This document shows positions 1 through 64,000 of a stretch of DNA of 64,000 nucleotides, piece after piece; the stretch's first letter is position 1, and each line of letters begins with the position of its first letter. Below the pieces are notes generated by a model. That model was not told the origin of the DNA. It saw only the letters and a program-made list of their open reading frames with translations, and searched no databases. Source of the DNA: Thelephora terrestris (Eukaryota; Basidiomycota; Agaricomycetes; Thelephorales; Thelephoraceae); contig WIUZ02000001.1 of the NCBI GenBank assembly GCA_015956445.1, positions 4,340,001 to 4,404,000 on the forward strand. Direction: 5' to 3'. A program made the position numbers and the translations under genes.

Positions 1-978
1 GAGGACTTGACGTAGTGTTGATGACCGTAATGTCGTCCTCGCGTCCGTGTGCGTTTGTGGAAGATAATGTTAATACCCTCCCCTGCTCTCAATTTGGCGT
101 TCGAAGCCTCTCAGGCAGACGAAGGGTTCGTGTTCATTGGGTCAAGTCTTCGCATACCGTTCTGCTCTACAAGACGAGGCCTTTTCACCTTTAAGCCTCT
201 CTGGGCCCCTCCTTCTCCGACCACGAACGTACTATGCCAAGCCATTCCGTCAACATGCTGTCGTTTTTAGTGATCCATCCAGCGGGATGGGGATTGTATC
301 GAAAAAGTGGGTGTCCAGGCCTCAGGAAACGGGGGTAACTCACTGGAGGCTTGATCGATATCATAAGAAGTAATCATCGGGGTATTGTGCCGTCTGATAT
401 CCACTACTAGGAAGGGAGACCTTCCGTCAATCTTTCGATCTTCCGAGGAGAGCTCTGTATATCTCGAGGTCCTCCGAGTTCCCCGGCGTGGAGGCAGCGT
501 GCGCGGTAGAATCTGTCGACCTGCCGGATAACGTGAAGCACACGTTGGCAGAACTTGGGCCTTCGACATAATACGAACTTCGTGTTTTGGAAACTGCGCG
601 CCAGGACCAAATAATAGGTGAATTGCTTTGTTGTCACAGCCCCAAGTTGATTCCAAACGACTTTCTTATCCATGATGCACAGCCCAATCCCTAACTGGGG
701 AAAGTAATGGCTGAAGTAGCACCAACGAATGCGCATTGGCACTTGTCCTGGGGTTAACACAAGAGCTTCGAGCGATGAGTAGCACGCAGTGAAGAATCCG
801 TGTGACCGCCGATCGATGATCGCAAGCAGCTTAACTCAATGCTGCCTAAGGGGCCGAATTTCCCTTCATCGTATGGCTGAGCTGTCTCGTGACACAGTAA
901 CCGCCCATCTGTATCAGAGTTCTGCACTTCCTCGCATCCTATTACACCGTCTCCTTCCATCCACAACAACTATCGGCC
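1..978. other. No supported gene (left edge)
   Basis: Short overlapping reading frames on both strands, none with recognisable protein character or paired splice sites. The last 100 bases are the 5' flank of the NB-ARC gene. Exons of a gene lying further left cannot be excluded. Confidence 0.5.
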
Positions 979-3900
979 ATGGATCCAAGATCCCGGCGAC
1001 AGAATGGGCAGAATGGCAACCCTCCAGCGTTGAACGTGGCCATCGAAGCCTTGAACCACGCGAAGGATGTCTCCAGCGTCATACCGGCAAGGGCTATCTT
1101 TGGATCCGTCAGCGGCCTTCTAACTGCAATCAGAGTGGGTTCCCCCTAAGTCCAGACTCGTCGGTAGACTGATGGCCAATGTGAGCAGGACCCGATGGCC
1201 AATACAAGCAACTACATCGAACTGGGGTTGGCCTGCGCTGACCTCTGTAGAGTCCTCGACAGGGTGCTGAACGGTCGACAAACAGATCAATTCGAGCGGT
1301 CCTTAGTGGAGGCCATAGAACAATTGACAACGTGAGTTGAACCAGCGGAGATGGATACTGTGCCTGACTTGCTCACATCGCTTTGATCGTAGGACTGTGG
1401 CAGAGATTCAGAGGAGCGTCGATATTAAGCGTGGCAAACGAGGTGTTATATCCCGCCCTTTCCATGCGAAGAGCGACAAAGACGCGATCGCCACCTGGAA
1501 ATTGAGCCTCAACAGGATCCTCCATGTCTTTAATGTGCGTTCCATCAAATTTTCACCCACTTTCCTGACCATCCGCTTCCAGACCGAACTTGCAGTAAAC
1601 ACTTATGTAGCGGTTTCCGATATTCGTCGTACCATTGTGGAAGGAAATGAAGGGACTGATGACTGGAAACGCTCAGTGAGTAACCCTCATGCACTGCTGA
1701 TGGCTAAAAAGGTCCTTATCTCGCGTAGGCTGGGACCAGGTTTGCCGATCCAACTACAAATAGATCCACACCTTACCTTTGAATTCAGACAAGTTGGAGA
1801 ATCGCCTCCCCCACAGCCGAGGGCCTGTTTCGGTCGCGACAACCTGATCAAGAAGATTGCTGGTCTCGTCGAAGGCCTCACTCCGATGGCTCTCATTGGT
1901 GCAGGTGGTATTGGGAAGACATCTGTTGCCCTAGCTGTTCTCCACCACGACCGCATAAAGGAACGATTTGGCGATAACCGCCGATTTATCCGTTGCGACC
2001 AGTTCCCGGCTTCGTGTGCCCATTTCCTCTCCCGACTTTCCAAGGCCATCGGTGCAGGCATCGAGAACCCCGAGGACTTGGTTCCTTTTCGACCATTCCT
2101 ATCTTCCAAGGAAATGTTGATAGTTCTCGACAATGCCGAGTCGATTCTAGATCCAAGGGGAGCCAACGGGAAGGAGATCTATCGTTTAGTAGACGAACTG
2201 AGTCAATTCAGAAACATCAGTCTTGTCATCACATCCCGGATCACCACTGTACCTCCGAATTGCGAAACTCTCGACATTCCGACGTTATCAACGGGGGCTG
2301 CGCGCGACGCGTTCTACAATATCTACAAGCGCGACGAGCGGTCGGAATCGGTCAGCAATATCCTCAAGGAACTCGACTTCCATCCCCTCTCGGTCGCCCT
2401 GCTAGCCACGGTCGCCCATCAGAGCAGGTGGGAAAGCGGTCGATTGGTCAAAGAATGGGAGAAACATCAAACCGACGTGCTGCAGACGGAGCATGAGACG
2501 AGCCTGGCTACTACGATCGAACTTTCCCTTGCCTCCCCGATGTTCAAAGCTCTCGGACCCACCGCAAGAGGGCTTCTCGGAGTCGTCGCCTTCTACCCGC
2601 AAGGTATCCACGAGGATAGCCTCGACTGGTTGTTCCCTACCATCTCCAATAGAACTGGCATCTTCGACAAGTTCTCCATCCTTTCCTTGACGTATCGAAG
2701 CAACGGGTTCATTACGATGCTCGCTCCACTCCGAGACCATTTTCGTCCAAAGGATCCAATGTCATCTCCACTTCTATGCGCGACCAAGGACCATTACTTC
2801 TCCCGGATGTCAGTCAAACTTAATCGCAACCTACCTGGATTCACAGACGCGCGATGGATCCTGCCAGAGGATGTGAATGTCGAGCACCTCCTCGATGTTT
2901 TCACATCCATCCACCCGGACTCGCACAGTATTTGGCATAGCTGCGTCGACTTTCTGGACCACCTCTTGCAACATAAACCACGGCAAACTGTACTGAAGGC
3001 GAAGATCGAGAGGCTTCCCGATGATCATCACTCCAAGCCTCAGTGCTTGTTCCTGCTAGCATCGCTGTGCGGAGTAATCGGAGACCACCAAGAAGAGACA
3101 ATGCTACTACACCACGCCATGAAGCTCGAGAGAGAGCGGGGGAATGACACTCGGGTCGCCCTCGCATTAAGAGGCCTAGCGAACGCAAATCGGGTGCTGG
3201 GCCGCTACGATGATGCAATAGGTCAAGCGAAGGAAGGATTGGAAATTGACCGGCGGCTTGGTGCAACGGGGGGACGTGCAGAGAGTTTAAATATCCTCGC
3301 TCGGCTGTTTCGAGAATGCGGACAGCTCGATGCTGCAAAAGAAGCCATAGTCGAATCGATTGAACTCCTCCCGGAAAGAGGGAAAGAAGACATAGTCTGT
3401 TCGTCCCATCACGTCCTCGGTGGCATACATCATTCCAAGGGCGAAAGGGAGAAGGCCATCTACCATCTTGAAGTTGCCCTCTGTATCGCGTCCACATTCG
3501 ATTGGCGCCCCTTCCAGTTTGGGATCCATTTTACCTTGGCGACGCTGTTTCTTGACGAAGGGGAGTTCGACGATGCAACCGTCCACATCAAACGAGCCAA
3601 GTCGCACGCACTCGATAATGCATACAATCTGGGTCGCGCAGTCCTTCTGCAGGCTCGGACTTGGTATCGACAGCACATGCTCAAAGAAGCTGCACCCGAG
3701 GCTCGACGCGCCGAAGAGATTTTCGGGAAGCTGGGGAACTCGCAACATCTCGAGACCTGCAAAGATCTCCTCCGGGAGATTGAAAGAGCGATGGAAGGTT
3801 ACTCTGCCTCCGGTAAGGCAGATCCCAATAGTGAGATTTCGGGGATGACCGTGTGCCCCGCCTCCGTTGACTCTCTTTTCTTAGCCCACGACACGTCGCC

Positions 3901-4027
3901 CGGCACCCTGGAAAATATCCCTCATGATTTTGATCATAAATCCGGACAGTTGTCCGCTTCTCAAATGCAGTTTCTTTCGCCATGTTCTCCACGACCCGTT
4001 CCTGCCCCGCTGGCTTACTTCTTGTAG
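979..4027 (+). CDS. NB-ARC / TPR receptor (fungal NLR-like protein)
   Basis: Predicted STAND-type receptor: a nucleotide-driven switch whose TPR tail senses a ligand and whose helical head signals, acting in the cytoplasm. The model has four exons with introns at 1135-1188, 1332-1392 and 1535-1582 and encodes 961 aa. The first 100 residues are helical and resemble the MLKL/HeLo-like heads seen on many basidiomycete NLRs (inference). The P-loop GAGGIGKTS lies at about residue 253, the Walker B MLIVLDNAES at about 324, and the sensor motif LVITSR follows. TPR-like helical pairs (ALRGLANANRVLGRYDDAI and similar) fill about 620-880. The start at 979 is chosen because it restores the conserved head and all exon phases agree. 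The third intron is 48 nt, has no stop and is in frame, so its retention would still give a protein. The last 60 residues are low-complexity and may be mis-modelled. Confidence 0.9.
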
Positions 4028-5625
4028 CTACCCAGAGACCTATATTGTATTGTTCCTCCGCCCGTTACTGATCTATCGCCAGTTTGTAATTTTCAAGACC
4101 AATCTTATGTATTTGGCCAGAGCGTGTCGCTAAACATCAAAACGGCGCGTTGACGGTATCCAGCAATCACTACCTCTGTCGTTTGAGCATTGGGCACCGA
4201 GAGAACATGACATAAGGGGTGAATGGATAGGAATTTTCTCGAAAAGCGGCGTCGTGAAGAGGGAGGTCAGAGGCTTGAGGCCTTGAGGGTCAGAGGTGGT
4301 AAAAATAAATACGATGGTGCACCTCAAAAAGCACGATCGTAGATAATTTGTCATAAGCCGTGTACTCAAATTCATCCCTCAAAACTTTAGGAATCAAAGG
4401 GAGATACCCAAAGATACCTACAGTAAAATACAGAACACGGTTGAAACAAGAGAGATGGAGTTATCTGCTTTCAAAGTCAACATAGAGATGGTGCGTCCTG
4501 AGCGTGACGAACTTTGACCGGACAGTAACGTTCGGTCACGCGGATCAACCAATGCCGCGTTCAAACTCAGCCATGCCGGTTTGCTGCCGGTCCAGGGAAT
4601 CAACGATGACCATGAGATTTTGCCAGCGGAGTTTCAACGCTCCTTACAAAAAAACGCGTCCATTGTCACGCTTGAACAACCCTTTCGTTTGGTACTTGTC
4701 TTGTTTCTCTACTTGCAAAAATCCAGCCGGAAATTTGATTTCCAACAGAATGCATGCATTGTTAGCTGGCTCCCGAGAACTGAGCACTTTCGACAAGAAT
4801 GGAATTAATCCGGTTAGGCTTTTTGATAAACCAAACGATGACCATGATGATACCTGCCAACGAACCTGGTCGAACCGCGAGTGAATGGCTTACCGATTCA
4901 CTGAAAACCCCACCCGCCCGGGTCTCCAGCGGAATTGTCGCTTCCGTTTGGATTCCCGCCTATTTCACCCGGGAGCCGGAACTTGACGCGCTCATGCGGT
5001 TTCTACAATTCGCGCATCCTGAGATTCTTCGACAGATCCATTCATTGTCCACCACCCGCAGCGGTATCCGGAAGAAGGGATTCTGATTTTTCTCAAAGGC
5101 AGGTTTGGTCCTGCAGTGTGTAATGCAACACGCGTTGCCTACTCTCTGGCTCTCAAGATCCCAAAGCCGCTCGTTGGCCCTATGCGTTATCCAGATATGG
5201 AAAGTGTCATACAACGGTCTGCTGTCACGTCAACATCACGCCACAGCGACCAGCTGGTTGTTCGGCCTGCTGTTGTCTAAATGTCTATCTGGGGTCGCCT
5301 CGAGGTCGCCTTGTCCTAAAATGGTCCACTGTCAGACTTTTTTGCGTTCGACCCCAAGACGTAGTACCAATCATGGTCTTGTACTCGTGCGTGCTCCTCC
5401 CTCATCAAGCCTAACCCGGCTCGCCTTGAAAGGGCGTTCGTTGCGATTGGTAACTTAAGGAACCCGTCTAATCAGCGATTCGTTCGCCCCCTCATAAACC
5501 TTGCCCGCTTTCCGTCATCTCACAGCTCCTATCCCAAATGTAGATAGAGGAAACGAACCATCGGTTTGACGTGCGTTCAGACTAGGAGTTTATGCGGCCC
5601 ACATCAATGCCAACAACACCGCGAG
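4028..5625. other. Intergenic, no supported gene
   Basis: Nothing with convincing protein character. It contains the 3' flank of the NB-ARC gene and the upstream flank of the DUF6535 gene. Short frames at about 4.5-5.4 kb look random. Confidence 0.5.
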
Positions 5626-5702
5626 GATATTTAAAACCCACCCCACTTTAGCCTCGCTCCCTCCTTGTTGTCTTCACTTCTCATCCCCAAAAAATCGAAT
5701 CC
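5626..5702 (+). promoter_or_regulatory. Probable core promoter of the DUF6535 gene
   Basis: A TATA-like ATATTTAAAA at about 5627-5636 is followed by a CT-rich tract at about 5650-5685 and then the ATG at 5703. This layout is common for fungal core promoters and is the main reason for choosing 5703 as start. Inferred from sequence only. Confidence 0.45.
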
Positions 5703-8700
5703 ATGTCCTCCTACAGCATGGCTACGCTGGAGGGGATCAGGTTAGAGAAGCTATTCGATCGCGTTGCCGTTTTACTGATTCTTTCACGCAGCCCAGGGAG
5801 CGAAAGTGAGAGAGCGGGATATCTGTCAGAAGAAACGTATGGGAGCACCACACGGCAGGGAAAGAGAGGGTGTGTTGTGTTCCAGTTTTGCCATTGATCT
5901 CGCTGAGCGTTGAGGCATCGGTATAAGACGTCGGAATCTTGTCAGGGATCCCTGGTCGCGGTGAGGCTCGATCGATTGCGATGTTTCGTTCTCCTCATTG
6001 ACTTATGACCACAGTCAGGATTCGCAAGCTATATCAGAGCTTAAGGAAGAGGCACGGGGCGAGAACACGAGTTACAGGCAAGCTCAGACTAGCCTCTTTG
6101 AGCCATCGTTTAACCCACGTGTAGTCGAGAGAAATCCCCTTTGCCGACGGAGGATAACGAACGAACCAAGTTTTACAAGCTGTACCGCGACAAGGCGGAA
6201 GAACACGACCGAGAGTTCGTCGAAAAATACAATGAAGACATGAATAATACCCTGATCTTCGTATGAGATTCTGTCGCCCGCGCGTGGGTGTACTCATTCT
6301 GTTTCCAGGCTGGTCTGTTTTCCGCCGTGACTTCCGCATTCATCACCCAGCTCCAGCCTCAGCTACAGCCCGATTCGGGTGACGAGACTGTAGCCCTCCT
6401 CCGCATCATTATCTACAAGATCGACAATTCCACCTTCGGAAACGACGTTCCCACCCTCCCACAATGGGCGGGCCCTCCCCATACGATAGTACTGGTTCAA
6501 GCAATCCTTTATGCAAGTCTTGCTATTGCGCTACTCGCCGCCTTCCTGGCGATGCTTGGCAAGCAATGGCTGAATCGATACGCCTCCGTCGGCTTGCGGG
6601 GGTCGCCCATTGAGCGAAGCCAGAGTAGACAACGGAAGCTCGACGGTATCGCAACCTGGCGCTTTGACTACGTGATGGAGTCATCGCCGTTGATGTTACA
6701 GGGCGCCCTCTTCCTTCTCGGCTGTGCACTCTCCCTCTATCTTTTGGGGATCAATTCAACCGTCGCGTCAGTCGTGCTTGGTTTTACCTCACTTGGGGGC
6801 ATCTTCTACGGGACCATCGTCTTTGCGGGCACAGTTTTTGTGGACTGTCCGTTCCAAACTCCACAGGCTCGAGTCCTCCGATATATCATCCGCCGCATAC
6901 CTCCCCTCATCCCGAGAACAGTCAAATCGACCACCTCCTCTATTACCAATAACTACAAGTTCATCACGGTGCTAGTCCTCTACGGGCGTGAATTAAAACA
7001 GCACAGGTAGTTGAACACGCTTATGGCCTACATGCATACTTTCTCACGCTAGCAATCTTCAGGGCATTTAAGGACCTTTTCCATTGGCTCTCTATTTGGT
7101 TTCGCGGTACATGCAAATCTGTCCCCGAAACGATCATAATGGACATGCAGTGCATTTCGTGGGTCCTTCGGGCATCTCTGGACAAGGCTGTTCACCTCTC
7201 GGCCCTGAGATTACTTGCGACGATGACGACGCTCGTTGACGTCAGCCCCACCCTCATCTCAGCTTGCTTTGATATTCTTATCAGTTGCGTGGTGGCCGTT
7301 GACGATAAGGCCGTTGTTACTCGAGAATCCAGGGAGCTGGGAGAGGTGTCCGCCGATTGTTTCCTACGCACATTGTCCCACACGAATCTGACGTTGAAAA
7401 CCGTCAAACGCGTCCGCAAGCGATACACGAGGACTTTCCCACCGAAAATCAACTTCGACGCCCTCCACCCTAACCACCGTCTCAGGGCGATCCACCACAT
7501 ATTTTACTCGCTGCAGCCGAGGGTCCAGAGGAGGGACAGCGAATTTGTTGGTATCCTCGCACATACTCTCACAGAACTCGCAAAAAAGCACGCATTGGAG
7601 GTCGTGCAGGGCGCCCGCGATATGCTTCTTCCAGGCAGACTTCATGTGAAAGTGCCCCGTTGGATTCTCCGCTTTGCGCTCCATCACTTGTCCCAAGACC
7701 CGCCACCCGCTGCCCCAATTATCATTGACTGTTTGTCGATCATCGCGATCGACCTTGGTTGTGATATCCCTCCGAATACCACAATAAAAAACGAGAGGTA
7801 TTTACATATTTTGAAGGGATTCACCGTTCTGACTTGGGGTTAGCACACGACTGGAAGAAATTTCCGACTTGGTGACTCAGACGCTGTTGAAAATGGCTGC
7901 GTCCGAGGACACGTATGGTATTCAGTCTAAGCACAAGGCTATCACCGCGTTCTTCCCCTATGCGGTCCGGCGAGAACGAGGTCGAGAGCCAAAACCTGAA
8001 CTGATGGGCGCATTCCTTGCCGCTGCCAAAATCTTCGGGCCAACAACACCGCTGTGGTATCCGGTCGTACCGTTCATCCCAGCTCTTTTCGACGTGGCGA
8101 GCCCGCAGGCGATCGTAGAAACATCACCATACGTGCCTTGGGGTCGTCTAGTGGAAGACGAGAGCGTGGTCGCCGACTGGGCCGAAGCAACGTCAGAGGT
8201 TACATATACAGAGGAGGTTGGGCAAATGGCAGTCGACGCACTGTTACAAATTGCGTCCGTCGACTTCCTGCGACCACACATTCCGGATGACTGCTGGTCG
8301 TTGTTGAACAGACGACCGTCTCTCCCCGCAGAATGCATCGGGCGGTCGATAGGAACGAAGAAACACGTCGTTCGTCGGATCGGACAACTTCGAGACGTCG
8401 AGACCCTCAAATCGTACTTCCTTCTCGTCTGGTCGGAGTGGGATCCCATCGGGTCCCCGAAGCTGAATCCCACCGACTCGACCAAGTGTCTCGCAGAGAT
8501 GCAACTTACGATCTCGCGGGATCTCAGAGGAGTCGAGATGCAGGATCATCGAGAAGAACTTGTCAACCATCTGGATCACGTTCTGGGACAGTTGGATCGG
8601 GGATTAGGATACCTCAAGCAGCATAAGCTGTGGATCGATGAGGATGACGTGCAACGAGCAAAGGCGCAATACAAGAAGCTCAAGGAGGTGCTGCTGGGGT

Positions 8701-8837
8701 TGGATGCGGGAATTGTGGGGACCCCGATCTGTGAGCCTTCCATGTTGGCCATCTTTTTACTTTTTTCTCACCTCAGTGGACATGTCAAAGGATCAAACAC
8801 AAAATTCACTTGTGCGCCCGCTCTCATGTGGACGTGA
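5703..8837 (+). CDS. DUF6535-domain multipass membrane protein
   Basis: Member of the large basidiomycete DUF6535 family; its biochemical role is unknown. The model has six exons with introns at 5741-6014, 6078-6124, 6261-6308, 7007-7062 and 7798-7843, all phases consistent, giving 887 aa. The family core is clear: an acidic lead-in (YKLYRDKAEEHD) and then the first membrane segment starting AGLFSAVTSAF. Further hydrophobic segments follow around VLVQAILYASLAIALLAAF, LMLQGALFLLGCALSLYLL and VLGFTSLGGIFYGTIVFAG, with a GKQWLNRY loop between. The rest is a helical cytosolic tail of about 550 aa without a recognised domain. Two points are weak: intron 1 is long (274 nt), and the 6078-6124 intron needs a GC donor (CAG|GCAAGC). 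Without that GC-AG intron the frame closes at a stop. The C-terminal 40 residues after 8.72 kb may be unspliced intron. DUF6535 genes often lie near NLRs, as here. Confidence 0.8.
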
Positions 8838-11010
8838 GTGGCTGCCGGGCACATCCGCCTTCTCTCTCCCAGTTCCCCGTTTTTTTACACATTTTCACCC
8901 AAACCAACCATTCAGTTGTCGCACGACCTGCCTGACCCAGTTGCGCTCATCTCAGTAACATCATATATACACACTGTCACCGCGTTTGTAACGTCTACAA
9001 TTTTATGACTCGAGAAATTCATGTCAGCGAATGGGGCCGACGCATTCCATTCTTTGATCTGGAACATTCAAGTTCATTGGGCCGATCGTGTGAGATCTCT
9101 CCTGCCTTGCAGTCACTCGCGTTAAACCAGTCTCAGTTGTATCTGACTGAAGATGGTAAGCGTAGTAGAATGAAGTACAGGTAGAAAAAGCTCGTCTTAT
9201 CTAAGCTACGAGCTCTGAGATAATCGCACTCGAACACGTGAGCTATAACACGTTGGCTTTAAACAATGAAAGAGGTGGACGGAGACATATCGGAAGGATT
9301 TTCAAGTTTTAACTCGTCAGTTACAAGGTCCCTCAGCCATCCGTGCCATCGTATCATAGTTCTCTCCAGGTGCAGTAACCTGCGCGAAAACATCTCCACG
9401 ACATACTCTCGACCTCTTCTATCAAGGGGAGAATTGGATCAGATCTCAGCCTCGGGCCCAGCAGCGTAACAAAGGTGACGAACCTCAAGGCCTGGTCCGT
9501 GTGCACGCAAAGTGAAGTACTTTGTATCATATTGTCGATTCATTTTCATCACATCTGTGACATGACACAGCGCCTTTTTGATGAAGCTTGGCATGCTATG
9601 AATCGGACCACGGTTGAGAGGTCGGCGGTCGCGGTGGGGTCAAGGGGCAAACTGAGCGCAGAACTACAAGTAAAATAAGTGATATTTTTAATTCGGAGAG
9701 ACCCCAACGACGAAGACCAAGCAAGATCTCTGGGCACACGCCCGCCTAACCGGTCCTCTTTGCAGACGGGAGGCCCGGGACTTGCCGCCCTCTTTCTTCA
9801 CCCGATTACTACATCCTCCGTCCTACCTACCGTCCATTATTCGGGATTATACCACCGCGCTTCTCCGGGACTCGGAGGCTGTCTCATCCGGTGGTTTCTT
9901 TGACTCCCGATGCTCCTATGAGCATTGCGAATCTCTTGGAATTCCTCTGTGATTGCGGTGTCGGAACCTGAGGTGACGCCGAGCGATAACGTGTGATATG
10001 CGTGCTTCCCATAGAAAAGAACCCGCACAGGGAGCGCTTTGGCTCTTTTGCCGAAAACGTGCCATAGGTGCACCCTAAGGAATCCCACACTTGGAGACAT
10101 TCTCTGTACTGACTCCTCTCTCGTTTTCTCAATTCCGATCTCGGAGCCTGAGGATGTTGCCACGGTCCGGAACAAAAGGCAATTTCACTTATGGAAAGGA
10201 AGACGAAGATCTGTGGTTCTCCAAACCTAATAACGATTTTCCCTCTGGATCGCGATTATCGCCCCATAGAGTGTTTGTTTTCTGGGATTGCCACTATGGG
10301 ATCGGTTGCTACCCTATGCGTGGGCTCAACTATCCGATTTCTACTTAGGCAACGATTTAAATTTCTCATGGCGCCCCGTATAGTATTTAAACTACTGAAG
10401 GAGGAGGTAGAATCTGTCTCACCGCTCACCCCGAAACAACCGAGCCGCTACCATTTCCTCCTCATGGATAACTACCGCAACTACGAGGCCGACGAAGCCT
10501 TCAGCAACGACGTTGTCAGAACCTTGGAGGGTCATGTGCATTCGTTATTGTCACCCCAAGCCGACGTGGGTGACACGACATGTTGACCCCCGACCCCGGC
10601 GTACTGATCAACCCCGCTTCGACAGGCACCGCATGCACCAGATAACGGCGTGTGCGTACCTCAAAGGCCGTATAAGAATGGGACCGCCAGGGAGGACCCT
10701 AAACATCGACACCGAGTACTTTTCATGCTGGAAGATGGATCATATCTCCCACTGATTAGGGCCTTGGAGGAGCGATATTCTGGGCTGATGAATCGTGATA
10801 TACAGGTCCTCGTCGAAGTCGGCGATACGCTGATGATCAGGATTGAGGCAAGCAGATATACTCAACTTCTTCTATGACACGCTAATGTTCACCGACTCCG
10901 TAGTGGCCAGGATATCCTTCGAAAGGGTCTCAGGTTAGCCGGCTGAAATTTTGCTCTCGGGAGGGTGCTGAGATCCAGAGTCTCAGTTACGAACCCTCGA
11001 TTGGTGTGTA
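8838..11010. other. Gene-poor stretch with no resolvable gene
   Basis: No stretch here could be matched to a family. A frame at about 10.40-10.58 kb (RYHFLLMDNYRNYEADEAF) has protein-like composition but no acceptable continuation. It may be a decayed exon belonging with the fragment at 11.01-11.28 kb. Confidence 0.4.
9189..9214. repeat. Short perfect-arm inverted repeat
   Basis: Seven-base arms AGCTCGT and ACGAGCT flank a second nested inverted repeat (CTTA...TAAG). The 26-base element can fold as a hairpin or cruciform. It lies 350 bases after the DUF6535 stop. No function is evident. Confidence 0.4.
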
Positions 11011-11278
11011 CCACCCAAGAAGATTACCCTACGCAAACTCGCAACAGAGGTCGCGAAAGTTATCCAAAAGTTTGTGCAGGCATGTCACAATATTCAATTC
11101 AGTCAGGCCACGTATTTATCTCTCACAGGAAGCGCAAGCGAAACCGATCGACCCAGCATGTGCTGAGTGGAGGGTCGGGCCGAATGCTATCAAAGTCGAA
11201 CACCTCCGCCTAGCTCAGTTGGAACAGGTGTCTTCAGGTAGCTGGCAGGCCCGACTGTTCTACATGCCCCCCAACTAG
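11011..11278 (+). pseudogene. Coding-like fragment of an unrecognised gene
   Basis: Two pieces look like real exons. The first (11011-11166) reads through LATEVAKVIQKFVQAC and SQATYLSL to a stop. The second (about 11190-11278) is in another frame and ends in LEQVSSGSWQARLFY, a style typical of a protein C-terminus. No splice pair joins them cleanly and no upstream exon was found, so this is either a decayed gene or one whose introns I cannot place. Function unknown. Confidence 0.25.
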
Positions 11279-13217
11279 TCGCTTCCTCCACGTACCTTTG
11301 TATATCCTCTAATTCTCACCTCTTATTTTGCCGTATTCCCTGCTAGTAACTACCCGATTGTGACACCCCCTTATATTTGACCGTATCTGTGCCTTTATCA
11401 TCTTACAGTATTCTAATGTTAATCCCCCCCACTCCCTACGAGATAATTACGCAGGATTGTTCCACTCTCGGCGCCAGATCCAACGCAAGGTGATGCCCTC
11501 CCGCCTACACACAGTTTCGAAAACTTTGTGCCGACCGTGGCATAACACTGGGCGAAAGAGTGAATCGGCCTGCCAACCAGGAAAACCCGTGGGTATTCCG
11601 GGAAATTTGTGAAGGCGGCGAACATCTGCAGGGTCCAGCTTGGAGGTTGGTGGAAAACAACAACCCTAGCTCCAGATATCCCTTGGGTGCCTGATTGTCG
11701 GCGGCACCGGTTTCCTCGTGATATTTGAAGGTGTGGTAACTCTGACTGCAGATCGTCACCATCGGGATCTGGCGTTTGGAAGCACCGCCCACAGAACTTT
11801 GTGGCGTTGGCGCCAAGCCGGCGGCAGCTACCACCTGTTTTGGACGGTGCACTTCCTTTTCATTCGTATAGCTGTCCATCAGAGATGTTTCCTGAGGGCG
11901 CCTGTGGCTGTTGTGGCTTTCTTGGTAGACAATGATTCCCCACAGTGAGCGCTGTCCCCCCAGCGGAGGGGCCACTCCGCAGCATCCCCAAGGTCCGATG
12001 CCTCGCATCGACTGTTGACATGAGTCTGACGACCCGCGCCGGATTTTTGATCCCACTTTCCAGGGAATTTCTGCCAGAGGACGCCTATCCCTTAGGGTTT
12101 AATGTAATCGCCATGTTGGTTTTGTTGCATCTCGACGGTTCTCAAAACGCCGTCGTTGCTCCGGAAAAAATACACCAAAAGAAGATGGTTTTGGTCGCTT
12201 TGCTGATGAATCACGACGCACAGGGACGCCTTTGTTGAAGAAAGTCAGCGTCAAGTGACTGTTCGTGAGCTGTGTTTGGGTCGCAGAGGGTTGGAACGCT
12301 GGAGGCACATGAGTAGGCTTTGGGTTGGTTGGCATGGACAAAGATAAGATGCCCGAGTAGGCCGAATGAATTTACTTTCGCCGGAGATTTCCACTCAGAT
12401 CCATTTTTCGAACCCGCCCTTTCCCCTGGCGGGAAGAGTTCACAATCGCGATCATTCATCCTTGCTGTAAACGTACCTGTCGACGGAAACAGCAAATCCA
12501 CTTTCTCACGACTGCGGTCCCCCACCATCCATTAACCATAAAAGGGAAGCTTCTTGGAATGAGCTTCACAGTGCAAATACACACAAATAAGATTTGCAGT
12601 CCGGGGGTGTGCCGAGAGATATGGAACTCCAACGATCCCAATGATTTACTGTGATCACGATCTCATCGTCCCCCTTTGGAAGAGGGCGGCGGAGAAGGCC
12701 CAGAAATTTGCTCGGTTTCCGTCGGAACTGACTCTTGATATGGGTGTACCCCAATTGAAACGTCAGCAGACATCCAGAGGAGGGAGAGGAGGAACCTTCA
12801 GATGGCGTTGGAAATGGAATGCAACCGCTACCATGGCCCATAGTTCTTCCAGAAGGGAATGAACGGTGACTTATGCAACACATTGTGTTCCTTCCACGCC
12901 TTGGAAGGATGTGGAAAGTTGACAATCGTCAATCACGGAAACAACGGCGAAACTCACCACCAAGCATCCAGATCATCGTCTCGAGTGACCAAGTTCCTCG
13001 GAGAAAGAGCTGCCGGGCGCGTGAGAACAACCATTCAGTGGTCCTCGAAGGCAGTGGTAAAATTGAGTTCGGTCGGGGGTCGCGGCTAGGTGATCATTTC
13101 TGCATGAGAGGGTTACGATCGTGTGTAAAGTTCGAAAAGTCCAAGGGCTTGAATAAAGTTCATATCCAGCAGTCATTTCGTGGCTCATGGGCATCATCGG
13201 GGAGGTGGTTGAAGACA
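11279..13217. other. No supported gene
   Basis: Several frames of 70-180 codons exist on both strands but have erratic composition and no plausible splice partners. Nothing recognisable. Confidence 0.45.
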
Positions 13218-13560
13218 TCACCACTGCCTGCGCAAGGACTTGTTCGGCCTTCTAGCAGCAGTCGTATTTCCGTTCAGGGGAGGGAAGCGGTTGGGGTCAC
13301 TGTCCACCGGGCACTGAACGCTTTGCCCCTGTGGAAACTTATAAAACTATTCAGTCGCGAACACAAAGCAAGCACGAGGCAGCGGAGACACCAACCGTAG
13401 AGTTCACAAAGCAATCAAGAATGATGCCAAAGGTGCAAGACGAGGACTAAGCGAGGGACGCGTGACCGAAGTCCAGTTGTTCAACAAGAAACGCATTGTC
13501 GCCGAGAAGGTCTGCTGTCTTTTGCGCATTAGCAAATGGGGTGGCCGGGTCTGCCTGGGG
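13218..13560 (-). pseudogene. Relic of S33 peptidase 3' end (copy A)
   Basis: Homologous to the last two exons of the S33 peptidases at 39.9-42.3 kb and 57.3-59.7 kb. One can read AFLVEQL, FGHASLA, then an intron, then LPQGQSVQCPV and the terminal RRQW plus stop at 13218. The histidine-loop exon carries an in-frame stop where the intact copies have CAG (Gln), and the rest of the gene is missing. It sits directly downstream of a kinase 5' relic in the same orientation, so the two truncated genes now form one chimeric remnant. Confidence 0.8.
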
Positions 13561-13599
13561 AACGTGAATTTCAGGTTATGAGTTAAATCGACCAGTGGA

Positions 13600-13870
13600 C
13601 GGGATGCACAAACTGAATTTCCGTTGACGAGAACAGGTTGATGAACCGCTCAAGGAGCCCAATCCCAGACGTCAGTGGACCAAACTCAATATGTAGGATG
13701 GACTTGGCTGGGGGGATATCTGGATGGGGGTAGGCAATAAGACAAGCCTTGTTGGTGGTGGTTACGGTGTCAGTGAGGCTGGCAAACTGAACTCCGCTCT
13801 CAGCAGAGACGTTCAACTTGCGTCGTGGCGTGCAGGACCCCAAAAGATATGGGGGGGAATGGCGTCCTTC
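13600..13870 (-). pseudogene. Relic of kinase first exon and leader (copy A)
   Basis: Matches the first exon of the kinase genes at 27.8-28.0 kb and 39.3-39.5 kb, including KACLIAYPHPDIPPAKSIL, and also their upstream leader (the frame around FWGPARHD). The position of the ATG in the other copies reads GTA here (13763-13765), so the start is lost. Homology stops after about 45 codons, and the S33 relic begins within 60 bases. Only this exon of the kinase survives. Confidence 0.8.
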
Positions 13871-13880
13871 GCTGCATGGA

Positions 13881-14599
13881 ACCGAACCCACACGCTGTAA
13901 GCACGTCTCAGTAAAAGCTTAAGCAAATTACATTCGTGAGCCCTCGAGAAGAACACACAAGGTAAATAGCGCGGAAGTGGGAAGGATCCGTGGGTGCCAA
14001 GCCGCGATCGGTGAACTCGTCGGTACAAAGGGGCCCGAGAGCCATAGCATTCTCTATCATTCATCTTCTGAGCCGAAGTCCGAAGCCAGACAATGTCCGA
14101 TACTCGCCCTGGCCACGATTGCCAGGATCAAAGACGCGCGCAACTGTCGTCGGCGAGCTCTCTCCACAGCTCGCATGGGGGTTGCTGTGCACGTGTTTTG
14201 TTGCGAACACCAGCATTACGAAGAGGCGAAGATTGCACAGAGAAGAAACCGGTACACCTTCGAAGCTAAGAATCGATCCGACCTGTGTGAGTGAGGATTC
14301 CGATCGGAGAGCACTCACTTTGAGTCTTCACCACGGCGACTTCCACCTCGGCTACTGGCAAGCCTGATCCTCCCCAGTCCTCCCCTTCCACAAGTTTCCG
14401 ATCGACCCTCTTCACGCACGATCGCAGCCACTCGAAGAACAACCCGAACAGAACGGTGGCGACACAGAAAAGTGCAGATTGAGCAGACGTGTCACGATTC
14501 GAACGCGACGCATGAAAAACCACGACCGGCGGCGGGCTCACGACAACATCCACATCTTGCATCGCACCTTCGGAGCATCGCTCATGCACACTCCGCGGT
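13881..14599. other. No supported gene
   Basis: Contains the upstream flank of the kinase relic. Nothing else recognisable on either strand. Confidence 0.4.
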
Positions 14600-15520
14600 C
14601 GTACGTAAGTACACCCTCTATCAACAAAATTCACCCCAGGAGTTCATGATTGCGACGTTCACTTACGTCTAGGTTCTCCCTCCACCCCTTCAACAATCCT
14701 CGTCTATCTCCACAGCGCGAGTGCCCACACACTGGTGGATACTTCTATGCCTTCCTCGCAACTCTCCCGGGCCTCGAGGACGAAGGTGGCAGACTTCCAA
14801 TTTACACCGTACCACCACCCCTCCGGGCTCACCGACTTCCTCCGCCTCAGACCAAACCCTCGTTAGCCCCCGGTATTGTCACGCACTCACTCTCGGTCCA
14901 AAGCGATGATATAGTCGGTGGAACAGATTTGTGCTCATAGGGTTATTTACGCGAAGAAAGCCTGAGCATTCATGCCACTCACAAGAAACCGGACCTGCTT
15001 CGTCGACGCGCTTTTGTATCCGCGCCTCGTCCGCCAACCTCTGGACCACAACCCGAAGCCATCAAAGGGGTCATCCTCGTTTTTGACTTCCTCTTCGATT
15101 TCGGAAATATCGTCCTCCTCATCTGCTTGCTCGACATCAACCGCATATTCCCTCCTATCCGGGCGCGAGTCATTGAGGACCTCTACCCTGACCCATATCC
15201 AAATCCTCGGCTGCCCAGATGGCGCTGCAATGATCATCTGCTGCGCACGAATTTCTGATGGCCAACCGGACGTCTGCGAGATATATCCCAACGTGGAGAG
15301 GTTGCTCGAGACGTACCCATCCTCACTACGATCACATCTCTCTTGGTCGATTTTACTCCAGGTACCAGAAATGCTACGCCGTACCGTACTGGTGGAGAGC
15401 AATTGAGCGAGGTAACACATCGGACGAGTGAAGCCACCGGTCAAGAGGCCCGCATTCAAGACATTGAGCAGGGTAACAACGCAGGGACCGGTTTCTATCC
15501 CTAAGGTGTACCCCGGAACC
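14600..15520 (+). pseudogene. Decayed copy 1 of a tandemly duplicated gene of unknown function
   Basis: About 900 bases alignable by eye to 16110-17045, offset about 1.5 kb. The plus strand carries the protein signal: VLPPPLQQS, an LPG...GRLPIYT block, a Ser-rich stretch (opposite an acidic minus-strand frame), YPNVERLLETYPSSLRSHL and LLQVPEMLRRTVLVESN. The order is the same in copy 2. Frame is lost after the first block (IleLeu...AlaCys region near 14730) and again at a stop just after VESN. Family not recognised; the blocks look like a basidiomycete-specific hypothetical protein with a disordered middle. Confidence 0.6.
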
Positions 15521-15787
15521 TTCCCTGACACCGTGCGAACCCTGCTTGGAAACTCGGAATTCGTCAAGTTGATCAAACAATGGGGCTGGTGATATTTCCA
15601 CGGCCATTTTCCTCGTTCGGCAAGATCACGGCTAGAGCTGCATTTCTTTTGGACCGTTAGCTCTTTCCTCCTTTCCCACCATTTCAAGAACCACTCGTCG
15701 GCTGCCTTCGCTTTGACCCGCCAGAATACTTGCTCGTCTCTCACACCTCTTTGACTTCCTTTACGATCTGCTAAGTTCCATCTAATC

Positions 15788-17137
15788 ATGAGCCGTCCAC
15801 TCGATTATGACGACCAAATCATTCGGGCCACCCCATATGAGACTCTTTTCAACTACCGCGCGACAGTCAGTCTTGTCACCCACCTTTCTTCAACCGATTC
15901 ACGCGACTTTCTCAATTCACATCCACCGTATAGGTCTTCCCAGAATGTCTCAGGACAGGCCCAGAACCCACCTTCTCGATGGAATACCCTGAAGTCACCG
16001 CCCGCTCTCTCAAGCCCTCCTCAATACGATAACCCTTTACACCGTGTGTGGCTCAAGCAACCGCTCAACCACATCGAGGAAGATGAAGTTAGAGCCTACA
16101 GAACATACGTGAGCAGACCTCACATCAACAAAATTTACCCCAGGAGTTCATCACGACGTCCCCACACCTCTAGGTTCTCCCTCCACCTCTTCAGCAGTCC
16201 CCGTTCTTCTCCATAGCTAGTGCTAACACATGGGTCAGCATGGATCACTTCTATGCCTTCTTCACGACTCTCCCCGGCATCGAGAACAAACATGGCAGAC
16301 TTCCGATGTACACCATACCACCCCCCCCCCCTCCGAGCTCCCCAACTTCCCCTGCCTCAGATCAAACCCTCGTTAGCCCCCCTGTATCGTCATAGACTCG
16401 CTCTCGGTCCAAGGTGAGGACAGAGTCGGTGGAACAGATCCGTGCCCGCAGGAATAGCTACGCGAAGGAAAGGCCGAGCGTCCATGCCACTCCCAAGAAA
16501 CCTGACCATCAGCTTCGTCGACGCGCCTCTGTATTCGTGCCTGTCCACCAGTCTTCTCTCGACCACAACCAGAAAACAACAAAGAGGACAGGAAGTCATC
16601 CGCGTTTTTGACTTCCTCTTCGATTTCGGAGTTATCGTCCTCCTCATCTGCGGGCTCAGAATCAACCGTAACTTCCCTCCCATCTGAGTACAAGTCATCG
16701 AGGATCTCACCTCTGACCCACCTCCAACTCCTCGGCCGCCCAGCTGCCGCTGTGATGATCATCCGCCGCCCACGAGTTTCTGATGCTCAACCGGACGTCT
16801 ACGAGATACATCCCAACGTGGAGGGGTAGCTCGAGACGTACTTATCCTCCGCCAAGATCACGATCACATCCCCTTCAGTCGATTCTACTCTAGGCACCAG
16901 AAATGCTGCACCGTGCCGGTGGAGAGCAACTGGGCGAAGAAACATATCGGACGGGTGGAGTCCCTGGTCAAGAAACCCAGATCCAGGAAATCGAGCAGGG
17001 TAGCAACGGAGGAACTGGTTTCGTTCCCTGAGGAGTACCAGGCTGACTTGTTGAATAATGAGGAGGCGTTGAACGGTTTCATGGCCATCGCTAAAGCTGC
17101 AAGCCGTGAGAGGGGTATCGCTGAGTATCGCTGGTGA
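15788..17137 (+). pseudogene. Copy 2 of the duplicated unknown gene, with 5' end, probably decayed
   Basis: Starts with a good ATG reading MSRPLDYDDQIIRATPYETL, then a likely intron (GTCAGT to TATAG at 15945), PECLRTGPEPTFSMEYPEV, a second intron and VLPPPLQQSPFFSIASANTW followed by MDHFYAFFTTLPGIENKHG. A run of about 14 C at 16319 breaks the frame. A Ser/Arg/Lys-rich region follows (RTESVEQIRARRNSYAKERP), and the C-terminal block EEYQADLLNNEEALNGFMAI ends at 17137. A stop follows NVEG, and a frame slip occurs before VESNWAKKHIGR compared with copy 1. It could be a real gene if the C-run is a sequencing error, but the second break argues against that. Confidence 0.5.
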
Positions 17138-19977
17138 ATTTGGGCACTCCCGATCCTCGTTGACCCCAGCCAGGGCGCGAGACGGTAGCGGTTGGTTCAA
17201 ACAGCGTACTCTAAACCGCCACCGTCATACAACCTCCCGCCGCTCCCGCATAGTACACCCCACCATAGGGCCGCCCCCACTTCACGCACTGTGCTTCCGT
17301 TCCCCCCACACGGCATCCACTGACCGGCGATCCCCTGCGAAACCCATTCAGTGTTTTGCCTATCGTCCTGAGTATGGAAAGGCTACTACACTGGCCCACT
17401 TCGCGTTCTAACTCGCCAAAGCGTGTTTCACGTCCACCAACCTCCACTGAGAGGTATGGCCGATCTCCCTCAGCCGCCGCGGACTCCCCTGTTCAGTACA
17501 TTCCACTTGTTCGAACGGGGCCCTCGTTGGTTATTATCTCATCGTTCCCTAAATCTTCTCGGTATTTTCTGTCATCATTGATGCATCAAACGTCCTGGCG
17601 TCGCATAGTTTCCTACTACCTCTTCTTTCCCGATAGAGATCCACTTGTAGTAGCCTCCTGCTCCATCTTTCTTCATTTTTTTGTTCGTAAATATCACGGT
17701 GTATCATATCCATCTACGCTCAACGTCGGTGTGTAATGCGGTTCCTTGCTCGGGGCATCGGGTCCCATAGGGTCCTCTGTAAAGCGCCCCGGTTACCTCG
17801 ACTCATCCACCATTGGAACGCAACGAGTAAGAGGGTATCCTACTCCTGAGCCCGATTCACTGCATTGAATCTTCCAGCCTGGTCCTCTGTCTCTAATCAC
17901 TTCCAGGCGCAAACGAGGAAACCCACCGAAAAATTGGGCGAAATGTCCTGCCCATTAGAGACCTCACGAGCCAGGTAGTTTCTAAGAAGTTCCCGGTCGT
18001 TATCGCTAACGGTAGTGTCTTCCGGGCATAGACCTCGGAAGTGAGGAAATTTCGTCTCCCGGATTCGGTTGCAGAAATCACTTAATCGACCCGCTTAATC
18101 GAACCAAAGCATACACCCGACATTGCAGCAAGTCGGTCCTTTGATCTATCGGCGGGGGGTTGAGTCAGGGTAACATGCACAATGTTGGGAGGTGAACGGA
18201 TTCGAGGCGCAGGCCCGACGGCAGGTCAGAAGTAGCTTCAAGTCCGCTAAGAGGCCTGAGGCACTTATAGCGGAGTTGAAGCGGGCAGCACAAGAAGGAG
18301 AAGAAGGACTCGCGCAGTTGCGGGGGCTCCGATGGATCGCCGACAAGCACGTCTTCGAAAGCGAGAGATAGCTAAGAACGAGAGGAGTCTAGCAACAAGA
18401 GACCCTGTAACCGAAGGAGGTCTGATTTTCGGGCAACCCTGGCTGAGCCTTCGGAGAGAAACCAAAAAATCTCTATTCATACCTACAACATTGGTTTGTA
18501 TAGTTTTGGCCTCGTAAAGCCCGTGTGACGTTGAGGTGAGATCCGAGGGCTGAACTCGCTCGAAGACTGCTACTCGTCGACGCGGCATGGATGCGTTACA
18601 GAGCTCCCCAGAGTTCTAGAAGCGCAGCGTGTGAGTGCTTTGCCTTGCCAATCCTGGAATCCCGAGGCTGTAGGGTACGACAAGCAGCAGGGTTGGCTGT
18701 TGTATTCATGTGTTGCAAGGCAATGGTCAACCTTCGAAGGGTGTGGAACGCGTGTTCTAATGGAGGGTATCATCGGCGAAAGACACGATTCGGGTTTACT
18801 GCGCGGAAGCTCATTAACGGGAGGAAACCACGGCTCAAGATAGCATCGCGTTACAGTCAGTCGTTTCTTCAGAGTCGGGGAGGGGGGTGCAATCGAATTC
18901 CCCTCCCAAAGCGCGGTATGAGCTCATCGGAAGGTCCATGGTTGACGATTTTTGATATTCTCCATCTGAACAAATGCGATGAGCAAGCGGATGTGAAAAG
19001 CTGCTGAAAAAGACCCACGGCGCATGGGTCTGTTTGTCTCGGGATCCCAACCAACGCGGGTTTTCAAGCCACGGTTCCTATGCATCACACAGCTCCTAGA
19101 ATTCTTGCTATCGTCTGTGCGCCAAAGCCTGGGGCTGGAACCAGAGGAGCGAGACTCCGGGACGAGGTCCAGGTGGTGATAGCACCTCTAGATTTGCTAG
19201 TACCCGTTGACCTGACACTGGATGGTGCACATCGGCAATCCCTCGACAGAAATGATGGGAGAAACTATCGACGTCACATATGTACCCACCCCTTGAGGTG
19301 AGCACAGTTCGACCAGCTTTCCGTTCCGATGCGCATGGTTTTCAGGCGTTCGGTTTACTGCAAAACTTGTTGTGGCGATCACGAACTGGTTGAATCTATG
19401 GTCCCGGTTCCCCCCTTATCACGTTTGCGCATCCGTGTTTCCAACGCAGACCGGGGGCTGTCGTATATAGGTGGTGGGTGGACGGGACGACAGGAAATTG
19501 TGGGTCTCAAGGGCCCCTCCGGACTTCGATCCATCCAGACTGTTTCCTTCCCAGGGAATGTAGCCGATGCACTGATTATTCTCCTCTGAGATCTGACCAA
19601 TTTCAGGGATAATCGTTCCCCATGCTGGTGACGAGGTGCGGACGTACGGGAGGGGAGGCCGCGTTGACCGGTTGGTTACTGCGGCGCCCTTGAGGGTCTT
19701 GGTTAACTTGAGAGCCCGTTCGGTTCTCTCTGCACGAAAAAGAATTTACAATGGGTTTGATGAGCCCAGTAGACACAGGGGATGGAAACAATGAGGAGAT
19801 GATGCGCCAAGCAATGTTGTAAAGTGGGGGAGGTCGGGGTCTCTGCAAGTTTGCGAGCTGATTTTTTTTCTCAGCGCTTTATTTCCTAGAGCGCTTTGCA
19901 TTCGCTCGGAAAGGGGTGGATGCCACGTGTCCATCCATCTCTTATCGTCCCACCATCTACCTTGAACAAACGACAAC
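17138..19977. other. Gene-poor stretch, nothing supported
   Basis: Nearly 3 kb with only short, compositionally random frames on both strands. The last 100 bases are the CT-rich 5' flank of the NACHT gene. Confidence 0.5.
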
Positions 19978-22900
19978 ATGGGATTGCGAGATCTTCTCTG
20001 TATACCTAAATGGCATCACCGTAGTCGAAGCAAAGCGAGGAGCGAGGTCATCGAAGACCCGAGCGGAGCTGACCTGACCGTGCCACTGCCACGTCGCACC
20101 CAGTCGACTCCAGATCTACGGATTGATGACTCAACTTCACCAGTGTCTGGTCCGTCGACCTCTGGTGATCAAGGACGCGATGGTACGTTGGCGATTGCTT
20201 CTTGAGCGACCCATCTAAATGTGCTTGTTTCGCATGACCCAGGCCACCCGGCCAATGCTGGTCTATTCCGCTCTGTTCTTAAACAAGGAGAAAGCGCAGG
20301 TCCGGGGTCCTCTGATCCTGTCGTCAAGGCAGGCGCTACAGATGAGAAAAAGTCGCACCTCAAGTCCCTCGCCTCTTCCGGGGCCAAGTTCATCCTCCGT
20401 GGGGTCAACGAATCTGCGGATGCCTTTGGTCCGCTCAAATCTGTTGCAGGGGGTCTCTGCTATTTCCTAGACAACTACGAGGTACGTTAAACTCTTTCGC
20501 CCGTCCTTCAAAAAGCTTACGAGCGCACAAGCGAACGGAGGCAAACGAGCAATCGATGGAATCGTTGGCGCGCCGCGTCGGAGCACTCGCCGATTCGCTT
20601 TGTGCATCCGATCACCAGGATGATATCAAGGAAAAATCCAGGAGGAAATTTCTGGAAGAGTAGGCCCTGTGCTCTCCTGTATCGCGGACCGAGTCTGACG
20701 AACATCGAACATTAGAAAACTCAACAATGTTGCCAGGGAACTCGATTCATTGACGAAACAAGGCAATGTGGAGGGTTTCATCAAGAACGTCAAGAATGCT
20801 GATAGACTTGCTGGCTTGGTAGAGGATATTCGAGATGCTATCATGGAGTACCAGGTTTGTCCTTGGAGTCCTTACCCCCGCCTTGACCAACACCTTTTTC
20901 AGACCTCATTGCAACAAGACATCTATAAAAAGAACTCTATGCTCATTGTCAGTTTGTCCCCCAATTCCATCTTTTTACATGTGATGACAAGAGAACAGGA
21001 GAGATCAGACCTCGCCCTTCTCGACCGCATGTATCACATCACCAACGCTGGGTACCTCTGTGGAGACAGGCAGGGATGTATGAAGGGCACAAGGCGGGAT
21101 ACTCTCAATCACCTGGAGAACTGGTTGAATGGCCAAGAGGATAAACATGTGTTCTGGCTCAACGGTCTCGCAGGAACCGGAAAGTCAACCATAGCCCAGA
21201 CATTTGCAGAGACAAGTTTTGCAGATGGGAAGCTTGGGGCGAGCTTTTTCTGTTCACGAAATTTTGAAGACAGGAGCAACCTTCGATCAATCTTCCCCAC
21301 CCTAGCATTCCAGCTCGCCTATCAGTATCCACTTTTCTGCAAGGCCTTGCTCCCAGTCCTGACGACTAGCCATGATGTTGGGCGGGAGTCACTTTGTTCT
21401 CAAATGGAGAAGCTCATTGTTGAGCCATTCCAGGCCACACAAATTCCCACCCTCATCATCATTGATGCTCTTGATGAGTGTCAAGACAACGAACCTGCCT
21501 CTGCAATCCTCTCAGTGCTCTCCCGCTATGTGGACAAGATCCCCAGTGTCAAGTTCCTCATCACTGGTCGCCCTGAACCTCGAATCAGTGAGGGGTTCCA
21601 TCTTGAATCCCTCGAACCCACCACAGAAGTCTTCAAGCTACATGACGTTGAGCCATCTTCAGTGGAGAGCGATATCAGGCTGTTCTTCAGGACTCGGCTA
21701 GCTGAAATCACCAAAGCACGGAATAACTGTACCTTCCCACAAGACTGGCCCAAGTCATCTGACATCGACATTCTTTGCAAAAAGGCAGCAGGATTCTTCA
21801 TCTATGCTTCAGTTGTGGTCAAGTTTGTGGCATCCCCAAGCCGCATACCCACTGAACAACTGGACCAGGTTGTCTTGCTCCCACAAAGAATTGCCAATGA
21901 AGGGAAGGGAATTGACTCCCTATACACTCAGGTTCTCGAGCAAGCAGTTGGTGATGTGGAGGCAGATGATGACGATAAGGAGGAAATCTACTCTTGTTTC
22001 AAGACTGTGGTTGGGGCAGTGCTACTTGTGTTTAACTCTCTTCCAATAGGGGCACTCTCAGAACTCCTCAGAGTATCCAACAATAAAGTTTCCACCACTC
22101 TGTCTTCCCTCAATTCTCTCCTCCTTATCCCAGGTGCAGAAAGAATAGGAGAGCCAATCCGTGTCTTTCACAAGTCATTTCCTGACTTCCTTATGGATTC
22201 CAAGCGGTGCAGTAAAAAGTGGTTTTTTGTGGATAAAAACATCTATCATGCAAAAATCTCACTGTTATGCTTGGGTTTGATGAAGGAAAGGCTGAGGAGG
22301 AATATCTGCAATCTGGATGACTATGTTCTTCTTAGTGAAGTCGAGGAACTCTCTGGTCAGAGAAAGAACTACACTGGAGATGCTCTGGAATATGCATGTC
22401 AATTTTGGACAAAACACCTTCTGGAAACCCCCAAGGACAGCCCAGCCATTGGGGAATTAGAGAAAGAAATCAAGGAATTTTTCACCAAAAGATTGTTGTA
22501 TTGGATCGAAGTCCTCATACTCACAGGGAACCTTGATGCTGGGGTCTATGCTATGAATGATGTTGAGCAGTGGTGTGCTTCAGTGAGTGCTTTCTAGAAT
22601 GTTTTCTCAGTAACTTTTTGACAATTATTCAGGTGGGGATTCCATGCACATGGACCAATGACACCCAACGCTTTCTATTGGAACACTTTGACACCATCAA
22701 GGATTTTCCATCCCATATATACCATTCTGCCCTCCCATTCTGCCCCTCCTCATCATGGCTCCAAAAGGAGTATAGCACAGAAATCCTAGACAAAGTGAAG
22801 GTAGCCAATGGGCTTCCAGCTGAGTGGGGATCATGCTATCGTGCAGTTGATTTTGCTGGTCCTTCATTTGCCCTCTCAAGCTGGAAGAACTCAATTGCAG

Positions 22901-24420
22901 TTGGCATGTGGTCTGGGATTATTTTGATCCTAGATGCAATCACTGGTAGCCAAACAGCTGTTATTTCTTTGCATGAGGGTGGGGTAAATTCCGTCACCTT
23001 CTCACTAGATGGAGCTTTGCTTGTGTCTGGGAGTTTGGACGGGACCATCAAACTTTGGGATGTGCAGACAGGTGGAGCTATAAAGACCTTCATTGGCCAT
23101 ACAGGGAGGATGCTGTCTGTTTCCATCTCTGCAGACTCTGCAATGATCGCTTCTGGGTCTGATCAGGCAATCCAACTGTGGAGCATTCAAACAGGGGAGT
23201 GTTGCCATCAGATATCAAAGCAGGAGCCTGTAGACCAGGTTATCTTTCATCCTTTGGACCCACAGTACTTCATGTCTGTGTCTGATGAGAAAGTCCAGCA
23301 TTGGGATATCAATGGTCACCAGATTGGGGAGGAGTCTAGGAGCACTTGTGTTGCCTTTTCCTTGGATGGTACCAAGTTGGCTCTGTGCTATGATGGTGTT
23401 GTTACAGTCAAAGACTTCAGGTCAGGGGCAATTGTGGCTGAGTTCCATCCTGATGAGAGGGAGTTTGGGGCCTGTTGTTTCTCCCCTGACAGCAAGCTTA
23501 TTGCAGCAGCAGTTGGTCACATCATTTATGTGTGGGAAATCAAAATCTCAGCTTCCCACCCCATTGAGACTTTCCTTTGTGATACTGTTCTTGCCCTTGA
23601 ATTCACCTCACCCTCCACTCTTGTCTCAAACTCCTTTAAATTCAAGTTCTGGCAGATTGGGGCCTCTTCAACAAAGCCAGTCAGTTCTGATCCAAAGTCT
23701 GGATCCTCCTCTCCAGCTCAAACCATCTCTGTCAATATACAAGTAAACAATGACACTGTTATCACAAGTGATATTAATGGAGTGGTGGAGATCTGGGACA
23801 TCCTGACTGGCCACTGTAAGGGATCCTTTCAAACTGAAGCTAGGGGCCGCAATCATAAAGCCCAGCTAGCTGGTGACAAGTTGATCATTGTCCAGTGGCA
23901 AGACAAAGATGTCACTGTTTCAGATGTTGAGACACAAGAACTCCTCTGGCACAAGCATTTTGGCAATATTTCCCAGGGGATTGAGGCTGGGATATCAGAA
24001 GATGGGTCTAAAATCTTTTTTAAAGAAGAGTCTGGACCTATCCTAGTATTATCCTTATGGACAGGAGAGGTTGAAGATATGATAAGCAGTTCCGAACAAT
24101 TTGGTGCCCTACACCTGGACGGCTCAAGAGTCTGGACTGATTATGGGGAGCATTCCGAGGGGTGGGAGTTTGGGATCCCAGGGTCATCACCTGTTCAACT
24201 GTCCAACATACCCCCCAATAAACTCCACCCTAGTGGCACCATAATGTGGAACATTTTTCAACACAGAGTTCAAGATGTAGATACTGGAGAGGTGCTATTT
24301 CAGCTAGCTAAGGGATATGGCTTCCCTGCTGATGTGAAATGGAAAAACCAATACTTGTACATGTGCTTTTTTCCGAGAAAGGTGTTCATTCTTGACTTCA
24401 GCCATCTACTCCCTCAGTAG
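19978..24420 (+). CDS. NACHT-WD40 receptor (fungal NLR)
   Basis: STAND NTPase with a WD40 sensor, the class that includes fungal HET-type incompatibility receptors; cytoplasmic. Seven exons, introns at 20183-20242, 20482-20540, 20660-20715, 20855-20902, 20948-20998 and 22583-22632; all phases agree, giving 1372 aa with no internal break. Residues 1-70 are a Ser/Arg-rich leader. About 90-250 form a helical head (ILRGVNESADAFGPLKSVAG, then LVEDIRDAIMEYQ) of the same general kind as in the NB-ARC gene at 979. The P-loop GLAGTGKST is at about 305 and the Walker B LIIIDALDE at about 401. WD40 repeats (SGSLDGTIKLWDVQTG) begin near 850 and run to the end. From about 21.3 kb onward the gene is almost free of CpG, unlike its first exons. 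Introns 4 and 5 (48 and 51 nt) are stop-free and in frame. Expression and ligand cannot be inferred. Confidence 0.93.
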
Positions 24421-25111
24421 AGATTGATACTTTTTGCCAAGTCTTGTATTTTTTGTGCTCAATATTCCATAGGCTATGACCAATAAAATATGTGCAGAAA
24501 CTTTGTCTTGATATGAATGTAAAGATTAAGGTAATATAGTATCTAGAGTGAGAAGACTCATTTCTGTCTCAAACTCAGAACTCATTGCTCAAAGTCATTT
24601 GTATCACAGAAGAGGTTTTTGACATAGATAAAACACAAGTAACAAGCTCACAAAGAGATCTACCTCACAAGCACAAAATTCTATAGGAAGAAACAAGATA
24701 TAGCCAGAAGGCACCACTATTATATTGAAATAGTACCAAAACTATGTTGAAAAACATCTAATTTACAAGTGCAGGGGAAATCTCGACTCTACCTGCCAAA
24801 TTTCTTACCGGGGTTTACCGCCGGAGTGGTTTTGCAAGTACACTGGAACAGAGTTTTTCCAACAGATGGTATCTCGGAAAAGTGTTTCCGATGTTTGATT
24901 GGTACTCAAAACTTCACTACTAGGTACATTGTGATACAAATCTGAACTCAGCAGGTGATGAGGTGAACAGCGAGAAGACTACTCCCAGGATCTCGAAGGA
25001 ACTATGATCCTAGTGTCGTCACTTGTGGTGGCGTCGCTGGCCAATCGACTCGTAACCTGACAGAAACTCGGCTTGGGGTGGTGAGGCGAGGTTTACGAAC
25101 GATGGCTTACC
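24421..25111. other. AT-rich, CpG-free 3' flank then ordinary intergenic DNA
   Basis: From 24421 to about 24780 I see no CpG at all and strong A/T richness. CpG reappears abruptly at about 24784 and is normal by 24810. No gene. The change marks the right edge of the unusual block that carries the NACHT-WD40 body. Confidence 0.7.
24482..24487 (+). terminator. Possible polyadenylation signal of the NACHT-WD40 gene
   Basis: AATAAA 62 bases after the stop codon in an AT-rich context. Fungal poly(A) signals are loose, so this is suggestive only. Confidence 0.35.
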
Positions 25112-25803
25112 GGTTCACTATCGTCCTCATCCACCTGGGTCTCCTGAGTTTCTTCTTCCGTTGCGGGCTCAGTTTCCACTTCGGTGTCAGCATGAAGTGA
25201 CGACCCGTCCGACTGCGTCTCTTCCAATTAGGTTTCCACCTCTTCCACCTGAGAATCGAAATTGGTCGTGGTCTGAGAATCGTCTCCCATTTGCGCGTCC
25301 TGAAGCTCTTCGGCAGATCTCTTGCCCTTCACTGCAACACCGTCCGGAAGAGGGGATTCGGATTTTTTCTTGAAGTCAGCTTTCGCCTTATCCTTCCTCG
25401 CATGTTTTTTCTTGCCCTTGGCTCCAACAACTTTATTCACAAGCTTTCCGCCTAACACGTGCGAAACAAACGCCCATTCACATCAAGAACGAAGGGGCAA
25501 GAATTAAAACGGTTCAGACTCACGTTTGGGGGGATCGGTGCTGGTCTCTGCAGCTTCGACCTTCTCGAAGAAAGTTTCGCTCTTGTGCAACGACTTCTGC
25601 GTGCCGAGCGCAGCGGGTTTCTTGCTTCCAATACCAAGCTCCATCTTCGGAGGACCCATCTCTGCCTTCTTCGCGAACGGATTCGCCTCTAGGAAACAGA
25701 ATAACGATGCATCAGTTCGGCCGTGCGCGGTGAACGGAAGCATGGTAAGGCAACACTCAACTGGTTTTAGGTTGGCCAAGCGCTCGACGTTTCGCACCGT
25801 CAC
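25112..25803 (-). pseudogene. Truncated C-terminal fragment of a nuclear, Ctf4/And-1-like protein
   Basis: Reads NPFAKKAEMGPPKMELGIGS and KSLHKSETFFEKVEAAE, then, after an intron (25450-25523), a Lys-rich stretch (GKKKHARKDKAKADFKKK) and an acidic tail. A second intron precedes the first block (25691-25758, GTTGAG to TAGAG). The NPFA and SLHKSETFF motifs recall the C-terminal tail of the replication adaptor Ctf4/Mcl1; this is from memory and weak. The fragment has no upstream gene: immediately beyond 25803 begins DNA shared with the other kinase copy, so the duplication junction cut it. Its acidic tail also contains a stop at about 25228, after which the same frame continues acidic (ATEEETQETQVDEDDSEP). 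Probably dead. Confidence 0.5.
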
Positions 25804-25892
25804 TTCTACTCGTGCTCGAAAGCCCCCGTGGTTTGGGGAGGTATATTGATATAAACGACAACATCAAGCTGCATAGATGCTGACTTCAGGTT

Positions 25893-27961
25893 TCAGACGC
25901 TAACCTTTTCGCCGAGCCCTTCCATGACACCCTCCAAGCTTCTAATATCGTGTTCCTTCTTCATGACCTCCCACCTACCCACATCAGACCGCACTACGGG
26001 ATTGAGACAAGGAGAGTAGCGGTCTTCTCTGTGTTTGCCGACCCAATCAAAATCTACGAGGAAAACACAATCGCCTTTATGCGAGTAGAGAATATTCAGC
26101 TGCCGGAGGTCACCAAAGACAAGATCCTGTCCGTGGAGCAACCCGAGGGCCTTCTCAAGGCTCTTGCGGACGACTTCGACCTTCAGCGGACATGGGGGGG
26201 TAAACGGCGAAAAGAAGAGGTGAAGAGGGCTGGCGTCCGACATGTACTCCATCACGACCATATACATGTCACCAATAATGCGGTTGCAAGAGAATAGAGC
26301 TGGGGCAAGTGGAGGATCTTGGTTAGCGAGCAGACGATGAGCCTCTTGGTTGTACTTTGGGGTAAACTTAACAAAAACTAGGTTGTCCGAGGCGTCGCCT
26401 GCGGTATTGGTCTGCATCCTTGCGAGGTAAATTGCATGTCGCTCATTTGCCTCATCGACGGTAGCGAGCCGAGCACCGCTTTGGCGATCCAACTTGCAGA
26501 TGAACTCGAGCCGTGGGATCTCAGCCTCCGGCGGGTCTGCCGTCGGGCTTGGGTACATAACGCCGGGCTGCACGTTTTGGAGGTTATCGAGGAGACGATA
26601 CTGAGCGCGGAGTCTGACTGTGCATTCTTCTATTGCCGCAAACACACGCGCAACGCGGAGAACGTTGTCCGCACCGTGTGATCCGAGATGGAGGTCGATC
26701 GAAAGCAACTTATCCGCGTATACGGCGTCGGTGTAGATGGCTGTTGATACCACGAGATTATTCCCTGCCATGCTTAGCAGGACGACAGGGAAGTTTGAGC
26801 GTGAGAGGTGATTGACGATCTGTAGAGCAAACTTAGACACGGGGCCACCGGTGAAAGAAGAGGGGAAAGTACCTGCTTGACAGCGTTGCCGTATACCACC
26901 AGACTCTGCAAAAATGGGTCTCCTCCCAGACCTGGTTCATTCTTCAGTTCGAAAATCATATACGCGAAGGGCCCTTCAAGCCAAAGACCATCTGGTATGG
27001 TTGATCCACTCGCTACCGACTCTTTCCATGAAGCCTCCGTTCCGAGCAATTCCTTCAGAGGGTCCTTTAAGGACTTGAACCTCTCTTCATCCGACGAATG
27101 GAAGTCTGCAGCAATAGTGGTGAGGCTGAAAGCATGGCACAGTTTCTGGTGGGGTGGTGTGAACTTGTCGAGGTGTTCGAGGTCGTACTTCAGACGGGCC
27201 AGCGCATCGTTAAAAAGAACAGTTGGTGGTCCAAAGCGATGGGAAGGCCTGCCATATCGCGGTCCACTGGGAAAAGTGACCGTTCTTTTGATCTTATTGA
27301 AGTCCTTGATACTATCAGACGGGGAGGTTGTACCCCCGAGACCACTGGCGTTTTTGATTCGCTCTGCCCTGTATGAGAACATGCGGGGTGGGGTGAGGTG
27401 GGGTGGGATGAAAGGAACGCTCACCTTGCATACGTTTAGCGTTTCCATCGGCGTCTTCCAAAAAGTCTGCATCCTCGGTGACTGTAAAGCAATCTATCGA
27501 TTGAGTCGACCGAAGCACGCGAACGAGCACGCACTCGCTTGGGTCACAACCACGAATTGGACCACTTCTTCCAGGTCATCTCTGTAGTGCTTGTCCAAAC
27601 GCTCATATTGCTTCACAACTTCTTCTTTTCCTGCTCTTTCTTTTCCTGCTCTTTCTTTTCCTGCTCTTTCGTGTATCCACTTACGTATCGGTGCCCTGGA
27701 GTCAGTATCCACATCCTTGGTAGCGAGATCATTGGCCTGAAATGCCGGTCAGGGTGGAAGTCAGGCCTCCGATGACTGACTCACCTTCCAGATGGCAGCA
27801 GTTTTCAAATCGTCGACGTGTTCTGGGAAGAGATCGATGAACTGCCTAACGAGCCACCGCCCATTCTTCAGTGGATCAAACTCAATATCTAGGATGGACT
27901 TGTCTGGGGGGATATCTGGGTGAGGGTAGGCGACGAGACAAGCCTTGGTGGTGGTGGTCAT
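25893..27961 (-). CDS. Divergent protein kinase-like gene (copy B)
   Basis: Basidiomycete-specific kinase-like family; substrate unknown. Exon 1 (27785-27961) encodes KACLVAYPHPDIPPDKSIL. Later exons are joined by introns with donors at 27784, about 27530 (GTGCGT to TTTACAG) and about 27425, plus one near 26875. The C-terminal lobe is clear: a beta3-type lysine in LVFVKFT, an alphaC-type glutamate in YNQEAHRLL, the hinge YMVVMEY, the catalytic Asp in VFGDLRQLNILY, and DFDW in place of DFG. Around 27210-27222 the reading must move from the frame VDRDMAGLPIALDH to the frame LFNDALARLKYDLEHLDKF. No intron explains it and copy C has the same length there. Either both inherited a frameshift or an intron is missed. 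A 15-bp triplication lengthens exon 2 in frame. Downstream flank and leader are shared with copy C. Confidence 0.65.
27625..27669. repeat. Three tandem 15-bp units inside kinase copy B
   Basis: CTTTTCCTGCTCTTT occurs three times in a row. On the coding (minus) strand it encodes repeats of about AGKER. The paralog at 39.17 kb has a single related unit, so copy B has expanded by 30 bp without changing frame. Confidence 0.9.
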
Positions 27962-28235
27962 GGTGTAAGTGAGGCCGGCAAACTTCGCTGTCGGCAGAGG
28001 TTCAACTTGGCGTCATGGCGTGCAGGACCCCAAAAAATATCAGGGGGAGATCTGCCCCACTGATATCCAGGTAAGTCGAGTGGGTAAAACGTTTTCGGCC
28101 GCAAGCCACCTTGATTATTACACTGATAGACGCAGTACTGTAAGTAGTCTTTAATCAAGCCTCCTTCGACAGCCTTCACACGCAATCAAAACCATCTCCA
28201 ACAAGTCCCACGGTTTCTCCTATGCCCTTCAGGCT

Positions 28236-29011
28236 TCAGCAGCCACCACCTGCCGCACCAATTCCCGCAGAAGCTCCCGCACTTTGTACTGCAGCGTCCG
28301 AACGACGTTGACGTTCCCTCCGTTTACTCTCCACATACACAAAGGAGACCACGATCTGATCGAGCATGATCAATCCCGCGGGCGCAACCTCCAAAAACGC
28401 CTTGCGTCTGTCAAACAGGTGGTGTGCTTTATGCAGTTTCGCTACCAGTGTCTTTTTACCGCCTTTCGTCACAAGCTAAGGATGCGCAGTACCCTCCCGT
28501 CAGCCAAGGCCACGGGAAGATCGAGCGTCGAAGTTCACAGTTACCTGTGGGCCACTAGTACATGACCACCGATACTCCGTTCCGTTTGCCGTGATCAAAT
28601 AGTCACTGGAATTGGGTGGCAATTCATCGGTTCGGCTCGAAACTCTGAACTGTATGTATGTAACTCACCTGCTGAAAAACCCCGCTTTGGGCATGAATTC
28701 TCCGATCTCCATCTCGCGCCCGCAATACGTGACCTTGTCAGGCGACCACGCCTTCCATTGGATTCTTGCAACCTCGGTGGAGGTGTGAGGCACGCGCTCT
28801 CCGGGTCGACCTGATGACAATGGACGGTAGGTGAAGGAAGGTTATATCGACGGCAAAAGAGGAACGCACCCGTAAGTGGTTTCCGAATGACCGTCGTCTT
28901 GTTGAAAAAGCTCCCCTCTGTCTCAATCTCGTACACCACCGCCCCGCTCGCTTCATCGACGAGAGTAGTGTCCAGGGGTGAGTTCTTTGTGAGAATGAGT
29001 TTCGTAGCCAT
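28236..29011 (-). CDS. DUF6593-domain protein
   Basis: Small basidiomycete family of unknown function; the fold is thought to resemble LURP-one/tubby barrels (family knowledge, not shown here). Four exons with introns 28811-28869, 28606-28668 and 28476-28544, phases consistent, 194 aa. The family signature is strong: KLILTKNSPLDTTLVDEASG at the N-terminus, FFNKTTVIRKP, EVARIQWKAWSPDKVTY, EFMPKAGFFSR, TEYRWSC and the C-terminal DQIVVSFVYVESKRRERQ followed by a small Ala/Gly tail. No signal peptide or membrane segment. It lies between kinase copy B and the Set3-type gene, all on the minus strand, with separate flanks. Confidence 0.9.
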
Positions 29012-29854
29012 CGTGATGTCTCCGTCCTGAATTCGAGGCTGGATTACAGCCTACAGACGTCGACAGGGGAGGATGATGGGGCAAGGGCAGACGCGCAGAC
29101 GAGCGGTTGGTCGTGGTCAATTGTACCTCCATGCCAAAGGGAACTTGGGCTTATATAATGCCTTTGGCGGTGCATTGCGCAGCGGGGCGAACACTCCGCA
29201 CGGTACTGCAATCCTAAAGTCAGCATATGGAGCACCAGGAGTATTGCCGTGTTTCAGTAGAAGCAATGATCATCCATCATCGATTCATCCATCAGCTGGA
29301 CAGTGCAGTGCTACGAATCAGACCCGTTGGAAGCCGGCGACGGCTTCAAATTTACCGGAACGACCCCCAAGGCACATGCACTGGTGCAATCTAAAGAGCT
29401 GAGCGATAGGGTACTATATCTAACTAATACACAGGTTACACCTCACTAAACACGTTTGTACAGTATGCAGTAGCTCTGCGATCCAAGACGGCGTAGGTGG
29501 GTAGGAGAGCACGAAATCGGGGAGGGGGAGGGGGTGCGAACGGAAAAAGAGGAAGAACCCACACGCTCTGTGCAATAAACGGAGTTTAATAAAACAGGAT
29601 TGGGAGAACAAAACAGCGGAAGGAAATCGAACGGAAACCGTGAAGAACGGACAAAGAGATAACGACAGCGCGCAGACAGGAGAGCAAACACAGGAGCAAA
29701 GAGAACGAAGAGATTTGGGGTGACAGACAGAGTAGAAAGAAAAGCAGCGACCAAAACCACAATAAAAGGAAGAGAGACGAACAGTCAATCCAACTCGAAT
29801 GCTGAACTGAACCTGAACCGTTTCATTCGAGTCAGCATCCGCGCAAGGCGGATC
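29012..29854. other. Intergenic; 3' flank of the Set3-type gene
   Basis: No supported gene. The purine-rich stretch at 29.5-29.8 kb is probably the 3' UTR of the minus-strand gene ending at 29855. A minus-strand frame of 122 codons here is low-complexity Ser/Phe/Cys and is rejected. Confidence 0.5.
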
Positions 29855-32800
29855 TCACCTCCACCCACCTCCCCAATTCTTTGTCGACCAGTTGCCGTTC
29901 GTTCTCTCCCTATCTCGTTCCCGGTCTGCCGAAGGGCCTTTGGGGATCGCCGGATGTCCATTGTTCGGATTCAACTCCCTCTTTAAACCGTTTCCATTCA
30001 CCCCGGGAAGCCCAGTTATACCATTCCCGTTCAATCCCGAGCCCATAACTCCTGGCTTAAATCTTGACCCCTCGAACGGCGTACGTGGGTTCAGGCCTCT
30101 CAGCGCCTTGGGCCCGCTCGGCGGACTAGGTCGGTTTAATGAATTGGCGAACGCGTTGCCGAGGTTATTAGTGGTGTTGCTAACGCCACCGTTAGGGTTG
30201 GCGTTCGTTAAATGCGAGAGTGAGGTGGGTCGAGAGGGTATAGTGGATGTGTTGTTTTTCCAGGCGTTTTGGAATGAGCGAGGTTGTGTTGGTGCGTTAA
30301 TCGGCGCGGCTCTAAGTGGGGCAGTTACTTGGGTGAAAGATGAACTACCCAGTTGTTGGGATGGGCCCCTCGAAAGTGGATCCTGAATAATTTCACCATC
30401 TTCGGACTGTGGGGCGGGGGACGGAGAGCTCGAACTCCCTTTCTCTGGAGGTACGCGAGGAGGCGGAGGTGCTGGGTTAGAAAGAGGCGCCCTATCTCTG
30501 GAGAACAGGCTTAGCCAAAGGGGCTCGAAGTCAACCACCTCGGTTTCCGGTTCGTCGAGGTCGACAGATACCATATCCTTCCCAAGTTTGACCACCTTTC
30601 CCACCTTTCCCTTATGCTTGCCAGAAAGGATGATTACGACTTCTCCTTCCTCGGATGGTCGAACATGAATCATCGACGTCACAGGTGCCACAATCGCATC
30701 GGTCTTCCCATCCATGGGTTTGAGCGGTGCAGTGGTAGGGCGTTCGGGAGAATTTACTGCGGGCTCGATGACTCCGCGGACACCCACCAATTCACTATGG
30801 CCCAAATCCGGCGCCAAATCCTGTCGAAGGTCAACCATAACACCGGGCCGGGGAGTTTGGGAGTCAAGCAGCCAGGAATCGGATGGGCGCTCAGTATTGT
30901 GTTGGGGTGGTGGTGTGGTGTCCGGCTTTCCCTCAGCACGCTCGGGTTTATGCGCAAGAGAACTTGTATCCATGTCCACATCTGGCGGTTCGGTGGCAGG
31001 CGGTCCCCAAGGTTGTTTCGAAGCTGCAGCTTTTTGTTGCTCCGTATCCTCCTTCGCTTCCTCAATAAAATCCGCAGCCGGGTCCGATCCACGTGTGGGC
31101 ACAAGCGGGAGCGCGGGGGGAGGTCCCATAGTCAACGACGGAACCACGGGACTTTCCGCCTGCCCCTTCTTCTTCCTCATCAAGAAGTCCTTAAACGATG
31201 TTTTGACCTTCTGAGGAGCGGGCGAAGCCTCACGAGGTGGAGGTGGCGGGGTAGACTGACGTTCCATTTCTTGTTTGTCTTCTGTCGGAGGCTCCAGAGC
31301 CGTGGGGGTGTCTTGTGGAGTAACCTGGGGCATGCTTTGCGTGGTGGGTGGCGAGGAGTTGAGCTCAGGTGTACTTGTCAGTTCATGGTGATCAGAAGGT
31401 GGTCGAGGCGGAGGTTCAAGAGCAGGTGATGAATCTGTGCTAGGCCGAAGGTCATCAACGGGAGCAGTCTCTGTCGACGGTGGGGTTGTAGGAGCAGGGG
31501 CAGGTGGGTCTGAGTCCGCGGGTGCTTGATCAGGTTCTGAGATAACGGGGAGAGAAATGGGAAGTTCTTGCATAACAGCGGGGGTGGATTCGCCATTTCG
31601 CCCACGCCGCAAGCCTGGTAACGAACTTAACAGGTCCGGCGAAGTAGGACGGGCGAAACTGTCGTCGAGCACGAGTTCCGCCTTCGGTTTCTGAATATCT
31701 GGCAAGCCCGGTGCTGGCGGGTGTCTAGTGACTGTCGGGTAGGTCGGTAAATTGGTGAAGGCAAGGAGGGGAGATATGGGGGTAGTATGTAGTTTAATGG
31801 GTGGGCCGGCGGGAGCGGGAGGGGAGGAAGGTGATGGGGTCGGAGATTGAGGATGATCGTTGAAGGAGAGGGTTGTGATGTCAAGGGATGCTTTGGAAAT
31901 CTCGACTGTAGGTGACAATAAAGATAATTTAGCAAAGTGCATAGACGGTGAGGAAACAGATGTAGGGGATGCTGGGGCTGGTGTTTTCTTTGTCTTCTTT
32001 GTCTTTGACTTGCGTCGTGAGGGTACGGGTGGCGGAGGCATGACAGTGGAGTCTGGTATGTGATGAGAACTGGCGCAGGAAGCGGATACAAAGGCGGAAT
32101 TACCATGGTCGACGTCCATGTGTTCCTCTTCGGTTCCACTGGCTTCATCTGTGCGGGTCGCCCTAGGGGTGGCGTCTTGTATTGTCCGATGAATCCATTG
32201 CTTACGCATCTTAGCTGGCATCGTCCGCTTGTTGGCTGCTTGGAGGAGGTCAGGATTTGACGCTTTGGGGTCTACCCTTCGTTTTTGCCTCTGACGAGGG
32301 GTGGCTGCAACGTAGGTGGGAATTAAGCTAACCCGATCAGGAACGGCAAAACCCACCTGAGTGATCAGCGTCTGAATCGCTGGATGAACCCTTTCCACTG
32401 CGGATCGTGCCATCGCGTCTCCTCTTGCGTGATGTTAAGGTTACCGAAGAGGGCTTAGGCGTCGAAGGGAGAGCCGACTGCGATATCATGTCACCATCGA
32501 AAAGCGGCCCGTGAGGTTCACTGTCTGTGCTTGATGATGATGTGGCCCTACTGATTGGTTCCAGGGTAACCATCTCAACACCAGTTAACCCGCCCGAGAA
32601 TGGCACCCTCTCCCGCGTCCGAAACCCCCTTCGATGACCGACCAGCGGGCCGTAATCAATGTGCGTGTTCGGAGGTTTTGGCGGTATTTCGCAATCGACG
32701 AAAGCTTCCATTAGCCGTAGGACACAATCCTTGGATTTCGAACCGCAAGCGCAAGTCGTGAAGGTCGAACTGAGGGTGTGAAGCATACACGACATCTGGT

Positions 32801-34075
32801 TCCGCAGATGGTCGAGGTGGTGAGGCCTATGCACAGAACTGGTTAATGGGTCTACTGCCGTCCGTCGGTAAGTATGAGCAGCACGCACGAGTAAATGCCG
32901 GGTGATTCGATGAGTGTCGGCAGGTGGTGAACTGCGTGTCCATCGTCCCATTCCCAACCAAGAACAACCTCCTCGTTCGCTTTCATATCCCTCAGAGCGA
33001 ACATACCAAACGAGATCCCGGCTTCCTTGTCACCGCCCGTGGGTTTCTCTCTATCCTTTGACTGATTGCAAATCATGGGCCTGAGGACAGCGTTCGGTCG
33101 ACACCCGCTCCTTGCAAATCGTGCTTCACTTCCTGTGATTCTTGAGTCCAGGGCGAGATCAAGGGGTGGCCCGATCAGATGAACAAAAGGCTTGGGCATT
33201 CCCAAATGCGCGTATGCGTTGAGAGGGTCGGAGAGATAGGTGGAAGAAGGGAGTATGGTAGAGGGATAAGGGCTTATCATAGCTGAGCGGGGAACGGGCT
33301 GAGCTGTGTGGAGGGAGAAGGAAGGGGGCCGGACGTGTGGATTTGTACATATTGAATGGGGAGACTGGGAAATGAAAGAGGGTGGAAGAGGTTGTAAAAG
33401 AGTTCTGGATAGATGGAGTTCGACTTCAGGGAGGTCCAGAGCGGTGATGCCTCGCCAGCCACGAGCGGCTCGTTCTAGTCTTTGTCGAGCCTCTCGATTG
33501 GGAACGACGTCCTTTGAGATGTGCACGTAGCCTGCGGTTGGGGGCTCGCAGATGTCTATCGGTTCTTCTTCGACGCGAGTGGGCTGGGAATTGTGATTGA
33601 GGTGCTGAGTCAGGATTGACCGTTTGCGACGTCCTCCGCTGCCTTCGATAGCTGGGGCACTCGCTCGTCGTGGCTTCTTCTCGACGCCAGGGCTCAACCT
33701 ACGCATCGTCTCGTGACTGTGTCTCTGCCTCTGCTGTTGTAGAAAAACCGCCCTCTCCCTATCCACCGGCCTCGGGAGACATTCCCAACATCGCCATTCC
33801 TCCGGGACGGCACCTTCGATGATGTTGAAACAGGTCGTATGACACCAGCGTCCGCAATCGTCGCAGGCGATAGACAGGCCGCCGTCTTCATGCGTGAAAC
33901 CGCAAATGCAGTCGATGCCTTCGGTGGTTGACGAATCTTCGGTGACTTGTTTCTGCTTCCGCTTCTGGGGCAAGATTGTCGTGGCTGTCATGTGAGGAGG
34001 AACGGTGAAAGTTCCGGTAGGTGGTAGGCTTGAGATGCCAACCACGGCGGTCGTTCTCCCATCGTCGGCGTCCAT
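29855..34075 (-). CDS. SET3: PHD-SET chromatin regulator, Set3/MLL5 type, with KOW motif
   Basis: Homolog of the Set3 subunit of the Set3C histone deacetylase complex; it reads H3K4me-marked chromatin through its PHD finger, acting in the nucleus. Three exons, introns 32827-32888 and 32305-32356, phases consistent, 1368 aa. The PHD finger (Cys4-His-Cys3) is at about 54-100: CICGF...CDDCGRWCHTTC...CWEC. The SET domain spans about 290-395, with RFARSGCRPNAV in the place of the usual RFINHSCxPN and ALRDMKANEEVVLGWEW near its end. The catalytic tyrosine and cofactor motifs look degenerate, as in other Set3 proteins, which are thought inactive. A post-SET-like CACGSKSKDC follows. The rest is long, Pro/Ser-rich and disordered, but at about 1100-1150 contains GEVVIILSGKHKGKVGKVV, a good KOW motif as in Spt5. 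KOW has not, to my knowledge, been described in Set3. Confidence 0.9.
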
Positions 34076-35953
34076 AGCAGCAAGGTCATTTGGGGGACTT
34101 GGCCTCCCCGAATTTTCGTCCCAAATCTGGTGACCAAAGTTCTCACGGTAGCTCAGCTGTTCGCAAAGACCGCGTGGTCATTCGCGTTCAGCTTTAGCCC
34201 GCTTGTCTTTCAAGCACGAAAGTAGCAAACGCACCAACCTCTTTTCCCTTTGAATCTCTAATCAAAATCTGGCCACTTGCTCACTATTCTAGTTCGCTGG
34301 GGAGCATAAAGAAAGTCAGCTTGGATGGACAGTGCGTGGCTTTATTATTCCAAAAAAAATACTCGTCCACACCGATGCCTGTGATGAGCAGTAAGTGAGA
34401 AAGTGGCTGCTCATCCGGTTCCAACGAATTCCCTAGGTAACATTGGCCCCACTATGGGTCCAGCGCATACCCGGCTCTCAAATCGGAAACAGTCTCACCT
34501 GGAGGTGCCTGAGCTTGAAAATGACGGCTCGTCGATTTCGAAGACAATCGGATAGGGCCGTAAGCGACTCGCCAACGTCCAACCCCGGTGAATGATGAAA
34601 CGATAAAGATCGACTCGAGCCCCGGACATGGGAAGTCATTGTCCTCCCCTCCAGCGAGTGATAACGCATTCCACAGCACCTTAGATCCAGACATCCAGGA
34701 ACACTGTCTGTATTCGACAGATCGAACTTGCAGGTGGACGCAAAAAACTCCCTCCACCCCCGTTCTTCTAACCCTGTATACTCTAGCTTGAGACTAGACA
34801 CAGATTTGGGCACGAATTGGGGGGTACAGTACATGTCGATTTCCCGCCACGTTAACCTTGTCCGAGAGGAAAGTCCAATCATAGTCCGACGCTGCCGAGA
34901 TCTATTCCAGTCCGAGGCTCCCCTCCACCCAAGCTCACGGTCTCAGCTGCAAAATTTGGGGGGCCGGGAAAGAGTTGCGCCAGAAGACCATCATAGGGGA
35001 AGAAGAGGTCAGGGAGTACGTGCGCTACATTCCAGGAAGTAACCGAGCGGATCTTGAGGGAGCCGATTACGGGCAGGTCCATGCACGCCAAAGTGTACTT
35101 GACCACCGTGGGATCCAAGTGGGATCGTTGTCCAGGCTGAGGAGCGCAAGTTGATTCGGAAATCATGGGGGTGCGTTTTGGGGGAAGTGATCTGCCATTT
35201 CTGAGCGGGACCTGGTGTCCCACTCGCAGTAACGACAGGTGCTTTAACTGCGTCTGATTGCATTGAGCGACCGTTGGGGCGCCGAGGTGAAGCCTTTGTC
35301 GAGTCATCCTTGGATTGAGGGGCCTCACTCGATCTCTGGATTGCCACGGGCGTGTGCAACCACAGCGTGCATGTAGCTCTAGTTGGGGTGGTCGGCCCCA
35401 AGCACGAAACGTTGGACCCTCGATCTGAACAGCGACTCGTCACCTGTGCTCATGCACATGGGTGAGCCTGACTCTGAACTGTCGTCCCCATAGGTATCGT
35501 CCCCTTCCAAATCGCGTCCTCCTCGCCTCTGACATCGAGGCAGAACTCCAGCCTACTCTGAACTGGGTTCCCGGAGTGTTCCGACAGATTGGATTGTCAC
35601 CACCTTGACCTTCCCCATGTTCGCTAGTGCCAGCCTGGTATCGAGCTTCCCCATTGGTTGAACGGGCCAAATGCACGGCGGAAGTCTACGTTCCACGATT
35701 TAAAAAAATGCCCTTGACGATGGGCCTCACCATCATGCGTCTATTCTTTCGCGTTCTGAACTGGGTACCCTCTCGTCCACTCTCCAGCACGGCAGCTCGC
35801 CATGACATGGTCAACTCGACCCCACGGTTCGCCTAGAGCTGACGAAGAACCTCCTGTGGCTTTGTTAGCCATGGACTATTCTACTGAATAAAGCTCGCCA
35901 GCCCCCGCGATGCTTCCCCCACCTCTTCCCTCAAGCTCTACCCTTATCCAGAG
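34076..35953. other. Upstream flank of Set3-type gene and unresolved DNA
   Basis: Frames of up to 149 codons occur on the minus strand (34.88-35.68 kb). One stretch has protein-like character (WNVAHVLPDLFFPYDG near 35.0 kb), but I could not assign splice sites or a family. A decayed gene is possible. Confidence 0.35.
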
Positions 35954-36508
35954 ATGGACCACTCCGAAATGTTAAGCTCTGATCCTAAGCGGCTGAAGTA
36001 TACCCTCGGCTATCATCCGATACAATGCCACCTTTGCGGTAGAGAGTTCACGAATGTAAGTCACTCCCTCGCCCCCGGGTCATGCCACACGAACATATCC
36101 CTCCATAGATGGGTTGCAAAATTTGTTCTCCATACACCCCTCCTATCCAAAAGAACCGTGGGGGCTTTTCCAAATACGGTCAGCTCACCGTAGGATCTCA
36201 ATCTTGGCCCGCTTCGCCAAAGAAAAAGGCGTCTAAGTCCGGGGTGAGTCGTTCAATGGTTAGATCGCGAACCTCCCATCGAAACCAATTCGTGTTGGCA
36301 GCCACCCGAAACCACCTGGAAGGTCCGATACGAGCAAGTGGACGGAGGGTCACTGAAGCTTATAACGGTTGGCCCAGGCACCGTTGCTCCACCCATAAAA
36401 AACGGCCAAAAGAAGCCGTTCTTTAGTCGCACCGAAGAAGGAGGGCCTTTCACCGTCCGCGCAAAGATCACTGTACGTCTCTCTGTCTCCCTGCCCAGCT
36501 GCAAGTGA
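35954..36508 (+). CDS. Small Cys-motif protein, probable zinc-binding, unknown function
   Basis: Family not recognised. Three exons with canonical introns (36056-36107, 36244-36301), all in phase. Exon 1 encodes MDHSEMLSSDPKRLKYTLGY and ends in CHLCGREFTN; exon 2 opens with MGCKIC, so splicing creates Cys-x2-Cys-x8-Cys-x2-Cys, a likely zinc ribbon. Exon 2 then carries a basic Ser/Lys stretch (SPKKKASKSG). Exon 3 is hydrophobic/beta-like (TTWKVRYEQVDGGSLKLIT, GGPFTVRAKIT). Read straight through, it stops at 36508 after about 138 aa. Alternatively a GTACGT donor at 36473 leads through TCTCTAG to a short exon (WLSHEWEC) and further exons into 36.6-36.9 kb. The join of the zinc motif exactly across an exon boundary supports a real gene. 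Confidence 0.6.
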
Positions 36509-37337
36509 CTAACTCTAATTGGCTTCTCTAGTGGCTAAGTCATGAGTGGGAATGCGTGAGTAACATTGCCAGTACCTGATCGGAAATATACTCACGTTGA
36601 ATATTTTTCTGAAGGATATCCCCTGCAACAGAGATCTCACGGAAGCTGCGCTTTTCCTCCGCATTTGTATCTATTTCCAACAGTTTCTTGAGGTAGCCAT
36701 TTTTCTCCTCATGCTGCTGCTGAACTTTCTCACCTCATCCTCTCCCCAGGCAATGGCAAAGGAAAAGTGCAGCGACTCGCGTTTTTGTTTGTGCGGTGGC
36801 CGTAGCATTTCCGTCACACGAGAAGACATCGTGATCCTTGGATACGACGTCTCCGCCACAGACGAAACTTTCACGATGGTAGTGTACGCTTGTAGGGATG
36901 TATGAAACATGGACACCCACGTTTGTCTCTCATTTTGCCCATATTGTTCCATAACCCTGCTATTTATGTACACCCAAAGGTGCCTTGCCCTTGTCGTGAT
37001 TGCCATGGACGCCTCATCCCATAGCGATAATGTCTTCTAGGAATTCGAACGCTGGAGGAGGGTTTGAATGCTCCTTGAATGCTTCGATCGAACCTGTTAC
37101 GCACGATGAGCAAAACGGGTTTCGGTTTTTCATGTGCCTTGTTTGCACTTTTTCAGGCTCCTTGCCGGCTTCCATGGGGGCTTCTATAGGTTCACGCGCC
37201 GCTTACAATCGAAACCTTCTCCACCGAAGATATAGGTCCTGCCTCAACAAATGATTCAACGACGACTAGGTAGGCGCCAGACATCTTTGCGGCCGCAGCC
37301 CTGGAGCGAGGGCTTTCTAATCATACAATTCGCCGGT
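36509..37337. other. Unresolved DNA left of kinase copy C
   Basis: May hold 3' exons of the zinc-motif gene; a frame at 36.77-36.90 kb (RFCLCGGRSISVTREDIVIL) is protein-like. Nothing else supported. Homology with the copy B flank begins at about 37340. Confidence 0.35.
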
Positions 37338-37425
37338 TCTACTCGTGCTCATAAGCTCCCGTGGTTTGGGGAGATATATTGACACAAAAGACAACATCAA
37401 GCTACGTTGTTGCCGACTTCAGGAT

Positions 37426-39469
37426 TCAGACTCTAGGCGCTTTCTCGAGCCATTCCATGTCACCCTCCAAACTTTTGATATCGTGCGCCTTCTCCATGAT
37501 CTGCCACCTGCTCACATCAGTCCGCATTTCGAGACTGAGACAAGGAGAGTAGCGGTCTTTTCCGTCTTTGCCCACCCAATCAAAATCTACGAGGAAAACA
37601 CGATCGCCTTCATGCGAGTGGAGGATGTTCGGTGGCTGGAGGTCACCAAAGACAAGACCCTGTCCGTGGAGCAACTCGAGGGCCTTCTTAAGGCTCTTGC
37701 GGACGACTTCAACCTTCAGCGGACATGGGGGGGTAAACGGTGAAAAGAAGAGGTGAAGAGGGCTGGCGTCCGATTTGTATTCCATCACGACCATATACAT
37801 GTCGCCAATAACGCGATTGCAAGAGAATAGAGCCGGTGCGAGCGGAGGATCATGATCGGCCAGCAGGCGATGAGCCTCTTCGTTATACCAAGGGGTAAAC
37901 TTGACAAGAACGACGTCGCCCGAGGTGTCACCTGTAGTATTGGTTTGCCTCCTCGCGAGGTAAATCGCATGTTGCTCATTTGCCTCATCGACGGTAGCGA
38001 GCGGAGTGCCGCTTCTGCGATCCAACTTGCAGATGAACTCGAGCCGTGGGATTTCAGCCTCTGGTGGGTCTGCTGTGGGGCTTGGGTACATAACATCGGG
38101 TTGCATGTTTTGAAGGGTATCGAGGCGACTTTGCTGAATGCGGAGTGTGTCTGTGCATTTGTTTATTGCCGCAAACACACGCGCAACGCGGAGAACCTTG
38201 TCCGGACCGTGCGATCCGAGGTGGAGGTCGATCGAAAGCAACTTATCCACATATACGGCGTCGGTGTAGATGGCTGTTGATACCATGAGAGTATTCCCTG
38301 CCATCGTTAGCAGTACGACAGGAAAGTTTGTTCGTGTGATGAATTTGGGGGTCTGCAGAGCAAACTTGAATACGGGGCCACCGGTGAAGGAAGAGAGCAC
38401 AGTACCTGTTTAACAACGTTGCCGTATACCTGCAGACTCTGCAGAAACGTGTCTCCTTCCAAACCCGGTTCACTCTTCATCCAGACAATTAGATACGCGA
38501 AGTGCCATTCGAGCCAAAGTCCATCTTGTTCGGCTGACTTATCTAGCCCCAGATCCCACGCTTCAAGCAAAGCCCTCAATGGGGCCCGTAAAGACTTAAA
38601 ACTGGTTGCCTCCGACGAATAGTCTTCTACAGCAATGGCGATGAGACTGAAAGCATGGCTCAGTTTCTCTTGGGTTGGTGTGAACTTGTCGAGGTGTTCG
38701 AGGTCGTATTTCAAAAGAGCGAGCGCATCGTTGAAAAGAACCGTCGGTGGTCCAAAGCGATAGCAAGGCCTGCCATATCGCGGTCCGTGGGAAGAGTGAC
38801 TGATGCTTTGATATTGGCGAAGTCCTTGATACTATCAGACGGGGAGGTGACCCACCCGAGACCGCTGACGCGTTTGAATCGTGCTGTATTCTGTGAGAAT
38901 ACGCGGGATGGGAGTGGAATGGAAGAGACACTCACCTTGCATACGTCTGGCATTTCCATCGGTGTCCTCCAAGCATTGGTCCTGCAAGAAGTGATCCTGC
39001 AAGAAGTGGGCATCCTCGATGACTGTAAAGCAGTCCATCGATTGAGTCGACCGAAGCAAGCGAACGAGCACGCACTCGCTTGGGTCACAACTACGAATTG
39101 GACCATTCTTCTCAGGTCATCTCTATAGTGCTCCTCTACACGCTCATATTGTTCAACACATTCTTTTCCTTCTCTCCCGTGTATCCACTTGCGTATCGGT
39201 GCTCTGGAGTCAGTATTCACATCTTTGGTAGCGAGATCATTGGCCTGTAACGCCGGTCAGGGTGGAAGTTAGGCCTCCGATGAATGACTCGCCTTCCAGA
39301 TTGCAGCAGTTTTCAAATCGTCGGAGTGTGTTGGATAGAGCTTGATGAACCGCTCAATGAGCCCAATCCCAAAAGTCAGTGGACCAAACTCAATCGGTAG
39401 GATGGACTTGGCTGGGGGGATATCTGGGTGGGGGTAGGCGATGAGACAAGCCTTGTTGGTGGTGGTCAT
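37426..39469 (-). pseudogene. Divergent protein kinase-like gene, copy C (frameshifted)
   Basis: Close paralog of copy B across all exons, leader and 3' flank. Exon 1 reads KACLIAYPHPDIPPAKSIL, and the kinase lobe is complete (VVLVKFT, YNEEAHRLL, YMVVMEY, VFGDLQPPNILH, DFDW). Two things differ from copy B. At about 38787 one base is missing (B reads GGTCCACTGGG, C reads GGTCCGTGGG on the plus strand), which breaks the frame upstream of VDRDMAGLPIALDH-type sequence. The exon 1 donor is GC (AAG|GCGAGT) instead of GT, with the intron at 39245-39292. The GC donor alone could work; the single-base loss probably kills the gene. The frame change near LFNDAL seen in copy B is present here too. Confidence 0.75.
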
Positions 39470-39943
39470 GGTGTCAGACTCGGAGGCCGGAAAACTCCGC
39501 TCCCAGCCAGAGAGGTTCAGCTCGGCGTCGTGCAAGACCCCACAAGATACAAGGGGGAGGTCTGCCCCACTGATGTTCAGGAACGTTGGCAAGAAAGATT
39601 GATTCCAGAGGAAATCAACCCTTCGAGCCTGCGTTGCTGGAATAATTCCGTATCTAACCGACGATTCAATACCACTGACAACGTCGAGAGTGCCTCGATG
39701 CTCTCGTCGGTGACCATAATCTTTGCGCATAGCTTGGGAGGCAACGGGAGATGTGAACTAGCGCCTGCCTCTCCTCGCCAATAATCGAGTGGAACTCTTA
39801 CCACGCGAAAAGCGAGGTCAGCCAGGGACCCGGACGTTTCGTCAATATCGAATCGTGTACAAGGAACAACAATGTATCTCAAAGTCCGATTGCCATAAAT
39901 AAAAGGTGACGATTGACTTAATAAATTGCAAGGTTGAATCCGG

Positions 39944-42317
39944 TTACCACCACCTACGCAGGAGATTCGACCGTCTGGAGTCAGCCGTAGTCCCGTTCAA
40001 GGCGGGGAAAAGATCGTTATCATCTACCGGGCACCGAGAGGTGCCTCCTAGCGGCAGCTAAAAAATTAAAATACCGGTCAGCACGAACGCTCAATCGGTC
40101 TCGACGAAAGAAACGACACCAACAGTGGAGTTCGCGACGTAGTTGCCCACGATCCCCAAAGTGCAAGACGAAACTTGGGCGAGCGACGTGTGCCCAAACC
40201 CAAGTTGCTGGAGCAGGAAAGTATCGTCGCCAAGTATGTGGGCAGTCTTTTGCGCGCTTGCGAATGGCGTGATAGGATCGGCCTAGAGATTCCGAGGATC
40301 AGTATGTGGGGGAGTTTTTGGCGTAGAATGCACGAACAACGTTTCCGATGACAAGAACCGGGTACTTGAGTTGTTTAGGACTGAACGGGGGAAGCCGCTC
40401 CACAGAACGGACGGGCCACCCAGACGGGTCATACCTGGGAATCAGACTGTCAGAGCGTAGACTTTTCGGATGTCTGTAGTGCGCACTCCACCGGCCAGAC
40501 GGTCCCGACTTGATTGGAGATGGGTCAGCAAAACGAGCGGATACACTGCATAAACGAACAATTAACGACTTACAGGTAGGCGTAACCTCTCGTGTGTTCT
40601 CCACGATCACATCAAAGGAGTCCCTGGTCGTCACATTGCCGTCGCTGAAGTCATCCGACCCAGCGATCGCTGCCTGGGAATAAGATGTTCGGTTTGGATA
40701 GAAAGTGTCAACTGTATCGTCTATCGTGATGTTCCCGGAGGGTACATCGTACTTGCGACCTCCAGGAACCGTGACGTTATAAGCTTGAGAAGCTTGCAGA
40801 ACGAGAGCCACGTATTCATAAAGGAAGCCGTTCACACCCTCGCTCCACGTTGTCGGGCTATACAGGAGAGTAGCGAGCCAAACTGCGAGCTTGTCAGCAA
40901 CCGAGCTCTCGGAAAGTAAAGTCGAAAGTCGTACGTTTCAAGAACCCGGGTACAGCAGGAACTTCATATCCGGCACGATAGAGCTCGAGAGCCATCTAAA
41001 GTAACAATGGGTTAGCCGGATTACTCAGACTGGAAAGGAGAACAGATCACATCGTGAGCGTCGTTTATGAGATTCTTCACGTCGTCCCCACTGGCACCGT
41101 CGCCAGTGATCTCGGCAAGTTTACAGCCAGCGCTTCCTGCCGCGGCACAACCATCCGTGAGGCCGGAGTATGTCTTCTCGGTGTCCGCGAGAGAAGAATG
41201 CAGGAGCTGGTGCTGAATGTTAGACGCAGTTTGCGCTAGGACGGCGCCCAAAATTACCTTGTACGAGACCCAGAGGTCTGGATCAATCACACCGTCCAGG
41301 ATCACATGCCCGGCGCGCTGCATATACTCAGCACTTCGACCAACGTCTGAGCATGGTCAAGCATACCTTGGGGAACACTGAAACCTGTTCTCAGCCAAAT
41401 ATTGCAGCGAAAAGTCTCGAACGTACTGTTGAGGAAGTTGAACCCAACCACAGTACCGTAAGAGACCCCCCAGAAGTCGATCGGTTCACCCTTCCCCACG
41501 ATCGCATCTCCCAAAGAGACAAGGTCGCGAACGGTGGAACTCGTCCCGATGTACTTCAGGTATGGTCCAGAGGAGCTGTTCACGCAGCGCTCGCCGAAAT
41601 CTTTGTACTTCGACTGGGTTGTTTCCACCTGCGAGTACAGTTCCTTGAGGTCTCGCTCGTCGAATCTCCCAGAAATGGTCTCGTTGATGTAGGCAAACAC
41701 GGTGTTGTTCCAGTACGCCGCATCTTCTGCCGTGTTATTGAAAATGTAGACATCTCCCGGACTGGTGACGACAAAACGGTCAGCTAAACCATACTCGGAG
41801 ACTCATATCCGGGGATTATGAAGCGGTACGCACAACGTGTTCCCCACTCCACGAAGATCCCAAGAGACTATGTCATATGCACCTTGGAGTACTTTGCTAA
41901 ATCCCTGCCCAAAGGTCTCGATTCCGGAGCTCCCGGGCCCACCTGCAGCAGAGTGATATCAACACAAGGCCACGAACGACAGAGAAGGGATCAGTCACCT
42001 GGATTGAAGAAAATACTCCCCAGCTTGTTCGCAGTCGCGGCATATTTGGTTACCGCGAGGCGCGCATTACCAGCAGAACTGTCATGATAGTCCATCGGAA
42101 CCTCGAGGTACCCGCATTGGAAGCTTGGATCTGTGGAACTAACACCGAAGCTCTCGCAGCTTCCCCAAGAAATCTGGGAGAACACTCAGCGGGGCTGTGA
42201 TACGAGCAGAACACTCACCGGCGAACCATTCCGAGATGCGGCTGACGGTGCAGCGACCACACGTCTGCCAAGTAAGCCCAGAGTAAGCAATCCTGTCAGA
42301 CCTGGGGGAAGGATCAT
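39944..42317 (-). CDS. Secreted S33 serine peptidase (tripeptidyl/prolyl aminopeptidase type), copy C
   Basis: Alpha/beta-hydrolase of the S33 family with a TAP-like C-terminal part, predicted to trim short peptides outside the cell. Twelve exons; the N-terminus MILPPGLTGLLTLGLLG plus RRVVAAPS is a signal peptide. Order: WGSCESF and QCGYLEVPMDY, the oxyanion loop NPGGPGSSG, WDLRGVG, the nucleophile elbow FWGVSYGTVVG, RAGHVILDGVIDP, the acid in ADPITPF, the histidine in LGFGHTSLA, and the C-terminal tail ending in RRWW at 39944. Many N-x-S/T sites suit secretion. An 11-nt microexon (41367-41377) encodes part of MFPK and is conserved in the paralog at 57.3 kb. A TATA box lies 46-53 bases upstream. 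No break was found once the GTGCGT donor in the RGVGNT region is used. Confidence 0.85.
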
Positions 42318-42361
42318 AATCTGCTCAAGGTATTGACGTTCCCTTCACCTCAAATTTCCGC

Positions 42362-42371
42362 CTATATGCAC
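42362..42371 (-). promoter_or_regulatory. TATA box of S33 peptidase copy C
   Basis: TGCATATAGG on the minus strand, about 50 bases before the ATG. The paralog at 57.3 kb has TGCATATAAA at the same spacing, so the core promoter was duplicated with the gene and is conserved. Confidence 0.6.
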
Positions 42372-44062
42372 CCTGCGGATGCCGAGCGCAGCGAGCGCGA
42401 GGCTGCATCATTAACTGCGCGAAGAATGAAATCAAAGCACTGCTTGCTTTGGCGTCGGCGACTACGCGTAGAGCCCGAGGGGAAGGTCAAGGTCATACAT
42501 AGAACCTGAGCTTAACTTGCACCAAGCTGTGAGAGATAGTGCTTCTACCTTTTCAATCAACCATAACGGGTGGTGCACTCCGTCGATGCGGCCAGGTCGT
42601 CTTATTCCTGCGTGTTAGCGTCCCTGCAACATCGTCCCAAACTTCCTCCCCCTAATCTGTGAGCCAAACGCGGCGGTATCGCTCCCTCACAATCATATCA
42701 ACCCAAATCACATAACTGCGGCAGGCAACGATGCCCACCAGCGGTAATCGAGAGAGCCCAGATTAAAAACGAGATCCACGCGGAGATTTTCACATATAAG
42801 AACCAGAGTCGGCGTATAGGAGTGGGGGTGACAGCTAGGAGGCCGTTTATTGGGGAATATTTTCTGTCGGTCCATTAAACTCGAAGAGCGCAGACGTTCC
42901 GAGGTTGGCGATGGGTAGGGCGTTCATAGCGGTACCCACGTGCGTAACGGTGTCCGTTGATGACCGGGACCCGGGCAACTCGAACGTTCGCGGGCTCTAC
43001 GAGGTACGTGGATCACACATGCAAAGCATATAGAGATCCTGGGACGCCAGAGCAGAGAAATAGCCTGAGAGCGTGACAAAAGTCACTGTCAAGCGGAGCC
43101 TTTGGAGAAAATGAAAGAGGAGTGAGCACGGCCATGTCCACGCCAAGGATGCACGTAAAGAGAACACTCTCAAGAGATAGCCGGTAGCCGGTGGTTTCAA
43201 AGACCAAGAAGTGTTGTTTGGTTCCAGAGAAAATCCACGCGTCGAGCCTTGCGACGGGCGCGAAATAATCCCATGCACACCACTACCAGTTCACCACGGT
43301 CTCGAATGCACCGATATCGGGTGTTTCAGCTGCCCCAAGCTGCTTCGAGAATTAATGTGACGGTGTTTCTGAGAGGGGGGCTACCGATTTCGACTCGCGA
43401 CGTCTGGATTGCACCGGTCCACTGCGACTTCCACCAAACCTAAGAAAGCACAGGATATGTGGAAGTCCTTACGGATGATTTCTGATGCAAGGCTTGCAGA
43501 ACCGACTAGCATAGCCCTATCTTTGTCGCAAGCGCAGCAGGCGTCACAAGAAGCCAAAAACAGAAGAAAGGTGATCAAAGCATGCGGTTTTCAGGCAGTG
43601 ATGATAGTACTTATCCGAAAGTTCCCGGCCGCGTTCGGTGTGTGGGAAATGTAGGAAATTTGCAATACCCACCACGATCAGCTTGCCACTTGGATCAGCA
43701 ATCCGACGCCCTGCACGTACACACACAACACGCGCACCGTCCGCAGTCAATCTACATACTTCCATGATTTCATCCTCCCACTCAAGGCTGTCCTACCAGT
43801 TGCGCAGCCGCCTTCTCGGTCCGCTCTCATAAGCTGCTCGAGCGTGCCGACCCCCACGGCACCTCTTTCTCCGACGGATCTGAAAAGCTAATGCGATGCA
43901 GGCTTTTTATATTCAATCACCCACTCACTTGGTGTATAATGCTTTAGTGCTGCGGTTTGATCTACGTTCCTGGACGATTGAACCTTGTTCCCCCCCTGGT
44001 GATATAAATGACTGGGCATTGCGCAGATCTGCTCCAGCAGACTCACCCGACCACTCACCGAG
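42372..44062. other. Intergenic, no supported gene
   Basis: Short frames only (longest about 93 codons, Ser/Leu-rich). Divergent promoter space between the S33 gene on the left and the BRI3-like gene on the right. Confidence 0.5.
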
Positions 44063-44748
44063 ATGATCTTAACCGCCTCTTCCAGCAGCGTAAAGGTATA
44101 TCTCCCACATCGTACACCTAAAGTACTTTATCTTATTCACGCCGTTGAAGGAATCCAGGAACTCTAGACTCCGGTATTCCGATTCGCCGCCAAGCTACGT
44201 TGCCGTTGAGGCCGAACCTCACGGTAAGCATCCATCCGTACCATTCTCTACCGTCCCCTACCTGACGTAGACCGTACCTAGGCTTCATCGATGGCAAAGC
44301 CCCGCGAGTACCCCCCCTCCAACACCTCCCCGCACCACCCGTGTCCAGAGGTCCATCAACATTGTCCAGGTCAGATCCTCTAACCCCAAACCGTATGCCG
44401 GTCCGGAACTCGGAGCCCAACACCGTCTACCTCGATCCCACTGGCGGCGACCCGCGCGCCGCATACATGGTTTCCGACGCGCTGCTCGCCCAATGCACTC
44501 AATTCGGCCACGTGGAGAAGACAAAGTTCGGGGCGTTGAGTAAGCTCACGATAGTCCCCCCGTTCCGCTGTAATTAACTGACCCATCTCGCAGGTATCAT
44601 AGCAGCAGCGGTGTTTTTCCCCTGGGGGCTCATATGCCTGATGGGAAATCGCGTTGTTTACTGCGACAGGTGTGGCTTGGTGCTTCGAGGCCCACGCGAG
44701 TGCAAGGTTACCCGTCGAGTCCACTCTCATAAACGGGGACGCTACTAG
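44063..44748 (+). CDS. BRI3/LITAF-like small membrane protein
   Basis: Short endolysosome-type membrane protein resembling metazoan BRI3: disordered Pro/Ser-rich N-terminus, then one hydrophobic segment next to a C-terminal Cys pair. Four exons with introns 44096-44150, 44224-44281 and 44540-44593, phases all consistent, 172 aa. Seen in the translation: the proline motif DSPPSYVAVEAEPH, the linker NTVYLDPTGGDPRAAYMVSD, CTQFGHVEKTKFGALS, the membrane segment IIAAAVFFPWGLICLM and YCDRCGLVLRG with one CxxC. The second CxxC expected of a full LITAF zinc knuckle is not evident upstream, so BRI3-like is the better label. The basic tail (RRVHSHKRGRY) is longer than usual. Function inferred only from architecture. 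Confidence 0.75.
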
Positions 44749-45220
44749 TCTCATCCAAACTATGCTCGTTTTCCTCCGATTTACCCCCATCTACTATGCT
44801 TTCTATAGCTTGTCTTATCGCATTTCCTCTCGCTTGTAAATAACTTAGCTGACCGCTACTTACATCCAGACATACTAAAATTAAAAGGAGCTCGCAAAAA
44901 ACGTTTGGCCAATCTACGGAGAGATACAGTGACTGACGAGGCGATTGGTACGATGACACCCAGCGATTCCCCGTACAATGGACCACTTTCCAATTGCCCG
45001 GTAGTCGTCCAAAAGAAGGTCGAGCTTCTCAAAATGAGACCGAGGAAGCCCAGTCCGTGTGGGATTCGATGTAGGTGACAGGTGAGTGATCAGGTCCAGA
45101 CGGAAAGCTCCCATACGTGTGCACCCTTCTCGCGTTTAGCAGTCTACCGCCCCAGAGTCCCAAGGTTCGTGCTGGTTGATACACCTATGCGCGATCCGCG
45201 CACAAAAGAAGGGTCTTCCT

Positions 45221-46010
45221 TCACTTCCCGAAAGTACCCCCAAGGGCAATAACGACGGCGATCAGCCCAGACACCTGCACGGCTCTCCAAAAGCTCGATA
45301 CTCCAGCAGCACCATCTTGCTCAGCCGTTGGACCTCTTCTCCCGCTCCCCCGTGTATGTTTCTGACCGGGGTGGAAGAACGGGCTCGGCTCTGGTCTCTG
45401 ATAGTGGTATGGGTGGGGATGAGGCTGGGTTCGGGAGTGAGAGTGTTGAGATGATGAGGATGATTGTGGGTTGGAGGATGACGGAGAGCTCCGACGAGGT
45501 TCCCAAGCGTAGGTAGCTTTCGGTCCTCTCTGCCTCCGGGTTTCGTAGAAAGTCGTGTAGTTGTAGCCGGGTTTAGAAACGGGAGCATCGACAAGCGTGC
45601 GGTCGTACGCCCGCCTGGTCACCAAAAAAGGAACTGGTATCAGAGGTTGGAGTGAAAGCGAGTTTCGAAGGGGGGGGACTACTCACCTCTCCCTATCGTG
45701 CCCAAGAATCGAATACGCCTCGCTGATCGCTCGGAACTTTACTTGAGCTCCTGGGTCGCCGTTCACATCTGGGTGATACTTTTTGCTGAGCTAACGGGGT
45801 GAGGGGGGTCTCGTGAATGGTGATCCTCAAGGTCAGAGGGACTGGTCGGATGTACCCGGTAGAAACTTGACTGGTGAGACAGCTGGTGAGTGGGGAAATC
45901 GCTCTTAAGCAAGCGCCCGACGTACGGACCTTTATCTGGGCTTTTGTTGCGTTTTGAGGTACGGTGAGCGTCTCGTAGTGAGATGCGAGGCGGGGACGTG
46001 ACGGACGCAT
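45221..46010 (-). CDS. J-domain (DnaJ) protein with C-terminal membrane anchor
   Basis: Hsp70 co-chaperone: its J domain stimulates ATP hydrolysis by an Hsp70 partner. Three exons with introns 45791-45929 and 45615-45686, phases consistent, 192 aa. The J domain opens the protein: [17 protein letters not shown], then [16 protein letters not shown] with the essential HPD, and [22 protein letters not shown] Ser/Pro/His-rich linker follows, and a single C-terminal hydrophobic helix ([14 protein letters not shown]). J domain plus one tail anchor resembles mitochondrial DNAJC30. The N-terminus is short for an imported protein; an upstream ATG at 46252 opens a basic stretch (RRIRVRTRIERR) that could be a presequence exon spliced to this one, but I could not fix the junction. 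Divergent from the uracil gene at 46577. Confidence 0.85.
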
Positions 46011-46576
46011 GAAAGTTGTGGGTGAGGGATTTTGATTGCCGGGTGTATATCGATCACTGACCCCGCTGATAACTCCCGTTCGCCCTCTGCTGTTAGCTGC
46101 TGTTGCGGAGATACCAGATCTACGCGACTGCGCTCGTGGTTACCGGAAGAAGTACCGCAGAGTTTCCTGATGATGACTTGAACTAGACAGATTTTGTTCG
46201 CTCTTCGCTCGATCCTGGTGCGGACGCGAATCCTACGGCTAGTTTGAAACATTCCATCATCAAAGCCTATCCAAATCTACCGGTATCGTATGTGTACACA
46301 CATGAAATCAACCTTCGAATGGTCAATGAAATCTAAGCAATGCAACGATTCACGCGAGAGTCAAGTCAAGGATCCCTCCTCGATCGGGGTTCGCCACGCT
46401 GAGGTCCGGGCCGAAATCTAACCGGGGCTTAGGCGCCCACTTTCATCCGTGCTCCTGATCAGGTTCACGATCAAGCTCGTCCAATCCCGGTGTTCCTCCT
46501 CAGTTCCCCGCGCACCTCATCGGAACCGACATACCTCCTCGGAACCCACTCGCAAACCTTGTGAACGATCTACAGC

Positions 46577-47699
46577 ATGCCCGGTAAAGTCAATGTGCTG
46601 AGACACCCTGTCGTCAACTCTCGCCTCGTGGATCTCAGGCAAACCGGCACATCCCCAAAAGAGTTCCGTCAGGTGTGCGCTTTTGGTTGTAGCTTCTGAA
46701 TCGCCTCGTTCCATGCTGAGCATCGCGCATTGCTGTAGGGGATCCATGATATTAGCACCATCCTCGCTATCGAAGCAACCCGGGATCTCGAAGAAGAGCC
46801 GGTTGCGGGCGTAAGCGGCCAACCGTCGACATATCATCACCCTGTGGTTCTAAAGTTGGTGCTACACAGCAATCGCCCGTCGGACCATTCTTCGGGTCGA
46901 CCATCAAGCCCAAGATCGGCCTCACACCCGTGTTGCGAGCTGGTCTCGGAATGACCGATGCTTTGCTAGGCATCTTCCCGTATGTTGTTCTAGATGTTGT
47001 CCACGATCCGTTGAGATTGGGCGTTTACTAGTTATGCGGTTCCAGGAATGCCCCGGTTTACCATCTAGGTATGAGATGCTGAGTCCAAGGGTCTCTTTCG
47101 TGAGGCTGAGCACCTTAAACGACAGGTATTTACAGAGAGAAAGTCAGCTTGCAGCCGGTGGAATGCACGTACTCTCTCCGCAACCACACTACAAGCTCAC
47201 TTATGGATCGACCTCAACAGACTATTCGAAACTTCCTTCGGGCTCGACGGTCGACATGGTGTTCCTCCTTGATCCTATCATTGCTACAGGAGGAACGGTC
47301 ATCGCAGCGACTCACATGTTAACCGATTGGGGTGTGCCAAGTCCGTACACATGCTCCGCCGATACCTGCCTTCTCTGACTTGGGCCTTCTCAGTCACTAG
47401 GATCAAGCTTCTCTCCATTTTGGCCTCGCGCGATGGTCTGAAATCAGTTCAGGGAAAGTTTCCGGATTTAGAGGTGATCAATTACGCGCGTTATGGTATC
47501 GCTTGCTCTTCGAGCTGAGTTTTCCTACAGGTATGGGTCGCAGCGGTCGACGATCAGCTCACCCAGAACGGCCTCATTTGTCCGGGCCTCGGCGACGCTG
47601 TGAGTTCCGTTTTGGACGGCTTGGTTGACCTTTCTGATGAGAACATTTGGTCCTGCTGTGCACCAGGGAGATCGATTGTACAACACCCTCAAGGAGTAG
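46577..47699 (+). CDS. URC6: Uracil phosphoribosyltransferase (URC6/upp-type)
   Basis: Converts uracil and PRPP to UMP and diphosphate in the cytosol. Nine exons spell a complete enzyme of about 213 aa of the bacterial upp type: start MPGKVNVLRHPVVNSRLVDL, then KEFRQ, GLTPVLRAGLGMTDALLGIF, APVYHLGIYREK, PVEYYSKLP, the PRPP-binding loop FLLDPIIATGGTVIAA, IKLLSILASRDGLKSVQ, WVAAVDDQL and the uracil-binding LICPGLGDAGDRLYNTLKE with its stop at 47699. All motifs are intact. The intron 47165-47220 must use a GC donor (GAAT|GCACGT) to give the conserved VEYYSKLP; no GT alternative keeps the frame. The gene lies 650 bases upstream of URC4 on the same strand. In Lachancea kluyveri URC6 is a uracil phosphoribosyltransferase of the URC uracil-catabolism set, which is why I use that symbol rather than FUR1. 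Confidence 0.92.
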
Positions 47700-48344
47700 G
47701 GGACAAGCGTGTGCCTTGGGCTTTTTGCAGTCGCGTAGATATCAGCCCTAGAAACCCTACTACGTCTTGGTGTAGCGAGCGGTTCTGACCCTCTTGCTGA
47801 GAGTGGGTATATGTAAACAGTGAAGATCGCTCGGTACATCTACTACACTACATGCCTCTCCCCCCGTTGATTCGTTCAAACAAATGCTCCTCCCGGGAAA
47901 AGATCCGGCGCGTTGACTCGCACCAATAGAATATGGCCACCACATGCACCGCTCCTCGTTCTCCGACAGCCCTCGGGCGAGGATATCTCCACTCTCGGTA
48001 AATTGTAGTACCCTCTTCGGTCCATCTCCGTGGAGGAACGCCAACCTGGCGTTTGCGCTAACCCTAGCTGAGGACAAAGCAGATTGGGTCAATCGGGCAT
48101 GATCAGAGCGAGTCTAGTAGAGATGCGGTCAACCATAGAACTTCCCCGATCGAGGTTCGCGGGCCTTTTATCGCTGAGATCATCACCGCTGGCCACGACT
48201 CCCCCCGGAACCCCGTCATCCGAACCGTATCCCTGCTCCGTTTCTTGCCCAATTATTTCTCAACTTGAGAATCGGCAACCGTCAAGTCCTCTCTCGGAGT
48301 GACATACGAAAAATCGGAACGATACGCGCCTCCGGTCCCTCGCG

Positions 48345-50154
48345 ATGTCTCTCCTAGCCCAAAGTGTCACCCCGGAGCTCAAGGCTCAGTATCTGCTCAC
48401 GCTACCTGCGATCCGGGACAGGTGTTCTCAAGTCCACGATCTCGCCAAAGAGGGGAAGTTGGAATACTTTGAATATCACCCAGAGAACGAGGAGAAGGTT
48501 GCGGATTTCTGTCTTCGGATCATCCAGGTAAGCTGGGATCGTTTAGAGTTTCCATCCAGCTGACCGGAACAGCGAGACTTTGGGACAAACTACGCTTCAA
48601 TTCCTCCTCACGGACGCTGGAGACACATCGATGCAGGGTTGCCTCGTGTCGAGCCGCTCCTGGAGCGCTGGAGATCCTCCCCGAGCCCACCGTCCGACAA
48701 GGAGATTACGAGACGTCTGATTGACTTGTTCCTCGTGTCTGTGTTGCTCGATGCGGGTGCAGGGAACGTGTGGTCGTATACGGAGGCTTCTAGCGGTGAC
48801 AGATTTTCGAGGAGCGAGGGTCTAGGCGTGGCTAGTTTCCACATGTTTACCGAGGGCGTGTTTTCTGGGGATCCCGAACAACCATACCGGGTGGACGGTC
48901 AGTCCGGTCATTATGTTGCCTTTGGTATCAGAGGAATGAATCCATTTTTCGTTTTAGCAAAAGGGCTTGCAAGTGTTTCGCCTGAGAGAACAGCCGCTGC
49001 GTTCCAGGTCACGGAGTCCAACCCTATGGTCGGATTGAAAGGCAGAACGTCGTTGTTGACAAACCTCTCTAAAGCCCTCTCGTTCAATTCCGAGTTCTTC
49101 GGACCAGATGCGAGACCGGGAAATATCATTGGTGAGGGGGCTGTTCTCCACAAAGGATCTCAGCACTTACGTGTTTTTACTGGGGATATCAGATTTCTTG
49201 GAGAGACAGTCGAAGGTGTTCGATGGGAAGACGGTAGTCCCGATCTCCGCACTTTGGCATGCACTGGTTACTGGGTTGTCGGTAATCTGGCCGTCACGCC
49301 TGTCGCTTGCTGGTATCTCGCTTGGAGATGTCTGGCCGTGCGCATCACTGAAGAACTCGCTGCCAAAGGACACGATTGATGAGGGCGACGACCTGGTTCC
49401 ATTCCACAAACTGACGGGCTGGACTACATACAGTCTGCTAGAGCCGATGGAGAAGATACTAGGTTGGAAGTTTGATGGGATCGATGACTTGACAGGTCTG
49501 CCGGAATATCGAAACGGTGAGCTGTCGGTTTCGCATTACGGCTGGCGTCTGTCTCCTTGGGAGGCATGGACTTCTCGCGGGAGTGATTTATTACGGCAGC
49601 GCTGATGTTGCTTGTTCCCATGTCGGCGAGCAGGAGGTCTTCTCGTTGACCTCCAGGTTCTGTCAATCAAGCCCTTGTCCATCCCTGCATCACTCTACCC
49701 GAATGGAGATTCCCCGATCCCCAAGCTTCCGCCTTCACACCCAGCAATCGTCGAATGGAGGGCGATGACGGTCATCGAATTGTACGTATAAATCTCATTC
49801 GACACCCAATTCAGTCCTCTCTCTCGCACCCTTTTCTCCTGCCCATATAGAGACAATATTCTTGCTTCTCAGGCTAGAGCGCGCGCGTCCGCTTCTTAGT
49901 CTGGTCGCAACGGGGCAGAGAGATCTTCTCTTTTTCGTTTTAATTTACGACAGATGATTGATGGAATCGTTAGGGACCGCATCGCTGGTCTGATCCGGAA
50001 GAAAATTGGCGGCGCCAGCACAGCAGGGTCGCTTACTCTAGCTCAGATCTTGGAAAGCGCGACATGGAAAGGGGGTCGCGAAATCGCGAGGCAGAAGCGT
50101 CCCGAGACCGGAGGGCCCCCGATCGAAATTGAGAGTGACGGAACTGTGTTTTGA
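48345..50154 (+). CDS. URC4: URC4 / DUF1688 uracil catabolism protein
   Basis: DUF1688 protein required in the URC route of uracil degradation; its exact reaction is unknown. Exons begin at 48345 (AIRDRCSQVHDLAKEGKLEYF), with introns 48528-48572, about 48899-48957, about 49130-49187, about 49517-49635 and 49786-49951; the frame holds to the stop at 50154. Conserved family blocks are readable in order: HGRWRHIDAG, VSVLLDAGAGNVWSYTEA, RSEGLGVASFHMF, TESNPMVGLKGRTSLL, SVIWPSRLSLAGISLGDVW, DDLVPFHKLTGWTTYSLLEP, the signature DDLTGLPEYRNGGLLVDL, then HPAIVEWRAMTVIELY, and the C-terminal LAQILESATWKGGRE and GGPPIEIESDGTVF. The protein is full length. Placement directly after a uracil phosphoribosyltransferase fits a two-gene cluster. 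Confidence 0.92.
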
Positions 50155-50395
50155 ATGTGTGCGTCGAATTTTCGTGACCTCTTGGAGCGTCTGCGACGTT
50201 GTGTAGCTTCCGCGGATAAGGCGGGAAGGAGGGCTAGGACAGAAAGAGGACAAGGGAACAGAGTGTGACAGAAGCATTGATGTCACGCCCCGGGCTAGAA
50301 GAAGAAGAAGGGAGGGGTGAACTGTAAATTAATGGTTACTACGTGGGGTATATATCATCCATCCTCCAAACAATCAGTCCGACCATGTCCGGCCC

Positions 50396-52614
50396 ATGCG
50401 CTCCTCCCACCCCACACTCCACCACAGAATGCCAGTCTCTTTCCAAACCCTCGGAGGCGATATCCTCTTGGAGGTTGTCGAATGGCTCTCCAGGTCCGAT
50501 CTTCTCAACCTCGTCACCGTCGTACGTCTCCCTCATCTACCTCAACCGCTCATGGCGGGGTTTCTGACGGCACCTCGTGTCGGTTGCAGTCGAAGACGGT
50601 GTATGCCCAGACGATCGGTACCCTCTACCGTACGGTCGAACTGAACGAGACCGTCCAATGTTGCACCACCCTCGACATGCTGTACCGACATCCTGACATC
50701 GCCCGCCATGTCCGGAAACTCGTGGTGCGCCAAGGAGGCCGCCCAGATAACCACATAGCCACAGGTTCAACACCGACGTTCCGGCTCTTCTCTCACCTGG
50801 CTTCTAGTCGGGTGTGTGCGGCGGTAAAGAGGGCCGCGGCAAGGATGGACGCTTTGCAGAGTTTCGTTTGGGGCGGGGAGGAATGTCCTTCGGAGGATGA
50901 TGTCTGGCTCGTTCTTAGGGAATCGTGCGTTCGTCTCTCCCCCTCGTTTACTTCGCGCGCGTGCTGAACGTGGACGCGCGGTATCCCGCTCCCCCTCCCC
51001 CTATATTAGATGTTCGCAGCTGAAATCGATCGGCGTCGGGTTTGGTGCGCTGCTTCCGGGTGTCCGAAGTCATGTGGGTCATTCCACTCCCCCTCAAGGT
51101 CGTCGTTGCCCAACGCGTGACTTAGTGTAACCCCCCCAAACACAGTTATTCGACTTCAAAAACCTCGAAGGCTTCTCGTTACGGTTAGAACCGGCGTTTT
51201 ACATCAACGGCTATTTCGACATGACCCCAGGTAAGTGAAAAAAGCGGTTTAGGCTCCTTTTTAGGGGGAGGGTTTTCTGATCGTTGTTTTTTTTTCATAT
51301 CCGGAATTTAATCACACGCAGAGATCGAGCCCGTATTCAAGAGGTTATGGGATATGCTCATCCGTCGATGCCCCGACCTGCGCCAGTTGTCCATATTGAC
51401 CCGAGGTCTCGACCCCACGGAATCCATCGACGCTCGTTCCCTCTTTTCCGGCGACCACTGGCCACACTTGCGGTTTCTGGAACTAGGGAACGTCAAAGTC
51501 GGGCCCGCCCTGAACGACGGCGGTGACGCCCACCCTTTCATCTCTTTCCTCTCCAAACGTAATCACCTGCGGGCGCTCCACTTTTCTGGCGACTTTACGT
51601 TATCTTCCGCTCATCTGGCTCGCCTCCCTCGAGATTCCTTACGGGACTTGCAGTTTTTCAGTGGGAGCATCGATCATCTGGCCTCCTTGCCGAGCGCCAA
51701 GAGCCTGTTGTCGATGGAGGTTCCAAACCCCTTGGTGTTGAGGGAGGTCACGCCTTTGACGATCTCGCACGCGTTGCAGGCCGCTCCCGCGATTCGGTCG
51801 CTCAAGGTCTCGTTCGTCCTACAGTCTGGGTACGATGGGATCGGGATTTTGAGGACTATCGCGACGGCTGGCGCTCATATCAGGCATTTGGATTTGACCT
51901 TTTCGCACAAACCGTCTTTCTACCTCGTACGTTCGTTTGCTCTCACGAGGGGGGAAGCGTGATCGAACTGACAGCTGCGTGTGTTTTTTTTAGGAAATGT
52001 TTTCGCGGACGATACGGTCGCTGTCTAGGCTACGGACGCTGAACTTGACGGTGGTCAAAGTTCCTGGAGACGAGCCGATGGCGGACGGTGCGGTGCGGAT
52101 CGCTCGTTCGAATCCAGGCCTCAGGCAGTTCAGCATCCGGTACATTCCCAAGAACTACGACCAGCTCGGGCCGCATCTTCCGCTCACCACGGGCACGCAG
52201 TCTACCTCCACGTTTGAGCTCCCGAGTTTTCTGGAGATTGGGAAATTCGAGTTGGCGTGCGACAGGCACGGGTTACCCGTGACGTTGTACGGGCGAGAGT
52301 GGAGGGGACGCTTACGGTTCGACGGGTGGTGGTGGCCTTCCTGGGCTTCTTCGCTCGGTGTGGTCCCGACCGAGGTCAGGGCGAGCGTGAGTTCTGGGAT
52401 CCGTGCGCTGTCGAGCTCGAACGGAGTGAAGAGGTTCACGAGGTTGGCGAAGAGGTACGAGAGGGATATGAGGCCGCCTGGCCATCCGGGCGTGAGGAAG
52501 CTGGGGTTCGGGGAGCTCTTGGTCGATCCAGGAGCGGCGGGGAGGGAGTTGAGGATGTTGGTGTTTTCGATGGCGTTGGTCGTTATCAGCGCGGGTGCGA
52601 TTTTGGTTCGGTGA
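50396..52614 (+). CDS. F-box / leucine-rich protein with C-terminal hydrophobic tail
   Basis: Likely substrate adaptor of an SCF ubiquitin ligase. The N-terminus reads LGGDILLEVVEWLSRSDLLN, an F-box, and after an intron (GTACGT to TTGCAG, about 50523-50589) continues SKTVYAQTIGTLYRTVEL, a classic basidiomycete F-box continuation. Later exons give leucine-rich blocks: HVRKLVVRQ, NLEGFSLRLEP, CPDLRQLSILTRG, LRFLELGNVKVG, LRALHFSGDF, IRSLKVSF, LRTLNLTVVKV. The last exon (51994-52614) ends in a hydrophobic helix (MLVFSMALVVISAGAILV), unusual for an F-box protein and suggesting membrane attachment. A start at 50396 or 50429 is possible in the same frame; a TATATAT lies at about 50348. Convergent with the next F-box gene. 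Confidence 0.8.
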
Positions 52615-53450
52615 ACGGTGGTGGCGTCAGGCGTTGTTTTTTTCTTCGGTGAGCTGTTTGTGCTTGGTCTTCTTTTTTTTCTCCTTGAATGCTAAAATCG
52701 TTGCGTTATTCCTTAGCCAACCGTGTAGCTAAACACGAGAAGCCCTGTTCCCACGAGTCGTGGGAGGCCTGTACGATAGCGTACGTGTATATGACTCGCC
52801 GGGGCTGCAAACACGCACGGCACGCACCCGGCCTCGAAGCCCCACATGATAGCATGAGTAAAAGTGAAGGTTGTTTGTTACAACAATTGTTTATGATGTG
52901 AACCCTCTTTGTATTTTCTAGCAAGCAAGAAACAGATTGTAATACAGTACATAGATTATCGTTTGGGGTTTTTTGTTTTTGGCAGATCAATACATAAACG
53001 TGCGGACTGCGGCGGTCGTGTTTTCGATTTTTTTTTTTGTGTGATCGCCCTGGGTGCAGGCTTTTTTGGCGTCCCCCCTTGCTCGGCGTTCGGCACTTCA
53101 GCAGATCAACTCTGGTTGTGCCGTGCGGCATTGGTAGTCCAGGGCACTGAGTAGAAGAGATCAATGGGTCCTGTCGTACTTTTCGATATCACAAGTAAGA
53201 GGGACACGTTGCTCGCCGTGGGGGGGAGAGATTTATCGAGTACCCCGTATTTCATCCATGTCGTCCCCCCCCCCTCCCACACGAACGGGAGGACGCCACA
53301 GGCACCGAGGCGGTGCCGATTTGACAAAATAAACAGTGACAAAAAACCGCTGTGTACAACCGATCTGAAAAAAAAAGCGGGCGAATGGAACTGAACGAGC
53401 CATGCATATGTGATTTTCGACTTGTGTCGGAGCCGATGAGGCAGAGAATG
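52615..53450. other. Intergenic between two convergent F-box genes
   Basis: T-rich 3' flanks of both genes. Frames here (up to 152 codons) are T- or K-rich and unsupported. No gene seen. Confidence 0.6.
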
Positions 53451-55008
53451 CTATACCAAGTCCCCAATCAAGATTTTGACCCCCTGTCCATACCCGAGCC
53501 ATTTCCCAATGACCACTCGTCCGCTGGCCTCGTCTATCTGTACCGTCTCCGGTTCGTGCAGCTCCTCATCAGATACCGAAAATCGAAGGCCCCCCTTGGG
53601 ACCATGTGAAGCGAGTCCCTTAAGAGGTATGACCCGAAAGAGGGACCCCCCATCGATCTTCATCGGACGAGCGTATAATCCCCTCTGAATGAAGTAGTAC
53701 GTTTCATTGGCCACGGTGATTTGTTCCTCTACAACCGTCGTAATTTGCTTCAGAACGGGGAGTCCATCCGATTTAGGAGAGGGGTAGTCGTCTTGGCCGT
53801 CACTGGCTCCGATGGGGATGGTGACAGTGACTATTTTAGAGCAGCAAGCGCTGTCGGGGAAGTATAGGTTGAACTCTCGAGCAGAGAGCGGATCGTGGAC
53901 GGGGTCGCTCGTCATATACATATGTTGATCGGTACGGGGGCGAGACCACATCTTCGTCAGGTTCATGAGGTGGACACCGGGGGGTGAACTCGAGAAGTTT
54001 GGGATTTTGCAAGCGAGAATTGATTCGTCGTTGTAGATGACCAGTAGGCCTTCAGTCGGAATGCTGATCTTCCACTGAGAACCCGCATTATGTCGATAGC
54101 AGGATCATAGCGGGAACTGGGACCGCTTACCCTAGTGTGATACACATAATGATGAACGTCAGACTCCATGACGGTATCAGGGTGATCGAGATGAATGACG
54201 ATCGCCCTTGCAAGCCGGATGTGGTCTAGAACCATGAAACCAATCACACGTCCCTGACCGTCAGCCCCGAGAGGGCGGTGGCCGTTAGACATGCGGAAAG
54301 TGGTCTCTAAGATCATTTCGCCGTTATGATGGTCTAATCTGTATATAAAAAAGGAGTGTCTGCCAAGAAATCCCGGTCAGATAGGCAGCGGACTGAGATG
54401 GTAGGAAGGCTCACTCATAAAGGGAGCCAAAGACAAGCATCGGGCAGGGTGACGTTGTCGTCAGCAATTCACTGCAATCAGGTTCAACCCAGAAATATGA
54501 GTCGGAGTCGATGTGGGTTAAGACAGGGAGAGAAACTTGATCGTCCTCCAGCTCAATCCGACGCAGGGTGATGATATCATTAAACTGAACGACGATGAGG
54601 TACTTTCCTCCAGGCAGGAGTAGAAGATTGCAGTGTTCAGGGATTATTGTCATGCCCTTCCTAGCGAAGCCAAGATCGTCGTGGTCGTCGTTCAAACGGA
54701 GGCGTAGCTTAGTCCGACCAGTGACCAAGGTTTTGAGCTCCCATGTAGAGAGGGAGGTGAGCGGTGGCGTTGCAAGCTTGAAAATCGGATTCTCTCGACG
54801 CAATTTCTCGAGTTGGTCTATCCAGACATGACGTTCTTGAGCGGCTTCGCGTATGACTTTGCACGTCTGTAGCGTTTTTGGGAGAAGGGTGAGGCTGAGA
54901 AACAGGGACCGATAGAGAGCTTACCATCCCAATCCGAATAACATCGACAACATCGAGATCCCGGAAGACCGCGAATAGAACGTCGAAGGGAAGTGAGGGT
55001 AGGGACAT
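53451..55008 (-). CDS. F-box protein
   Basis: Predicted SCF adaptor of a common basidiomycete type in which the F-box is followed by a beta-propeller-like region. Exon 1 gives MSLPSLPFDVLFAVFRDLDV, and after the intron 54867-54924 it continues TCKVIREAAQERHVWIDQLE, together a full F-box. Exon 2 continues ATPPLTSLSTWELKTLV, LLLLPGGKYLIVVQF and ITLRRIELED. Two further introns (GTGAGC near 54417 and GTAAGC near 54130) join LDHHNGEMILETTFRMSNG and WKISIPTEGLLVIYNDES to the last exon, which ends DEASGRVVIGKWLGYGQGV at 53451. Phases agree throughout. The repeated strand-like blocks suggest a propeller fold, but there are no WD signatures. Target unknown. Confidence 0.85.
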
Positions 55009-55292
55009 GGTGGTGAACGAAATTGAGATCGACTACCGGCCGCGGTTTCTCGAGCGCTTGAGCCTATCATCCCTACGACTGTCATGGAGGGGTCTCGTCG
55101 TGCTGTGCAGTGCCAGTGACGTTGACTCGCTGCTGCCGATTGAGAAAATAAACAACATGAGATACAGGGGTGGGTGTGTGATTGCTATCATCGTAGACCC
55201 TACGTGATCGATAGCGCATACATACACCTCAACCTCGGCCGACTCGATGCACGCGTCTTCCGACTCGACTTCCTGCCACCTCTCCATGGACT

Positions 55293-55356
55293 GCGAGTAG
55301 ACGGGAGTCGGTACAGAACGGCTGCGAGCCTATTAGGTGCCTACCCCGCCGAAAGC
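55293..55356. repeat. Direct repeat, unit 1 (partner at 55458-55521)
   Basis: About 64 bases starting around AGTAGACGGGAGTCGGTACA recur at 55458-55521 (AGTAGACGGGAGTTGGTACA) with roughly 80 percent identity by eye. The units are 165 bases apart, just upstream of the minus-strand F-box gene, in DNA without a gene. Confidence 0.75.
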
Positions 55357-55845
55357 CTCGCATGGGTACTCGGTGCGCGCCCTCTTCCTTTCCGCGGAAC
55401 CAGCAGAAAGTCTCCACATTCCCCCAATACCTTCCACCATTCTCTCCAGGGGCCGCTGGCAGTAGACGGGAGTTGGTACAGAACAGCTGCGGGCCTAGTA
55501 TGTGCCCATCTCGCCGAAAGCTCACCCCGGGACGAATTCCACCTATCCACACGGCTGCAACACACCCACCCCTCTCATCCTTAGGCCACAAACCCAGATA
55601 CCTCAACAGAACCCCTCACCACCTCCCTAGAACAACGGCGAAGCTTTGAGTTCAAAGGTCTCATGAACCGTACCTCACCCTCCCGGGTTTGATCTCCGTC
55701 CGATTTCGAATTCAAATATCTTGTCCTATCTTTCTAAGGCTTGTCTATTGTTTTGCAGCTCGCTGTTAAAATTTGTATCTTCTTTCACTTAGGGCTCTTT
55801 GTAACGGTACTCTGGAGGTACAGGCTGTACAAGCTATCGTCGAGT

Positions 55846-56154
55846 TTTTCGCCAGACGTTGTGCGCTTGGAAGCAATGCTTTCTTGGCTGGGCAACTCAG
55901 CTTCGGCCCTTGTCGCTCGCCCAAGTCTCGTCTTGCACTTTGAGCGTGATGCATCATAGGCGACTACGTCGCAAATGCCTCGGTTGGTGTTGTTTTCTGA
56001 TCTACTTTCGCCGAGCGTTCGTGCTGACCGGTTGTGATCTTCAGCTACCACAGGGAAACACTGCCCAGTGCTCAGTGGACAAACCGAATCCGTCTTGGAT
56101 GGGACTACCACGGCTGTTTTTAAACGGTCCAATCTGTTGCACGGGTGGTGGTAA
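55846..56154 (+). pseudogene. Relic of S33 peptidase 3' end (copy E)
   Basis: Corresponds to the last two exons and intervening intron of the S33 genes: NAFL...GQLSFG in place of the histidine loop, AQVSSCTLSVM, GDYVANAS across a frame change, an intron remnant, then LPQGNTAQCSV and the terminal tail ending in a stop at 56154. Several stops and shifts are present; the core of the gene is absent. It lies 1.2 kb upstream of the intact copy D on the same strand, consistent with a former tandem pair. Confidence 0.8.
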
Positions 56155-57262
56155 TCGGCCACTAGCCTTCCTGTCAACTACCCTAATCCCTTCACAACTC
56201 TTCAACCAAGACTTTCAGACTTTCGAGTACTCGTCATGCCGTTTCTTTGATTTGAAAGTAATGAAACGTTCAGGCACAGGACTGAATTATTTCATTTTTG
56301 TTTAGGCCAGCAGAATTCCAAACTCGAGGAGAGATCTTACACCATGTCGTACCAACCCCAGATCCTCTTGAATTTTGCGGCTCCTTGGCTCACTCCCGGA
56401 CACTCTCAGGGATTTTTTGCCGGTCAACAATCCTAGGCCTCAGCTTTTTTGATGCGCTCGGAGATACACCTTACGCCCTTATTCGCTCTCAAGCGCAGCG
56501 CGGAAACGCCCTGTTTCATCTTCTACGCTAAGTCACCACGGACCTTCACGCTTATACTGCCCTGGCGCTCAAAAATTTGTTGCGGTTAACACACGGACCC
56601 GACGCGTGTGCAGAACCTCCGGGTGTCGAAATTGTGTTGGGCTATCAAGAGCTAGACGGCACCCAAGAGTGTATCATCACAAACCCTCTTGTCATCACGC
56701 ATCTCAGCATTTATGCGCCCTCCCTTCACCCGACGACGTGATCCCCGGTTCTGTGCCAAATTCGCCGCTGAAACTTTTGCGACTTTTGCGGCCGCGGAAT
56801 AAGCCAAGATTGTGCATAGAGCTCTTTCAGGCCTCTCTCTTGGGTTCTATTCGCAACTGCGCGCAAACGTTGATGCCGAAGCAAACGATGTTTGATAATC
56901 AGACTTAATCTCACAAAAGTAACAGCGCCGACGAATGATCGCCGTCTCTCGGAGATAATGATTGGCCCCGAAATCTTCCACAGATGAGCCATTTGCATTT
57001 TTGCCTTCGGTAGCATCCCACCGGTGCGTGGATAGGGCTTTTGTAGGTCCTCGCTCCCTCTGCCTCTTCAGCCGATGGAATGATGACCCGAATACTCTGT
57101 CTACATAACCTGATATTGACGCAGGCACGGCACTAGCATCCGTAGTCGCCGGAGGAATGAAACAAACGAAGTGGACACGCTTAGGTTTCAGCTCTCAGAG
57201 ATCTCATGCTTCGCAGACTCCGTGATCTGTCATCGCTCCAACTGCGCACGGCAGCCGAGGGG
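56155..57262. other. Unresolved DNA between S33 relic and intact S33 gene
   Basis: A plus-strand stretch at 56.43-56.60 kb (DALGDTPYALIRSQAQRGN, then ALALKNLLRLTHGPDAC in another frame) is protein-like and may be a decayed exon of an unrecognised gene. Nothing else supported. Confidence 0.35.
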
Positions 57263-57272
57263 TGCATATAAA
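57263..57272 (+). promoter_or_regulatory. TATA box of S33 peptidase copy D
   Basis: TGCATATAAA 43-52 bases before the ATG at 57315, matching in sequence and spacing the element upstream of copy C. Confidence 0.65.
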
Positions 57273-57314
57273 CTCAAATCCAAGACAGGGGGAGTATCCA
57301 TACCTCAAACTATC

Positions 57315-59689
57315 ATGATATATCCTCCCGGTCTGACGGCTCTACTTGCTGTGGGGTTACTTGGCCAACGTGTGGTCGCCGCACCCTCATCCGTCTCCCG
57401 GAGTGGTTCATCAGTGAGACTTCTACTCGTATCTCCCTCACCAGCCGTCCTGAACCCCTTTGAGTTTCCTTGGGGAAGCTGTGAAAGCTTCGGAGTCAAT
57501 TCCACAGATCCCAGCTTTCAATGCGGATACCTCGAAGTTCCGATGGACTACCACGACAGCTCTGCCGGTAATGCGCGCCTCGCGGTAATAAAGTACGCCG
57601 CAACGGCGGAGAAGTTGGGTACTCTTTTCGTCAATCCGGGTGAGAGAACCTGTTCTATTCCATGTTTGTCCCCCTTTTAATGTCACATTATTAAAGGTGG
57701 ACCGGGGGGCTCGGGATTTGTGGCCATTGAATTATATGGTCAGGCATATAGCCAACTATTCCAGGGTACATATGACATAGTCACCTGGGACCCACGTGGG
57801 GTAGGGTACACATTGTGCGTCCGATTTGCAGTCTCCCGGTTTGCTCTGCTCATCGTGTGCCGCCACCAGTCCTGGAGAGCTTTACATTTTTGACGACACG
57901 GCGGAAGATGCGGCATATTGGAAAAATACGGTGCACTCTTATATCAACGAGACAATCTCCGGGGAGTTCGACAAACAGGACCTCGAGGAACTGTACTCGC
58001 GGGTGGATCAGACGGAGGGGAAGTACAAAGATTTCAACGAACGTTGTGTGAACAGTCCCTCTGGACCATATCTGAAGTATCTTGGGACGAGTTCCACCGT
58101 TCGCGACCTTGTCTCTCTAGGAGATGCGATTGTGGGGCAAGGTGAACCGATCGACTTTTGGGGTTTCTCCTATGGCACCGTGCTTGGGTTCAATTTCCTC
58201 AATAGTAAGCCCATCGAGCATCTCCGTCACATTCCTTCCAACTGACAACTGGTTCCAGTGTTCCCTGAGGTATGCATGACATAATTCTGATCTCTGCCGT
58301 CATACTTAACGTGTGCAGCGGGCCGGGCATGTGATCCTGGATGGTGTGGTTGATCCAAACACTTGGATCACATACAAGGTTATTGTCGACGTTGGAATGA
58401 TACACACCGCGTCTCATTTTTAGTATCAGATTCTGCATTCTTCTCTTGTTGACACCGAGAAGACATACTCCGGCCTCACGGATGGGTGCGCCGTGGCAGG
58501 AAGAGCCGGTTGCAAACTTGTTGAGATCACTGGCGATGGCGCTAGTGGGGACGATGTGAAGAATCTTATCAACGATGCTCATGATGTGATTGAGTTCCTT
58601 CCCGGTTTCGAGAATCCAACTGATCCTTCGTCACCTCAGGTTGCTCTCGAGCTATATCGTGCCGGATATGATGTTCCTGCTAACCCCGGCTTCCTGACGG
58701 GTACGTACCTGAGACTTCGCTTTTCTGGGTTTGATTGAGCTTACCCCGCGCCAGATTGGCTCTTCAACCTTTTGTACCTCCCGATGACGTGGAGCGAGGG
58801 CGTGAACGGCTTCCTTTATGAATACGTGGCCCTTGTTTTGCAAGCTTCTCAGGCTCACAATGTCACGATACCTGGAGGTCGCAAATACAACGTACCTCCA
58901 GGGAACATCACAATTGACGATACCGCCGACACTTTCTTCCCGAACCGGACATCTTATTCCCAGGCAGCCATCGCTGGAGCGGACGACTTCGAGGACGGCA
59001 ATACGACAATCAGCAACATTTTCGATATTATCGTGGAGAACACACGAGAGGTTACCCCTACCTGTGCGTTCTTCACTATCCGCTCGTGGCTGTCAATTTT
59101 TCTGACCTCCCTTCTATCAAGTCGGAGCCATTTGGTCACTAGGGTATGTAGTACAAGAAGGGCGTTACCTGACGGTACCGTCTGACAACAGTTTTTTCCA
59201 GATATTTTTCGTATGGATGGCCCGTCCGTTCTGTTGAGCGGCTTCCCACGTACAGCCCCAAGCAACTCAAGCACCCTGCTCTTGTCATCGGAAACGCCGT
59301 TCGTGTATACTATGCTACAAACTTCCTATGTCCTGATCACAGAAACCCCTAGGCTGATCCTGTCACGCCATTCGCGAGCGCGCAAAAGGTGGCCAACATG
59401 CTCGGCAACAATGCCTTCCTGCTCGAGCAACTTGGTTTTGGTCACACATCCATCGCTCAAGTCTCGTCTTGCACTTTGGGTGTCGCAGCCAACTACATTG
59501 TAAATTCCACGGTTCGTGTTTCCTTTTCATATCCACTGACTGAGGGATCGTGCTGACTGGTTTTGTGATGTCCAGCTGCCTCAGGGAAGCACCGCCCAGT
59601 GTCCGGTGGACGATACCAATCTCTTCCCCGCCTTGAACGGGAGTACGACTGTCTCTAAACGGTCGAATCTCCTGCGCAGGCAGTGGTAA
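57315..59689 (+). CDS. Secreted S33 serine peptidase, copy D
   Basis: Paralog of the gene at 39.9-42.3 kb, same twelve-exon layout. Signal peptide (LTALLAVGLLGQRVVAAPS), then WGSCESFGVNSTD, QCGYLEVPMDYHD, NPGGPGGSGF, WDPRGVGYT, AEDAAYWKNT, the nucleophile in FWGFSYGTVLG, RAGHVILDGVVDP, LTDGCAVAGRAGC, SYGWPVRSVERLP, the acid in ADPVTPF, the histidine in LGFGHTSIA, and a tail ending RRQW at 59689. Introns include one with donor GTGCGT just after the RGVGYT codons; without it a false frameshift appears. The microexon 58259-58269 (11 nt) gives part of MFPE. I find no disabling change, so both C and D look functional. Likely role: extracellular peptide breakdown for nutrition. Confidence 0.85.
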
Positions 59690-59962
59690 TCAGACTATCG
59701 AGTCCTTGTGATGTACCTCCAACATTCGGACTTCTTAATACTTTGTTGTTTTATGTACACGTCTCGACACCAATCAAATTTCCGAGCCCCGGACTGACAC
59801 GTTGAGCGGAAGAATTGCGCATTTCCTTCTTCTTCTCGGGATGAGTGAGATTTTCACGCTTCTTGTTCGGCCAAGCGGAATCAAGGTTTACTGGAAGAGC
59901 GAATCGATCACATCAATCGATCCCCCGAGTCTCCTTGCTTGAACCGTCTCCACGCCAAAGCG

Positions 59963-61418
59963 ATGGCCACAGACGAAGACCTCAAAGCTCTCTCGATGCT
60001 CGGGGGGTACCTGATTTTTTCGATCCTCCAACGTCGGCCGTCGTCTAAAATCTTAACGTTGATCGATGCCGGAGCGCCGCTGTGGTATCAAGATGGTGAA
60101 GGAACTTCTCCGCTTCACGCTGCTGCATACATCGAGGACGAAGAGCTTGTTCGTGTACTGATTGAAAAGGGGGCGCTTTGGAATGCAGGTGAGGTGAAGC
60201 GGCGCGGGGTACCTCAGATTGTGCTCATCTTCTCCGTTCCTTATAGTGGACAATCTACACAACACTGCTGCCGATATTGCGTTGTCGATGAACAACGAAG
60301 GTTGCTACCGAATGATACGTGACGCTGGGATCAGATCCGGTGAGACTTCTTGTGCTTCTGTTTGAAAGTGCGAACCATCTCAAGGCGATCCACTTAGAAT
60401 TACTGCTGAATTTGATCGCCTCGAAGCCCTCCTTTCCCGCTTCCATATTTCTGAGAGCGGAGGATGATACTGCCACCGGATCCACGGAGGCTTTTCTCTC
60501 CTCCAAATTACATTATACACGAGACAAACAAGGCCAAGAGATCTGTCTATTACGCGAAGGCGACAAGGAAGTCGGGGTTATGATGGGGTGGGAACGGGAC
60601 ATCAGTGAATATCGAACCTTGCATCCCTGGTGAAGATCCGCTCAGGAACTTTTAGGAATTCGGAAGTGCGAGAGACGGTGAAACTGTTGTGTGCCGATCA
60701 CCCGAGACTGAACGATGGTTTGAAGATCCTGAACGTGGGGTTCGGCCTTGGGATCGTCAGTCGAATGCTTTCCTTGTCCGTACTCTCGTTGACCCGCCCC
60801 GACGTTAAAGATAGATTCTTTCTTTCAAGAACTCTCGACCTCCCCGGCCTTGCACGTTATTATAGAACCCCATCAGGATGTTCTGGAGTACATGAAATCC
60901 CAGGGGTGGTACTCGAAACCGAACGTGAAAATCCTGGAGGGAAAGTGGCAGGATTACATCGATTCGCCTGAACTCTTGGCTGTCGGGAAGTTTGACGTGG
61001 TATACACTGATACGTTCTCTGAAGAATACAAAGGTGCGGTGATTTGCCTCAAAGGTTGCGGACAACAAGGCTGAATGCAACGGTCAGAACTTCATCAGTT
61101 CTTCAAGCGGCTTCCAGCTCTCGTCGATGGCCCGGAATCGCGTTTCAGCTTCTTCAATGGCTTGGGAGCGACCAGTGAGTACAGACGACGATGTAGCTCT
61201 TCCTCGCTGACCCACGTAATTTAGACGTCCTTTTCTACGACGTTTACACAAACCTCGCGGAGCTGCAGCTGAACGACCTCGGCCTGGATGTAACTTGGAA
61301 GCAACTAAGTGTCGCCCAAAAGGTGACTGAGGACAGGTGGGGAGGCAGTCTCCAGTATTTCGCCCTTCCTTTCTACCAGCTTCCGGTTGGGAGGATGCGC
61401 GTTGCCCAGATTCCATAG
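59963..61418 (+). CDS. RMT2: Protein arginine N-methyltransferase 2 (RMT2 family)
   Basis: S-adenosylmethionine-dependent enzyme; yeast Rmt2 makes delta-N-monomethylarginine on ribosomal protein Rpl12, and acts in cytoplasm and at nuclear pores. Seven exons, all in phase. The N-terminus has ankyrin-like units (GEGTSPLHAAAYIEDEELVR, NLHNTAADIALSMNNEGCYR). The methyltransferase follows: MMGWERDIM, the SAM-binding motif ILNVGFGLGIIDSFFQ, HVIIEPHQDVLEYMKSQGW, ILEGKWQDYI, FDVVYTDTFSEEY, LHQFFKRLPALVDGPESRF, LGLDVTWKQL and YFALPFYQLPVGRM at the C-terminus. The intron with donor at about 60604 (GTGAATATC) was chosen because it restores the conserved DIM turn. An upstream in-frame TTG is not used; the ATG at 59963 fits the usual length. 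Complete gene. Confidence 0.93.
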
Positions 61419-61580
61419 TAGCGAAGGTTCTGTCTGTAAACTCTAAAAAAACGTGTTGGTCATCAGGCGCGTTCGGACGTGACTAAATTGGTACACGTGA
61501 CCCCGTGTAACGCGGGCGGCAAGCTTGTTGGACGCTTCCTCCGACCTCCACCTCGTTCTCCGTCGCCGACGACAACACCG

Positions 61581-64000
61581 ATGATGCCTCCGCAGAGGGT
61601 CAACAAGGCGGGAGTAAAGAATTCTAGGCAGCCCCAAAAGCTTACAGATTATTTCTTGCGCAAAACTGCCGATGCTGCGACCTCGACGCGCTCTTCCTCA
61701 CCCCTGTCCAGCTTATCCAGCTCACCGGCCCCAGTCTCAGATCGTGTGTCGAGCAAGAAAGATGTACTCGCTGCTCCGGCTACGACGTCCACCATCCGAA
61801 AATCTTCTAGACTTTCTGTCTTGAAGAGTGGCGACACCGCTATCTATTCTGTACCGTCCGTTCACACTTCCGCTACTAACAAATCCGTCGGCACGACATC
61901 CATTTCTTCAATCTCCGTCGGTGCGCCGAGCCTGAAACCCGGCTCTAAGCCCCAAAATGGACCCCGAGGCACACGCTATCGTACGCGACAGGCGAATTCC
62001 AACGACGCTTCCTCGAGCAAGCGCCAACCACCTCCGTCGACAAAATCCCGTTACATCTCACTGCAAGTCTCCCCTTCTAAGCCGTCCGCGAAACGCAAGA
62101 AACCATCCAGTTGTAACTCTGACGTCGAGGAGTCGGATGGTGTTGCTAATGTTCCGCGGGTGGCTTTATCCAATCCTTCCGTGATGAAGGAGAACTTCCC
62201 GCCGGCGCATGGTGATCGACTATCGCTATCCCCTGCCTCTAAAAAGCTCAAAGTCGGTCCGACGTGCTCTGTTCTCGTCGCTCCAAGCAGTTTATCCGAG
62301 GAACATGAACTAACGCCCCCTTCTTTCGCGAAGAGGCTTCCAGAGGTCGAGGAAAGTGTTAGGCGGTGGCGTGCCTCCAGCATTTCTTTCCCTGTCCTGT
62401 CACCCCCAGATATCGAAATGAAAGATGTCTACGCTCAGGATGACATCGATGAAAAGCCCATGGAAGAAGATTTTGTTCCCTCCAGTCAGTCACAGCCAAA
62501 TTTGGAATCCAATTATCGCATTCTACCTACACCTAGCCCCGAACTCCCGACCGAAAATTTTTCCAAGTTCGTGTCACCGGCATCTTCCTCTCTGACCCCG
62601 TTAGAAACGACGCCTGCCCGTCAATCGCCTGCCACTCCTCCGCCGCCATCTTCACCCCTGCGTAAATCAAGTGTCAGCTACCGCCCGTTGTCTCCTCCTC
62701 CGAGCGACTTTCCTGAAGAACCTATGACCGATACTATCGAGGACGATGATGGATTCATCGCGCAGTTGAAGGCCCAAGTGAAGGCCCAAGTGGCGAGTGA
62801 GCTTGCTCTACCTCTATCTACCCCAGACTCGGATGGAATATCAGTGCCCGAGGATTTGAGTGATGACTCAAGCAGCGAAGAAGAACTCCGTTGGTCTTCA
62901 GCACCTACGAAAGCCTCCGCGTGCGCACAGACTTCTCTGTTGAATTCTTAAAACTGACCATCCGCTTAGATCTACTTCCAGGACAACCCCGATCGCTATG
63001 TTCTCGAATAGCGGTCGGCCCACCCGCCAACATAAGGCGCCTGCGCGAGAACCTGCCACCATCACAAAGCCCCCTAAGAAGGCAGTAAACCCGATGAAGG
63101 AGCTCTTGAAGCAGCATAAGAAGGCTGAGAGGGGTGGATACAGCGCGAAAGACTTGCGGAGAGCAGAAGAACACATCAGCGCAATAAAGGATATGAAAAT
63201 CGACGATCCTTTGGAAGAGCTTTTGCAGCAGGACCCCCTGTCGATCCGCAATGGTACTTTTCTACAGGAGGGGTCGACCTCTGCTACTCTTGACAGCCAA
63301 ACGGTTGTGAATATACTTGGAGAAGATGAGGGGGCTATGGTCGGTCAAATACTGCAGAACGACAAGCGCAACAAAGCCGCGAGGCGGCGGGAAGTCATTT
63401 CTGGCATCGAGTTGTTTGATCGAGCCGAGGGGAGTGCCAAGAAGGGTAGGACCTTTACGGCAAGTGTGAAGTTGGTCACAGCAGACACGTCCGATGTGGC
63501 GTTCAAGAGGTTCAAGAGCGTGGTGGAGAGGAACGGTAAGCGCTATCTTCACATCGACCACTCTGATTGTTGCCCCTTTCTGATCAACCTGCGCTGTAGA
63601 CATGCACACGGTAAGGCTTATGCTCGACCACGGGGTCCTAAAGCGAATCAAGCCCTCGAATCGTGGATCTTGTGTGCGGTGGCTACTCGAGCAAGGTGAT
63701 TCTTACGAGTTTGACAACCGCCGTGATGTTCACACCTTCACTTTTCTAGCCTTCACCTCGAGTGATGAAGCGATGCAAGAGGCGACCTATCATGCGCTGT
63801 CGGCGTTGCGCTTTGACCACCCACTGCCCCTTTCCGCGTTTTTATCGACTCTTGTGACACTTGGAGCGAAGCCGGATCTGCTGAAGGCTGCGGGTTTTGA
63901 TGCCAGATTCCCCAACGTGCAACACACGAGGACGGAACGGGAGTTGTTGCTGGAGGAGTGGTTGATCCTCGTCGAGAGGTTGTCACAGTAAGTGCCACCC
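61581..64000 (+). CDS. CANIN-domain, SMC5/6-associated protein (partial, runs off right edge)
   Basis: Nuclear genome-stability factor of the SLF2/Nse6-like group that links lesions to the SMC5/6 complex (family knowledge; assignment moderate). The start at 61581 (MMPPQRVNKAGV) precedes a PIP-box-like LTDYF, a possible PCNA contact. About 400 Ser/Pro-rich, disordered residues with basic patches follow, ending in an acidic stretch (EDLSDDSSSEEELRW). After the intron 62920-62970 (GTGCGC to GCTTAG) come KKAVNPMKELLKQHKKAERG, IDDPLEELLQQDPLS, then after an intron RLMLDHGVLKRI and after another EATYHALSALRFD. The intron at about 63700-63753 is stop-free and in frame, so it may also be exon. The last exon ends at a GTAAGT donor at about 63992; the rest lies beyond the window. 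Confidence 0.75.

What the first reader, a model, noticed from the sequence alone, without database searches (positions are those of the whole stretch)
20900..24783. CpG-poor block forms the body of an otherwise normal NACHT-WD40 gene
Exons 1-4 of this receptor have the CpG-rich composition of the rest of the window. From about 20.9 kb, and strongly from 21.3 kb, CpG almost disappears while TG and CA are plentiful. The WD40 half has only a few CpG per 400 bases, and the 3' flank to 24.78 kb has none; then CpG returns abruptly. The reading frame is intact over 1372 codons, so this is not simple repeat decay. Two explanations fit: the NACHT-WD40 body and its 3' UTR came from a donor of different composition and were grafted onto a resident head (domain swapping, or transfer), or the segment was methylated for a long time while still under selection. 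NLR shuffling is known in fungi; such a sharp one-gene composition edge is unusual.
Basis: partly seen in the sequence, partly recalled or inferred. Interest (0 to 1): 0.72.

Follow-up and report, generated by a model that had tools for sequence, protein, structure and literature searches.

The report
CpG-eroded bodies of fungal immune receptors
In this fungus an immune-receptor gene and its nearest relatives have lost almost all CG pairs from the body of the gene but not from its start, the scar that long-lasting DNA methylation would leave inside genes that are still kept working, which would be unusual for a fungus.

Summary
One CpG-depleted segment lies in the 64-kb window, 20,759-24,772, over the body of a seven-exon NACHT-WD40 gene. 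The graft explanation fails: all 16 paralogues read show the same step, and the closest copy shares head, body and both flanks. The depletion is purely CpG: in 17 copies, third-base C is 3-4% before G in the mid and WD40 parts but 58-65% before other bases. This fits long-term CpG methylation of the transcribed body, sparing the first 0.8-1.9 kb, in genes under purifying selection. It is not a generic repeat effect: none of 11 reverse-transcriptase, 6 P450 and 6 SNF2 loci sampled is strongly depleted (two reverse-transcriptase loci are mildly low), while 4 of 9 other NACHT genes and 2 of 4 DNA-methyltransferase genes are. An unmarked receptor clade has 84-87% copies; a marked one has none closer than 76%. 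No methylation or expression data were available: 5mC is inferred, recent CpG loss was not shown, and gene-body methylation versus silencing is open. New variant of a known kind.

The parts
19978..20854 (+). Head of the receptor gene, exons 1-4 (19978-20182, 20243-20481, 20532 or 20541-20659, 20716-20854); CpG composition normal up to about 20.8 kb
   Evidence: gene model; CpG per 200 bp; introns 1-3 hold 4, 5 and 5 CpG; no Pfam domain over cut-off in the head
20759..24772 (.). CpG-depleted segment (HMM); graded 5' onset about 0.8 kb after the ATG, sharp 3' end about 0.35 kb after the stop
20999..22582 (+). Exon 6 with NPHP3_N (21110-21571) / NACHT (21149-21607) NTPase; exon 5 is 20903-20947 (exon 6 may start at 21002)
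   Evidence: Pfam PF24883 E 9.3e-29, PF05729 E 1.2e-9; model
22633..24420 (+). Exon 7, WD40 beta-propeller half, nearly CpG-free, stop at 24418-24420
   Evidence: PF00400 E 5.8e-24; CpG o/e 0-0.29 per 200 bp over 22.6-24.4 kb
24421..24783 (.). 3' flank without any CpG (likely 3' UTR and end of the transcription unit)
   Evidence: next CpG at 24784

Best explanation
The block is the mutational scar of long-lasting, symmetric CpG methylation of the transcribed body of an NLR-type receptor gene. The first 0.8-1.9 kb after the start codon are spared and the mark ends soon after the stop. Methylated CpG is lost to TpG/CpA by deamination while selection keeps the protein. It is a heritable state of particular gene lineages (this NACHT-WD40 family, some other NACHT lineages, two of four DNA-methyltransferase genes), not of repeats as such and not of a grafted segment. 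Shown: CpG-only depletion, its place in the gene, its sharing by the 16 paralogues read, its two-valued state among the NACHT genes sampled, no strong depletion in the reverse-transcriptase loci sampled. Inferred: that 5mC made it, that the marking is gene-body methylation compatible with expression rather than plain silencing, and that promoter chromatin protects the head.
For: Same head-normal, body-depleted, 3'-bounded profile in this gene and 16 of 16 paralogues read; the depleted segment starts 0.78-1.86 kb after the start codon in the 13 of 17 where exon 1 was found and ends 0.17-2.35 kb after the last codon in 17 of 17. Codon-controlled test over 17 copies: third-base C before G 22/655, 35/939, 19/680 in mid, WD40a, WD40b, against 1151/1771, 1304/2175, 1142/1971 before other bases; NACHT 151/788 against 1374/1912; head 309/630 against 621/1125; eight control ORFs 388/680 against 856/1526; NCG out of NCG+NCA falls likewise (14/422, 19/516, 6/476; control 273/532), so both strands are hit. 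Introns 4-6 hold 1, 0, 0 CpG where introns 1-3 hold 4, 5, 5, and the 3' flank holds none. Omega of this gene against its three closest copies is 0.20-0.25 in NACHT and 0.45-0.71 in WD40. The genome encodes a BAH + DNA_methylase gene (DNMT1 type) and a DNA_methylase gene followed by an SNF2 match (DNMT5 type) (type names recalled).
Against: No 5mC data. Polarised CpG differences between this gene and its closest copy in the body are 3 losses and 11 gains by parsimony, and CpGs shared by both outgroups are mostly kept there (25 kept, 5 to TG/CA, against 75 and 7 in the head), so recent loss is not shown; the case rests on standing composition. No expression data. Of the NACHT hits that do not match this gene by DNA only nine were sampled, plus two relatives of those, and the reverse-transcriptase loci may be too young to show decay. 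The CpG-normal pair L052/L069 also differs at many CpGs.
Confidence: 0.75

Rival explanations
1. Silencing-type methylation of surplus receptor genes (repeat- or small-RNA-directed), with enough occasional expression to keep frames open; the head escapes because promoter chromatin excludes the mark. This is a rival about what the methylation does, not about whether it is methylation.
For: The NACHT family is large (91 hits, a lower bound); Piwi-domain matches are present (13 matches); [quoted passage not shown] The two depleted methyltransferase genes could be broken: three of their five matches contain a stop, although read-through introns would give the same.
Against: Copy number does not predict the state: L052, with four copies at 84-87% DNA identity, is normal, while L056, best copy 76%, is depleted. 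Two methyltransferase genes not alignable with each other at DNA level are depleted. Reverse-transcriptase loci sampled are not strongly depleted. Frames and omega speak for regular use.
Confidence: 0.35
2. RIP- or MIP-like attack on duplicated DNA.
For: Passages of PMC4014442 report CpG-to-TpG hypermutation in genes and repeats of Rhizoctonia solani AG8 and cite CpG-biased RIP-like mutation in basidiomycete repeats. The family is duplicated.
Against: The duplicated unit shared with L011 runs 18689-25807 and is 99% identical in the head, yet head and 3' flank are CpG-normal. Reverse-transcriptase loci sampled are spared. No loss of third-base C outside CpG.
Confidence: 0.08
3. Graft or horizontal transfer of a CpG-poor NACHT-WD40 body onto a resident head.
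For: Composition step inside one gene; head, NACHT and WD40 trees conflict strongly among other copies, and head and WD40 also disagree on the order inside this gene's own clade (L013+L014 0.944 in head, W+L011+L014 0.958 in WD40), so shuffling or conversion happens.
Against: Same step in 16 of 16 paralogues read; this gene's clade (W, L011, L013, L014) is recovered from head (0.999), NACHT (1.0) and WD40 (1.0); non-CpG codon choice equals the window's. Shuffling between copies that all have the same step cannot create it.
Confidence: 0.02
4. Selection against CpG at RNA or protein level, with no methylation.
For: Frames are kept open.
Against: Introns 4-6 and the 3' flank lose CpG as well, NCG and NNC-G sites fall alike, and relatives of the same protein type are CpG-normal.
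Confidence: 0.03

Closest known systems
Gene-body CpG methylation of plants and invertebrate animals (mosaic methylomes with low CpG o/e in marked genes; description partly recalled)
   Same: Marked genes are CpG-poor in the body, spared at the 5' end, bounded near the 3' end, open in frame, and two-valued against unmarked genes.
   Different: Here it is seen in a fungus, and the marked genes found are receptor and methyltransferase genes, whereas the sampled SNF2 and P450 genes are unmarked. Reviews state that gene-body methylation is largely lost or negligible in fungi, with exceptions (passages of PMC13297926, and PMC7862722).
CpG methylation of multicopy paralogous genes in Coprinopsis cinerea
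   Same: The mark falls on members of gene families in a basidiomycete.
   Different: There 5hmC is also in transposons, their surroundings and centromeres (passage of PMC8889193); here sampled reverse-transcriptase loci show no strong decay, the scar spares the head, and DNA-level copy number does not predict it.
RIP and RIP-like CpG hypermutation (Rhizoctonia solani AG8, other basidiomycetes)
   Same: CpG to TpG/CpA, genes affected.
   Different: Not predicted by repeat number in the cases tested, spares the duplicated head and flank, few stops in the receptor frames.
Fungal NACHT-WD40 NLR / STAND receptors (HET-D/E type; type name recalled)
   Same: Central NACHT NTPase with C-terminal WD40 propeller, large family, WD40 half with the higher omega.
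   Different: Nothing structural was found to differ; the compositional state is what is unusual. No Pfam domain over cut-off was found in the head.

Membership tests
Fungal NACHT-WD40 NLR (STAND) gene | NACHT-type NTPase domain | tested here: met
   PF05729 38.7 bits over cut-off 26.7; NPHP3_N 101.2 bits over 24.8
Fungal NACHT-WD40 NLR (STAND) gene | C-terminal WD40 repeats | tested here: met
   PF00400 83.9 bits over cut-off 27
Fungal NACHT-WD40 NLR (STAND) gene | Recognised N-terminal effector domain | tested here: inconclusive
   Head of 265 residues: best match DUF6827 18.4 bits, below cut-off 26.9
Gene-body CpG methylation footprint | CpG-specific, strand-symmetric depletion with normal C outside CpG | tested here: met
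Gene-body CpG methylation footprint | Spared 5' end and boundary near the 3' end of the gene | tested here: met
   17 of 17 loci end 0.17-2.35 kb after the last codon; onset 0.78-1.86 kb after ATG in the 13 with exon 1 found
Gene-body CpG methylation footprint | Gene functional (purifying selection, open frame) | tested here: met
   open model; omega 0.20-0.71 against the three closest copies
Gene-body CpG methylation footprint | 5mC present on the body | not testable with these tools
   no reads
Gene-body CpG methylation footprint | Marked genes are transcribed | not testable with these tools
   no RNA data
RIP / MIP | Whole duplicated unit is hit | tested here: not met
   head and 3' flank shared with L011 are CpG-normal
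RIP / MIP | Other repeats (transposons) are hit | tested here: inconclusive
   6 best-scoring and 5 weak or broken RVT loci of 120 hits have o/e 0.93-1.01 and 0.65-1.27; copies may be young
Grafted / transferred segment | Composition step unique to this copy | tested here: not met
Grafted / transferred segment | Head and body trees in conflict for this copy | tested here: not met
   four-copy clade in all three trees; only the order within the clade differs between head and WD40

The most novel reading that the evidence does not exclude
The fungus keeps its NLR repertoire in two heritable epigenetic classes, gene-body-methylated and unmethylated, decided by gene lineage rather than by copy number, and DNMT1-type genes carry the same mark, which would form a feedback on the methylation system. 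This would be a gene-body methylation system in a basidiomycete aimed at innate-immune genes instead of transposons.
Probability: 0.17. Interest if true: 0.82.

Novelty: new variant of a known kind. Interest (0 to 1): 0.56.

Why it matters
The two reviews of which I saw passages describe gene-body methylation as largely lost or negligible in fungi, one of them because of its mutational cost, with methylation aimed at transposons. A gene-restricted CpG scar with a spared head, in receptors under selection and in methyltransferase genes but not in the reverse-transcriptase loci sampled, would be an exception readable from sequence alone. It would make testable whether fungal NLR repertoires are epigenetically partitioned. 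It also warns that a composition step inside a gene need not mean transfer or domain swapping.

Tried and rejected
Graft/transfer: rejected (paralogues, trees, codon choice). Subtelomeric chromatin as the cause: looked at by coordinates only; depleted genes also lie well inside contigs (C1:986k of 4.57 Mb, C7:574k of 1.04 Mb, C12:2.03 Mb of 3.46 Mb). Repeat number as the cause: three DNA searches and two further loci (read); not supported. TET/JBP oxidase search gave no match, but the control rang nowhere either, so absence is not shown. Head tree and head dN/dS were spoiled by introns (stops appear in this gene's own head at 90, 153, 185) and are discarded; the head tree was redone exon by exon. 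The head row rests on the same kind of intron-crossing matches and is only approximate; the NACHT, mid and WD40 rows are not affected. Of the eight control ORFs two overlap on opposite strands, so at least one is not a gene. Stops at position 786 in L022 and L026 sit at the exon 6/7 junction and are taken as intron artefacts. Omega of L016-L017 in the middle part was 1.03 (dS 0.011, too few changes). Polarising CpG changes did not show recent loss. Literature: eight searches, of which I saw capped listings of 8 to 20 rows, listed no title on CpG depletion or methylation of fungal NLR genes; the library holds only open-licence papers. Bewick et al. 2019 is not held and is known here only as cited by the reviews. 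Organism not identified; 'basidiomycete' is inferred from gene content and from recall.
Full report
Observation. The window is C1:4,340,001-4,404,000 of a 40.6-Mb, 60-contig genome. CpG o/e is 0.77-1.20 in all 1-kb bins outside 21-25 kb, and 0.43, 0.14, 0.05, 0.29 inside it; TpG+CpA is raised to 1.34-1.50 in 21-24 kb while GpC stays near the window mean. A two-state HMM finds a single depleted segment, 20,759-24,772. From the stop codon to 24,783 there is no CpG; introns 1-3 hold 4, 5 and 5 CpG, introns 4-6 hold 1, 0 and 0. The gene model runs 19,978-24,420 in seven exons, 1,371-1,375 codons, open throughout, with NPHP3_N/NACHT and WD40 domains and no Pfam domain over cut-off in the head.

The step belongs to the family, not to this copy. 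A DNA search of the genome returned 47 matches to the body (a capped list, some of them pieces of one gene). I read this gene and the 16 best-matching other copies (L011, L013, L014+L015, L016-L028); the remaining matches were not read. All 17 show a CpG-normal head, a slope through NACHT, near-zero CpG in the WD40 half and a return after the 3' end. In the 13 copies where exon 1 was found the depleted segment starts 0.78-1.86 kb after the start codon; in all 17 it ends 0.17-2.35 kb after the last codon, median 0.78 kb. L019 has a second depleted stretch of 0.85 kb further downstream, and the segment of L014 is split by its insert; no other extra segment over 300 bases appeared. The closest copy, L011, matches over 18,689-25,807 at 92%, that is beyond both CpG edges, with 19,900-20,860 99% identical. 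Head, NACHT and WD40 trees each recover W, L011, L013, L014 as a clade (0.999, 1.0, 1.0). Inside the clade head and WD40 disagree (L013+L014 0.944 against W+L011+L014 0.958), and among the other copies more strongly supported splits conflict between the three parts. So conversion or shuffling does occur, but between copies that all carry the step, and it cannot explain the composition.

The depletion is CpG and nothing else. Over 17 copies, third-base pyrimidines are C before G in 309/630 (head), 151/788 (NACHT), 22/655 (mid), 35/939 and 19/680 (WD40), and C before other bases in 621/1125, 1374/1912, 1151/1771, 1304/2175, 1142/1971; eight control ORFs of the window give 388/680 and 856/1526 (the head row is approximate because matches there cross introns). 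NCG against NCA codons fall in the same way, so both strands are hit. Codon choice outside CpG is close to the control's, which argues against a donor of other composition and against RIP acting on CpA. If composition is near balance, CG at 0.049 of CG+TG+CA against 0.348 in the window outside 19-26 kb means roughly a tenfold higher loss-to-gain ratio in the body (my arithmetic).

Selection. NG86 omega of this gene against L011, L013 and L014 is 0.20-0.25 in NACHT, 0.30-0.34 in the middle, 0.45-0.71 in WD40 (CpG hypermutability not modelled). Three other pairs give 0.08-0.24 in NACHT and 0.35-0.81 in WD40; one middle part gives 1.03 on very few changes. In the aligned NACHT-WD40 parts 15 of 17 copies show neither a stop (two junction artefacts apart) nor an insert: L013 has a stop at position 1291 and L014 is split by a 3.3-kb insert. 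Of 91 NACHT hits listed in the genome, 88 have no stop inside the match.

Is it still going on? Between this gene and L011, CG versus TG/CA differences number 31 against 25 shared CpGs in the body (20,860-24,783), and 15 against 126 in head plus 3' flank (Fisher p 1.8e-10); with the more divergent upstream block added the flanks give 36 against 185 (p 1.1e-8). But the two other copies as outgroups give 3 losses and 11 gains by parsimony in the body, and CpGs shared by both outgroups are mostly kept there (25 kept, 5 changed to TG/CA; head 75 and 7). Repeated loss in the outgroups would mimic gains, so direction is unresolved and I do not claim recent loss.

Who else has it? From the 91 NACHT hits I picked nine that did not match this gene at DNA level and read 650 bases downstream of NACHT: 4 of 9 are depleted (0.24, 0.11, 0.09, 0.16), 5 of 9 normal (0.90-1.07), none between. 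The position was comparable but not identical in the nine, and one depleted stretch (L051) could not be matched to the protein. The seven DNA_methylase hits belong to four genes by position (my grouping), of which two are depleted: C1:986k, with a BAH domain upstream of the methylase, and C15:291k; the gene at C58:397k, with an SNF2 match about 2.6 kb on, and C56:694k are normal. In both depleted genes CpG returns within a few hundred bases of the last matched exon; their 5' ends were not reached, so a spared head was not tested there. Their DNA is not alignable with each other although exons match in translation (E 1e-20). Three of their five matches contain a stop, which introns could explain, so broken genes are not excluded. 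Not strongly depleted: six best-scoring reverse-transcriptase loci (0.93-1.01) and five weak or broken ones (0.65-1.27, two of them 0.65 and 0.68) of 120 hits, six P450 loci of 97 hits (0.93-1.11), six SNF2 loci of 49 hits (0.86-1.04).

Copy number does not set the state in the cases tested. L052 (normal, 0.90) has four copies at 84-87% identity, and the one read is not depleted (L069, 0.79); L056 (depleted) has its best copy at 76%, which has no CpG at all (L068); L052 and L056 are 66-69% identical to each other. L050 (normal) has seven relatives at 72-79%. So the state is shared by near relatives in the two pairs read and differs between clades. L052 and L069 differ at many CpGs (20 CG/TG-CA differences, 18 shared), so the normal clade may not be entirely free of decay.

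Mechanism. The best reading is symmetric CpG methylation laid on transcribed bodies of certain gene lineages, kept off the head, lasting long enough for CpG to reach a low level. DNMT1-type and DNMT5-type genes are present. Two methyltransferase genes carry the scar; if they work, a mark compatible with expression is the likelier, since a permanently silent maintenance enzyme could not maintain anything, but one or both may be dispensable or broken. Silencing directed at receptors by small RNAs (Piwi matches) remains the main rival.

Known background. Passages of two reviews say that gene-body methylation is largely lost or negligible in fungi and that methylation sits on transposons, one naming Uncinocarpus reesii and Metarhizium robertsii as exceptions (PMC13297926; PMC7862722). 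A passage of PMC8889193 cites 5hmC in transposons, centromeres and non-expressed multicopy genes of Coprinopsis. Passages of PMC12129025 link CpG gene-body methylation to the lower-expressed allele in a rust. Passages of PMC4014442 report CpG-to-TpG hypermutation in genes and repeats between nuclei of Rhizoctonia solani AG8. The case here differs by gene specificity, by the spared head, and by the absence of strong decay in the reverse-transcriptase loci sampled.

Limits.

Noticed in passing
L030/L034/L035 (C1:985.6-986.8k) and L031/L033 (C15:290.9-292.2k): Two DNA-methyltransferase genes, one with a BAH domain, are CpG-depleted like the receptors, with CpG returning near the last matched exon; the DNMT5-like gene is normal. 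Three of their five matches contain a stop, perhaps from introns.
   Followed up: partly
L014 about 4056-7381 (C59:119.1-122.4k): A 3.3-kb insert splits the WD40 half of one close copy at the position equal to window 23035; it is CpG-normal (o/e 0.90) inside a depleted gene, so it is probably young.
   Followed up: partly
L013, L014, L020, L022-L028: Head, NACHT and WD40 trees conflict with strong support among these copies, pointing to conversion or domain shuffling between receptor paralogues.
   Followed up: partly
C12:2727888 and C29:27578; C12:2734044 and C29:21431; C32:9684 and C56:122659: Hits with identical scores on a large and a small contig; the small contigs may be alternative haplotypes or assembly duplicates.
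   Followed up: no
L019 7501-8354 (reverse-complemented locus): A second CpG-depleted stretch of 0.85 kb downstream of the receptor gene.
   Followed up: no
window 25893-26840: Convergent neighbour on the minus strand with a weak protein-kinase match (Pkinase 20.4 bits, below cut-off 31.7), CpG-normal.
   Followed up: no
L052 and L069: CpG-normal receptor pair that nevertheless differs at 20 CpG/TpG-CpA sites against 18 shared; a possible case of a mark being gained or lost.
   Followed up: no
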